Below, piece by piece: positions 1 to 64,000 of a DNA stretch of 64,000 nucleotides. Under the pieces are notes generated by a model that made no database searches, had not been told where the DNA came from, and worked only from the letters and a program-made list of their open reading frames with translations. How positions within the stretch are numbered: position 1 is the stretch's first letter; every line of letters starts with the position of its first letter. The stretch lies in assembly GCA_018389105.1 (NCBI GenBank), contig JACATO010001703.1, positions 1-64,000 of the forward strand, written 5' to 3'. The translations under genes and the position numbers were made by a program. This DNA comes from Nautilus pompilius (Eukaryota > Mollusca > Cephalopoda > Nautilida > Nautilidae).

Positions 1-3000
1 TATAAAGAGTTTTCTCTCATAAGGCTGAACCGTTAAAAAATCAACAACAACAAAGTAAAACATAAGCGAGATATCTTGTCCCCCCCCTGGTAATTAGCTG
101 CCACAAAAGGTATAGTTCTCGACAAGAATCTGGTTATTAATTTCGGTAGGCCTTCTTCGCTGACCTCATCGATTCTTTTCTTCAGGAAGAGAGAAAAAGA
201 GGTGTCATAATTTCGATGAATCACGTGAAAACAGCGGATGTATAACTTATCTGTCGGAAGCAAGAATAATTAACTGCGGGCACCGAATGAGCTAGAGGAT
301 CATCGGATTAAAAGAAAAAGAATGAATAATTAGTCGATGGAGCTTTATTTTTCTGGATTCTTCACGATAAGTTTTGTGCGAAATGTCAGGATAGATTTAT
401 GGCGGTAGGGGGCGGCACTGTATGCTTGTAGATTTGTGTGGAAATCGAAAGCCCACCCACGAGCACTTACACCTACACTGATGTATTCAGGTAGAGGTTT
501 TCCTAAGGTAAGAAAAAAGAAGGCAGAATTAATATATTTCTTGCTTTTTTAAGAGAAGCGGAACTGTGAAGATTAGTTTGATGACACGGGTAGAAGATGA
601 AGTAATGTGGGATACAGTTGACTCTCCAACAAGGGCGGGCTTTCTTGGGCCAGCGCATTTAAAATAAAATACACAGACTGAGACAGTAACTTTCCGGAAT
701 ATATAGCGGTCTTTCGATTGCAAAATTCTAATAGATGCCGTCATAAACGAACCGAGTCAACACCGAGAGCCGCTAATTTGCCAAAGGGAAGATAACCAGC
801 GTGACTGGGGCCGGGTGAGGGCTGCCACCCTTTGATAGTAAATCAGGGCGATTTCCACTCCGTTATTCGCTAGCTCGAGTTAACCAACAACTGCCGTACA
901 GATTCTGCCGTCTGAACGCTGTAATGAGATGAGTTCAAACGTTAGCGACCGGGACCGTCACTAGGTACAGTCTCGAGCAGGGTTTCAAGAGAGATTCCTG
1001 CGGACTCCGTACGGTTCCTCGAACCAAGCAGGGAGTTGACGTAAAAGGTTCGCTACAAAACGGAAACCGGCTCTGCGGACCTGTGCTGTCTCTAGGTAAA
1101 AAAAAAAAAAAACCCACTAGCTCCTCATCAGTTGCTTCAGATTCTGTGTGGAGTGGATGCTACTGGAGTTATTACTAGGGATGTTAGGTGGAGGACAATC
1201 AAGAAAGCAGGAGCGATTTCGCTTCTTCCCACGAATACCGGAACCAAGAGAATCTAAGCCGCCTGATTGCTGCAGTGAAGGATTTTCGATTATTTGATTG
1301 GGTAAAACGCTCGCACGTGTCCGTCGGTGTCTGGAACCGGGATACCAACGACAGTTGTCGCCAGTGGTTAAATACTTTGCAGTGGCAACAACAACAACAA
1401 AAAAAGTCGGGGGTTAAGGGGGGGTACAGTTCAGATAATGTGCTAAACAGCCGTCGGTCGGAGACACTGGGAATTATATCAAGATCTGGAGGTTAACACG
1501 ATGATAGAAACACTGAACGGATCAGGAGCGTGAGATTTAACCCGAACTAAATCGCAGTGGCTGAAACGTGTACGGCGGGTGTGACTTGACACTCTGTCCC
1601 CCCATCTTCCAGTCAAGGTCATCGCCTCCACGAGCGGATTACCATCCTCTTTCCCGCCCACCCTGCTCTTTGCTGGAGGATAAAATTACAGCAAAGAGGC
1701 TGGAAACAAAGGGGACAAATCCCAGTCCCAGTTAGAGTTCAGCTGTTCCTCCTCTGGTTACACGAAATGCAGCGCCGTTTTCGCAGCCTAAATGGCCTTT
1801 GACGGACTCTCGCCCGACCAGAGGTTTCTTAGAGGAGGTTAAAGAATTGAACACGGCGATGCTCGGTCGACCCGTGTCGTTTTTGGGGGGCCCCTTTTCC
1901 AGATTTAGGAGAGGGCCTTTTACGAAATCCGACGCCGACAGAACGTTTTTTTTTGGTCGGCAGGTTTGCAATATAACCGCTAGTCTTTGATTAATTCGTG
2001 TGATGCCGCTTCGAGTCCCACCACCACCTCCTCCGTCATTAGTTAGCTTATACAGATATTCCGTTTCTCCCTAATAGCTAGCAGTACAGCACCGGCGATA
2101 TCAGAAATAGCAGGAACGGCACTACCAAAAAGAAAAGAAAGAAAAACACAACAATAGCCGACACGAAGGCTGATGCGGTCTTCGGATCTCCGGTAACGCG
2201 GATTCTTTGGGAGTTCGCCAGTCCGGATGTCGATCGGCCCAGCAATACTTTCCACTTTTCAGTTTTGGATATTTTTTTTTTTTTTTTAACTGGATAACCC
2301 GATGCCTCCGTAAGTTAGAGAGTTGGACGGGGGAAAAGTCAGCGTAAAGCTGGTAACCAACAGATCGCCAGTCCAACAGCAGTCGGTAGTAAGAACACCG
2401 ACCGCAAATAAAAATCAACTCAGAATCTGAGCGTCGAGAACAACCCATCATGGTAACGATGACGACGGCTAGTCTCTGGAGCGTCCTCTTTGTCAACCGG
2501 TTCAGTTACTAGAACGGCGGCGGAAAAATGTCAGAGTAGTTCTTTCGTAAAAGTCGGGCGGGCTTCAGGAATAGGTTCGAGAATCTCAAAAAGTCGACAC
2601 CTGCACAATGCAGTGGTGACCGGGAAAATTCCTTCTTTTGGTATTTTTCCTGTTTACCTGTAATTATGTCCGTGACCAATGCAATTTTGACTTATTTTTA
2701 TTTATCATCTGGTTGACAAATATTCTTTAGCCCGGGCAACATTGCAAGGTGCGCGATTATTGAAGTTTGCCGGTGCTTTAAATAGTATTCTGGGCCATTC
2801 TCACCTCGTGTAAAGCGGCATCATTTTATCTAAACTAATATAATTATAAGTTTATTAGTATAAACCAGAGATCTATGGTCTTCTTAATGATGCGCACGGT
2901 CGGACTTTTATGGATCCTATAATAAAACGGCTTAGGTGATTTCAGATAATTTGTCTGCAGGCTTATAACAACAGGCACCCGTGGAATGAGACAAACTCGA

Positions 3001-3174
3001 TAAAAAAAGGAAATATGTCTTTACCACAGTGAAAACTTTATAAGATTCCTATATATATACACGTACATACTTTAATTAATGGCGTTTTTACATCCACGAT
3101 ATACAAACTTCTCTGGACGAAGCTTTTCGCTGAGAGAGAAACGTTTGCAAGTGGACTGAACTCTCGGCGGCGCT
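1..3174. other. Gene-free stretch, nothing recognised
   Basis: I see no exon, RNA gene or transposon protein that I recognise. Open frames are short and have no familiar domain. There are short homopolymer runs, for example A-runs near 1,098 and T-runs near 2,272. Confidence 0.5.
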
Positions 3175-3748
3175 GACGCTATAAGCGTTGGCAGTCCTGG
3201 GCCGGGATTATCAACCCGGCTTCTCCATAACAACGCTATAAACGTTGGCAGTCCTGGGCCGGGATTATCAACCCGGCTTCTCCATAACAACGCTATAAAC
3301 GTTGGCAGTCCTGGACCGGGATTATCAACCCGGCTTCCCCATAACAACGCTATAAACGTTGGCAGTCCTGGGCCGGGATTATCAACCCGGCTTCTCCATA
3401 ACAACGCTATAAACGTTGGCAGTCCTGGGCCGGGATTATCAACCCGGCTTCCCCATAACAACGCTAGTAAACGTGGCAGTCCTGGGCCGGGATTATCAAA
3501 CCGGCTTCCCCTAACAACGCTATAAACGTTGGCAGTCCTGGGCCGGGATTATCAACCCGGCTTCCCCATAACAACGCTATAAACGTTGGCAGTCCTGGGC
3601 CGGGATTATCAACCCGGCTTCTCCATAACAACGCTATAAACGTTGGCAGTCCTGGGCCGGGATTATCAACCCGGCTTCTCCATAACAACGCTATAAACGT
3701 TGGCAGTCCTGGGCCGGGATTATCAACCCGGCTTCTCCATAACAACGC
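3175..3748. repeat. 57-bp minisatellite, ten head-to-tail copies
   Basis: Ten copies of a 57-bp unit, nearly identical apart from copy 6, which has small indels. Each unit holds a 6-bp inverted repeat, GCCGGG / CCCGGC, around an 8-nt spacer. Because 57 is a multiple of three, the minus strand stays open through several copies and reads as a 19-residue repeat containing RSRVDNPGPGLPTF. I take this as a by-product of the unit length, since there is no start context, domain or splice pattern. The low divergence implies recent amplification or homogenisation. Confidence 0.95.
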
Positions 3749-4552
3749 CTCGAAACAAGAAACAGGAACCGACACTTTGCTGAAAGCGTGAACTAAAGCT
3801 GTCAGGGTAGTGAATTCAAAAGATGAAAGATGGTTCCCAGAGTAAATATCATGAATCCACTCCAGCAAGTTTTTTTTGTGTGTGCGTGTTTGTTTTCCGG
3901 GTCTGACATGCGATAGATGATAGTTTACGAAAGGGAGGAAAGTTGCGCTTAATAGTCTGCAGTGATGTTTGGTAACGCTTTCCTCGTCTACTTCACGGGT
4001 ATTCGCTAACCAGAATGGCAAAACAATTAAGCATTGCTTGGCACTTGTCATTAGTAATGGTAAAGTAGTCTAATGTCAGCCAGTCTACGGTTACACCTGT
4101 GCCATCTAGCATCGGTTTTACCTCGTCTTAAAATACAATGGATCTGCTACTAAACTCGCTAACTTTCTTTGGCGTTTATTTTTCTTTTTTTGTATTGTTT
4201 TTTTTTTTTTAGAATTTTCGAAGTAATTTTAACACCTGGCTGAAGTGAATTAATTAAAACTTGTCCGACTTCAGAGTAAACTATGAAAATAAAGAGACAT
4301 TGTTATTACTAACCCAAGTCGGCATCGTTTTAGACGCTTGGAGTAATAACGATGACGTTGGTAATGTTCTAGTGTGAGGCCCAGTTACTGTCTGCTGTGA
4401 TGCCAAATTACTTCTCACGGCAGCCTTTTCTTTGTTCTAAACTACCACACAAAGATTTAACGCTGATCAGTCGTTATGTTACGGTAATTTAGTCTCCTTT
4501 TTGATTACGTTAAGAACCGGTACTGTAAATGGGTTGCAAAATTTTGACAAAA

Positions 4553-4644
4553 AAAAGAAAGAAAGATGACGTCAGTGCAGAGAGAGATGAGAGAGGGGAG
4601 AGAGAGGAGAGAGATGTATATCTATAGAGAGAGATGAGAGAGAG

Positions 4645-4676
<32 letters not shown>

Positions 4677-5002
4677 GATGAGAGAGAGATGTATATATAT
4701 CTATAGAGAGAGGAGAGAGAGCGAGAGGAGATGTATATATATATAGAGAGCGGAGAGACGAGAGAGCGGATGGAGAGAGAGAGAGAGAAGAGAGATAGAG
4801 AGAGAATGTATATATATAGAGAGAGCATGAGGGAGAGAGAGAGATGTATATATATATCTAGAAAGAGAGATGAGAGAGAGAATGATATATATATATATCT
4901 AGAGAGAGATGAGAGAGAGAGATGTATTATATATATGAGAGAGTTCTATAGATATATATATTCGAGAGAGAGAGATGAGAGAGAGAGATGTATATATCTA
5001 TA

Positions 5003-5033
<31 letters not shown>

Positions 5034-5036
5034 AGT
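4553..5036. repeat. (GA)n / TATATA compound microsatellite with a CRE-type start
   Basis: GA tracts are interspersed with short ATGTATATATCTATAGAGAG blocks, giving a rough higher-order pattern of GA-run then TATA-block. The left edge at about 4,566 carries GATGACGTCAGTGCAGAG, the same junction found in the other CRE-bearing GA/CT arrays of this window. Confidence 0.9.
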
Positions 5037-8000
5037 TGAGAGCTGAATATTCATGTCCATTAGAAACATTTTTGAAACAGCTGCCTGGTAAAATCGCACG
5101 TCTAATGTAAAAGAGCCAAGGGCCAACAATCGCTAATCTGAACGGTTTGTTCCGAAAAGAGGGGTCGGGACAGTAGGTAGCTAATCGTACAAATGTAATC
5201 TCGAAGCTGCTCTTGAAATTTTCATTTGCTTTAGTTGGGAAAGCTGTGAGGTAAGTGGTGTGATTCTGCTGTATGGAGGACACTACTGACAGCATGTGAG
5301 ACGGCTGCCCTTAATAACGTTTTCATAAAGCAACTGAAATATCACTTTCTAAATAGTTAAAATAATTAGTTATTTTGTCTGCATTTGCTTAATTCTTCTA
5401 TAAGTCTTTGTCTTGGAGGTATTCCTAACCCACCGCAAACTTCAGTAAATGGACCCTACGGTATGCAAGACTATAGTTTTACGCTAAATCGCTCGGTAAC
5501 ACACACAAAAGTTTTTAAACGCCTTAGCAGGAATTTATAAAGTTTTTAAGACATTAAAAATTCTTTAATGCAGTATTTTGGATCCTGCCTGCAAGAGTAT
5601 TTTAAAAAAATTGGTGTTTCATATGCTTCAGGTTAGCTGAAATGTTGGTTTCCTCATGCTTGCGATTAGGGACCCAATCAATCTCCTTCATCTCGTGATT
5701 CAAACCTGTAAAGGAAGTAATGCTCCTACATCCGGGTTACAACAAACGGCTAAGCGAATCTTTTAACGTATATGGCTTTACTGATAAATATTCATCAGAA
5801 TAAGTTAATCTTACACCTTGCATTCAAACATTTTGAGGATTATATGCAGATATTTACCACTTTTATTTCTCAAGACCAATGACATCGATGGGCTACATTT
5901 CTGTTTTGCAACATTGTGCCCCTTAGCACAACCTGTACTGTTGATTATCGAGGTAAATGGCATTAAGCAATGTATCTGGATTAAAGGGATAGATATTATT
6001 ACAATAATAATAATAAATCTATTGGTATCTCATTATTTATTACAAATATATACATAATAACAATATGGTTAGTGTACAACTACTTAATATTCCCGTGGCT
6101 CTGTTCTCCTGTATTCTAGAATAGTCTGATTTGTGCTTTCCAATAATACGATGACATTTTTACAAACCGAAACTTTTCTGATGGATTTTTAAATGTTCGA
6201 ATGTTCTAGCCCCTCGTTCTCCCCTTTTTAAAAAATGAATGATAGAAATGTCCGCATTACGTCACCTTGACCAACTGTTCCCCACCTAAACACCTGAAAC
6301 AACTTTGCAGATAATTCGGAGAAAGTAAAATAAGTCTTTGATATTTTCCGGCCGTGTATCACGAAATATACCACGTCAGAGAAGGCATGGGAGAAGAGGT
6401 GGCTTTGCGTGCTTGGTAAAGCTCCGGCAGGTCTGGCAGTACCGCGATGCTCGCATTCAAAAAGGTAATAGAGAAAAGAAAAAAAAAGACAAGGACAGCG
6501 ATAAATAACGGAAAGAAAACAAAAAAAGTAGACTTTTATGAGATTCCTTTACCCGCCAGAGGAAATCGTTTGAACAAAGTGCCTTTCTGACAGGTGTTTG
6601 GAGAAAAGCGATCCGGATATATTAATGGAAGTCGCCCTTTCTTTCCCCCCGCTTCTTTTTTTTCCTCGATTACGCATCTAGATGAAAAATGGTCAGACGG
6701 TAATACGATTCGAAAGTTGATTTATGGAGAATAACACGGATGTCTGCCTGATTCTGTGAATGCCCGGTGCAGTTTCACTTTACATACCCAAATTAAAGTT
6801 CCGATTCTTCGAGTGAGAATGAACACATAATTTGCAGGCATACACAGAAATTCTAAACGCTTGACGGTGATTTTAAAAAAAAGGGTTTACAATTAAACGC
6901 ATGGCAAGGAAACCAATGATAATAATGGCTTCACTCTGTGTGGCTCTAGTCATGACCTGACTATTCCGAAGGAAAGGCCATTAGAACATTTGTTTCCCAA
7001 TCGGTTCTCTGAATAGCTCTTTTAGTCTGTGCCTTAGTTTTGAAATTCGGATTTAATATAAAAAGAAAAAAAAAGAATTCCTTGCTTCACACTTTCTTTT
7101 CAAATTGGATCAACCCTTATGTTCTTAGCTTCAGTTGGGAAATTCTATTTTAGGTGTAAATCGACTCAGATTTGTAAAAATTTACTGCCGACTGCTCATA
7201 ACTGGACAATGTAACGCAATACGTGATATCTTCTCCTGCAGCTTCGTGAAAACCGACATTTAAAGATAAATCTGAAATCTTATAATTCAGATGTTCGCAG
7301 TTCTTTGATGTTTGGAATTTCTGATTAATTTTTTTTTAAGATAATCTTAGTTCATCCAGTTAATCTCGCTCTGTCTGCTTGTGGGCGAAACAGGGATCCA
7401 ATTACTTCCTTTAAGTCAAGGATTACTAGTCATTCACTTTGCTGGACCGAGCATCCAAGTTAAAACTATTATCAGATTCGAAACATTTATTAAATCTTAT
7501 TGGCAATTGCATTAGAAAATTTTTTCCGGCGCTTTAATCACAACCTGGATAAAGGTACTTTCGAAGAATTTTCCCTGACTTCTTTACGATAGCCTTTTGG
7601 TTGCAAAGAAGAAGCCCACCTGATTGCTTCTGGCGAATCCACGAAGCACATATCAGAACAGCCACAAGAAGCAAGATGAGAAAAACGACAGAAGGCATCT
7701 TACGAATAGGTGACAAACGTTAATTTCCCTTCAGTAAAATTAGTCGTTGCCATTAGTCTTCTGACCGGACCGTGCTACGTAATGGTAAAGAAATGTTTAT
7801 AAATAACGAGAAAATTTTAAATAACGCTAAAAAATAAATGTTAATTGCTATGGTGACAAGTCTTGATGGCAGTAAATATGACTGGAGGATTCCTTGTAAT
7901 ATTCAAATGAATTCGACTTTATTTTCGTCAAACTTGGACTAGTCTACACAAATCTGCTATAAACTCGATTTGCACGAATTTTATTCGCCGAATTATCATA

Positions 8001-9889
8001 AAACGGTAAAAATATCAGTCTACATATTGATGCATTTTGACGGTTTTATAATTTTGAAGGTGTAAAATTTAATTGCATAAATGTGGGAGAAAGAGGAAAA
8101 CAAGTTAACGTTACAGTTATTTATTTTAAATTTAAACAAGTGAACAGAATACGAGCTTCAGAAGAACCAAAACTCGATTTTTAATTAAATGTTCTTTCCT
8201 CTTCGAGTGCCACTTTTAGCTATGCGTGAAATTACCTCTTCAGCTCCGAAAAACTATGGGATGTAATGATTATTTTTTGGATGCGTGGTTTCTTCTAAAG
8301 TGATGAACAGCAAATGGATTTGCATATCGACTTAAGACAATAAACCAGTGGCAATAAATAGCAGCAGCAACAGTCTGTTGACTGACAAATCTTTTCAATT
8401 ATAATCTCGAATCCAGAGATCTGACAAGCGAGGAAGTTATTAGAGGGGTCGATGAGGGACTTTTCTGATTCTATTTTCTCGAGGTCCGTAAACACCACCT
8501 GGTATTATCGCTGACATGAGATGGGGGGTGGGGTGAACACACTGGAGGGTTTCCTCGTACTGTTAGGTAAATATTGGAAGTGGTGATGAGGTGCTGCGCG
8601 GAGGCCTGGAGATTTATTAGACATTTGTTCTGGGAGAAGAACATTGGCAAGAGCGTCATCTGAATGACGAGGAAATCGAACTAGCGGGGGCGGGGCTACT
8701 GGCAGAACCGGTGTACACGACTTTCTGTCACCCTGGCAAAATTATCCACACACAAAAGGACGAAGTTGGGGTCTGACACTATGCTCTCTACACTGTAGGA
8801 AAAACATCTTCCAAACCGCTTTTAACGATCACCGCGGAACAGCATCAGAGTTGTCGACGATCATCGTCAAGACATTAGATCTGCGTAAGTCCCTTAATTA
8901 GCCATTAATGGCAAAACGAATTACGGTAATTTTAGTTAGCAGGGTGAAACTTCAGCTGGTAATTATTTTGTACAATCTTGGATTCGCCGGCTGTTCACCA
9001 GAGTAGACCTCCTAACATCATCACAATGAGATCGGACAGCTCCGAACCGGTCTGTATTCCGACCAATCCGCGGGCGAAGATTCGAGAGGAATCACTACTT
9101 CTCGGATGCTTTCTCGGACGAGGTATCGGCCATCTAGTAGCGAGAAATAAAGATACACGAACGAGCATGGCGAATGGGTACGAACTATCATTCGTAACAT
9201 CTATCGGCCGTAAAATAATAAAAAACAACAAAGAAAAACCGTCCCTCTGCATTCGTTTATCGCTACACAGTTTTCGAAAGTATTCTTAGATTAAATTCTA
9301 AAGAGACGACGTTTCGGTAAAACCTTCTTCAGGATTATTCACTTTTTCTTGGCATTTCTTGCTTTTCGTCCATATCAGTCCCAACTTTCCTGTTGTGTGT
9401 GTGTGTGTTTTTTATACTTAAAGAATTCAGCGACATGGGATCTTTGGTATTCTTGTTTAAGGTCCGAATTTTTGTTTATTCGCGCCAAAAATATCAATTT
9501 TCGAAAATGAAGAATTTCAAGGGTTGTATTTTGCCGTCGTAAGGATAACTGTTATGGCAACAGGACAAGATATACAGACGAAATTCTAAAAAAAAGGTAA
9601 TCTTCTAAAGTGAACGAGCGCTTAAGGAAAATCAGGGCCACGCACCTTTGCATATTTTGCTGAATGCAGTTTCTACGTTAACCGAGAGACTAAGAGATTT
9701 TGCGACCTATGTTTGAAGGAGTCGGTGCGCGCGCGAAACTCATCAAGCTTTATCAAGTCGCTAATACCGGCTGAACAACCCCATACTTTTACAACGGCAC
9801 TATCATAATTAATTGAAGAGCCACTTCCTTTTACTTTTTCCAGCTTTTCTTCTTACATTAGAACTAATTATCTAAAAACCTTCACATCC
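5037..9889. other. Gene-free, moderately AT-rich DNA
   Basis: No exon or transposon protein recognised. Open frames at 5,818-6,057, 8,978-9,289 and elsewhere show no known motif. A CTGAAGAAGGTT...CGAAACGTCG-type motif lies on the minus strand at about 9,305-9,335. It looks like a retroelement end, but too little is visible to name one. Confidence 0.45.
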
Positions 9890-10149
9890 AACCACTTAGC
9901 TTCTTGACGACTTCTCTTGGGTAGAATGGTATTCAGTAAGATTGACTTGAAAAGTAAATGCTCTGGTGTTTTCCTTTTCTCTGTTAGATTTATTTCACGT
10001 TTCATGCTGCTCTTCTTTATTCTCTTTGTTCTCGAGTATCAGGTATCCAAATTCCAATCTTTAAATGGCTGTTTGGTTAGCTCCTCAAAGATTATCGTTG
10101 ACATTATTGCTCGGGGGTTAAGCGATTTTTTTCCAAGCTGACAATTATA

Positions 10150-10548
10150 TTGACTTGACGAATGCTTTTATTCCAGTGTGTGATAGGATCTACTGAAAGT
10201 AAATACCGCGATCTTTTGACAACATCTTTAGGGATTCATTCATATCTTTAGTTGCATCATCCATTACAGGTAGATGCTCTTTAAGACGATCGATTGCATT
10301 TATGCTGCCGATGAGAATCCATATGCTAACTTTTTTTTTTATTTTCCCCTTCGTTAAATGAGTTCCAACTCTCCCAGGGTCCCTTAGAGGTTTGCCCTTA
10401 CGTTTGACCAGCTATCGGGGTTTCTTTGGTGGTGTTCTGTTGTTATGCTGATACTGTTCACTATAACAATGCCTGTACCCCTAATAGAATCTTTCGATCT
10501 GCTTCCATCTCTGTAGACTTTCGTAGCGTTTTGGAGGATTTTCGCTAT
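10150..10548 (-). pseudogene. LINE RNase H domain relic
   Basis: The minus strand at 10,548-10,490 reads IAKILQNATKVYRDGSRSKD then GTGIVIV. This is the first beta strand and DGS motif of type I RNase H ('IYTDGSK...GAGxxI'), with the Asp of the catalytic set visible at about 10,507-10,509. Further on, about 10,180-10,154 reads SHTGI, corresponding to the late 'HxGIxGNExAD' motif. Several stops and frame changes interrupt the region, so it cannot be functional. A cellular RNase H is less likely because of the flanking RT tail and C-terminal LINE motif. Confidence 0.55.
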
Positions 10549-10904
10549 CCCACCCCCCCCCCTTTTTAGAGCCTCAGCTGCTGTAAAAGTTCAGAGTTGT
10601 CGGTCTTTTTATTAGCTGGCGGAGGCAGCGCTGAACTGAAGAAAGCATTCGAGCGCTATTCTGCGAGAGACAAGAGAAGAAGCAAAATGTAATTATTCTA
10701 CCCTGTAGCTATCGGTACCCGCTGTTTCTGGCATAATAGAGAAATGTAGGTCTTTCCTGTCTTTGAACATAAGAGAGTCCTGCGGCTTTCTGGTCAGCTT
10801 CTGATGTCGTCTTTCCCCAGTCAAGTCACCTTTTAATGTTACACACTCTAAGAGCCCCTTAGCTGCTGCTCCCTTAATCGATCCAACTTTTCCGAATCAT
10901 CTGC

Positions 10905-11019
10905 TGGTGGTAGAGATTAAGATGCTGACTGTTACAGAGAAAGTCTGTTCAGCAGTTAATTGTCCATTTGTCAAGAAAGCGTTCGCTATACGCCTCTGAA
11001 CCAGCGACACATCTTCTAG
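10905..11019 (-). pseudogene. LINE reverse transcriptase C-terminal fragment
   Basis: The minus strand reads LEDVSLVQRRIANAFLTNGQ and continues through LTAEQTFSV. It matches in style the 'VQRRIALRVTRAYRTVSTEAL' block that follows the thumb of I/R1/Jockey-type reverse transcriptases. About 350 bp separate it from the RNase H fragment, as expected in the family. This is a relic, because the frame does not continue into a catalytic domain. Confidence 0.5.
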
Positions 11020-11120
11020 TCTCCTGGTTTTCTATTTCTTCCTTGGCCCTTTAAATTTGTAGTTGAGCCAGTTGACTTCATTTCGTAAATTGCTGTTAAC
11101 TTACCACAATGTGTAACGCT

Positions 11121-13095
11121 AACACCCAATCATCTTCCGGCGGGGATAACCGGCTCTGAAAGGATGATAATGAATGATAGCCCCCTTTTTTTTCATGTAG
11201 AGTTTTATTTTTAGGCGTTTAGGCGTCATCAATAAGGTCCATTTACATTTATACAGAAACGCATCACCTTAGCTGTAAGAAATTCTATCGGTGAACTCGA
11301 TAGCTTCAAACCTTCAGTATGAACTGACTTTAACACTCATAAAAATAACTTCCTGGGTGCGTGATCACAAGGAAGGTTTGATAACAACGGCAGAATTAAA
11401 GGTTGATATATATATTGTTATACACGGTTTACCGGTTTTGTTTTTGTTGTTGTTTTATGCTTAGATAATACATTTTCGTCAACGATAAGTTGCCGGAAAA
11501 GAAGATAAAAGAGTTTGTACATTGGGCTCAATTTAGAACGTAAGATAACCGTGTGTGTGTTGTGTGGTGTGTGTGTGAATACTTGTAAATAAACCACTGT
11601 CTTACTAATGAATAACGCCACACGTCGTCGTTCGTCTCCGAGTTTGGTTCCAGCGAACGAAGATGGATGGTGAGGTCCCTTTGGTGTTGTTTCAGCTTTT
11701 GCGCTTAAGTGTTTCGTTCTCCTACTCTTGAAGGAAGAGTTCTGAGCTTAAATGCTTTCCTTTTTCACTGTTTATCCGACTTTTCCCCTTGACACTTTCG
11801 TTGCTTTTCTTGATTTTTCTCGATCTCTTTTCTTTCTTTCTCCTTTTGACGTAAAGCTCCATCATTGATCCTTTCCTCCCATCCGCACAGACAACGACAT
11901 TCCACCAACTTCCGGCGGCAACTGATGGTTGACGCGAGAGACCCGGCTTCTCCACGGTTTTCTCCGCCTCCTCCTCGGATGTTGGCGTCGAGAACAGGGT
12001 AAATCTAATATCGCGGTACATCTTCCAGTGAAGGTTACTGCTACACCGGGAGCAAGCGTATTGCATCCGTATCTCCTGAAGCAATTCGTAAATTTAACTG
12101 CGTTATTGTGCAGTGATTCTAAAAACCACGGTAACACAGCTGTAAACTCACCTCATCGCACGCACAACTGTAACATTACACCAGAAGTAAATATGTCTTT
12201 CACGGCTTTTCCTTCCACACTTACACACACACAAGTAGAAAGGGAAAGATCCTGAAAGGAATCTTCGCGTCTTGGCGCGAATCCCTTCCCAAAGTCACAT
12301 TGCAATACCGGGAAATAGCGCCGCCTTGTGAACGACGCACCTGCACGGCGGTGAGAGACGACCAGGTGAGCGGCAGGCATATCCGAACTTTCTGCACTGC
12401 GAAGTAAGGCTACCATCTGCCTCGTCGGCTATTCGAGATGATGCCAGTTGACTTCCTCTGGACTTTATCTTGACTTATTCAAGGGCAAAAGTACTATCTT
12501 TATGCGCTATGTGGTACTTACATCTCGGAAATTCTTTTTTTTTTATGTCAATCATTAGAAATTAATTACAGATGAACTTTTACCTGGCGGCTGACCCGTC
12601 AGATCTACCTGCAAGTCGCGTACCTACAAATGAAATCTGTTTTTTTTCCCCTCCGCTTCAGGCTTTTCGAGGTTTTCGCCGCAATGCAGAAGAAAACCGA
12701 AAGACTGCACTGACGATGGCGCCAGCTGTCGAATTTTCCTCTATTCGTCTTTCGCGTAGCTCAGCGCTCTCGGTTACTGAGAGGCTCCGACTGATACTGG
12801 TCTTCGGGGGATTCTTTAGCTACTTATTTCTGCATGAAAAATCCCACGACTGAAAACCCTCATTATCAGACCGACGACTATTAGGATACAAGTGATGTCT
12901 TGGGCACCAGACTGTAAATGTATTATTCCTGCTTCATGAATAATTCAGAGGGTGCATCTACTGCGGAGAGCGTTTTACTTACCCGACAGGTTCCGTTGAG
13001 GGTGACTTTATCAATAATATTATTTAGAGGGGCCCCCCACATTACACAGCAGCAGGCAGCTAGACGAATCGTGTAGGCACGGCGCCCACGAGACC
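11121..13095. other. Gene-free stretch with a locally CpG-rich part
   Basis: No exon recognised. From about 11,620 to 12,850 CpG dinucleotides are more frequent than in the neighbours, and several overlapping open frames lie on both strands (11,722-12,084, 11,862-12,137, 12,153-12,416, 12,572-12,853). None shows a domain, signal peptide or convincing splice pair, so they are probably chance frames of GC-richer DNA. Confidence 0.4.
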
Positions 13096-13244
13096 AGAGA
13101 GAGAGAGAGAGATATGACGTCAGTACAGAGAGAGAGATGACGTCAATGCAGAGAGAGGGAGAGATGGAGAGAGAGAGATGGAGAGAGAGAGAGATGAGAT
13201 GGAGAGATGGAGAGAGAGAGGGAGAGATGGGGAGAGAGAGAGGA

Positions 13245-13308
<64 letters not shown>

Positions 13309-13680
13309 TGGAGATGGAGAATGGAGAGAGAAAATGACTCAGTACAGAGAGAGAGGAGATGACGTCAATGAGAGAGAGGGAAGATGGAGAGAGAGGAGAG
13401 AGTAGATAGATAGAGAGAGATAGAAGAGATAGAGAGAGAAGAGAGAGAGAGATAGAGAGAAGAGAGAGAGAGATGGAGAGATGGAGCGCTGGGAGAAAGA
13501 GACCTACGTCAGTACATAGAGATGGAGAGCGAGATCGCTAGAGATGGAGCTGGAGAATGGAGAGAGAAATGACGTCAGTACAGAGATAGAGCTGGACGTC
13601 AATCGGCAGCGAGAGAGAGAGTGGATCGCTGGATCGCGAGAGCGCCTCTAGAGAGAGGCGAGAGATGACGTCCGTACACG
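13096..13680. repeat. (GA)n array with about eight TGACGTCA-type junctions
   Basis: GA tracts are broken by GATGACGTCAGTACAGAGAG-like junctions at about 13,112, 13,138, 13,333 (TGACTCA variant), 13,359, 13,503, 13,570, 13,594 and 13,664. It is the reverse-complement orientation of the large array at 26.5 kb. The long arginine/glutamate-rich open frames here are products of the repeat, not genes. The right edge passes into a GAGAGCTCGCGCC-rich palindromic stretch (about 13,690-13,760). Confidence 0.9.
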
Positions 13681-14623
13681 AACCCTGGCGAGAGAGAGCT
13701 CGCGCCGCGCTAGCTCTCGCGCGCTCGGCGGCGCGCTCTCTCGCGCTAGAGCTCGAGCATCGATTTTCCGTCAGTTCCGACAATTGGGCAACCACCACCA
13801 AATCTTTAAATATCTGTGGTTTTCTGATATTTCCTTGCATTATCTGCTCTAAGCGTCATAACAGAAATATCTCGCGCAGAAGGGAAGCGACACCGAGTCT
13901 CCGCGTCTGATATAGGTCCGTATTTAAGAGAAGATTCTGGAACCTCGCTGAAAGCGAAGCGCAGGTGATCTAACTTAAAATACCAGAATTAGCCAGTTAA
14001 CTGTTCGACATAGATACCTGACGCAGATTTTCAATTCGAGAGTGTGTGCGACCAGCCTTCTATGGCTGCTTGTACTAAGTGTCATAATTATAAACTGACT
14101 AAGTCAGCCAGCCCAGGTTTACATTAGGAAGTGATCAGATTAAATAACTCGCTGGTGAATGTGGTTAACAGCGGTAGAGTAAATCATTTGCTTAGAAGAT
14201 CGCACCGATAGAGTTTCGTGACTTTAAAAAAAATTTTTTTTTTTTTTAGATTTAAGTTGTAAATTTCAAACAAATTTTCAGTAATAAACATTTGCTAGAT
14301 TATTTATAAACGTAGACCAGGTTTAGTAATTAGAGAATCAGATGTATGCTTTATTCACAACCAAACCACCATAATACCACGTGAATGATTTCGTTCACAC
14401 GGTGAGAATATTACAGCGTCTAGCATACGCGAAAACAGACGAACATTCTTCTTGTGTCTCGCTATCGAGAGACAGAGGAGAACTTCCTCCCGCAGCTCCT
14501 GTTATAGTTTGGTAAACGGCGGAATTCCTCTGAAGAGTCGAGACGCTAGATAAGGCGTAAAAGAAAGAAAAAAGATACTACAGTCTGTTCTCTTCCCGCT
14601 CTCGTCCGGATTAGAAGACAAAG

Positions 14624-14746
14624 ATGAAATTTGCTGTCGTTTTATTTACCATCATCTCCAGTTCACTTCACTGGGTTCTACTACCCAGCTGGAAGATCTG
14701 CTACACCAGTACCAGGTCCAAGGCAGGTTTGCCAAATCGGCAATGA
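14624..14746 (+). CDS. Candidate 40-residue ORF with signal-peptide-like start
   Basis: ATG in good Kozak context (AAG before, A after) opens a 41-codon frame that begins MKFAVVLFTIISSSLHWVLL, with one Lys and then a hydrophobic run, as in a secretory signal peptide. The remaining 20 residues have one Cys and no motif I know. It could be a small secreted peptide, or the first exon of a longer secreted or neuropeptide precursor: AG|GT at about 14,715 (TACCAG|GTCCAAGG) could be a donor, after which other frames are also open. It could equally be chance. No neighbouring exon is recognised and no TATA box is evident upstream. Confidence 0.2.
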   Translation: MKFAVVLFTIISSSLHWVLLPSWKICYTSTRSKAGLPNRQ

Positions 14747-17126
14747 CGAGCAAGAGAAGCCCTAACTTCCGGACCGGACCACACCTCGCTCTTAGCCGGA
14801 TTAGCTCGTGGTTTCCATTCGCAACACGTTAAGGGGGGGGGGGGAGGTGACGTCAGGCACAGGTCCCGTTGGATGAGGTCACGTAGGCTGCCTGCAACTG
14901 ACGCGCCACCTACGCATGCTCGAAACAGGACGTTTGGCTAATCACATCCGGATCTGGACCTTGCGCTCCGCCAGGAGTTCTACTATTTAACCAGTGGTAG
15001 TGGCTGGTGCTTCGTTGTTTCGCTGATCAGCAAACCAACCACTTTCTTTCGTATTCACTCGTAAACCGGGGGGGGAGGGAAGTCAACGATAGATCTACGT
15101 GAGACGCTTATGAAGTAGCGCAACCCCAACAAAACAAACCCACCGGCTGATCACGGTGCTGTGGTTTAATTAGTATTTTCTCATTCTCCCCCATAACTAA
15201 ATGGCCCAGAGTCGACGAGCAGGCAGGGGACCTGTATCAACTAAATTGCATTTTCCGCACGCTCCGGGTTCAGAGGAAGGTATCGACAAACCCACGGGAT
15301 GTGTCGTTATTCCAGTTCTCCGACCCTGAATACTTCAGAAGGGCTCTCCTCCCACCCACTTGTGTTTGAAGGAGACTTTCTAAAGTCGGCACACGTGCAC
15401 TGGAGTTTCCGCCTCATCTGAAACGCAAACACGTGATCGCATCTGAGCAAAAGCAGCGGCCGGGTGTGGGTAGTTACGAGGACAAAAGCACAGGTGAAGT
15501 TCATAGATTTCCGGCAGTCCAAACAAAGCGTCTCTTTTCGCACGTCCTTCCATAAGCTTACCTGTAACGGTTTTTCTAATTCCAGTCTATCCGGACGATC
15601 TTTTGGGTATATTAGTTTTCATATTTATTTCAGTTGAACGGAATTTTTTAAACCGCTCCAGCGTATAATAAAATCGGTGTCATTGCGTTCGCAACTTATT
15701 TTTCCATCTTTTCTTTTGACCAGCCGGTAGTCGCGCACTCCCGTGGTGACGTCACTTCCCGTTTACAAGAGGTGTCCGCCTAACGCTTTTGACGCGACTT
15801 CCGGATCTGAAGACTATGGCGGAACAAATGTATTCCGCATTCACCATAAAAATCTCCCCACCCCCCTCCCACCTCACGGAAATCGATCAGACCTCGGTGT
15901 CAGTTTCAGTCAGGCGCGAAAAGAAAAAACAACAGGTCACGTGACGAAAAACGATCTCTGGGCGAGAGCGGGAGAGACCCGGGGACACGGAAAGCGCCCC
16001 CCTCCTCACAACCGCGGTCTGGTCTGGTCAACAACAGAGCCTCCATTCACCGCTGGAATCAATATTAGAACATTAATAACACCTGTTCTTAAATGCTTAT
16101 TTGTGTAGTGTATTTGTTTTTTTTTTTTTAATCTGTTAAAACATTTTTCGATGAGATGGCGCGATCTCGTTGTTTCTGGGCCGCCCGTCCGGACAGCTGG
16201 CAGGTTCGCGTTCACTGTTCGGCGGATATTTAACAAAAAACGGTCACAGGGAGAATTATGGTAATTGTCGCTGCTGGGATTTAGAAACTACGTCATTAAT
16301 TTGTAAGTGATGTTTTGGAAGGAAGAAATTCTAAAACTTAAATGACTGCCGCGTTTGACTTCAGCTGCTGTTAGGACTTTAGTTAAAAACCCAACCGACT
16401 CTCTGCAGACCCCCTACTGTTTATCTACCCGCTTTCGAGTTCCTTTTCCGGTGAAACCTAATTATCACCTCGGCAGCGATGTACCACGGCGTTCTCTTCA
16501 GTTCCGACGCCATCCTTTCGTCGCCTCCAGATCCGCCGCCAGCCGTATGGAAGATGCGAGTTCGGTGTAGACATGGCAACAGCGCGGAAGCGATCCACGG
16601 AGCGAGGCGTTAAAGATGCTTCAGCCAGAAAAAAAAACAAGTGCCCCAGCTTTGTCTGACGGTTCTTGTGGGAAGACGCCCACTGTCTGTCTGCGTGACC
16701 ATTTCCGTGTGGTTAATTCGCTGGTCGGTGACGAGGAGGGAGGAAAGCTGAGCCCCCTTACAGGTCCGAAGAGGATTTTTCACAAATGACTATCAATACC
16801 GTCATTTATCCCCCTCCAAGAAAACAAACACCACGCTGTACAAATAAAAATTTTTTAAAAGATGTAGCCTGATGTGTGCCTTCCATGGCGTGCTTAATTC
16901 GCCCGGGAGAGCCATTCACCAGAAGGGCTTAAAGAGGGAATGTTGCCTACTTTTGAGAACTATCGAAGAGAAATGGAAATACCTCCAATGATGGAGATTT
17001 ATTAGCCTTACATACTTTTAAGTATAGATTTTAAAGGGTCGTTTAATGCGATTCCGACTGTGATGAATGCTGTTTCTCTAAAACTAGTTGACCGGGTATT
17101 TTAAAACCTGTTATGACCCTATTTAC
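14747..17126. other. Gene-free stretch, CpG-rich in part
   Basis: Nothing recognised. The stretch 15,700-16,640 is CpG-rich with short open frames on both strands (for example 15,743-16,108, 121 codons), but without domain or splice support. A T-run lies at about 16,116-16,130 and G-runs at 14,832 and 15,068. Confidence 0.4.
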
Positions 17127-17320
17127 AGAGAGAGAGAGAGCGAGAGAGGAGGGATAGGAGAGAGAGGGGGAGAGAGACGAGAGAGAGAGAGAGAGGGAGA
17201 GAGAGAGACGCAAGCAGGAGAGAGGGAGAGAGGAGAGAGAGAGAGAGAGAGAGGAGATTGAGAGTCAGAGAGAGGAGAGAGGCGAGAGAGAGAGGGAGCG
17301 AGAGGGAGAGAGAGAGAATG
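17127..17320. repeat. (GA)n microsatellite, impure
   Basis: About 190 bp of GA/GGA tracts with no TGACGTCA junction, so it is a plain member of the GA class. Confidence 0.9.
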
Positions 17321-19869
17321 TCTTGTGTGTTACAAAACCAACCTGAAAGGATTTTAAATGTTAGAACGAGTCAGGAGAAACTGACGTGAATAGGTAAAAG
17401 CAAATTTCGATTTGGACGAACAGAAGGATATGTCTCGTGGAACCCTGGTTTAGGGTAACTGCCTAACCCTTTCTTTGGCCGAGCGTACGTTTTGCACAAT
17501 AATTCTACTTCAAGACGAATAAACAGAGCATCTAGCGGTTGGTTTTATTATAAATTTGCCAACCCACTCAGAAGGTAGAATAAGTGCTGATTCAGAGTAC
17601 ATAGCCGAAAATAACGAAGCGTGCTGGGGGGAGGTGTTCTTTTTTTGTACTTCGTGGGTCTTCGGCATCCGTGAATAAAGTTATGTTAATTTTCTCGGCG
17701 AGAAGAGGGTTAAAATGATCCGTCCGGCTATTCTCTTCCAAATGAGACTGCAGCATTAGCGAGTTTGGCGTCTTTGTCGCTCCGCAGACTTTTTAGTGTC
17801 CTAAGAGTTGGATTTTCACCGGCTGGAGAATAAATGGTTGACGTGTGATCGATAAATCGAATAGGGTGCTGGATTCGGAAATGGATGACTTTATATCGCC
17901 CGACCATCATGAACTGCCATTTGGCTCGTCTCCGTAGAACCCGCGGCAGATATGTCTTCCGCCTGGCACTGCTAGCATGTTCTAGAAACAATTAAACGGA
18001 AATCGGTTTGCGATCGTCGTGGCCCGCTATTAAACGAGGCGATAAGAGTTTCATCCTGTCTTTCGTTTATTTAGTATTTAAGTACATACTGTACCCATGG
18101 ATTCTGACATCGAGGCAGATGGTTCCGATTTCTTTGCTCAGTGATTCAAGATGATTCCCAATGCTGCAGAACGAAAAGGCATCTGTACTTTTGTTCTTTA
18201 AAGCCTGACTTAAGAAAAGCCATCTCCACGTAACATTTACTCTGTGTTTTCTAGCTTACGCCGCGTGGATACCACGTAAAGGTGGCGTTTCAACTCCTTG
18301 CGGCTGCTATTAAAGATGAAGCAAAGACGAGGTTTCGTCTGGTGGCAGTCAGCTGTTCTGGACTGCGAAGGAACCCCAACCTTAATTCCATTTCATTGAT
18401 CTCGTCCGTTTAATTATTGACGATAGAAGGCAGCTAAGAAAAACTGACTAACGTTTTTCCATACAATTATCTCGTGGCCTCACTTCATGGCAGCAGAATG
18501 TTGGGTACGTGGTAGTTGACCAGGTGGCTCGGAAAGTTCCTTTTGTTGGCTGGAAATCGATCGGCTCAGCAACATTGCGAATGGTCTTGATATAGAAACA
18601 TTTAGAGTTTGCGTGTTAAACCAAGAGATTTCCAATGTGCGTGTGGAGCAAACTTATTTGAAATACAAACAAACGTCAGCAAAGACGCAAACGCGTGTAT
18701 TGACTCGTTTGCGAACATATTTAGTGGATGGGTGTGCATTAGTCTGAAAAATAAAACGAGAGAATCGGGAAAAGGGGCAAGAAAAAAACAAGTGGGACGA
18801 ACTTCTGTCATCGGACAAATGCAGGTACAGGGACCAGTAGAAATCTTGCCTGGCAGGTGACGAGAAACTGCAGTCGTGCCCTCAGTTGGAAATGAACGTT
18901 GGTCGTTCTGCGACTGAGCTAGCAGAAGTTCCCCCTCACTCAAACAGCTGGTCATCTGGACGCAACCTTCGGTGTGCAAACAATAATTTCTACCGTACGA
19001 GATGGTTATTTTATCGATGTGAATCACCGGTATATTTAAACTGTCTCAAAGAGAATAAAGTGACCCTCCTGTTTAACGTTTCCGGGTAATTCAGCGGGCT
19101 CGCGCTGTTTGTAGAAAAGAAGCCCCCCCAGTTTCATACGAAATAATAGCGGAAGTTATCCTGGTTGCTTTGTCAAAATACTTACAAGCAGGGGCAGGAA
19201 GCGTTAGTTAGGTTGACGAGTTTACAACATTAATTATGTTTGACAGTATCCTCTTTGGGAGGTATTTCATGACATCTTATTGCGCTCTGCAATCGATGGG
19301 CAATGCATTATTCAAGAACATTTGTGTATCGACGAATAATGGGGAAGACGTGTTGACAACTCGTGGAATGGTTTGCATTCTCTTGTTGCGTCAGACTGAA
19401 CCCTGTAAAGTTTTGTAGCAAACCAGTCCGGAAACCAATTAATAGGAAAGCTGAGAAATGGTTCATTCACGTGTATTTGGAAATATCTCATAAAAGTTCC
19501 TAAAACATTAAATTTTTTTTTATTTAAAAAAAAAAAAAAACTTAATAGATAGAGAGAAACCGATGGTTCCTTGAAAATATTTTGTCCTTACGTAGTATTT
19601 CCACGCAGTTTTCCTTGACTGGAAAGAGCATAAATCTGTCACGATTTTACTAGGTTCTATCTACATTACATTATTAGTCAAAAGGTAAAATATGTAATTT
19701 GTGATGCGATCACCTCTTACACGTGAGATATGGAATACAGTCGAAACATAAGCAGGTTAACTAACTTGATGTCGATGTCGAATAATATTCAGTTCTACAT
19801 TGTACAACCGCGGTGGAAAGTTTATCCAGACCGTTTATGTTATCCAATCAAATATACTGAAAGAGTAAA
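17321..19869. other. Gene-free stretch, nothing recognised
   Basis: Several open frames of 60-140 codons occur (for example minus strand 18,602-19,027), none with a recognisable domain. An A/T-only inverted stretch (T9ATTTA14) lies near 19,512-19,541. Confidence 0.4.
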
Positions 19870-20840
19870 GAGTTGTTGTTTTGGTGACGTCAGTGACAAA
19901 CATAATGAGACAGTAGACATTTATGATTTACCCTAAGTGTGAGAGAAATATATTCAACGGGTAAGTTGATTAGATCTACCTTCCCATGGACCAACACTTC
20001 AACAATAAGCAGTTTTAATCTACGGTGCGTCTATGACAAATTTGTTTCGACTTTCGTGTTGATTGCGGCACGCGTACTCATGCAGTAGACAGTTGTTATT
20101 TACGTGTTGTCTATGAGAATTATACTAAAATGGTAGACAGCTGAGATTTACGTGATGTCAGCGACAAAACAATCTCAAACACTAGAGAGCTGTGATTTAG
20201 GTGATGGCTGCGCCAAACTTATCAAAGGTTAGACAGATTTGATTTACGGTGTTGCCTGTCACACTGAAGCAGAATAAAGTTTTGATTTAGTCGATGCTCA
20301 TTACAAATATATTCAAGCTAAATACAAATTAATTTACATAATGACCGTGACAAACGTAAAACAGTACACGGAAATGATATGCGCAATGTCTTTGACAACA
20401 TACTCAAAGAGTAGACAGTTTTGATTGATATGATCTTCGCTAATACTCAAGCAGCAAACAGGTGATTTATGTTATTCCTGTCACAAGTGTACAGAAGCAG
20501 CAGACATAAATTTACTTACGTAATATATCTTTAACAAACATATTCGATAAATAAATAGTTTCGGTTTTCGCGATATCATAACCAAACTCAAACAATACTC
20601 AGTTGCGATTTAGGTAATTTCCATGACATAAAACACACTAAAATCGTGAATTATATACTACGTGAAACACCAGAGGTTTTAAGGTGGTCATACATTTGAG
20701 AAGGTGTGATTACCGTGATTGTTTTGCCAAATGGATCCAAACCTTGAAGACTTTATCTCACATGACATAGCGATAGATGTTTAACTTTCGTGATATCTGC
20801 ATCAAATGTGCCCGGATTATACAGTTTCTAACGTACTTAA
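19870..20840. repeat. Old diverged tandem satellite, unit about 47 bp
   Basis: A loosely conserved module recurs roughly every 45-50 bp: a GTAGACAG block, then TTTGATTTACGTGATGTC, then a GTGACAAAC block and a CTCAAACA-type spacer. Clear units lie at about 20,011, 20,094, 20,141, 20,190, 20,236, 20,281, 20,328, 20,371, 20,421, 20,462, 20,508, 20,560 and 20,601, with weaker ones out to about 20,780. Roughly 18-20 units remain and neighbours differ at many positions, so the array is old and no longer homogenised. No coding frame runs through it. Confidence 0.75.
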
Positions 20841-21487
20841 AGCCCATGTCAGACTGTAGCTATTTGAAACTCGTCTGTTCTCAGGGGCAAGTATACCATA
20901 GCGCCCTGGTTCTAATTAGTTAACTTTCTGTTGCTTACAATCGTTTGAAATAATTTGTGCGAAATTGTTTGTTTTCAAACTATTATCTAAAGTTAGTAGA
21001 ATAGGAAAACATTTTAACTTTCCCATGAAAAGTAAAAAGAAATAAGCTAAGGGTAAATTTTTACCTGATTTTTTTTTTTTTTATATTTCACTCCCGCAGA
21101 ATCTGGTAAACACCTTTAAGCGGAAGTACACAGAACGTCAGAGGGTTAAACGAAATGCCAGCACCTGGCTTACCGTTAGCATATACGTTATTTTAAAGTG
21201 ACATATGTTATTTACATATCCTTTGCATTTAATGTTAAGACAATTTACGAAAAACATTTTTCCTTAAATATTTACCGATTATATATCTATATATATATTA
21301 TATGTTTTTAAAGTCAGACCAAGTAAATTTTCTTTGAATAAAATATGACCCTATTTATTAAGTTCTCGAAAACCGATTCACTGAGACGAAAGAGAAATTA
21401 TGGTCTGGCAGACCCTGACACCGCAAACTTCCCCTCCCCATTCTCGGCTCACGCTGCTGACAGCTCCGTAATAGGGTTCTAAAAAAC
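20841..21487. other. AT-rich gene-free stretch
   Basis: No feature beyond a TATATA run near 21,281-21,303 and a T-run near 21,070. Confidence 0.4.
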
Positions 21488-21516
21488 GACCATCTCTCTC
21501 TCTCCATCGTCTCTCT

Positions 21517-21552
<36 letters not shown>

Positions 21553-21623
21553 GATCTCCTCTCTCTCTCCTCTCTCCCCCTCTCTCTCTTGATGTCATCT
21601 CTCTGTAGCTCTCTCTCTCTTCT

Positions 21624-21673
<50 letters not shown>
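21488..21673. repeat. (CT)n array with a decayed CRE-type junction
   Basis: CT tracts with one CTTGATGTCATCTCTCTGTAG junction near 21,588. It is a one-base relative of the TGACGTCAT junction of other arrays, consistent with C-to-T change at the CpG. The Arg/Glu-rich minus frame is a repeat artefact. Confidence 0.85.
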
Positions 21674-23171
21674 GAACGGTTTCCCGTGCGTTCTCCTATC
21701 GGCCAGTCTGCCTTTGACAACTCCGAACACTGGTGGGGGGAGAGTTGGCCCCCATTTATCGAGAAAATCCTATACAATCAAATATCTAATAAACAGAGAG
21801 CTTGACGCACCTCGCGATTTTCTTTGCTTTTCGTTAACTATGTATTTTTTTGTGTCCGTGAGGTTCTTTCTGAAAGAGGAAAATGCAGAATGGTTTTAAA
21901 GATGTCCCGATAGAACGAAAAGAAAGGTAGAAAAAAGAATTAATCTCCTCTCATCGCTGGAAAAATTCTAACTTTTAAATTATTGAATAGCCAGTGGAAG
22001 CAATAAGTTGTTAATTAATCGCATCGCTCTGTTTTCCTTTATTAGAAAAAGATTATTAATCTGCTTTTTTGTGTTGCCGTTCGTAAAATCTGATTTTATC
22101 AAGACTTCAGGTGTAGAAGGAGCGCGTTATCAGTTTAGATATAAATTAAATAACAACAAAATATTTTAAAATTGTTCTGTTTTTTTGTTTGGACTCTAAG
22201 CGGCCTTTTGTTTCTATATCGTTTATTAATACAGCCTCCAGGAACATTAGGAATGGTATCCGTTTACTTTCAATCTTTTTTCTAATATTCCTCAAAGTTT
22301 TTTTTTTTGTTTGCTTCTCTACGTTGGGGTGGGAGGGGGGATAGTTCAGCTTTAATTGCAAGAACTTTGGAATTCATGATCTCCGTGGTGCAGCTTCAGC
22401 GGATTGTTGTCATAGGGGAGGGGGGTATAACGTTCAAGAACGCTAACTCGTAAATAAAAAGAGCCGCTTACGGCCTTGATCGACCAACTTTACGGCAGAT
22501 ATTTCCGACCATGTTGCTGCGGTTTGTTTTCCGAAACAAACAGAAAAACGGGAAAAAATTTCTTTTCCGAATTAATGATGGAAAATAAGTCATCGCCCCG
22601 GAAAAAAGAACGCTACTAATTTCTGTTTTGACCGGGGTTTGTGGGGATCAAAATCTCCGCCGCCCCCTAACGACCATTTCGTCGATTTTGGGGTTCCTAC
22701 TTCTTTTGGCTGATTGGTGTAAACGAAAACCTGAGCTTTTACAGTTATTCCGAGACTGGCCAGCGGCCCTAGCGTGTTCTTCTTCATTCTAAAATTCTAC
22801 CGATGACAATAAGATAAATAGACAGCGGGATGTATTTAATAATAATAAATAGATCTTGTGCTCGACACCGGCTGTCGTACGGACCAGGGATAATCACTCT
22901 GCCGTTGATAAGACGGGAGAGGATTGCATTTCCGCTGCACACGACTTCCTGGTTTGTGGCGTTGCATTCTGGGAATGCTCCGTACTTCGCCAGGTGGAAG
23001 GAACCCGTCTCAGGGTTCTTGGAATTTTGCTTTAAGAAAAAGTAGCAAAACCACAAAGTTGCAAAAAGTTTTATCAGCTCAACCGAATAAGAATAAAATT
23101 TGTCATAGAGTGCTGTTATTGGCTGTTAACACACAAATTAACCTGACAAATGCTATTTCAAATCTTTATTC
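21674..23171. other. Gene-free stretch, nothing recognised
   Basis: No domain or RNA gene seen. Two overlapping frames on opposite strands at 22,784-23,056 and 22,830-23,045 are open without motif support. Confidence 0.4.
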
Positions 23172-23196
23172 ATATATATATATATATATATACACA
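23172..23196. repeat. (AT)n microsatellite
   Basis: About 11 AT dinucleotides followed by a short ACAC tail. Confidence 0.9.
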
Positions 23197-23978
23197 CATA
23201 GATAAAATGTAAGAAAGAGTAATGCTTATAAGGAATCCACGTCACTTAATGCCATCAACAATTTTTATTAGTCGTTATGCTACCTTTTTGAAAATGCAAT
23301 TACTGTCAATATTTCATTTATCGTCCGCCCGCTAAAGATGGCAAATACCATTTTGCTAATTAACTTTTTCCTTTGAATCTGCCTGCCGACTGATGTTGGC
23401 ATCCACCACGGAAGACCGCATGGTCCCAGAGTCCAGAACCAAGCGGATCTAATCCGCATTAGAATAAATTAAATTTAGTTATACTAGTATAATTATTTTT
23501 TTTTTACTTTTGGTTTCGCTAAAGTTGATGCGAAGTAATGGCTAGGATTAAGTTCGCTTATAACGTTGAATATCTTCTTTTCTTCATTACTTTCAGGTTG
23601 CGAGACTCGGCACGAGATTAGATCAAACAAGACAGTCTTACGTTTTACCGTCCCTCTCTCTGACAATATTACAGGAAATAGAACAAAAACTCCTGGTAGA
23701 TTATATGTGCATTTAGAAAATTATCACTGTTAAACCCAGTCGTTAACTCTGGTGGAGGGAGGGGGGAAGAAAAATTACACAATATTAAATTTTGTGATTA
23801 AATTTATAGATCCAAGATACTCGCAGGAAATTGGCTCGAGAATGAAATAAAATATTCAAAGATTGTCAGATGTTCTAATAGAACATCTTTCCAGTGAGCC
23901 CTTTGTTCATCCACATAAAATTAATTACTTGCAAAAAAGAAGCATATTTAAGTTTTGGGACAATAATTTAATTTATTA
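23197..23978. other. Gene-free stretch
   Basis: Nothing recognised. Confidence 0.4.
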
Positions 23979-23979
23979 C

Positions 23980-24034
<55 letters not shown>
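23979..24034. repeat. (GA)n microsatellite
   Basis: A short GA tract with single A interruptions. No CRE-type junction. Confidence 0.9.
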
Positions 24035-24035
<1 letters not shown>

Positions 24036-24779
24036 ATGGCTATTCGGTTGAAATAGTTGTGTGGCGAATTTCTAAGCATCGTTATGTGGGATAGTCAATA
24101 AATTCCCTGATGACAGTAATCATGTGTAACAAACATACAAGTTATCATAAACACATGTAATATTTTTTTTTACAAATCTTGAACCCCAAACCTGTTCAGC
24201 TTTCACCAGCAAAAAGTACAAAATCCTTTTTATATATATATAAATAATAGAGAATTGCTAACAGAATTAATGAGTTGCATTACACGCCACACAGCTGCTT
24301 AACAATTTGAAACAATCAGTTTTACCTTTGAATTCTTTTTTCAGTCAATGCATTCAGATGAGATTTTTCTTTTCTTGTGTGTTTTCTTGGGGTGGATGGT
24401 TCCTAATAATTATAAATACTATAGTTTGTTCCCGTCACCATGGTAACAGTTGTCTAGCAACCTAACTAATTTCCAATGACCTTTTTTCCCTCGATCGACC
24501 TCGGATGCGTTAAATAACTTGCTGTTCTTATCAAATTCACATTGATCGTCACACACACAGGCACTGGGCAAAGGAACATTTTCACATTATCTTTAACAGC
24601 TGATGTAATAACTATAACGATAGTGTTTGCGCTGTTTCTGGACGACGTTCAGTCATGTCACGTAAAGATGATCCTGTACGAACACTGGATTTTCCACTAC
24701 TCTACGCTGAAGTCAAGTTATCTTTTCAGAGGAAGTCAACGACAAACAGGCGAAGCGGTTTTGGTTTCCGGGTAGTCTT

Positions 24780-25480
24780 CCAACGTCCGAGCCCCTCCCC
24801 CAGACTCCAGCCAGCAGCCTTTCCGTCGCAAACTGAATCTTGCGGCTGGGCTATTTTCCCCGTGATTATTTCCAGCTGATTAAAGGTAGCAAACAACCCA
24901 GCGATTTCCAACTTTAGAATGTGGGGAAAGATCAACATGGCAATAAACCGCGACTTTTCGGCTTACAGGGAGGGATGCGTAACGATCTCTCGTCCGCGGG
25001 TCCGAGACTGTCCGCCTTCCTTCCCTTAACACGAGGCGTGTGGGTTTCTGATCTAACGGAAACCGCCAGGAAATCGAGTGAACTCGCCGCGCTGCGGTCG
25101 CGGAATCTAATGCTCCAGCTCACAAAATTAACGAAATTTTCTGAAAAATCCTGCCTGATTATTAAACTGGTTGGGGAGGGGAGCAAGTCGATGACTGCTT
25201 TCACGCTCGAGCGAGCAGGGTAGGTAGATGACGGCGGTTGGGGGTGGGGGAGAGATGGGAGTGTGACGTCGCCCATCTGTCTGACGCCAGCTTGATTGCA
25301 TCGTTCTCGTAAGCGGCCTCGCCGATAGGCGGCGCCGCCGCTCCGTCGTTTCGACTCCTGAACCCCGCCAGGTGTTTGCTCTCTGACTCACGCGAGCTCA
25401 CGACGAGAGGAAACTAATTCTTGCGGCTCACGGGCCGCAGAACCACGCGGAGTTCGCTTTCCGTTATCTCTCTCTCTCTG
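24780..25480. promoter_or_regulatory. CpG-rich stretch, possible promoter or unmethylated island
   Basis: CpG is clearly denser here than on either side, peaking at about 25,290-25,350 with GGCGCCGCCGC-type sequence. A TGACGTCG site lies at about 25,263. Several frames are open on both strands, as expected of GC-rich DNA, but no exon with a known domain was seen. It may mark the 5' end of a gene whose exons lie elsewhere, or simply a GC-richer patch. No TATA box or initiator can be assigned. Confidence 0.3.
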
Positions 25481-25978
25481 AACGATGGAAACCGTGTGAC
25501 CTTTAAAGTTCCGGTACAAACTTGTAATCACGCTTCGTTCACCAAAAACAGGAGTTAGGGGAGGCTGGATCTATCCTAATCGATTGAACAATTTGCCTAA
25601 ATTTACATCCGATATGCGTTTAAATCAGCCGTCCGTGTTAACTCCATCGACTTTGCCGACCCTGCGATCTAGGCTCCATCGCGAAGGAATTAATGAATAG
25701 CTTAACTTAATGTTGAAATTCTGCTTTCGAAAATAAGGGTAATCGAACTGACATTGTCAATATGCATGCCCAGTCAAGGTGCGCGCGTGCGTGTGGGAGA
25801 TAGAAAGGTGAAGGAAGGGAAGAATAATAGTACAGTTCTGCAAATGTTTTATTTGGTTTAGCCGTCATCGTGACAAAACATGATCTGTTCATGCTCCATG
25901 AATCCTGACCAGTTCCACAGCCCTCTCCCCAACCAAAAGAACTCTCCATCAATACAGTTTCCGAACTGATTTACGCCG

Positions 25979-25980
25979 TA

Positions 25981-26024
<44 letters not shown>
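25979..26024. repeat. (ATT)n microsatellite
   Basis: About fifteen uninterrupted TTA/ATT triplets. Confidence 0.97.
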
Positions 26025-26027
<3 letters not shown>

Positions 26028-26489
26028 GTGATCGCTACAACTGAGATGAAACTTTAAGTAATTTACAGTCACACACCATCAAGGAGAGATGACGAGATAA
26101 TCAGTTACCATCCGCTCACTCTAAAACCTCTGTCGGGCCCCGATCTCTAACGTCCGATATCTTATTCTAGATAAATGTAATCAATCTTTCACAAGAAAAA
26201 GCAAGATTTCTGCATACCTCAAATGCCTACATACAAAGAGACGACTGCCAATTAGCATTCACTATTACAGTTTGGACTGAAATACGTCTAGTAAAAATAG
26301 ACCAGCATGAAATCGACGTGCAGAATATGTCTCATACTTTGCTAATTTGTTTAGTTGTTTTCATTTTCCTCCTTCTTACCCCTATTATCTTGAAAATCTA
26401 AATTTGGCGTACAGTTCACTGTGGAGACTGACATTTGGCGTGCGTTCGACTTTTACAAAGGTTTTCTGAGAGAGCCGCCGATATCTCTC

Positions 26490-26492
26490 TCC

Positions 26493-26540
<48 letters not shown>

Positions 26541-27350
26541 ACTGACGTCATATATATCTCTCCATCTCTCTCTATACCGACGTCATCTCTCTCTCCATCT
26601 CTCTCTCTCCCTGTACTGACGTCATCTCTCTCTCTGTGTACTGACGTCTATATATATCTCTCCATCTCTCTCTATACCGACGTCATCTCTCTCTCTGTGT
26701 ACTGACGTCATATATATCTCTCCATCTCTCTCTATACCGACGTCATCTCTCTCTCTATGTACTGACGTCATCTCTCTCTATACCGACGTCATCTCTCTCC
26801 ATCTCTCTCTCCCTGTACTGACGTCATATATATATATATATATCTCTCCATCTCTCTCTATACCGACGTCATCTCTCTCTCTCCCTGTACTGACGTCATC
26901 TCTCTCTGTGTACTGACGTCATATATATATATCTCTCCATCTCTCTCTATACCGACGTCATCTCTCTATGTACTGACGTCATCTCTCTCCATCTCTCTCT
27001 CCCTGTACTGACGTCATCTCTCTCTCTCTGTGTACTGACGTCATATATATCTCTCCATCTCTCTCTATACTGACGTCATCTCTCTCTCTCCCTGTACTGA
27101 CGTCATATATATCTCTCCATCTCTCTCTATACCGACGTCATCTCTTTATGTACTGACGTCATCTCTCTCTCTATACCGACGTCATCTCTCTCCATCTCTC
27201 TCTCCCTGTACTGACGTCATCTCTCTCTCTGTGTACTGACGTCATATATATATCTCTCCATCTCTCTCTATACCGACGTCATCTCTCTCTCTGTACTGAC
27301 GTCATATCTATCTCTCCATCTCTCTCTCATCTATCTATCTATCTATCTCT
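26490..27350. repeat. CRE-bearing (CT)n array, about 26 GACGTC cores
   Basis: CT tracts and short TATATAT blocks are separated by two junction types. Type A reads TGTACTGACGTCAT (about 16 perfect TGACGTCA octamers plus one TGACGTCT variant). Type B reads TATACCGACGTCAT (about nine CGACGTCA). The types often alternate, so the higher-order unit is A, TATATATCTCTCCATCTCTC, B, CT-run. Cores are spaced roughly 20-60 bp apart. TGACGTCA is the consensus cAMP response element bound by CREB/ATF dimers and is self-complementary. It ends in (CATCTAT)n-like sequence at about 27,328-27,348. Whether any site is bound is unknown. Confidence 0.95.
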
Positions 27351-27519
27351 CACTCCCCACCACCGCCGCCTCCCAGCTTTACATCAACTCTTTCTGTTAG
27401 CCGATTCCAGGTGGAATGGAAAAATTAAGGTAGATGAAGAAAAATTGTTTTTTAAAAAAAATTCAGTTGATGATACGTCAAAATAAATCTTGTATTTACA
27501 GAATCACTATGCAAAGCCT

Positions 27520-27690
27520 ATAACATTACGACATTTACTTGACGTTCTGATAAAAATAGACTTTACATGACATTTACTGATGAGGAGGATGAGCTTTTCC
27601 TGACATTTTCTTTTATTGATAAAGGTAAAATTTATATGGCATTTACATTTATTGATAAAGCTGAGTTTAAGTGACATTTATTGTCACGTA
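27520..27690. repeat. Degenerate short tandem repeat, unit about 38-42 bp
   Basis: Four loose copies of a module built from TGACATTTA-like then TTTATTGATAAAG-like sequence, at about 27,530, 27,568, 27,606 and 27,645 onward. Copies are strongly diverged. It is similar in character to the 47-bp satellite at 20 kb but has a different consensus. Confidence 0.45.
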
Positions 27691-28439
27691 AGAAAATCTT
27701 TTATTTGTTCTGCAAAATATGGAATAAGACTGTTATTTTGGAGGATATATGAACAGTTGTAAATTTACAGTTGATATGCTAAGAATAGCAATTAAAATGC
27801 TGCTGTTGGAAATACACCGATTCTGGGGGCATTTTTACAGTGCGTGATAAATGTAGGCAATTTTTTGGTAACCGTTTCTCTTTAAGTATTTCTTCGATAA
27901 CGCTTGCAGCGTCATGTGACTAGCAGTCACAGCGCGCGCGTGGCTAACGACAACCGAAAACCGGCTCCAGACTCGCACGCAGCGGTGGCGCTGTATTTCT
28001 AGCCTCTGAAACTCTCCGGCGATTTTCACCGTGAAATCACGTCGCTAATTTGTAGTCTGTTCCTGATCGCTGTAAAGCTTTCACAAGGCTGCGAAGAATC
28101 GGTGTAGATAAACTAGGATAACTTTAAGGCCCATTGATTTTCGCATTTTCTTTTGTTTTAGTTTTAGATAAAAGCTCTTACATCGTAAACCTTATCATCG
28201 AGAAAATGTTCTGGAGAGTTAGATCACGTAACCCAGCGAGAACGATCGGGACCCTAACCAGATCTCCCCCCCACCACTGCCTGCCCGCTCGAGAAAATGC
28301 TTGTATAGAAACGCCCATTCCAGTCTGCTTTTAGTTTAAAAGGGAACTTTTGAGCAAAAAAAAGTAAAATTACAGCTAACTGAAATTCTCAAATCTTCTT
28401 CGATCACTCCTCTCCTAAGAGTGGGATGTGTTGCACCGT

Positions 28440-28778
28440 CATTACGCGCACTCTGGCCCAGTGCAGCCGTCCGTCTTCAGCAGTGGTTTATTCTTCCGAC
28501 TTTTCCCTGTCATAGGAGACTCGCCTCTGTCATGGCTATAGAGCGTCCCTCGCATTCGGTTCCTCTGCCTGAGTGCCTACACGGGCCACTCCCCAGCAGC
28601 AATGCCAGTAAAGTACCTCGCTCAAGGGTCACAATAATGTGGCAGCAGCGGGGACTGAACCCAGGGCCCTTAGGTCCTGCGCTCAAGGGTCACAACAATG
28701 TGGCAGCAGCGGGGACTGAACCCAGGCCCCTTAGGTCCTGAAGCCAGCACACTCACCACCGAGCCACATCGCCTGGCA
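28440..28778 (-). mobile_element. tRNA-headed SINE with internal 61-bp duplication
   Basis: On the minus strand the element starts with a tRNA-like head at about 28,778. It has an A-box-like TGGCTCGGTGGTGAGTG and a B-box GGGTTCAGTCCCC (28,723-28,711), as in RNA polymerase III internal promoters. The 61-bp segment 28,680-28,740, holding the B box, is duplicated next to it at 28,619-28,679 with two or three differences. The body continues leftwards through unfamiliar sequence to roughly 28,440, where the end is uncertain. The head does not fold as an intact tRNA as far as I can judge, so a tRNA gene is unlikely. Confidence 0.6.
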
Positions 28779-28789
28779 AATCCACAAAT

Positions 28790-31700
28790 GAATTCTTCGG
28801 TGTTTTCCATTACCATCTGTGAAGCCGCTCGGCTGACTGGGAGGGGGGGGGAGATAACTGAAGTAAAACAGGAGTCTGGCTACTACAACATGGAGGAGGA
28901 AAGAAATATTCTAGTTTCATCTCTAGTTAGACAGTTTCTTTCTTTCCCCTCCGTCATAAGCCACCTTTTCCGAAAACGGTCTGAGACAGATCGGTGCCAA
29001 ACAACTGGCTAAAAAATCACTGGTTATTAAACCATATTTTCTGAAGGTTTATCTCCTTTACAGCGGATGGAATGCCCCCTTTAAAAAGAAACTATAATAA
29101 CTAATAAACCAAAGCTTTTGAAGTATTTTTTTAGAATCGTAAAATGGGTTTTCTCTCATAAATCTGACACTTTTAAAAGTTTGCGGGGGAAAATAGCGTT
29201 AATCGACAGCAAATAGTTTCATTGCCTGATTTCTTTCATACTTGTGTTGGTATAGAAAAACAAAGGGTGAAGTTTCGCATTATTGTTTCTGCTCTTGGAT
29301 ATAATCTCCCCATCTTTCTCTAATTTCTACTCTTCTCCAGAAATCTGCGAGCCGTGAGCGCTTTGAGCGAGAAGAAAGATATTGAGCTACTGGGGCCTTA
29401 AACCTTTGCAAGCATATCTATTTTTAATAATAATAATAATAATAATAATTTATTAATCTCCGTCTTCTTCTCTTCCGGCCAATGAAAAGGTCAGTCACGT
29501 AAACGCTGATTATTGATTAAAATCTCTCCTCAAAACAGGGGAAAAAAGTGGGATTTGTTCTTATTTACTTTCGGGAAGCAAAGTTATTAAATCTGTCTGG
29601 TCCCGAAGGCCTGGCTTATTGTGGTTATGAAGTTCCGCGAGTCCAATATAAGCCGAAAGGCCGGCTAATTGTTTCAGGGCGATCGCTCAGAAGAGTCGTC
29701 CCTCCAGTGGGTACCGGTTAATCTAGTCCTGGTAAAACTCCACGTTAAGAAATTGTTCTCATTTTGGCGTTTATTGTCATTTTAACAACCGTACGACATA
29801 TTGTTTCGTTGTTTGTTTGTTGTTGATTTAAAATCTAATGAAAGTGTGTGACAAGCTTCGGTAATTAAAGTCGTAGGACTAACTTAATCTAGAATTCTCC
29901 CGTAGTCATGGTTTCTTGTGCGCGCGCGTGTAGTTCAGATGTTCTTAGATGTTTGCCGTTTTATCCGAAGCCGGTTGGAAGGACGATCGGTCCAATTTCT
30001 CGAAGCACCTGTGTCTTGTACACTTTGGTGGCCGAACTGTGGGAGTTCTCTTCTGTGCTTAACGAACGCGCAGCTCGGTAATTTCTTGGTTTTTACTTCA
30101 CGAATCAGTAACCGAAATATTGGTAGAAAGAAGTCTAAATACGAAAAAAAAAGGGGGGGTAATTCTGCAAAAGATGATGTCAACTCACTTTCAATGTAAG
30201 CGCCACCTGAGCGATTCTCGGAACTTTTCCACGGTAAACGTCTGCGCAACTTCCTTTGTTACGTCACGTGTCCCTTATCTGACCTCATCCGCGCCATGCA
30301 CCTCACCCCATTCCCATGTCTTCGAAAACAAACATTCTTAGCAAAGATTTGCTTTTAAGATATATTCTAAATGACTTCCACTGTGTTTCCAATTGTTCGA
30401 TTTTTTTTTTTTTTAAATAAAAGGGTGTTATTTTGGTTGCTCCACCATTATCTGTTTTGGACAGTGTAGGGAAAATCAGAACCTACTTCGACACGGTTTT
30501 TATGGGTTTTTCCTAAAATGATGCCAGCGTCTGTGATCCAAAGAAGAAGTTAGTGACGAGGGAAAATCCGATACAATGAAAGCCATGGATGTCTTTTGAA
30601 GTTTTGGCGATGTATCACGTAGAACTCGTGCACGAGAGATGTGATCACGAGGAGATACGATAAAATAAATAAAAGGTTGTAAAGTGTAAATAAATGCATT
30701 TAAAATGTATCTCTTTAAATCCAATTAGGAAAATCATTCTGGTACAATTCCTGTTAACTGTTATAACTGATTATTGATTTAAAAGCAATTGTTCGAGTTT
30801 ACACGACGCCCCCCACCCGACAAGTTCGCGAACCCGCTAATTTTCTGCACTCAACAGAGTTCATCTAGGTAAAACTTCGCACTTTTCAGGAACCGCGTCG
30901 TATAGCGAGGTCTGTTAAACTAACGACTGTTCACGATCAGTTTTTTTTCCTCTCTGGGAAAACAAGAACAGATGCATCGCACGCAAACAATGGGATAATA
31001 CGAGCTCACTGTCTATCTAGCTATCTATTCCCTCCACACACACACCCACCAACCCACGTTTTGTGTCGGAATCGGTAGCAACTCCTATATTGTGCGGTTC
31101 CAGGAATTTTTGCCGCAACTCGGTCTTGAATCAACAATTCCCCGAAGACCTTATTACTGCGCCGGCTTCTCAACGGAGGTGATGGTGCCACGTACGCAGC
31201 AAAACGAGGTTAAGTATGTGTCTGCTGGGTAATGCTAAGCCCACGTGGAGATAGAATTCTAAGGCTCAGAGATCTCAGATCAAGGATAACGCCGCTAAAG
31301 AACTGTAAAACGATCGGCGGTCGGTAATCGCCTGTAGACTGAGTAAAACGATATTTTCGAGCACATTGGCTATCCACTTATCTGTATTTCGAATGCCGCC
31401 AATAAAAGATAAGACGGCGTTCAACGACTAAGAAACATGGTTCTTGGAAAGTCTGTGGCATGAATAAAGTCTGTATCTATCTACTTACTCTTAGAATAAT
31501 AAGGGAGAAGAAAAAAGGATGAACAATGTTTCATTTTCTGACTGATAGGTGTATTAATGAACATATAAATACCTGAGAGCTGAAGAATATTCATCAAGAC
31601 GCACAGATTCTAGCGCTGGGGCAACACTAAATAATACATAAGAAAGCGGATCTGGTAAAATACAACTCTGGAGAGGAAATTTAACAAGCGACGAGTAAAA

Positions 31701-32824
31701 GGAACCTTGTTAACAGAAGTTAATAGCAACATGATGTACCTATTTTGTACTAATCTAATTTCTAGTGATGTCATATCGCAATAAACGCCATTCAGATGCG
31801 AATTACCTGTTCTTAGTAATGCGTAACAATAATTAATTTTCTGTCTTACCTAGCATTGTCTGCAACATCTGCTATCGAAATCATATCTTACAGACGACGA
31901 GAACTATTTCTCTGATTAGTATTTCATGTATGCACGCACTTTACATCTGTTTTTCCATCAGTGAATTTTTTAAAGATTTACCTGAAGTCCTAAAAGTAAA
32001 ACAGAATAAACGAGATCTAAGATGCACTCCATACCACCACTTTATCTTCTAAAGTTGGTTACGATGAGTCCTTTGCGTGCTATAGATATTTCAAAATATC
32101 TACGTCACTTTTTGGGTCGCAATGATCGAACTTTTATACCTGTGAAAAATATTTTTTTGTTATATTATAGACCGATTTAATAAGAAAAATGATACTTTAT
32201 TCTGTAAATGCATTATATCATGTATAAAACAAAGTATACTGAGGTAAATGTTTCGTGTTTGGGTGTTTGTTTATAAAAACCTGAAAGATCTATTAGCTTT
32301 AACTTTGAGGAATAAAATCAAAAAGATGAGGGGAATACTTAAAGGATGCAGGAGTCAAGAGAGTTTCTGGAGCGATGGTTATCGAACAGACACCTTTCCG
32401 TTTTCTGCGAGATCTCATGCAACGAAAAACTTACCTTTTAAAACAAAAAGACAACAAATTGGCTACGTTTCAAACAGATTTCGTTTTCCTTCACATGTTT
32501 TCCATAATTTCTTATATATATATTGTCAATCTGTCATCTTAACGCACCGCCAGGCCTTCTTCTCCACACTCTATCACCAAAGAGTTCATCATAAGCATCC
32601 GGTTTGCTGAACCGGGTTCTAAATCTCTCACCATACTTAGCTATTTGACACGGAAATCAATAGCCGCTTTAAGAGAGCGGGAAAAAATCTGAAAAAAGCA
32701 GCTTGAGCAGGTTTAGTCAGGTCACAGGGTAGATGAGAAGTCTGGCCGTCATTTAAAAGGAGTTTCGAGTGTAAGTGTGATCTACTTTACGGAGGCTGCT
32801 ATCGTAACTAGGAAAAAAGAACAA
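28790..32824. other. Gene-free stretch, nothing recognised
   Basis: Many open frames of 60-120 codons but no domain. Short (AAT)n at 29,427-29,452. Several AATAAA hexamers occur, as expected by chance in AT-rich DNA. Confidence 0.4.
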
Positions 32825-33200
32825 AAGGGGATGAGAGCGAGAGCTAGAGAGAGCGAGGCCCCTAAAGGGAGGAAGGAAAAGAGAGAGCGCTTCTCTCTCT
32901 CCCCCGAGATCCTCTAGCTCTCTCTCGAGCTCTAGAGAGAGAGAGACGATCTGCTCTCTCGAGAGCTCTCTCGTCTCATCTCTCGAGACTCTCGAAGAGA
33001 AAGCCATAAGAGAAGGGAGATGGGGATGAAGGAAAGTCTCCTCTCTCTCCAGATAAGAATCTCTCTAGCTCGAAAGATCTCTCTCTCTCTCTCTCTCTCG
33101 AGACTAGCTCTCGAGGATCGAGAGAGAGAGCCTCTCTGAGATTAGATGCAAAACGAGAGGGAGGAAGGATCTCTCTCTCGAGAAGAGCTCGAGATCGGCC
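32825..33200. repeat. GA/CT palindromic patchwork
   Basis: Short GA and CT runs face each other across CGAG/CTCGAG/GAGCTC centres (for example about 32,918-32,945 and 32,955-32,975), so single strands could form several GA:CT hairpins. Strand polarity switches many times within 350 bp, unlike the one-strand arrays nearby. Confidence 0.7.
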
Positions 33201-33230
33201 ACCTCTTCTGTGTAATTGTCAGAGATTCTC

Positions 33231-33234
<4 letters not shown>

Positions 33235-33294
<60 letters not shown>

Positions 33295-33317
33295 TCTCTT
33301 CTCTCTCTCTATCCCAT

Positions 33318-33371
<54 letters not shown>

Positions 33372-33404
33372 CTTCCCCCCTCTCTGTATTAATGTCATCT
33401 CTCT

Positions 33405-33485
<81 letters not shown>

Positions 33486-33512
33486 CCTCTCTGTATTAAT
33501 GTTCATCTCTCT

Positions 33513-33555
<43 letters not shown>
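33235..33555. repeat. (CT)n array with two decayed CRE-type junctions
   Basis: Long nearly pure CT tracts. The junctions GTATTAATGTCAT (about 33,387) and GTATTAATGTTCAT (about 33,492) match the GTACTGACGTCAT junctions at 26.5 kb, with C replaced by T and G by A at the central positions. Confidence 0.9.
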
Positions 33556-33559
<4 letters not shown>

Positions 33560-35557
33560 TTTAGTCGCCATAGACCATAGACGAAATTAGGTTGACCGAA
33601 ATCATTTAAAACGAACAAATCACGTTTTCTTTTTTTAAAAAAAAAATTGTTTCTCTTCTTTTGGAATAATTTATTAATGTTGACAGGATTTAGTTTTATT
33701 ATGAAAAAAGGAAAGAAATTCGGAGGAGGTGAAAGTATGGCAACAAAATCTGATAATGTGGCCAAGTGTATCCCGCACGCGGTACATAAATCAGACCGGC
33801 CGCGTCACCGTCGGGGAAGTGCGCGGACAGAAAGAGAGAAGAAGGAAAACTTGGGAAATAATCGCATGTTTACATCTGTTTTAAAGAAAAAATAAAACGG
33901 TCAAATATCCTTTCACTGACGTAGCTGTTGTGTTTTTTTTATTTTGTGTTCATATTTTCGTTATATCTTCTAAACTGTAATCCCTTTTTTAAAGCAATAC
34001 TTTGTTTTTTAAGAAAGAAAGTTTCTTAAAGATGAACTGCGCAGTAAATTATGCACAAATATCTTAAAATTGTACAAATTTGTTGACAACATCGCCAGGA
34101 TGACTTCTACGTTAAGGTTGTTGTCGTCGTCGTCGTTGACGCCAAGAAAATGTCATAACACGGATTTTGTTTGTTACTTTTTGTACAAAGAAATCCGAAA
34201 AATCGCACAGTTAATAGGAACAACTCGAACTGGTAACTTCCGAGTTGCCTACAATATTTTTTTTAAAAATGCTTTCTGTCATATTTTTGTTTCCAAATCG
34301 CCCGGTGCATTAAATCTCAAAAACAGATACTTTACTACAATTTTTACAATTATTTCTGGATGCCAAGGTCTAAAACAATTCCGAATCTATCATTATATGA
34401 TCGAGATTTATATTAAAATTGTTTGCTTTTTTTTAAATATATAGATTAGTCTTTTGTTTCTTTTAATTTAGTTCGGTGAAAAGTTTTCTTTCAATGTCCG
34501 AAAGGCTGCGCGACTCCTCCAGCCACAGGAAGTCGCAGGTTTTGCCAACGGTAGAATCACTTTGACACTGTTACCTGGTATAAGAAACTCCTATCTTTGA
34601 TACTGTTGCCCAGTATAAGAAAAACCCCTATTTAACATCAACAACGGGATGCACTAAATGCATCTCAGTTACGAAAACTAGTGTCTAGAAAACGCTACCT
34701 CCGTGCTAGAGGAAAGTCTTCAAGAAGAGAAGAAAACATCACATCCTGTAGACGTATATATTTTCATTGTTTTCTTTAAAGATTTGTATAGTTCTGTAAA
34801 TCTTCTCGATTGTAGTTTGTCAACGTTCTGCATTTTCCACTTGTGGCTTCATAAGAAGAATGAAACAAAACAGTTTCAGCTGAAGAATTACTAGAATACA
34901 ATAACTAGAGGCCTTCGTCCAACAAGACGTTTATCCATTCAGATTTGCGTACAAGATGCATTGCATCTGGTTTTTATATTATAATTTCTATGGGTTTTCG
35001 CTTCTTTTTTGTTTTTGTACCGTATCGCGACTTTTCCCCCCAGGTACTGCAGTTTCCTCTCGACTTGGTTCACCTTTGACTTTCCTCGTAATCTCTCTGT
35101 TTGACTTCTTGCTTCGATACTCAATTTTCTAAGGATTCGCTTTTCTTTTTTGCAGGTTTCTCGGAATAGTTCTGTTTCTATTTTTCTCTTCTTGTTGTTG
35201 TTGTTGTTGTTGTTGCCCTGATCTTGTCACATTTCCTTCGGGCACATCAGCAGCAGAGGTAAAACGGTTCACCGCTGACGTCAGGAAAGGTAAAAAGCCG
35301 CCAAGGTAGCGCGAAGAGGCAGCCCCAGTCTCCCCAGCCAATAAATACCCTGACTTAAAAAAAAAAGTCAACCTCGTTCTCACGACAGAAGATCTTGAAA
35401 ATAAAACTGCAGACATTTAATCGGCGGTTTTTACTTTTCGCTTAACTCTTTCACATTCCACCAGTCCTCACTCTGCGATCTCTGCTGTCTTTTATCCTCT
35501 ACTTGTTTGTCCCGTTCTTTTAATGATTGTTCACGAGTACCAGGCTGCGGTCTGATC

Positions 35558-35598
35558 TATAAATATGGGGCTGCCCAGCTGTTTAGCATTCAGCTTTA
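35558..35598 (+). promoter_or_regulatory. Candidate core promoter, TATA box plus initiator
   Basis: TATAAATA at 35,558-35,565 is followed 34 bp later by a TTCAGCTT initiator-like site (A at 35,592). This is close to the usual 30-33 bp TATA-to-start distance in animals. The short ORF and donor just downstream make the site more interesting than either motif alone, but TATAAATA is common in AT-rich DNA. Confidence 0.25.
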
Positions 35599-35637
35599 AT
35601 GGCTACCCCCCCTCCCTCGTGGCAAGAGGCAAAGTGG
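35599..35637 (+). CDS. Candidate 13-codon first coding exon
   Basis: ATG at 35,599, seven bases after the putative initiator A, opens MATPPPSWQEAKW. It then meets G|GTGAGT at 35,637/35,638, a strong donor in phase 0. The Kozak context is weak at -3 (T) but has G at +4. No downstream exon was recognised, so the gene, if real, is unidentified. This rests only on the arrangement TATA, initiator, ATG, donor within 86 bp. Confidence 0.2.
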
Positions 35638-36175
35638 GTGAGTAAACGATACATCCCGCTATCGGTTTTATTCATTCACGAGATAAAAACAAAATCTACT
35701 CCGTGATATAATCTTTTACGTTACACGAACCAATCCGCAAGAAGTTGTGTTTTTTATATTATTATTATTTTGCCTTTTGCCAATATAAATACATTCCCCC
35801 CCCCTCTCCCACACGGGGCCGCTCACGTCTTCCCCATTACTACCTATGACGTTATCTTGTGCATCAGCGGCCTTTGCTTGACATTGGACACCCCGCCAGT
35901 TTGGATTGTCTGTACCCTATACCAGCGATCTGAGTCAGAAGTGGCTGCGTGATTATTTGAACAAAGAAAAAAAAAAAGATTCATGAATGGCGGTTGGGTG
36001 TCTGTTTTTCTTTCCGCCTAATGATAAAAAGTTAAAATTTAAAAAAAAACAGAGAAGAAACAAATTGTGTTCGGAATAGCTTTTGACAGCAACCATATTG
36101 CATAACAAGCCAGAAGGCATGAGCAGATGTTTGGATGATGTTAGATATAACGGAGAAAGTAAGAGACCAATGATT

Positions 36176-36545
36176 CTCTCTCTCTCTCTCCATACTGACG
36201 TCATATCTCCTTCTCCATCTCTCTCTCTGTACTGACGTCATATCTCTCTCTGTAATGATGTCATCTCACCCCTCTCTTTCCATACTGACGTCATATCTCT
36301 CTCTCTCCCTCCCTCTCTCCTTCTCCATCTCTCTCTGTACTGACGTCATATCTCTCTCTCTTTCCCCCTCTCCCTCTGTACTGACGTCATATCTCTCTCT
36401 CTTCCCCCTCTCCCTCTCCATCTCTCTCTGTACTGACGTCATATCTCTCTCTGTACTGATGTCATCTCCCCCCTCTCTCTCTCTCTCTCTCTCTCCGTCT
36501 CCCCTCTCTCCCCCACATCTCTTTCTCGCTCCCCCGCTTCTCTCA
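36176..36545. repeat. CRE-bearing (CT)n array
   Basis: CT and CCCT runs are punctuated by TACTGACGTCATATCTC junctions at about 36,196, 36,232, 36,284, 36,337, 36,379 and 36,431, plus two TGATGTCAT variants (about 36,255 and 36,460). Only type-A junctions are present. Same family and orientation as the 26.5-kb array. Confidence 0.92.
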
Positions 36546-39500
36546 GTACATTCGTTTTTACGAGTTATAAAATGTAATTTCTCGGTCGTGCTACTTCATA
36601 TATATTAACTTGCGTTGCATGTGGCACCACTCAGTAATTAGTTGAGTGATCTCCTGTCTTTGGAAATTTACCTCAACAACATTCGCATACACTTATCTTA
36701 TACTTCAATGCACAAACTGTTATAATAACATCGTGATTTCTTCTCCCCTTTTTTTAAAATCTTTTTTTGTTTTGGTAAATATGAAAACAGATTTATGGAA
36801 TAAGGCTGTTTTATTTTAGATCTTTACAAAAGTACTTTTTAATAGTCGTAACGAATTAGCGTCCATGTTTCCGGTTTAAAAAGAAATTGAAATATTTTAA
36901 TATTATCTAAGATAACGGTAATCTATATAAAGAAAAGAGAGAAATTTGTTCTTGGATTTACTATCACCTCTTTATTACATTTAATAATAGAACTAACTCA
37001 GTCATATAGGTTTTGGAGATGTTTCCCAGCTGCCATCATCAGTGTTTTGTTTTTAAAAGCTAAATTAGTAGCGTTCATTCTCAGCAGCATTTTTTATTAT
37101 ATTTGGATTGTATACAAGTAGCCTGAGTTGGTCCTGAAGCTGCCTGCTGCTGGATGCTAAGACGTGGTGTAGATGGTTTATATACTTTATATTGCCACCA
37201 AATTCGCTTTCCTTCAGTTTTATTATAAAACAAATTCAAAATGAAAAAAAACAAACAAAAAAAGTTTGTTTCTAATCGATCTGATCGATCTGCCGAATGT
37301 ATCACTCGTATGTATTTGTACGTCACAAATAACACGTGACTTACGTCCCGCGAGATCAACGACGAGTTAAATGGTTGTTCATCGTCTTCCTTGTTAGGAA
37401 ATTACAATATCCGAAAGAAAATAGTTACTGACTTACAGATTTATCAAAACTCTACGATGCACTGCGTTGGTTGGTAACTCTTTCGATGTGAAGAAAAAAA
37501 GGTACATTTATTGCTGTTTATTATGCCAGCTCCTGACAGAAGTACACTTGGATTAATGCTAGAAACCTAAGCGTACTTATCTTGATGAGGAGGCAGGTCT
37601 GCAAGTAATATTTAAAAAAGCAGCCTTATGTGTAGAAAAAACAATGTTGTGTGCGTGAAGGTACAATCCTTTTTGTAGCATAGAAAATATTACTCTTTCA
37701 ACCAGGTTATATAAGCACTCAGCGTACAGAGATTAAACCCTTATCTATATCTTTTTTCAGTCCTTTTTCAGATGCACTGATATTTAATTGCTGATGTGCA
37801 AATTAACAACGGTGTTTCAAGGTCGCGGTGCCAACAAACCATTAGTTGGAGAGCAGAGAACAAGAACTTGGAAGCATCACTGGTGACGAGAGGACCTGTC
37901 TTCAGTCTGACACTTGCCGAAGTTCTTGAGCTTTGTCCTTTTGTTAAGTCGTTGGTTCGAGTTGCCTTCATTAGCTTTTCAGGTGAGAGAGGGGGACATT
38001 TAAACGTTCGACCAATCGAGATTTCCGAGCGCGCGACTGGTTTTTCGTAATTGCGTTTATCCAACTTATATATGCAGCAATATTCCATTCAAATATATCT
38101 GCGACGTGAGAAAGAAAGAAACATGAAAGATGTTCAGGATGACATTTGTGTTGATCGTTTCGATGTCGCTAAACGCTGTTCCGATATATAAAGTCTGCTC
38201 TCCAAGTTTCAGATCATTTGCACAAATTTGGAAGGTAATGTAGCGGAGAGTTCCGGGTAATTGGCAATCACCTCCTGCCAAGAATTCATAAAGTGCAAAG
38301 AGTTTATTTCCCAGCAGATTATTTATGACAGATTATTATTTTTTTTTTTTTTTTTGCTAAATAAAAGGTATTAGGTGACAGGTCGGACAGAAAGAAAAAC
38401 CGTTACCAATATCAGAATAGAGTTTTAAAACCGACCGACTTTGCAGACAGTTAAGCTAATCGATTCTTTGGCCTAAAATCGTTATCCAAATTTCTATAAA
38501 CACGCACGGAAATCTTGGCTTATAAAATGAAATAGAAGCATCAAAGGAAAAGCATTTTTGAACTTTCGAGTAACGACAGCTATAGGAAAGTTTTCAAAGC
38601 GCCATTTATTGAACTAGCGAGGATGACGCTAGATGGAGCTCTTGGCTGTCTATCGCAGCAGTCGCTTTGGATTGGTTTCGCGGTATCGTAAACTATTCAC
38701 GTTTCTTGAAGAATACGTGTTAGGAAAATTTGGCATCAGGTAACTGATTACGCGCGGACTCTGGTAAATTCTCGAACTTTTATCCTTTTGATTTTAATGT
38801 ATACCTTAGTCTCGTGCTCGGGAAGGCAAAGCCGGATCACGAGATCGTCCGCTCAGGTTCCATTATCTTGTGACCTGAACCACTGTCGAACGGGTTTCGT
38901 TTTCACTCATTCGGTTTATCGTTGACCCCCCCGTATCGGGTATTTATTAATGTTTCTCTTTTCTTTTCGTATCTGAGCACAATAACAAGGGAAAGACTGA
39001 GAGGACCAGGCGACAAAGTTAAGGTCTGCGTTGATTGTCATCATAAATATTGTTCTGCTCTCCTCCCCCTTTTCCTTCCTACTAATCGCTCAAGAATTGG
39101 ATGATTCACAATTTAGGAGGAATAGCACATAACACAGTCATACACTAATGGCTCCACTGTTTTGCTTGGTCTTCTGATGAGACAAATCCCCTTAACGTCC
39201 GACTCCACGATTATCCGTTCTTCCACGCTATTGAGTAGCCACACTTCTCCAACGCCAGTTCTAATTTTAGAAACTCTAATTCTTTTCAATAAACTACAAT
39301 AAAAACTAATTAAAGTCATCTGTTACTTCGATTTTTACTTTCGACTTTTCTCTGTGTTTTAAAATATATATAAAACCAGAAATTAATCATTTTTGGAGTT
39401 TAAAGTTGCTAAAAGTTCGAATTATTTGTTTCGATGTCTTTAAGGAGAATGTGCGGTGTTTCTTGGTAGTAAGTTCTGTTAATTTTATTTGTTATTTGAC

Positions 39501-40431
39501 GTTAGTTTTGAGGGGATTTTAATATATGCACTAAATAAGCTCAGCAAACCCTGTACGCTGATCTTCTTTAATACGCTAATATTTCCAGCTGCCACACCTA
39601 GCTACACTGTTCAGGAGTATACCTGTAAGTGGCTGCCTGAAGAGAAATCAAAATGAAGAGTACATACGGTGCGAAATACAGCGAGAGATTGTGAGATTTG
39701 TAAAGGTTACTTTCTGGTTTACCACCCTCATTTTAAATTGACTAATTCTCAGTTTTAAAATGTATATCTAATACGTGTATTCGATATCAGCTTCATCTCT
39801 TTTGGCAGGGATTGTTTCTGTTTTACAAAGAAGCGCACGTGAGCGCTCGGGTGTCCGACTGGTAGCTAGTTTTCAATTCGGAAGCTCGAGAACAACATCA
39901 ACAGCAGCAACAACAACAAAAAAAAAGTGGCGGGGGGGTCGGATAACGAACAACAGGTCTGAGAAACCGGTCTGGTTTGCGCAAAGAAAGGAACACCTGG
40001 GGCAAAGACGCCATCTTTTTTTTTCTTTTTTTTTTTTTTGTCATTGTCTCCTCAGATGTTCTCGCCCCGTTTCTGAACTGGCGATTTTCGTACAGAAGTC
40101 CGCAGTAAACGATAAACACGCCAGGTAACTGACCCCAGAAACTAACCAGCTCTCAACCGTTTCTTAAGTACCAGAACGCGAGGTGAGTCACGCCATCTGT
40201 GATTACTCACGGGCGCAGACGACCACGTGTCTCTCGGTATCATTACTTACTCTGCCCCGTATTATAGAAATAAGTTTTAAATATTTTTCTTTTAAAAAAA
40301 AAAGAAAAAGGACAACATAAAGAGATGGGAGGCTCACTATTAATGTTTGTTGTTGTTTTCTCGCGATTTTTAAAAATGTTTCATTTATAGTCGAAAAAAA
40401 ATTATTGAAAATAAAAATCCGTTTAATATGC
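36546..40431. other. Gene-free stretch, nothing recognised
   Basis: No exon identified. A CTGATGATGGCAGCTGGGAAAC-type motif on the minus strand at about 37,021-37,042 resembles ends of Penelope-like or related retroelements, but no coding part is visible. From about 39,800 CpG density rises towards the triplicated module. Confidence 0.4.
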
Positions 40432-40725
40432 GCCCGTTTGGCCGCCATTCGCCTCACCTCTCTGGGCGGTGACGTAATCGACGTTGAAAGGAGGATATCG
40501 GCTCACGTGGTTCGGACTTTCCCGGTCGAGCCCGTTTGGCCGCCATTCGCCTCACCTCTCTGGGCGGTGACGTAATCGACGTTGAAAGGAGGATATCGGC
40601 TCACGTGGTTCGGACTTTCCCGGTCGAGCCCGTTTGGCCGCCATTCGCCTCACCTCTCTGGGCGGTGACGTAATCGACGTTGAAAGGAGGATATCGGCTC
40701 ACGTGGTTCGGACTTTCCCGGTCGA
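40432..40725. promoter_or_regulatory. 98-bp CpG-rich module in three identical tandem copies
   Basis: Copies at 40,432-40,529, 40,530-40,627 and 40,628-40,725 appear identical. Each carries GCCGCCATT (reverse complement AATGGCGGC, the YY1 core; 40,441-40,449 in copy 1), TGACGTAA (half-consensus CRE/ATF, 40,470-40,477) and the E-box CACGTG (40,504-40,509). The flanks are also CpG-rich and carry further CACGTG. Such a combination is typical of housekeeping promoters, so an amplified promoter or enhancer is plausible. Identity also means a recent duplication, or an assembly artefact. Confidence 0.6.
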
Positions 40726-43700
40726 GCCCCCCACACACACCCTCCCTTAAAAATTCCCAAACTTCAGGACCCAGAAAACACGTCGCCGCTCGCGCCACAT
40801 ATCGTATTAATGTTTTCGACGTTGTTTTTGTCCCCCCCCCCACCCTCGGGGCCGTTCCACCTCGACCATCCAATTATTTTTCCAGAAGCTTCTCTCTAGA
40901 ACGCGAGTAAGCGAACTGTGTCTGCGGACTTCCAGGCTCTTTCCAAAGTTATAACAGCCATTTCCCGTCCATTACCCGACGAGCGACGACCGGCTCCGCG
41001 CGAGATCGGCCACGCCCACCCATCAATCAAACTTGGCGTGTCTTTCCAAAGATTGGAAGCACTAGCAGGCACTCGGAAAAAGAAAACCTCCGTTCCGGGT
41101 ATGATTAAAACAACACAACAGCAGTTATTACCTAACAGCTGGTCCTGGCAAAATAATTCGATAAATCATCTGGAGATTAATCTGTTTTTCTTTCTTTAAA
41201 ATATCGTAAATACCTCACTCGCTGTAATAAGCCAGTTACCACGGGGACCCCCACGGGATACTTTCTCAGAGTCCCGTCAAGTTAGAAGATGATTGATAAT
41301 TTTACATTTACAATTTTATCCCCGTTAGTTCTGCTGCATGAAAATGGATTCCTGGCCGTTGTCTTCCATTTATTTCCCCTCGGCACGGGCCGTACAAATG
41401 CGGGAGAACTTTCGAGAAGCGAACGGAAATGAGAGCGAGTGTGTGTGAGGATGGAGAGGTTGCATAAGACCCGTTTTGCGCTATGTTGGTAGATAGGGAA
41501 AGGTTTCGCTCGTTATTTGCTGTTTAAGGTTAAGATTTCTGTCGACACGAAGGATGTTCGGCGTAAAACAGCCTTAGTTCAGTATCGTTTGGCACGAAGT
41601 CCGTCAGTGACGGCGTAGATTCGGAGCTGAAACATCTATTTAAATAAAAAAACGGAGAGAAAAGAGTTGCGATTGATGTTAGGGAACTCGGAAGAAGTAA
41701 GTTCCTGTTCTTGAGAATACTTCGGATGTTTTATGGCAACCTTGTTAAGGATTGTAATATTACCACAATAATATATATATATATATGTGAAGAAAGCTTC
41801 CTCTACATCCAGCTCTAAAACTGCGTCACATCAATATATCAACGACCACCGCCGATGGAACATATTTGATACACTTATGATTCCGTCGCTAAAATATGTT
41901 CTAGTATTAGGCCTTGTACACTCTTATGATTGTGTTTTTTACTTGTTTAATTGTTCAAAGGTGAGCAAATCTGCTTTGTCTGACATTTGCGTAATGACGG
42001 TTTCCTCAGGTAGTTAGCTTTTGCGACCATTCTCGTGGAATTAATCCCGGCTGGCTGAATATCCTTTGTTCTCGCCAAGCTGAAACAATCTAAATCGCTA
42101 CCTTTTACCTGGCAAACAAAATCCATTCAGGTGAGAAAAACAGAGACTTGCATTGACAGTATCGAGAACACTTCTTCGTATAATAATGTGGGAGAGCCGG
42201 TGGGGGGAGGGGACAGTTGAGCCGCGAGATAGAATTAAAGATGTTCCAATATAATTTTTACGAGCCTAAATCTCCGTTAGATGGGAGCCGAAGGGTCCAC
42301 CTGTTTCACCTGTAACCAAATGTTTGTAGTAGGACAGAAAACGAGCTCATTGTTCTAAAAAAAAACGGTTCTCTTTTGTTCAAGAGGCATAATAACATTT
42401 TAAAAAGCGTCTTTTTTCTTTTTAATTTGAAAAATGTATATTATATGTTTAGCAAAATAGAATATAAAAATCTAGAATCTCTATTGAATTCGGGAATTTT
42501 AAAAAATGATGTTGTTTTCTCCTATAAATGTTGTGCACGAGAAGCATCTGTCCTTGAACTCAATAACTGCCAAGATGAAGAGATCTTGTCCCCGGGCAGT
42601 AGCTGTGTATTAAAGCTAACGTCCATCGTGAAAATTGATACCGTGGGCGGATGAAGCTTCTTCCAGGTGCTGAAACCAAACATGACCTTTTCTGGGAAAG
42701 GAGGTGGTACGGAGTTGTGGGGGGGGGGTGTCGTCGTCGACAGCAGAAGATCGAGAAGAATGTTTGGTTAAAGCCGCCAGTCCGCGGAGACAGCATTAAT
42801 CGAGAAGTAGCGTGAAATCGAGGCGAAGGGAGGCTGCGTGGATGCTGCTTCAGACATACTCTTCCCCTGCACTCTGGAACTTCGCCGCGGAGTACATATT
42901 TATACAGCTTAATGAGCCAATGCCAATATTAAAACAGTGGCACTCGAATATCTATTTGGTTTATATCATGTAAATTAATTATTTTATCCAACCGGAAGCC
43001 ACTCGAACTGATCTGGATAAGCCACGGGGTAGCAGAACTTACAGTAAATGGGGGTCGGTTCGAAAATTTTTTTTTAATTTTTTTTTAGCTGGTTTAGAAA
43101 CAGAAGTCCATTACACAGGAGGAAGTGCTAGACTGGGCCGATTTTAGTTCGTGCGCTAAAAAAAAAACTATTTTACGGGCGCAATCTGATTCCGTCTAGA
43201 TGACGAGGAAGCTGAAACACAAGATGCTCTCGGTACATGGGCCGGGGCTGGACGTGTCTGTTATTAACGTCAGCCCCCAAGGTGTAACTTAACAACCCGC
43301 TAACGAAACCAAAACGGTGTACACCGACATAAAGTCCACCGACTGTCAGTGAAACCCCGCTCACCGGGTCAAACGTGGAGGGGGTGTGGCGACGAGACAC
43401 CGGATAATGAAATTAATTCCCGCCAATCTTATAGTAAGTTAAGAAATCATTCGTAAATCCATTTTGTAAATCACGTCATAAAATGGTCGGATCTGCTGAG
43501 TTCCGCTTTTGATGCAACCCAGTCATTGGAACAACAAAAGAAAATTCCGCATTGTCTAGTAATTATATCTAGCGTTCGAGAAGACGCGAGCAAATAATCG
43601 ATGCAACATGATGAACTGTTTGTTGTATAATTAAATATGAAACTAACCAGATATTCCTTCTTAGAAAGGCGAATGAAACATGTTTTCTTTAGTCTTGGAC

Positions 43701-46264
43701 TTGGATTTTTTAAATTCCGCCTCTGATGGGAGGATTGGTTAATCGCTTGAACTTGGCTGCTTAAGTGAGAGGCTTTGTGGGCTCCGTGTGTCCTCCAGAG
43801 CTGTGAATACGTCTGTAAAACTCCTATTTAGTCTTCTTATAGTTCCACTCTAGTGATCAGGAAGAAGGTGGGTGATCCGGCTTGCGTTAACGAAGAGAGT
43901 TAATCTTCATTTTGTTGCCTATCTACTTTCGTTATGCCGTTGTACTCGGTATATCTCAGATTTTGTTTGTGTTGTCATGGCGGTACTAACTGTAGATCTG
44001 GATGTTCCTGTTCTATGCTGTAATAACAATTCCTATGACCCTAACCTCCTCTTTGTAGCGATTGTCTCAATCTTTCCCGCTGTAATGTAATTCGTCCCGA
44101 TGTCAAGATTCCTCCTTTTGTATTATTCTGTGGCTATATTCTGCAGGCCTGCATCCTCTGATGTTGAATTGTAGATTTTTTTTTGTTGTTTTGTTTAGGT
44201 AGTCTCTTGTATACAATGTATATCGATGTTGTTTCGTAACCACTCCCCTTTGTATTACATTGCTTACTATTGACTGTCTTTTGTTCTGTTCTACTTGTAC
44301 GAGCAGTAAAGGGGACCCTCGTTCGTGGATAAATAGCGTGAAACTCGTCTCAGACAGCTGACCTGAGCTTTGCCTACCTAGCGGCTCCACAGAGAATGGT
44401 ACCTACCCAGCATATGAATCCAGATATTCCGTGTTGGATGGGGATGTATAGCGTCTGGACAGCTTGGCTTTTACACTATGGGTGTTTAAGCCTTCCTGTC
44501 CGCGTCAGGAAGAGACCTAGTACATCCGACTTCGGCTGGTTAACCCTTTGATGTTGCTTGTATTTGGTCATAATCAATAAAATGAGGTGATCATTTTCAG
44601 TAGCTATGTCAGATGTTTCCAATTAATTAAGCTAAACGTTCCAGTCTACTTTTATTTAAGGAATCGTAATTTCTTTATACGTCTGTTGCCCATGCGCTAA
44701 TTTAAAGGGACTGTTCCGGGTTACGTGCTACGCTGCGCCTTATCGGAGAAAGATTCGCCGACGAAAACAAGTAAAAGCGTCGTACGAACTGCACACAATT
44801 GTGCATGCTACCAGTGGGGCCCCACCGGTTCTTGATACACCAAGTAAACTGAACACATCTTCGTCTCGTATTTTTGCGGCTGCTTACTACATCGTTTTTA
44901 TAAACATAAATATCTAGTCGACCTTTGAAAAGATACGTCTGAACGTTGGGATCGCGTCACGTCTGCAATGCAGGGGAGATAACTAATATTATAGGATTGC
45001 GTGCATGTGACCATTTTTTCACAGAAAGGATCGTGACAGCTGGTCAGCTTTGACGAATTCTAAAAAAATACTAAATGATTTGCTAACTAACATTTATTTT
45101 GTCCTATTCATAAATTATTAACTATACAAAACAAATTTTATAAAACACGTGTTTCGAAATTTTAGAAAATTTCTGCGTACTTCTTGAGAAGGAATCAATA
45201 CGAGAAATGATAGAAGGCATTTTAAAATACGGTTTGGCTTCCTTTTATATAATTTATTACGTCAGGCTCTGGAAATAATATCTTACTTTTTATTTTTAAA
45301 ATTAACAAAAAGGAATTTTTTTTTTCATTTTACTTCGACCATTTACAACTTCAATGCCAAGTTGATGTAACTACTATAGATCGACAAAGAATGCAATGCT
45401 TCATAAATATTGAATGCCTCTTACATCTGGAGAGAGGAAAAGCATCTTCTAACAATAAATAGAGAAACTTTGATTAATGGCAAAAGCCTCCGGCTGCTGC
45501 GATGACTTCCTTCTGCTTTGGTGCGAGTTCAGTAATTGGCAAGACGAAATCTTACGCAGAACAGCACTGTCTAGGTCTGACTTTGTAATGCTTTATTATC
45601 TGTCCCAGCGCCAGCTACTGGGGTCTGGCGATTTCTACTTACACCCATAGATGTCGAGTACCTCTTGCTGTCAGAGAAGTCTTACAGCATCTAAAAATTA
45701 ACCACATTCTCTCAAAACTAATTTGACCCCCCCTTTTTCTTCTCTTTTTTTTTTAAAAAAAGCAATAATAATTCCACCGTTGACGTGGCAGATCTGACAC
45801 CAGGCGTTGTAACCCTCCACCAATTATTCTGACAGAAAAAAACAACAACGGGTTTGACTGGAGACCGAATTCTGCATAGAAACGGGATTAATTTAATCCA
45901 TAACCAAGACGCTCTCCCTCTTTTTATTATGGAAAACTTAATGCCACTGAATTTAAACTTTCCGTGCATTTGAAAGTTGTGTGGATTTACGTTATGGCTC
46001 TTCTGTGAAAAGGTCCGAGAATCCAGCAGCTTTTGTACGTTGTACTCGCATAGCGTGAGGATATAGAGACAGGCTTTACGAAATAAGGTCTTTAACAGTT
46101 ATTGAAGAGCGAGTAAAGAGGACGCCCCATGATATTCGGCGTTAGCAGGTGCTCTGACGTCAGCCCATTGTCTACAAATGAAAAACAAAAAAATGGCAAT
46201 CTATGAAGCAATGCATACAGTTTTTGTTTATATAATTATATTGATATTTTAGTTATCTGTCAGT
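40726..46264. other. Gene-free stretch with an unidentified repeat-like segment
   Basis: No domain recognised. The part 43,860-44,590 has the feel of a decayed element: open frames on both strands, a 7-bp hairpin CTTCCTG/CAGGAAG near 44,490-44,512 and an AATAAA at 44,576-44,581. I cannot name it. The remainder is ordinary AT-rich intergenic or intronic DNA. Confidence 0.4.
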
Positions 46265-46312
46265 AGTATATATATTATATATATATATATAATATGTGTG
46301 TGTGTGTGTATA
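46265..46312. repeat. (TA)n(TG)n compound microsatellite
   Basis: TATATATTATATATATATATATAAT runs directly into TGTGTGTGTGTGTATATA. Confidence 0.9.
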
Positions 46313-47379
46313 TAGGGCTTCTGCACCCTCCCTCAAAAACATCTTTTGTCTAATTGTAAGATATAGAAATCTAAAAACTCAATTTTGCATTCTTCTCGCT
46401 GCGAACTGCACGTATGAAAAAGCGCCGGATATTCCCCGGCCAGGTGCGAGGAATATCCGCTATAAGTTCAACAGTCAAATGTTAATAAGCCTACCCGATA
46501 CTGAATCATAATAAATACTAACCCAAAGCCGGCATGTGACAGCCAAACGTTCAGATCTTAATATTTTCGTGATTTGGTACAGGACGTACGTCAGTTCCAT
46601 AACAACTCACTTTTGATGTGATCTAATTTCAAAATTTTAAGCTTTAGATTTCAAACATTGAACTTCGCTGTTAAAACCCTGACTACAGAATGCTCGAAGT
46701 TTGACTAGACCGTCAGGCTGACTGCACATCGGGCATGAAATGGTTACAGGCGATATTTTATAAACATTAATCAATAAAATGTTTTGTTATTGGTTATAAG
46801 TAAAAAATCAAAACTCGCTTTTTATTGGTTGTAAAGTTTATAAAATACCTAACACACGTCTTTGTCTAGGATTGTGGGTTTAAGAGTATTCAAAATGTGT
46901 AATGTATACTTTTCGGTTTAATATAATAAAATTAAAATACAAAAATCTTACAGATTCTCTTTGCTACCGCTTAAAAAAAAAACAAAATATGCATACCTAA
47001 ACATGAAAGAGCATGGATTTCTACCACACTTCTGCTTACAAATCATCTCTTGAAAATAAATTCAATAAAAGTTGCAGGATAGATAATAAATGAATTTTTA
47101 AAACTTAAATCTAAAATGGATAAAATAAATTTTGAATAAAAATGGTTTGCAAACGATTAAAAATTCTTTAATAACAAGAATTAAAACCACAAAATTATAT
47201 ACCTATCTTTATATAATACAGAGGTTATATATACACATAAGAAGTTAATTAAATCGGAAATAACATAATATTCATTGAAGTTGTGTTACCTCATTTTGGT
47301 GACATGTTTCATCCACTAGGTGATAGAAATATCAACTTTAATAGGAATTTCAGTTTTCATTAATCTGGAAACTATTCTG

Positions 47380-47980
47380 GAGAAACAATCCGTGGGACTT
47401 TTTTTTTAGTAGCCTTTTAATAATTTTAAATATTTCATCAATCCAATTTAAGTGCATTTTTAAAAAAAAATGTTTTAAAACGATACATTAGTACTAAATC
47501 TTTAGCTTTAAATAGTTTTTTTTTCTTTTATCATATCTAATTTTGTGTCTACTTAGTTTCCATTATTTTTTACACTCGGTTCTTTTGGTGACATGTCGGT
47601 AGATCTTTACTTTTTGTTGTTGCGCTCATTCATTGATATATTTAGAATGGTAATCCAGATATAATCATTATTTTCTCTAAACTTCTTTAGCGTATTATTT
47701 TTAAGGTTTTACCTAATATCTCGACTACAACTGCTTTACCTGCATTATATGTATGATACATTTCTATTCCTTTTAAAGGTATTTTAAAGTTCTGATAACA
47801 TGTTCACTTTCCATATCAGTCCGCAGTTTTTATTAAAGATTTTCTAGTTTTACTTTTAATGAAATATTCAAAGTATTTTCAGAAAATACATCTCTTACAT
47901 TTATTGAAAAAGCTCGCTTATCAACTAAGTCCGCTGACCAGATTATCATCTAGCAGGTTTATGTAAATCTCCAGCCAGTA
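47380..47980 (-). pseudogene. Polinton integrase relic
   Basis: Minus-strand blocks IIWSADLVDKRAF (about 47,946-47,908) and EMYHTYNAGKAV (about 47,766-47,725) correspond to the start of the retroviral-type integrase core and the conserved 'Y-NEGK' region before its last acidic residue in Polinton integrases. A tail resembling the chromodomain-side extension follows to about 47,380. The gene is broken in many places. Confidence 0.65.
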
Positions 47981-48099
47981 CAAGGCAGGTGTCTTCAGCA
48001 TTTTTTGTGTTTACTTTTTAATTGTACCTGAAACTCTAATTTCCTTGGTGGAACTTCCAAAACATATATTACCCTTAATTTTATTTTAAACTAAACGTC

Positions 48100-48575
48100 T
48101 ATCAATTTTTTCTCTTAAACTAAAATTTTGAGTATTATTATTATCATCATGAATATATCAGTTTTTTGTCGGCTTCTAATACCAGCAAAACTGCCTACGG
48201 AACCACCTTCTTTATAGCTTAAACTATTTGTATAGCACGCACGATCAGCTTTATTTATAGGTTCTTTACTGTATTTTGGTGAATTATATAGATTTAATCT
48301 TGAATCTAATCGCGTTTCCGCACCACAGTAGTTATTATCCCGGTAAATGTTTTTCATCAAGATATTTAGCCCTAGGAAATAAAGGAAATTTTCCTAAAGA
48401 TGATTGTACATCTCCGGAAACAAACTTTAATCCTGAGACAAAAACATGTTTATTTTTCCCACAAATGTTACACGCTTCTTTTAACATAAATCGATTATTC
48501 TTACTAATAACCTCTTCGTTGTTTGTATTATTTTTACTTTTACATCACAAACAACAATCTTTAGACTTTTGTTTA
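48100..48575 (-). pseudogene. Polinton Cys-motif plus PLA2-like protein relic
   Basis: On the minus strand a CNICGKNKHVFVS block (about 48,475-48,430) is followed by YCGAETRLDSRLN (about 48,330-48,285) and then EPINKADRAC, the order seen in Polinton/adintovirus proteins that join a short Cys motif to a phospholipase A2-like domain. The same fold occurs in the parvovirus VP1 unique region, where it helps escape from endosomes. Here it is a broken relic beside the integrase relic. Confidence 0.65.
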
Positions 48576-49879
48576 TAAGTAAGTCTGAATTCAGAATAAC
48601 AAAAGTATATTTTTCAGCTGATTCTTTTTCTTCAGATCTCACTTTGAGGTGATTAGATGTTTATTGTTGATTCCATTGTTGCAACTTGACTAATTTTGTA
48701 GATAGTTAAAATTCAAGAGTAGGTTTCTTCTTCTATTCATAAGTTTACAGATGGAAATGAATACAAAAGTTAGTCTGAAACTAAGCAAAGTAAAATTAAA
48801 TTAAAATTAAATAAACAGTAAGAACTTAAGCGTTTTCGATTTTTTTGTTTAAATGATTAAATTTAAAACTTATTGGGAAAATAAGAATAGTAAAGATCAT
48901 AAGTTTTCATTACTTAGAAATATACGTGGATTGATTATATAAAAAGAGTTGAAACCATGTCTACTTAAGAGTATGTTATTCAATCCATGTTTTTTTCAAT
49001 TATTCTAATGATGTTTTTTTTTAAAAATCTTTACATCAACCTGAATATCAAGCAATAAGAGTGGGTTTGCTAATAAGCTAAATAAATAACAGATATTAAA
49101 TATTTTTTTTAATGAAACTGAATTAAAGAGTGAACATTTTGACCCACAAAATATTTGCAAAATAATATAAACAAGAAATATATGTAGAATATTTTGACCA
49201 AATGATATTTCTAATCCGAAATAAATTAATTCAAAATTTTAAAATTCGCTTATTTTTTTTTATGACCATATGTGTGACAAAAATCAAACAGTTTTAGTGA
49301 TTTTATTATTAGACTATCTACCTTTTAAGTAATAGTTATAAAATTGACACTACTCTTCGTTTATTGCAACTTTTATCTAAACAATATTTAAATTTATGTT
49401 TCGATTTTAGCATACACAGTTCAGCTATTTACCACAACGATGGTGATGCACAAAATAAACTAAGTTCAAGTAAAATTATAAACCGAACAAATGTATTTGT
49501 CCTGAACTAAAACAAAAACGTCTTATTACAAATCCAGCAAAATTCATCTAAACTAAAAATATTTTATTTTACAAAGAATGAAGTAAGCATAATTTGGTGA
49601 ATAAGAGTCTTGTTTTTACCCTCAGATCAAAATCAGTTAATTGAAAAACTTTGTTTACTTTAAGCGCCTAAACAAGATACAAATAATAATTTTTTTAATT
49701 AGAAAGATGCAAATAGTAATTAATTATTTTAAATAAATTTAATAGATACGCTAATTTAACATTATTAATGGTTGAGTAGCTATTTATAAAATAGCAAAAG
49801 TGTTGAACAATTGGTAAAATTCAAATATTCCTATAATTTTGTTTATCAAAAATGAAAATATTAGAACAGATTTTTATTC

Positions 49880-50325
49880 AACATTAAATTTAGATTATAC
49901 GAAACAATATGAAAATGCTTTGATTAATTTTAAGACGTATTACTCTTTTTCAGATGTTAGTAAACAAATAATATTTTGAAAATATAGTACCGGTAATGGA
50001 ATCGTTTGACCAACAATAACTTCAGACAGTTTCATATGAATTTAAAAATTGGCAACGAAATTCCAACACGTGAAAAATAACAATCATTGATATTTTAAAA
50101 CTAAGTAATATTACATTACTCTTAAAGCTGATAATGATTTCATTGATATTAATTCTAACTATAAGGTTGTTTTACTGTAAAGGATGGTTTAGAAAATCTG
50201 TTAAAATTTAACACCAAGACTTTATCATTTGATTACAATTAAAGTGATAATTCAATTAATATTTTATCATTTAATTATATTCTTGTAACTTGTGATTTAA
50301 TTAAAAATAGCATGGGATGTTATAT
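49880..50325 (+). pseudogene. Polinton penton-like (minor capsid) protein relic
   Basis: YENALINFKTYYSFSDV at about 49,908-49,958 resembles the 'yEiALlsLetYnsIpNI' start of the Polinton minor capsid protein. INILSFNYILVTCDLIKN at about 50,255-50,310 resembles its 'vNIxxvnsIlVxCdLI' block. The region between is degraded. A short repeat follows directly at 50,330. Confidence 0.5.
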
Positions 50326-50329
50326 ATTC

Positions 50330-50410
50330 CTTCTTTATTCTGCCTGTCTCACAAACTGGCTTCGTTGTAGAAATCAATCTTTCATGATGGCCCTGCTGAG
50401 AGAGACTGCA
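50330..50410. repeat. Short interspersed repeat, copy 1
   Basis: TTCTTTATTCTGCCTGTCTC then ACAAACTGGCTTCGTTGTAG and CCCTGCTGAGAGAGACTGC. The same order of blocks recurs at 51,862-51,942 with about one difference in four or five. Less AT-rich than the surrounding fossil element, so it is a later insertion. Confidence 0.55.
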
Positions 50411-51344
50411 GCTGTTGTAAGTACTGTAGGAGAGTAAACGTTTCTAATTTAGTATTTACTAATTGACATAACCTTTAAACATTTTATCAAATTTTTTGAA
50501 GATTTTAAATGGTTAAAAAAACAAAAAATAGGTTGTTTACCAGTTAATAAAAGTTTATTTCAAACATCTAAATTTTAATTATAGATCAAGATGAAAATGT
50601 ATAAATTTCCGAAACTAAATTGTTTCACTTAGATTACATTTAAGACAAGTTTAAAATGAATTTGGATTTGTTTAGATTAAATACTTAAGAAATACTCTAA
50701 AAATCACTTGTAACAGAATGTCTGGATATGTTTTTAATAATTCAAAAAGAATATACCCCATTAGAGATAATTTTGAAAATATTACTAAGGTTTAAAAAGG
50801 TTATGTTTCTCACAAAATTAAACTAAAAATAATAAATAATATTTCTAATAATTCTAGCATTAAAACTTTAGTAATTCGCAAATTAAATTTTCTATTCAAA
50901 ACATAAATGCACTAACTGCTAGCTCGCGAAACTAAAAAAACTTACAGAAAAGTAAAAAAGAAACGTTCAATGCAAATAAACATAGGTAAAGAATTTTAAA
51001 AATCAGCTAAAGATATTATAAAATCAACCTTTTAATAATAAATGTTTGTATATTAAGTAGAATAAAAATTGACGGCAGTGGATTTAATTATTGATGAAGC
51101 TATAAATAAATATGAGTTTTATGAATCTAGAACTGAGATAGATATAAATAATTCTGGTGCAGAAAATGGTATTACAATTCATATTCAGAGTGCGAATTTA
51201 TTGCCACATAATGCTGGGATACTGTTTGAAAGAAAACTTTTAAAAGTTTGTAATACAAATTATGTCGATAATATAATTATACGGAAAATTCAATTAACAA
51301 GTCGTAATCTAGTTAATTGTAAACAATTAGTTCTTCATTGCAAT

Positions 51345-51492
51345 TTTTGCTGCTATGTTTCGAAACGTTTATTTTTTCCCGTCCTCATGGGTATTTTAAT
51401 ATCTCCTGATGATATTATCACATACTTTATTGGTGGGATTCGAAACAGGAATTGTCTGATTGTGAATCCGACATTCTGCTGAATGAGCTACC
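51345..51492 (-). mobile_element. tRNA-headed SINE within the fossil capsid gene
   Basis: The minus strand from 51,492 begins GGTAGCTCATTCAGCAGAAT (A-box-like) and carries GTTTCGAATCCCACC (B box, ending at 51,432), about 60 nt for a degenerate tRNA-like head. The body appears to continue left to about 51,345. It is a different family from the 28.4-28.8 kb SINE, because the heads differ. Confidence 0.5.
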
Positions 51493-51861
51493 AACAATTA
51501 TTGGTAAAATTGTATCTCTATTTAACCTCACAGATTAGTTTCTCCAAATATTTTATATTTTTTAGCACGTAGATTGGGTAACTATATAGGATTGAGTTCA
51601 AAACTTGACCTGCTAATGGACTGATTGACTAGAACCATGTATGCTACTTCTTTAATCTGTTGAGCTCCCTAGTGGGGGCTCAATGGCCAGGATCGTTGCT
51701 TCTGCTCATTTCAGTGGTTCATCTCTCATTGGACGTGTTCTAAAACCCCTGAGCTCTTTGTCTTAACCTTTTTTGTTGCTCTCCCGTGTTGTTTTACTCT
51801 TACTAACATCGGTCTACATTTTTACCCTTATATGGTCGCCCACAATCGCATATATATACGC

Positions 51862-51942
51862 AGTGCTTTATTATGCCTGCCTTACAAACTAGATTAGTTG
51901 TAGACAGTACATTCGTTACCGTGGTCCTACTGGGAAAGACTG
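51862..51942. repeat. Short interspersed repeat, copy 2
   Basis: TGCTTTATTATGCCTGCCTT then ACAAACTAGATTAGTTGTAG and TCCTACTGGGAAAGACTGC, aligned block by block with 50,330-50,410. It lies within the stretch that interrupts the fossil capsid gene. Confidence 0.55.
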
Positions 51943-53024
51943 CTCTGATATTCATGTACTTTAAGAAAATAAATGTTTCAAAACGTAGCAATACAAAATG
52001 CAATGACGATGCGATGACGAATGTAAGTTTGACAAATAACAGCATATTTCATTTACTTTGTTAGATTAAAATATATATTTAGATGGCAAAGCAATTGAGG
52101 CTATACTTTGTCCGGGTAAAGCAAAAATTATGAAAGAATTGATCTTTTATTAAATTCTAGGAATTGAACCAATGTTGGTATAAAGACACAAACGAAATGC
52201 TTGAAGTTACCAATATAGGATTTAAAGCAAGACATAATAGTATAACAGACAAATCAAATTCTAGAGACCGATTTAATTTCTCTGTACCAATAACTCACAT
52301 CTTTGGATTTTGTGAAAACTATAACAGATGGTATATGGAGTAAAGAATTATATTTTTGAGAAAGCGAAATAATGATTTAATTTTTAGAGGAAACACAGTT
52401 GCGGTGGAAAAAATTAGTTTCTTGAAGATAGTGATTTATCTAATGAACAGAAACTGAAATTTCTTAAGAAACTTTTAAATAAAGTAAACTACAATATTAG
52501 TTATGCTAATAGACGATTTGATTGCACTTCTACACATTAATACTAGGTTTTATCGGAGTTTTATTATTTCAGCAAGAACAGAAAAGCTTAAAAATATTGG
52601 TAGGATTTCGAACTGCTAAAGATAATAGCTAAGGAGCAAATCCTTATATACTTATTAATTTTTAGTTACCAACGCTCATGTTGTTTTAAATAGCGGTAGA
52701 TATCTCACCCTTGATCTAAATCTAGATTTTAGAATATTTCATTTAAGCAAATTTTAATCAATTGAGTTACATCTGGTGAATTTTAATTACTTTACGCTCT
52801 GTTTTTGTTTAAGTAGAGAATCAAAAGACCAGAAAAGTGGTTTAGCTGATAAGTTGCTTTTAATTAAAATTGTCTTGCAAAATCTCAGTGTTTTGTAGTT
52901 TTTTTGTCAGACAGAGTTATGAAATGTACAGTCAGATGGTAATAAATTGAATGTTATGTTTTTTTAAAAAAATATTTATAAACGTTTTGTTAAATAAATG
53001 GAGCAATAAATTTCTTGTAGGTTT

Positions 53025-53400
53025 TCTTTAAGTGAACATCAAAAGCAAAAACGGGTAAAAGCTCTTGGAAAAGTTACTTTACGGTTGAAAAAAGGTCCAA
53101 TTACACCACCATATTCCTCTTCCTATTACGAGTAGACAAAGAATATTGTAGAGGTTTAATGGAATTTTTTTTTGAAGATCTACGAAGTGTTGTTCAAGAA
53201 TAAAACGTTGGTGGATCACTTTGAGCTACTTTCCCATCTCTGTTGAGTATCGGGGAAAGCAATTTTATCATTTTTAGATGCAGTAGCTGCAGGTTTTCTT
53301 GGAAGACCTACTCGCGCTGATGGACAATAAACTGCGCTAAAGATTTGTACTTTGATCGTAGTAGTAGCTCACATTTAAAATTTTTTTTTAAAAGGGGTTA
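53025..53400 (+). pseudogene. Relic of a small Polinton membrane-active-type protein
   Basis: Directly after the capsid relic, the plus strand at about 53,030-53,115 reads SEHQKQKRVKALGKVTLRLK, similar to the 'lTesQkkkixkAyknxxgvtIrL' start of the small adenovirus-pX/VI-like proteins encoded next to capsid genes in adintoviruses. The match is short, and position supports it as much as sequence does. Broken. Confidence 0.4.
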
Positions 53401-53579
53401 TTCATGTGGCGTAGTTGATATCGCAGTTGAAAATAGAGTGAAAAACAAAAAAATAAAACGCATCTGCTAAATGGCACCTGTAAGTATGGAAAGAAAAAAT
53501 CTAGATGTTTTGGAAACGGGTTAATACTTTGTACCTAATTTGCTATTTTAAAATGCGGTCCATAGATCTTTTGATATAT

Positions 53580-54110
53580 ATAAACTGTAAGATTTTTGTT
53601 TTCTTAGTTTTAATGTGATTTATCTATTTTAATTTTTAAACGCATATCTGCATTCATATATTAGTTGTTGAGAATTAGTTTATTTTTTCTTTAATATCTA
53701 TATAATTGTCTTCATGTTGTTTTTCTTTATTTAATTTTTCTTCCCTATTTTTTTTAGATTAACTTTTGCTTGATCTTTAATTTCTAAACATTTTAATATT
53801 ATATTTCTAATCTCCTCAAATTTATCAGTGATTTTATTTCTCCATCTCTTTACTTTTGGATATTTTATTTTCATTAAGTTCCTAAAAGCAGCCCATCTAA
53901 ATCTATTTTTACAAGCATTTTAATTTTTAAATGATAGTTAGAACTAGCAATAAATGCGTTAAGAAAAGACTTAAGTTTATCATCCTTTCTTCTTTTATTT
54001 CTATTGACTTTATGGTAAAATTATCTCTTCTTAAATCTTCCATATGCTTATATATTATTGATTTTTTTAAATGCTGTGTAATTTTCGTTTCTTCTTGAGA
54101 TTTAAATGTT
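53580..54110 (-). other. Unassigned decayed frame inside the fossil element
   Basis: The minus strand has a Lys/Ile-rich open patch (about 53,875-53,730) of the same base composition as the fossil element. It could be one of the unassigned Polinton genes. I do not recognise it. Confidence 0.2.
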
Positions 54111-56814
54111 TAACCTAAATAAAACAGTTAAATAGTTTTGATAAAATAATTCATACACCTTTTAAAGCTTTGTCCATTTATTGACATCAAGTTTTATTCA
54201 AAACATTATAATTTAAAAGGAAAGTCTTCTAAAGATCTTTGATATAGAAAAACATGGTAAAAGATTTTAAATACTTTAAAGAACTTTATGCGAGATACTT
54301 TTCTCAATAAACCTAATAAAATAGAATGTTGTTTTAAATTTAGATTCAGTTAAATTCATGGTTCACACTTTAATTGTTGGTGTAAAGATAATAGAAATAT
54401 GTATGATTTTGATTTTTGTTGGCGTGCTTCTAATTTTTTAATATAAAGATTTTGATTTAGTTAGTAGTTTCTTTGATAAAAATATTTTTCATCACATATT
54501 CTAAACTAAAAGAAAGTGTTATTTGTGTAATTTATGTCAAACATTTTGGACTAAACACGCTAAAAATATTTTACAGAATTAAAAGTTGCGAACAAATACA
54601 AATTTTAAAGGTTTATTTTAAACTTATTGAATAAATTATTTAAAAGTTATAGGTTAAATTAAACTTTTAGATAATATAAATGGTCATAATGTAGATGGAA
54701 AATATATTGTTATTCTTTCTAAGTAAATAAATAAATCAAATTTAATTATTTTCGTTAAATGATTTAAAATTATGTATAGTAAATAAAAGTGAAAAGGAAA
54801 AACAATTAAATTTATTAATTTGTATATTTGGTTTAACATCTTCTATAATAACTGTATTAACAAACAAATTGAACATACAAAAGAGAAAAATATAAGAATC
54901 GTTTAAAATTAAATAAACCTAGTTTAATCTAGATTAAATAATTTAATTTAATGTTATAACTAAAAAAAAAACAAAAAAATATTTTTAACAAATAATTGAA
55001 TTTTGTACATAATCACTCAAAGCTGCATTCGAAATCATCGAATTTGCCTGTGTATTCACCATAGTTTCTATTCAATTTTAAGTATTAAATGAGTTTAAAT
55101 AGGTTTTAATTTACTAGTTTAAACGAATCAAAATTTTTTTAAGAAAAAAGAACTGGTTAAAGTATAATGGCTGGAAATTTGAATTAGATAATCATAGAAT
55201 TATAGATATTGACCCCGTTAATTTTAATTTTGAGGTTCACATTCATGTAGATAATTAAGTCCATCAGATAAATATATTTTGGATAGAATGTGATTTTTGG
55301 AAGTAATCCTGTCATTAATTAAAGTAAGTTTTATGCTTTTGACGAAAATAATAATAAAACTTTAATAATGTAGTTGTATTTCATGTTTTATCACATTCTT
55401 TACATTCAACTAATTATAATGGAAATAAATTAATAAATAGAAATGAGACCACAGTAGTTCATACACCAAATAATATAAATGAAAAAATAAAAATAACATT
55501 TTCATCGGTAAGAGTTTATGTAAAAACAGACACTTGGATTCAGTTAGAATTTTTGGTATAAAATTAAATGTTTTAACGATACAGTAAAAATTAAAGAATA
55601 GACATTGTCTTGCACAAAATAGTTATAGGTTTTATGCGTAAGATAAGATAGATTATGATGGATTTAAACTGAAAAGAAAACATAATTCTAACTAATGCAA
55701 ATTTAATCATTAATGCATGAGCGGCTAAAGAATGTTGCTTTAAAAGACTTAGTAAGAAATATAAATCTAAACAGTAAAAAATTACAAATTTAATTGCGCC
55801 GATATCTGGATCAGACGATGAAAATAAAACTTATAATAATAATAATTTTCTGGATCAATTAACGAAACATGCAAGACACTTCAGAATTGATATGAAAAAA
55901 TGTATTACAGATATTGAATCACCATTAACTCGCAATATAAATCATAATTATTATGCATCCTAGTACGAGGTTTAAAATTTTAAAGAGTAATACATAGATT
56001 TTCTAGAATAGTGGTACTAAATCAATTAAAAATGTGAGTTGGGAAATTTACCAACAGTTACAGTAGTGTGTGCACATAACTCTGTAGGGCAGGGTAAGTT
56101 AAATCATAACCACTGGATAGGTAGAAGCCAAAACGAAACAAATCACATGGGTTATAAACATTCAAAACTATTGAAAAAGCTCAGAGAAATTAAAAACCAC
56201 TTAATTCTTTTAATATTAATATATTAAACAAAAATGACGGTTTTAGATTGTTTATATCTGAAATCTTTATTTTTTTATTTTTAAGGAACAGAAATTCCCT
56301 ACTTAAAGTTGTATTATTTTATTTTCTAGTAAAAGTTCTATGCTGTTTAGCAAACATTTTTCGAATACTAATAATTACCCCCCACGATGTGCTTCGTGAC
56401 GTCATTAATTTTGATTATCCTGTAATAAAACTTTTCCTTTGTTAATTCATTTTCTTAAATTTAATTATAAATCTGGAAAATAATTTCATCAAAGGGTTAG
56501 CAATCCGTTTAAGTTTTATTTTCAATGAAAATTCAAACTTTTATTATGCAAAGAGAGAAATTCTTCAGGATATCATACCATGTTACTCCGCATACACTTG
56601 CACCCCAGATATACTCGCCTGCAGGTATATCCGGATTAATTTTTTTAGAAAATGAAAACACTTCGATTTATTTGATTTGATTTATTTATATTTACATCTT
56701 CGAAAATATTCATTTAACATTTGAGCATTTTCATTTGGCTTTCATTGGCTTTCTGGGTCCTGTCACTTGACATGCGATTGGATCTTCTAGCCCCCTACGC
56801 CGCTTATTCTCCCT

Positions 56815-57008
56815 TCTTCCCGTAACTTTCTTGGAACGTGGCCAATAATTTGGTCATTCCTCAAAACACATACTGCATATTTGTTGTGAGGATTTTCGGG
56901 TTCTCTTCGTGTTTCACCGATGACTGGATTCCAAGAACATTGGTAAATGTGGTGACCGGTAACAAAACTATCAAACTGAAATGTTTGGGGCGACGGTCTT
57001 GGCATCAT
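56815..57008 (-). pseudogene. HIRAN-like domain fragment
   Basis: The minus strand from 57,008 reads MMPRPSPQTFQFDSFVTGHH, then IYQCSWNPVIGE, REPENPHNKYAV and IIGHVPRKL. This matches HIRAN-type domains, which bind DNA ends in SWI/SNF helicases such as HLTF. It also matches stand-alone HIRAN-like proteins that are multicopy in many marine invertebrates ('G.HVYQ.VW.P.iGE...REP.N..D.yAVaV......vGHVPr'). The match stops after PRKL, at the expected end of the conserved core, and the frame then ends at 56,787. With no recognised partner exon it is either one exon of a repetitive HIRAN gene family or a transposon-carried fragment. Confidence 0.55.
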
Positions 57009-57148
57009 GCCATTTTCCGTAATGTTTTTAGAGGAAAAGGTATTTACTTTACCTTAAAACCGGGTTGCATGTTTTTGCGATTGTCTATCGAGTGATTGGA
57101 TAAAGCTTTTTTCCTTCCTTAAATCAATGAATGCTCATTCAATAACCA

Positions 57149-57499
57149 GACGACATTATTGAAGAATTCGATGAATGTCTTCGAGAAATAAGGGAGATCA
57201 ACGATGATGAACTGTCGCATCAAAGCGACGATGAGGAGGACGGAGATGATAACTCTAATGGTGATGGTGAAGAAGGGGACAATGACAATGACGACTTGCC
57301 AGATGATGACTGTGAGGAAGGGGACATAAACCAAATCAGAACGCAATCATATTTTGTTTTACTTTATCTTACTTACAATTACTTTTTTGCACATTTCGCG
57401 TTTAACTGCTACGTTTATTTTTCAATATTATGGCAAATTGAGGTGACCCTCGCATGCCAGTGTATGCGGGTCGTAATTTCGCTTTCTGAAATCTTTTAA
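57149..57499 (+). CDS. Acidic open frame, unidentified
   Basis: An uninterrupted frame begins after a possible acceptor (ATAACCAG at about 57,148) with DIIEEFDECLREIREIN, followed by a stretch of Asp/Glu/Asn/Gly to about residue 60 and then a hydrophobic, aromatic-rich tail to a TAA at 57,497-57,499. Acidic N-terminal stretches like this occur in piggyBac-type transposases and many nuclear proteins, so the domain does not identify it. No upstream ATG in frame is visible, so if real it is an internal or terminal exon. Opposite strand to the HIRAN-like fragment. Confidence 0.25.
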   Translation, partial: DDIIEEFDECLREIREINDDELSHQSDDEEDGDDNSNGDGEEGDNDNDDLPDDDCEEGDINQIRTQSYFVLLYLTYNYFFAHFAFNCYVYFSILWQIEVTLACQCMRVVISLSEIF

Positions 57500-57559
57500 A
57501 TGGGAATAATTCGGCTTACACTCGCATGCGAGTGTATGCGGGATAGCACGGTATGATTC

Positions 57560-58399
57560 TGGTTCTAAAATTTCAGGCGATAACAACATGCAAGTAATCA
57601 AACTTCTCCGCCCTCTTTGGCTAAAATAAAAGCACGCTGTAGTCATTGATCAGGCTTGCTGACTTGACTCTAGGAATTCGCTCGATCGGCATTGCTAATT
57701 AGGTGAGTCCGAAGTCTCCTTGCTAGGAGAGCGATCGTTTGAACGACCCTCGATTTCGGGTCGGGGGTCCAGATCGTTGCAGCTACAGAAGCATCATAGG
57801 GCTTAATGGTTTTAGCTAAAAGAATAAACTTTTTTTTTATTCATAAAAATCTTTTAAAGGGAAAACGAATGTCAGTTTATCAATGGCAGTCAATATGTAT
57901 CCCTTTTAAAGTTTAGATTACTACTTCTGAGCCAGGGGAGGTTACATTGATTTCTATAAAACCCTACTACTAGTCGAGGACCACAAACCGAACGTGAGAG
58001 TGCTTTTCACTGACAGCTATTTTAAAGAAACTGGCTCCCGGCAGTATAATGGGAACAGTGATTTCGCCTTTGTTCCCTTGTTTTACGCCTACGGGTGTGT
58101 CAATATGATAATAAAACACTTTTGGCTGGTGAACAACTGAAGCTGGCGAATTTCAAACAAACATTCCCGAGAATTGGACGTAAGTCAGATCGAAAACAAA
58201 GGGGAAGAAACAGACCGACTGGACGAATACTTTATCTCCGACCGCTCCAAAGTATCCGAAAGACTATTACAAGGCATTAAGTACAACAGTGTTAGGGATC
58301 TACGTAATTGCAGTGTAAAGATGATGCGTTCTGTTTACCCGACCAATGATTTAACCTGACGCTGTCTTCTGTAGGCGCAAAAAGTGTATAGATCCCCAG
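57560..58399. other. Stretch without a recognised gene
   Basis: Frames at about 57,960-58,130 (plus strand, with VRVLFTDSYFKETGS) and 58,174-58,359 (with DRLDEYFISDRSKVSE) are open and less biased than noise, but I do not recognise them. They may be remnants of the neighbouring transposon. Confidence 0.25.
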
Positions 58400-58442
58400 C
58401 AGAGAGAGAGAGAGAGAGAGATGACGTCGATACAGAGAATAC

Positions 58443-58494
<52 letters not shown>

Positions 58495-58540
58495 AGATAG
58501 AGAGAGAGAGAGAGAGGAGAGCGAAGAGAGAGAGAGGTAT
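58400..58540. repeat. (GA)n array with one CRE-type junction
   Basis: GA tracts with GATGACGTCGATACAGAGAA near 58,421, the same junction as the other arrays with one or two changes. Confidence 0.9.
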
Positions 58541-61500
58541 GGGGGGCATAAAACTTCCCAGTTATAATTAATGAGGTAGAACTTATATTTTTTAATATAT
58601 GCATTATGGGTTTCGTCCTGCATTAGTAGTAATTCTACCATTGGCCAAAACAAGTAAAAACTTGCCGCTTTTCGCTAATTCAACGAAATTAACAGTTTAA
58701 AAACTCGAGCACAACTCGATCGTACAGATTACCTCCCACGCGCTGCAAGTTGCATATTTGCGCACGGAAGGAAGCACGCATTTTGTAAGGCCAACAGCTA
58801 ACTGTTTGTTTGATTCTAGACGCAGCCTGGGAAGCGGTTCGCTGTAATGTCATTGTATGACCTTTGAAATACAAGAAAGGCCTCGCAGTTTCGACACTGT
58901 TGGTCTTTAGAGCCTCGCTCTCAGCCCTGGACAACCGGCAAGCTCGCGTAAAGCAGAAGTCCCAGAAACCCTTCCTTATACTCACACGGGGGGGGGGGAG
59001 ACAAAAAAAAAAAAAAACAACACAAATAATTTGGAAAATATCTCTTTAAATGAAAAGGTTATATCTCATGTTTTCGTCGATGACAATCAAGGATTTTAAG
59101 TATCGCCTCAAAACAAATAAAAATAAGAATCTCGGTACCCACGTCAAAAGATTCTATTATTTTTTTTAGCATTTCAACGAATGATCAAAGTCGTTTCCTG
59201 CTTTGGTTTGTCTCGATCATTGTACGTAATGAATCCAAAACCAGATTTCTCTGTAAGAAATTTACATTGAGAGCACTGAGTAGTATGACAGACATGATTC
59301 ATGCTTCGTTCTCGGAATTTTAGAACTTCCGGGAGACTAATACGATGAAACAACAACAAAAAAAACACGGTTGTAGCAGACATGCAAGTGATTCCGCAAG
59401 AAATGTACTCTGTCCTGGATCAATTTTACAAATGCTGAGAATAATTCTATGTTGATAAATAATAGCAATGCGGATTCAGATAAACTAATAATTATCATAG
59501 TTATTTTCGTTGGTTTTCCTTTTGCGTGTGTTATCCAATATTCATGCGCGAGTGTGTGCTAAATATAATACAAAAATATCTAATATACATTTTGAATCTC
59601 AGAATTTGAAAACATCACAGGCAAATAAATAAATGAATATTATTCATTTTTCATAACGGCGGATAATTATACTTTTTTTTTTCAAATTATCAGTAATTTT
59701 TGGAAATTGTTAGCGCTTATAAGGCAATAAACGAGAATCATCGATAAATTAAAAATATTAAAGAGTAGGGTTTTTTTTTTAATTCTCATGAATAATTAAA
59801 TGAAAAGCGATTTTCTTATCAGAATCTCGTGTAATCACTGGGCACCTTGATTTGATTTCGTGAATATGCCAAACCGCCACCTGGCGGCTAACGAAGCATC
59901 AAGAGAAATTTATCAAAGAGTTAAGGTCACCACTTCATTAACCACGGCGCCACATTCACGATTTTAAACTACTGGGATTCCATGGTATATATATATAGAA
60001 AATTAAATGCTACATCTACGTAACGTTATTATCGTCTTTCTTAATAATAAACGATAAATCCAGGAAATGCAGTTCACAAAATTCCTCAGAGTCTAATAGT
60101 TGATAGGCAGATAGGAATACTGTGTTATTTAAAAGCGAGCGATTCGACGGAAGGGGCTAATTTTCGAAGTGTAGCTTCGCGATTTTTCCATAGGTAAAAT
60201 ACGCAAATTGTAGGCTGATGAGGGAAGAGAAAAAGGGGGGGGAAATGGTACACGATTAGAAAGCATTACTCTCAAATGCTGTTCATTTAAGATAACTGCC
60301 TAGCAACAAAGCAGCTGAGGAACATGCCATAGTTACAGTCGGTTTTTAACACGGAATCATGAGGAATTTGAGAAGGTTCTGAAAATCGACTGTAAATAAT
60401 GCGACAGAGAAATCGGAGGAGGGGTTCAGAAAACTGGTTGTGATCAGAAGTCGATTACATCAACCGAGATTCGAACAATAGCCACAAAGACGGGAAAATC
60501 TTCCGCTCAACGGAAGAGAAACCGGTCGATTGAGGCGCCTAATGGCAGCATTTCTCCTGGAGGCAGTTCTGATTTTAGCCTGATGTTCTTCGTCACGTGA
60601 AAGAAAAAAACAAACCGTTAAAAGACAGACATGAAGATTGGCATTATCCACTGTTCTTGTGTGTGGAACCTTTCCCCAGAGGATACCCTAAACTTGTCGT
60701 CAACTGTTAGTGTGATTTATATCTATGAATAAATTTTCATACTTTCGCGCTCCTTATTAATTTATTTAAACTTTAAAAAATGCTTCACCTAAAAATTACT
60801 TTACTTGGGCTCCAAATGGGATAAGCTGTGCAGACGCCAGGTCTCCCGATATATCAGTTAGAAAATGACTATAGTCAGCTGTGATCTGGTTAGAGGGCAT
60901 CTAGTGCGAGACCATCGGGGTATCAGTGGAGAATACATTTCTAGGTTCCAGTAATCCACAGCTTGAATGCTTCACCTGGGATTGGAGAAACGTGACCGGC
61001 GCATGATATTACAGTTTACGAGGCTATATGTGGAGGCGGGAGCGTCATGGTATGAGTTTCCTCCTGATATGGAGGAAAGTGCAGAATTGGTATTTGTCAA
61101 GGGACTTCCTTTCTGCGAACAGGCATACTGGGATCGATTTCTCATATTTTTACGCCACAACTCTCAAGTCACCACAGTCTGGAAGGAAAACCAAAACAAT
61201 CAATCTCTTTCCTGGGTACCGCAAAGACTTCATATTAAACCGATCGTACAGTATACTGTGGCGGTGTGCTAAGTATCTTTAGTGCCTTAAATTTGTTGTA
61301 GTAGCGGCGGCAGCTCATGATTTTGTCACCGAAGAATCATGGAAAACTTCACTATTTCACCAAAATCCCGCCTAGCAATATTAAGACTTTTCTAGTTATG
61401 ACATCACAAGCCGCCGACGCCGTCACCACTACCGTATTATAAGACCCACACATAGCTGGCACGCTGCTTAGAACACCATACTTTTACCTTAAATTTTATT

Positions 61501-62326
61501 ATTTACCATCTTCTGTGTCATATCTAGGATTTTAATTTTATTACTTTGGCTTTTTTTTAAAAAAAAAGACCCCTTTAAAGATGTAATTTAAACAACCATA
61601 AAAATGCTTAATGGTTGAAACTGAATCGCAAAAGAGACAAACACAAGCGCTTGGATGCAGCGAAGATGAAAAGAGAGAAGAAAAAATTATGAAAATTCGC
61701 AGTGAATGGATTGGGGGGAGTGGTGTGTGTGTGTGTGTGTGTGTGTGACGAGTGGGGGAAATGAGGAAACTGTCCCCCTGGTCCAATGTTTGTATAGCAT
61801 ACGCTGCTACGACTATTTACAATGGGGAACTTTTTCCAGATCCGCCACTCTCGACGTCGTGTACAATGCCCACGAACGTCTCACACGTGTACATCCCGCT
61901 GTATCCGATCTGCAGTCGCTGTCGGGTCCTTCCTAAAGCCTTAATAACTAGTGGGGTGTTCAATATCTATGACGAAAGTTCGCCCTGACGAAGCATGTTC
62001 GACTGTGTTTTTACAAGATAACCACTGGAGAGGAGAGAGACGTAAATCCCTATTGTTGAAGTTCTGTTATTGCTTTAGTTGTTGTGGAAGAAGTGATTTG
62101 GCGGATAATCATCTCTCCGCTGATGGTTACTCTCGCCAGAGCCGATATTCTTTGTTCGACCACAATAGTGTATTCCCGTTCACGTGGTACTGACATTTAA
62201 AGGCCTATACAAAATCTCGTAGTATCAGCTTCTGACGACTGATTGAATGGTCCTTTATTTTTACGGAATTACAAGTGATATTTTGGAAAATGACGAAGCT
62301 TATTGTATGTTTCTTTTCTTTTCTAG
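58541..62326. other. Probable intron or upstream DNA of the receptor gene
   Basis: No exon for TM1-TM2 of the receptor was found on the plus strand. The open frame at 60,967-61,272 has no known motif. (GT)n at 61,721-61,747. An A-run at 59,003-59,017. Confidence 0.35.
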
Positions 62327-62426
62327 GCTGGCCGTTCGGAGCGTTTCTTTGCAAAGCCACTCCGTATCTGCAGGGCGTTTCTGTCTGTGCGTCGGTGAAC
62401 ACCTTGGCCGCCATAGCCGTTGACAG
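62327..62426 (+). CDS. Internal exon of a rhodopsin-like neuropeptide receptor (TM3)
   Basis: A 100-nt exon lies between a pyrimidine-rich acceptor (TTCTTTTCTTTTCTAG) and a strong donor (GACAG|GTAAGA). It reads WPFGAFLCK, then [18 protein letters not shown] and AVDR. These are the hallmarks of class A GPCR TM3: Trp-x-Phe-Gly at the end of the first outer loop, the Cys that makes the disulfide to the second outer loop (Cys of LCK), and the Asp-Arg of the DRY motif that couples to G protein. The upstream junction is phase 1, and the downstream one phase 2, splitting the Arg codon of DR|Y, a common intron site in peptide receptors. The sequence is most like SIFamide/NPFF/trissin-type neuropeptide receptors. 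The exact ligand cannot be set from 33 residues. Other exons lie outside the window or in unrecognised parts. Confidence 0.88.
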
Positions 62427-63120
62427 GTAAGACAATACTTCGCTCCATATTTATGACACCTGTAATTTTAGCGATCTCACGTGTACTGACGGACCTGTAG
62501 TTTTTGGCGTTTTTCTGGTTAATGTAAAGTGAAAAAAAAAAGAAAATCATATTTTGCTAACCTTTACTTGCACGGCTTCATACAGCCTTTGATCCTCCGC
62601 TTAATTTAATTGAGACAGGTGAGCCGTAGTTTATTAATGTTCACGGTTTCTGCGATCTGAACAGGTGCCGCGTGTATGCTGCTCGTCACGGTCGCTTGAA
62701 CAGTCCGACAACCGCCATCTTTGCTTCTCCCCCCCCTAATATAGCAAATAAGGACCTGGAAGAGAGCAGTGAACAATGAAGTTACTGAAACAGGGATGGA
62801 AAACGGGGCAGAATTCGAACAGACCGCGTCGGGCTTCGCATAATAATTGTCCCCTTTTTTCTGCTGCGATTACCGGAAGCTATTGCAAATCAGTGGCTGC
62901 GGGGTGTAAAGAAGGGCAACCGACGAGGTGCAGGTCTGGAACCAACTCTTGGGATTGACGTTGGCTCGCCCAGAACAGAGTGGCGTCCGGCCCTGACGAC
63001 GGCAGGCGACGAGGAAGCTCTGGAGCGAGGCTCCCCTACCGTCTACTGGGTCTTGCCTGGGTCTCCTGTGGTTTAGAGCGGTTCGTAAATTTGCGATGAA
63101 GTAAAACTGCCCGATCTTTT
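62427..63120. other. Probable intron of the receptor gene
   Basis: Begins at the donor of the TM3 exon. No exon carrying the Y of DRY and TM4 was found. The stretch 62,870-63,060 looks repeat-derived from its composition, but no family is recognised. Confidence 0.4.
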
Positions 63121-63208
63121 GGGAATCTAACAGGTTTTAACACCTGGCCGAATATATCAGACTGATGGAACATTCTGGTCGTTGCTCTAACCACTGAGCT
63201 ACTGAAAA
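63121..63208 (-). mobile_element. tRNA-like SINE head
   Basis: The minus strand from about 63,206 reads TTTCAGTAGCTCAGTGGTTA then GAGCAACGACC, a near-perfect tRNA D-arm and A box. A B-box-like TTAGATTCCC follows at about 63,131-63,121. The spacing is slightly long for a tRNA and the T arm is poor, so a SINE head or decayed tRNA copy is preferred to a working tRNA gene. Confidence 0.4.
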
Positions 63209-64000
63209 GAGTTGGATTTCTAATAGACGGTATTTACCCCTCCTCCCCCATTTTTTTTTCAGGAAAACACCCAATCGTTTCTGCATAGGGAGAACGGATC
63301 AATAACTCGTCCTGAATTAGGGATTTACTAAAATTCCTTTTACCTGTGAACAGTAACAGGTTGTCTCGCTCACCCACCTACCGACGGACACCAGGGACCC
63401 TAATTATAAATTAGCTGAAGTTTTAACACGACATCATCATGAGAAAGAAACTGAACATCTTAAGTAATCCAGATTTAAAAACCGGAATAAATTACTAGCG
63501 ACAAAACGGAATTGGTTTAATTGTATTTATAATCGTCTTTCTTTTCTGAGAGCTTCTTGTCTACATATCAGAAAAGATCTCAGAGAGAAACTATAATTCA
63601 AAGAGCTTATTTACTCAAGTTCTCCGACAGCAGGCGCTAGACAGGCTCCTTCCTCTACAGTGAATGCTTTCTGGAACCTCTCTTGATCTAAGGTGGTAAA
63701 TATTGATGCTTCATCTTTTCAGAAGATACACAGAGTATTTATAAAACATAGCCAAATATAACATTTATTAGATATTTTTCAAGATCATTAATCGTTTTAA
63801 GCGGCTGCGCAGTGAGCACCTGTTATACTTCCATTATCGCCGATATTGGCGTCGTGTAAACTGACGCTTTACGGATTTTGGGTCGGCCAGATTCTTGGAA
63901 AGTAAATCTAACAACGTAGTGATACCCCCATCATACAGTGACAACTATCTCCCTGTTAGAAAGTAAATATATCTTTTTCATCTGTAAAAAAAAAACAACA
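63209..64000. other. Right end, nothing recognised
   Basis: No receptor exon, RNA gene or named repeat seen. The sequence probably continues as receptor intron. Confidence 0.35.

Follow-up and report, generated by a model that had tools for sequence, protein, structure and literature searches.

A CRE-bearing minisatellite in a CT microsatellite

The dense cluster of CRE palindromes in a CT microsatellite of Nautilus pompilius (array A, Table 1) most likely arose through the usual growth of a tandem repeat whose unit contained a CRE by chance. We assign a probability of about 0.78 to the reading that array A represents a single local expansion of a family of minisatellites located inside CT microsatellites, brought about by slippage and unequal exchange, with the CRE as a passenger of the founder unit. 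The sites, dense as they are, appear to be inherited and not to have been assembled for gene control. The analysed window is a stretch of 64,000 nucleotides (contig JACATO010001703.1), with a GC content of 39% and a CpG observed/expected ratio of 1.02.

Table 1. Array A, related CT/AG arrays and CRE palindromes outside the arrays. Positions are those of the window.
Feature	Position	Strand	Details
Array A, CT microsatellite with 26 [T/C]GACGTC sites	26484..27352	+	CRE-to-CRE units (21-45 bp) arranged in multi-unit blocks that recur
Span of the 26 sites of array A	26543..27304	+	16 TGACGTCA, 9 CGACGTCA, 1 TGACGTCT
Four-unit block A-D-E-C, first copy	26703..26818	+	116 bp
Four-unit block A-D-E-C, second copy	27098..27211	+	114 bp
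Block A-D-C	26914..27008	+	A-D-E-C without the whole CRE-to-CRE unit E
Array B, second CT array of the family	36175..36545	+	8 core copies: 6 with TGACGTCA, 2 with TGATGTCA
Array C, AG array, core on minus strand	13096..13745	-	6 core copies at ≤4 mismatches, 2 of them perfect
Array D, AG/AT array	4552..5033	-	one core copy (4566) at the 3' end of the CT strand
Array E, CT array	33236..33556	+	decayed core TGTATTAATGTCAT (33385); one more copy has a T insertion
Array F, CT array, assignment uncertain	21493..21672	+	one weak 4-mismatch core ending in TTGATGTCAT
Array H, AG array	58401..58537	-	one core copy (TGTATCGACGTCAT)
Six non-array TGACGTCA	14848, 15747, 19885, 35276, 46155, 56397

Array A carries 26 consensus or near-consensus sites within 762 bp. 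This recount agrees with the initial annotation, which had placed an array of about 26 CRE palindromes at this position and had counted about 16 and about nine perfect copies of two forms (16 TGACGTCA and 9 CGACGTCA in the recount). The single TGACGTCT is located at 26642, and full TGACGTCA is absent at 10 of the 26 sites. The consensus site is present above chance: in 500 dinucleotide shuffles of the array, TGACGTCA had a mean of 0.028 and a maximum of 2 (16 observed), and GACGTC had a mean of 0.47 and a maximum of 3. All 35 CpGs of the array are found inside [T/C]GACGTC sites.

Two junction types predominate, TGTAC + TGACGTC (16 of 26) and TATAC + CGACGTC (9 of 26), with a single case of TATAC + TGACGTC (1 of 26); CGACGTC is preceded by TATAC in 9 of 9 cases. 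These junctions had been described as alternating. There are indeed two types, and C-type sites are never adjacent (as is also seen in 1.4% of shuffles), but the order of the first letters of the sites, TCTTCTCTCTCTTCTTTTTCTCTTCT, is only loosely alternating. Spacings between sites are odd in 24 of 25 cases, so that lengths vary by two; odd spacings are what two-base slippage predicts. A coding repeat was also considered and rejected, since the frames are interrupted or of low complexity.

Units and multi-unit blocks

When array A is cut at its sites, about seven unit kinds result, in the order ACBABADECAFBADCBAFADECBAGA. The mutual information between neighbouring unit classes, which were defined by us after viewing the array, is 1.54 (shuffle mean 0.96) and was reached by 2 of 20000 shuffles. 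The four-unit block A-D-E-C is present twice. In the alignment of its copies, 112 positions are identical, no column is mismatched and 6 positions are gaps. What appears to be a single C-to-T change (the second copy reads CTCTTTATG) is concealed by the gaps; the remaining difference lies in the lengths of the CT runs. The shorter block A-D-C, when aligned with 26703-26818, has 91 identities, 0 mismatches and 29 gap positions, 21 of which correspond to one unit. When the comparison is extended to A-D-C-B-A and A-D-E-C-B-A, 150 positions are identical, one is mismatched and 31 are gaps. The breakpoint of A-D-C can be placed anywhere within the shared GACGTCATCTCTCTC stretch and is not assignable to the CRE as opposed to the neighbouring CT run.

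Array A is thus built from head-to-tail units of one ancestry, which form near-identical multi-unit blocks in a non-random order, as in a higher-order tandem repeat (minisatellite). Its 26 sites look like block duplicates rather than separately gained sites, and so do not represent 26 independent events. This block structure suggests tandem copies of one founder inside array A, which is part of the case that the initial annotation had named as speaking against its interpretation.

An oriented core in several arrays

What is repeated is not just the CRE but a longer, oriented core, TGTACTGACGTCAT, which is common to several CT arrays in the window. The repetition of the CRE palindrome had been recognised correctly before, but neither the oriented core nor its presence in other CT arrays of the window had been mentioned. 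At ≤3 mismatches, 42 matches to the core are distributed over 6 of the 10 CT/AG arrays examined (26, 8, 5, 1, 1 and 1 matches), while 300 permuted words gave a mean of 0.06 matches in the arrays, a maximum of 10 matches and a maximum of 2 arrays. At ≤4 mismatches, 44 of 47 matches have the CT direction and 3 the opposite one, on AG and CT arrays alike; permuted words average 0.91 matches at 4 mismatches. Array F is also matched by 2.7% of 300 permuted words at 4 mismatches. There is no match to the core in 4 of the 10 arrays at ≤3 mismatches and in 3 of the 10 at ≤4, the arrays devoid of the core being G, J and K. Outside the arrays, the core is near chance: at ≤3 mismatches there are 5 matches, compared to 4.15 (sd 2.5) in 200 permuted words, and at ≤4 mismatches there are 50, compared to 39.8 (sd 10.7).

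A second shared element is the CTCCATCTC interruption, which has 13 copies in array A, 10 in C, 3 in B and 2 in E, and none in the other six arrays. In arrays other than A, the site also occurs in the decayed forms TGATGTCA or TAATGTCA. Judged by these words, six, perhaps seven, of the ten arrays look like one family.

Possible spread by a transposable element

The same oriented core is found in arrays that are 2.6 to 53 kb apart, and retrotransposons that target microsatellites exist. A transposable element with CT tracts as cargo or as target might have spread the unit. We consider this unlikely, even though arrays A and B are followed, further downstream, by similar stretches of about 60 bases (27693-27742 and 36756-36820), with a strict score of 41 (shuffle mean 23.4) that was reached by 0 of 200 shuffles. 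This likeness is AT-rich, is found at unequal distances from the arrays (339 and 210 bases) and is the top-scoring one among the many pairs of flanks compared for 9 arrays. Under looser scoring, the score of the 3' flanks was reached by 26 of 200 shuffles and that of the 5' flanks by 114 of 200. Furthermore, the array flanks have no common sequence in a self-comparison of the window (E 1e-4), and inverted repeats of at least 14 bases were not found in 25400-28600.

Strand folding and the role of the palindrome

Both strands of array A fold well beyond shuffles when treated as single strands (z -9.3 and -8.8; 20 shuffles each), with -68.6 kcal/mol for the whole strand (shuffle mean -25.1). A single copy, typed as a 28-base example, folds to 0.0 kcal/mol, so no hairpin is extruded by the site in this one example; two natural neighbours fold to -6.1. 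Replacement of GACGTC by two non-palindromes changes the value for array A from -68.6 to -8.1 or -7.0, while two other palindromic hexamers give -77.7 or -62.1. In these predicted folds, the folding of array A is pairing between copies, and it seems to be independent of the letters of the CRE. The earlier label "cruciform-prone" therefore applies to pairs of copies but not to a single site, and the two other palindromes are equivalent in this respect.

It is tempting to speculate that the palindrome drives the expansion. Hairpins between copies would stall or switch the replication fork at the CREs, palindromic units would out-multiply others, and the match to the CRE would be incidental. The folding of both strands far beyond shuffles is consistent with this, as is the finding that non-palindromic substitutes abolish most of the folding while other palindromes retain it. 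The CRE bases are also less mutated than TGTAC in other arrays (see below). However, the first duplications are left unexplained when a lone (typed) copy is unfolded at 0.0 kcal/mol, and that naked single strands fold does not show that such folding takes place in cells. The A-D-C breakpoint, too, cannot be placed in the CRE rather than in the adjoining CT run. On balance, we regard a driving role of the palindrome as rather improbable.

Preservation of the CRE and possible CREB/ATF function

Arrays other than A hold 18 core copies. Among these, mismatches affect 9 of 144 cells in the eight CRE bases and 17 of 90 in the adjacent TGTAC; 4 of the 9 mismatches in the CRE fall on the C of its CpG. 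For CRE versus TGTAC, the permutation fraction is 0.002 for the 18 copies and 0.008 for the 12 distinct words, but as the copies are related, the evidence is weaker than these fractions suggest. That the CRE is better preserved than TGTAC argues against a pure passenger, though again the copies are related, and TGTAC borders a slipping tract.

Outside the arrays, TGACGTCA is found 6 times in 59 kb, with 0.46-1.12 copies expected (the range reflects the order of the Markov model). For this excess, the Poisson tail multiplied by 256 palindromes is 0.002 to 0.27. Only six of the 256 eight-base palindromes, all of them AT-only, have a larger excess over the first-order expectation than TGACGTCA. 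Together, the preservation of the CRE and the excess of non-array TGACGTCA leave some room for a functional reading, though with a low probability.

Such a reading has a general and a specific form. The general form is that the CRE core is under selection or self-maintenance. The palindrome would persist across separate arrays while the rest of its unit decays, which would provide a renewable reserve of sites for CREB/ATF (or for palindrome-dependent recombination), amplified by microsatellite instability. This we regard as a long shot.

The specific form, which we consider highly improbable, is that array A itself is a CREB/ATF binding platform (a titrating sink or an enhancer seed) with its CRE kept by selection. 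A CREB/ATF sink or enhancer seed is putative and rests on the motif and one modest conservation signal. The 26 consensus or near-consensus sites in 762 bp would fit such a platform, as would the lower mutation of CRE bases compared to TGTAC in other arrays and the excess of TGACGTCA outside the arrays. In addition, a synthetic oligonucleotide with three copies of TGACGTCA is described as a CREB decoy in cells (PMC3692501). However, the copies in array A resemble block duplicates and not separately gained sites, 10 of the 26 fall short of full TGACGTCA, and the site is decayed to TGATGTCA or TAATGTCA in other arrays. Moreover, no gene was recognised in the window among the 139 ORFs scanned. Helical phasing of the sites is absent as well; it was rejected since the null reaches it in 29-94% of draws.

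Proposed mechanism and significance

The unit is roughly (CT)n-TGTACTGACGTCAT-(CT)n, and in array A it often includes a CCAT interruption and, behind the site, a run of (AT)n. The oriented core recurs in several arrays, blocks are repeated, whole units are present or absent, and lengths vary by two bases. Under the preferred reading, local expansion of a minisatellite with the CRE as passenger, polymerase slippage in the CT and AT runs would account for changes in array length, and blocks would be added or removed by unequal exchange or template switching between homologous units. The CRE palindrome would be present because it was already contained in the founder unit. The CGACGTCA form probably arose on a unit of the TATAC type and was then copied along with that unit. 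Same-strand pairing between copies of the palindrome may aid changes in array size.

If the process is ordinary, array A is a clear illustration that slippage together with the exchange of blocks can copy an existing transcription-factor site dozens of times with no selection acting on that site, and it calls for caution in scans for motif clusters. If the CRE proves to be better preserved throughout the genome, CREB/ATF sites would be made and spread by way of CT microsatellites.

Other features of the window

Two further tandem repeats are present. At 3176-3748, there are ten copies of a 57-bp minisatellite (96% matches), the unit of which holds a short inverted repeat (CCGGG/CCCGG). At 40432-40729, a 98-bp unit is found in three perfect copies. 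A 61-bp tandem duplication (28619-28740) lies inside a tRNA-SINE-like repeat (28619-28780, minus strand), which looks like a tRNA-derived SINE, judging by putative box A and box B motifs. There are no tRNA or Rfam matches in the window.

The Pfam scan covered 139 of the 228 ORFs in the window, all of them among the 150 listed; of these 150, ten that overlap arrays or the 57-bp minisatellite were set aside, as was the ORF at 25131-25397 (minus strand). At E 0.01 or better, one ORF each matched HIRAN (0.00074), GPR15L (0.0089) and Phosducin (0.0096). The first of these may be an exon fragment with a HIRAN domain (56790-57053, minus strand), its score of 19.7 bits being below the Pfam cut-off of 24.7 bits. 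This match and the tRNA-SINE-like repeat point to an animal genome. A database search with this ORF gave no match, and comparison with PDB gave one weak match (E 0.023).

Array A had no match among plasmids and array B none among phages, both being non-animal collections searched with a BLAST filter that hides simple repeats. Two exact patterns had no match in viral contigs, and one had none in prokaryote genomes, which are likewise non-animal collections. For a translated frame of array B, none of 2711 candidates was at E 10 or better. Literature searches with the core words, and with CRE in combination with minisatellite, satellite or tandem repeat, returned nothing on such repeats as judged by titles and the starts of abstracts.

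Comparison with known systems

Compound micro- and minisatellites with a higher-order repeat structure have, like array A, tandem units, repeated multi-unit blocks, length variation by two bases and presence or absence of whole units. Array A differs from them in that each unit carries a self-complementary consensus for a transcription factor, or a variant of this consensus with one base changed, and its family differs by having the same oriented core in several separate CT arrays.

Repeats may also be dense binding ground for transcription factors, a likeness that is putative for array A. Horton et al. reportedly demonstrated in 2023 that short tandem repeats bind transcription factors, the repeat itself being bound and the binding being measured. 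GGAA microsatellites are bound by ETS fusions. In those cases the repeat itself is the bound element, whereas in array A the CRE interrupts the repeat and is known from sequence alone. The CT/GA runs of array A, for their part, also fit GAGAG, the consensus of the Drosophila GAGA factor (PMC12618267).

A bZIP-type site that recurs with each tandem unit, as in array A, is described for the 68-bp VNTR in the human PDYN promoter. It has one AP-1 site per repeat and one to four copies, with a reported effect on expression (PMC3934978). The PDYN VNTR thus has one to four copies in a promoter, while array A has 26 sites that have been seen in genomic DNA only. Finally, the synthetic CRE decoy resembles array A in its tandem copies of TGACGTCA. 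It is a designed oligonucleotide that is transfected into cells (PMC3692501), unlike array A, which is genomic.
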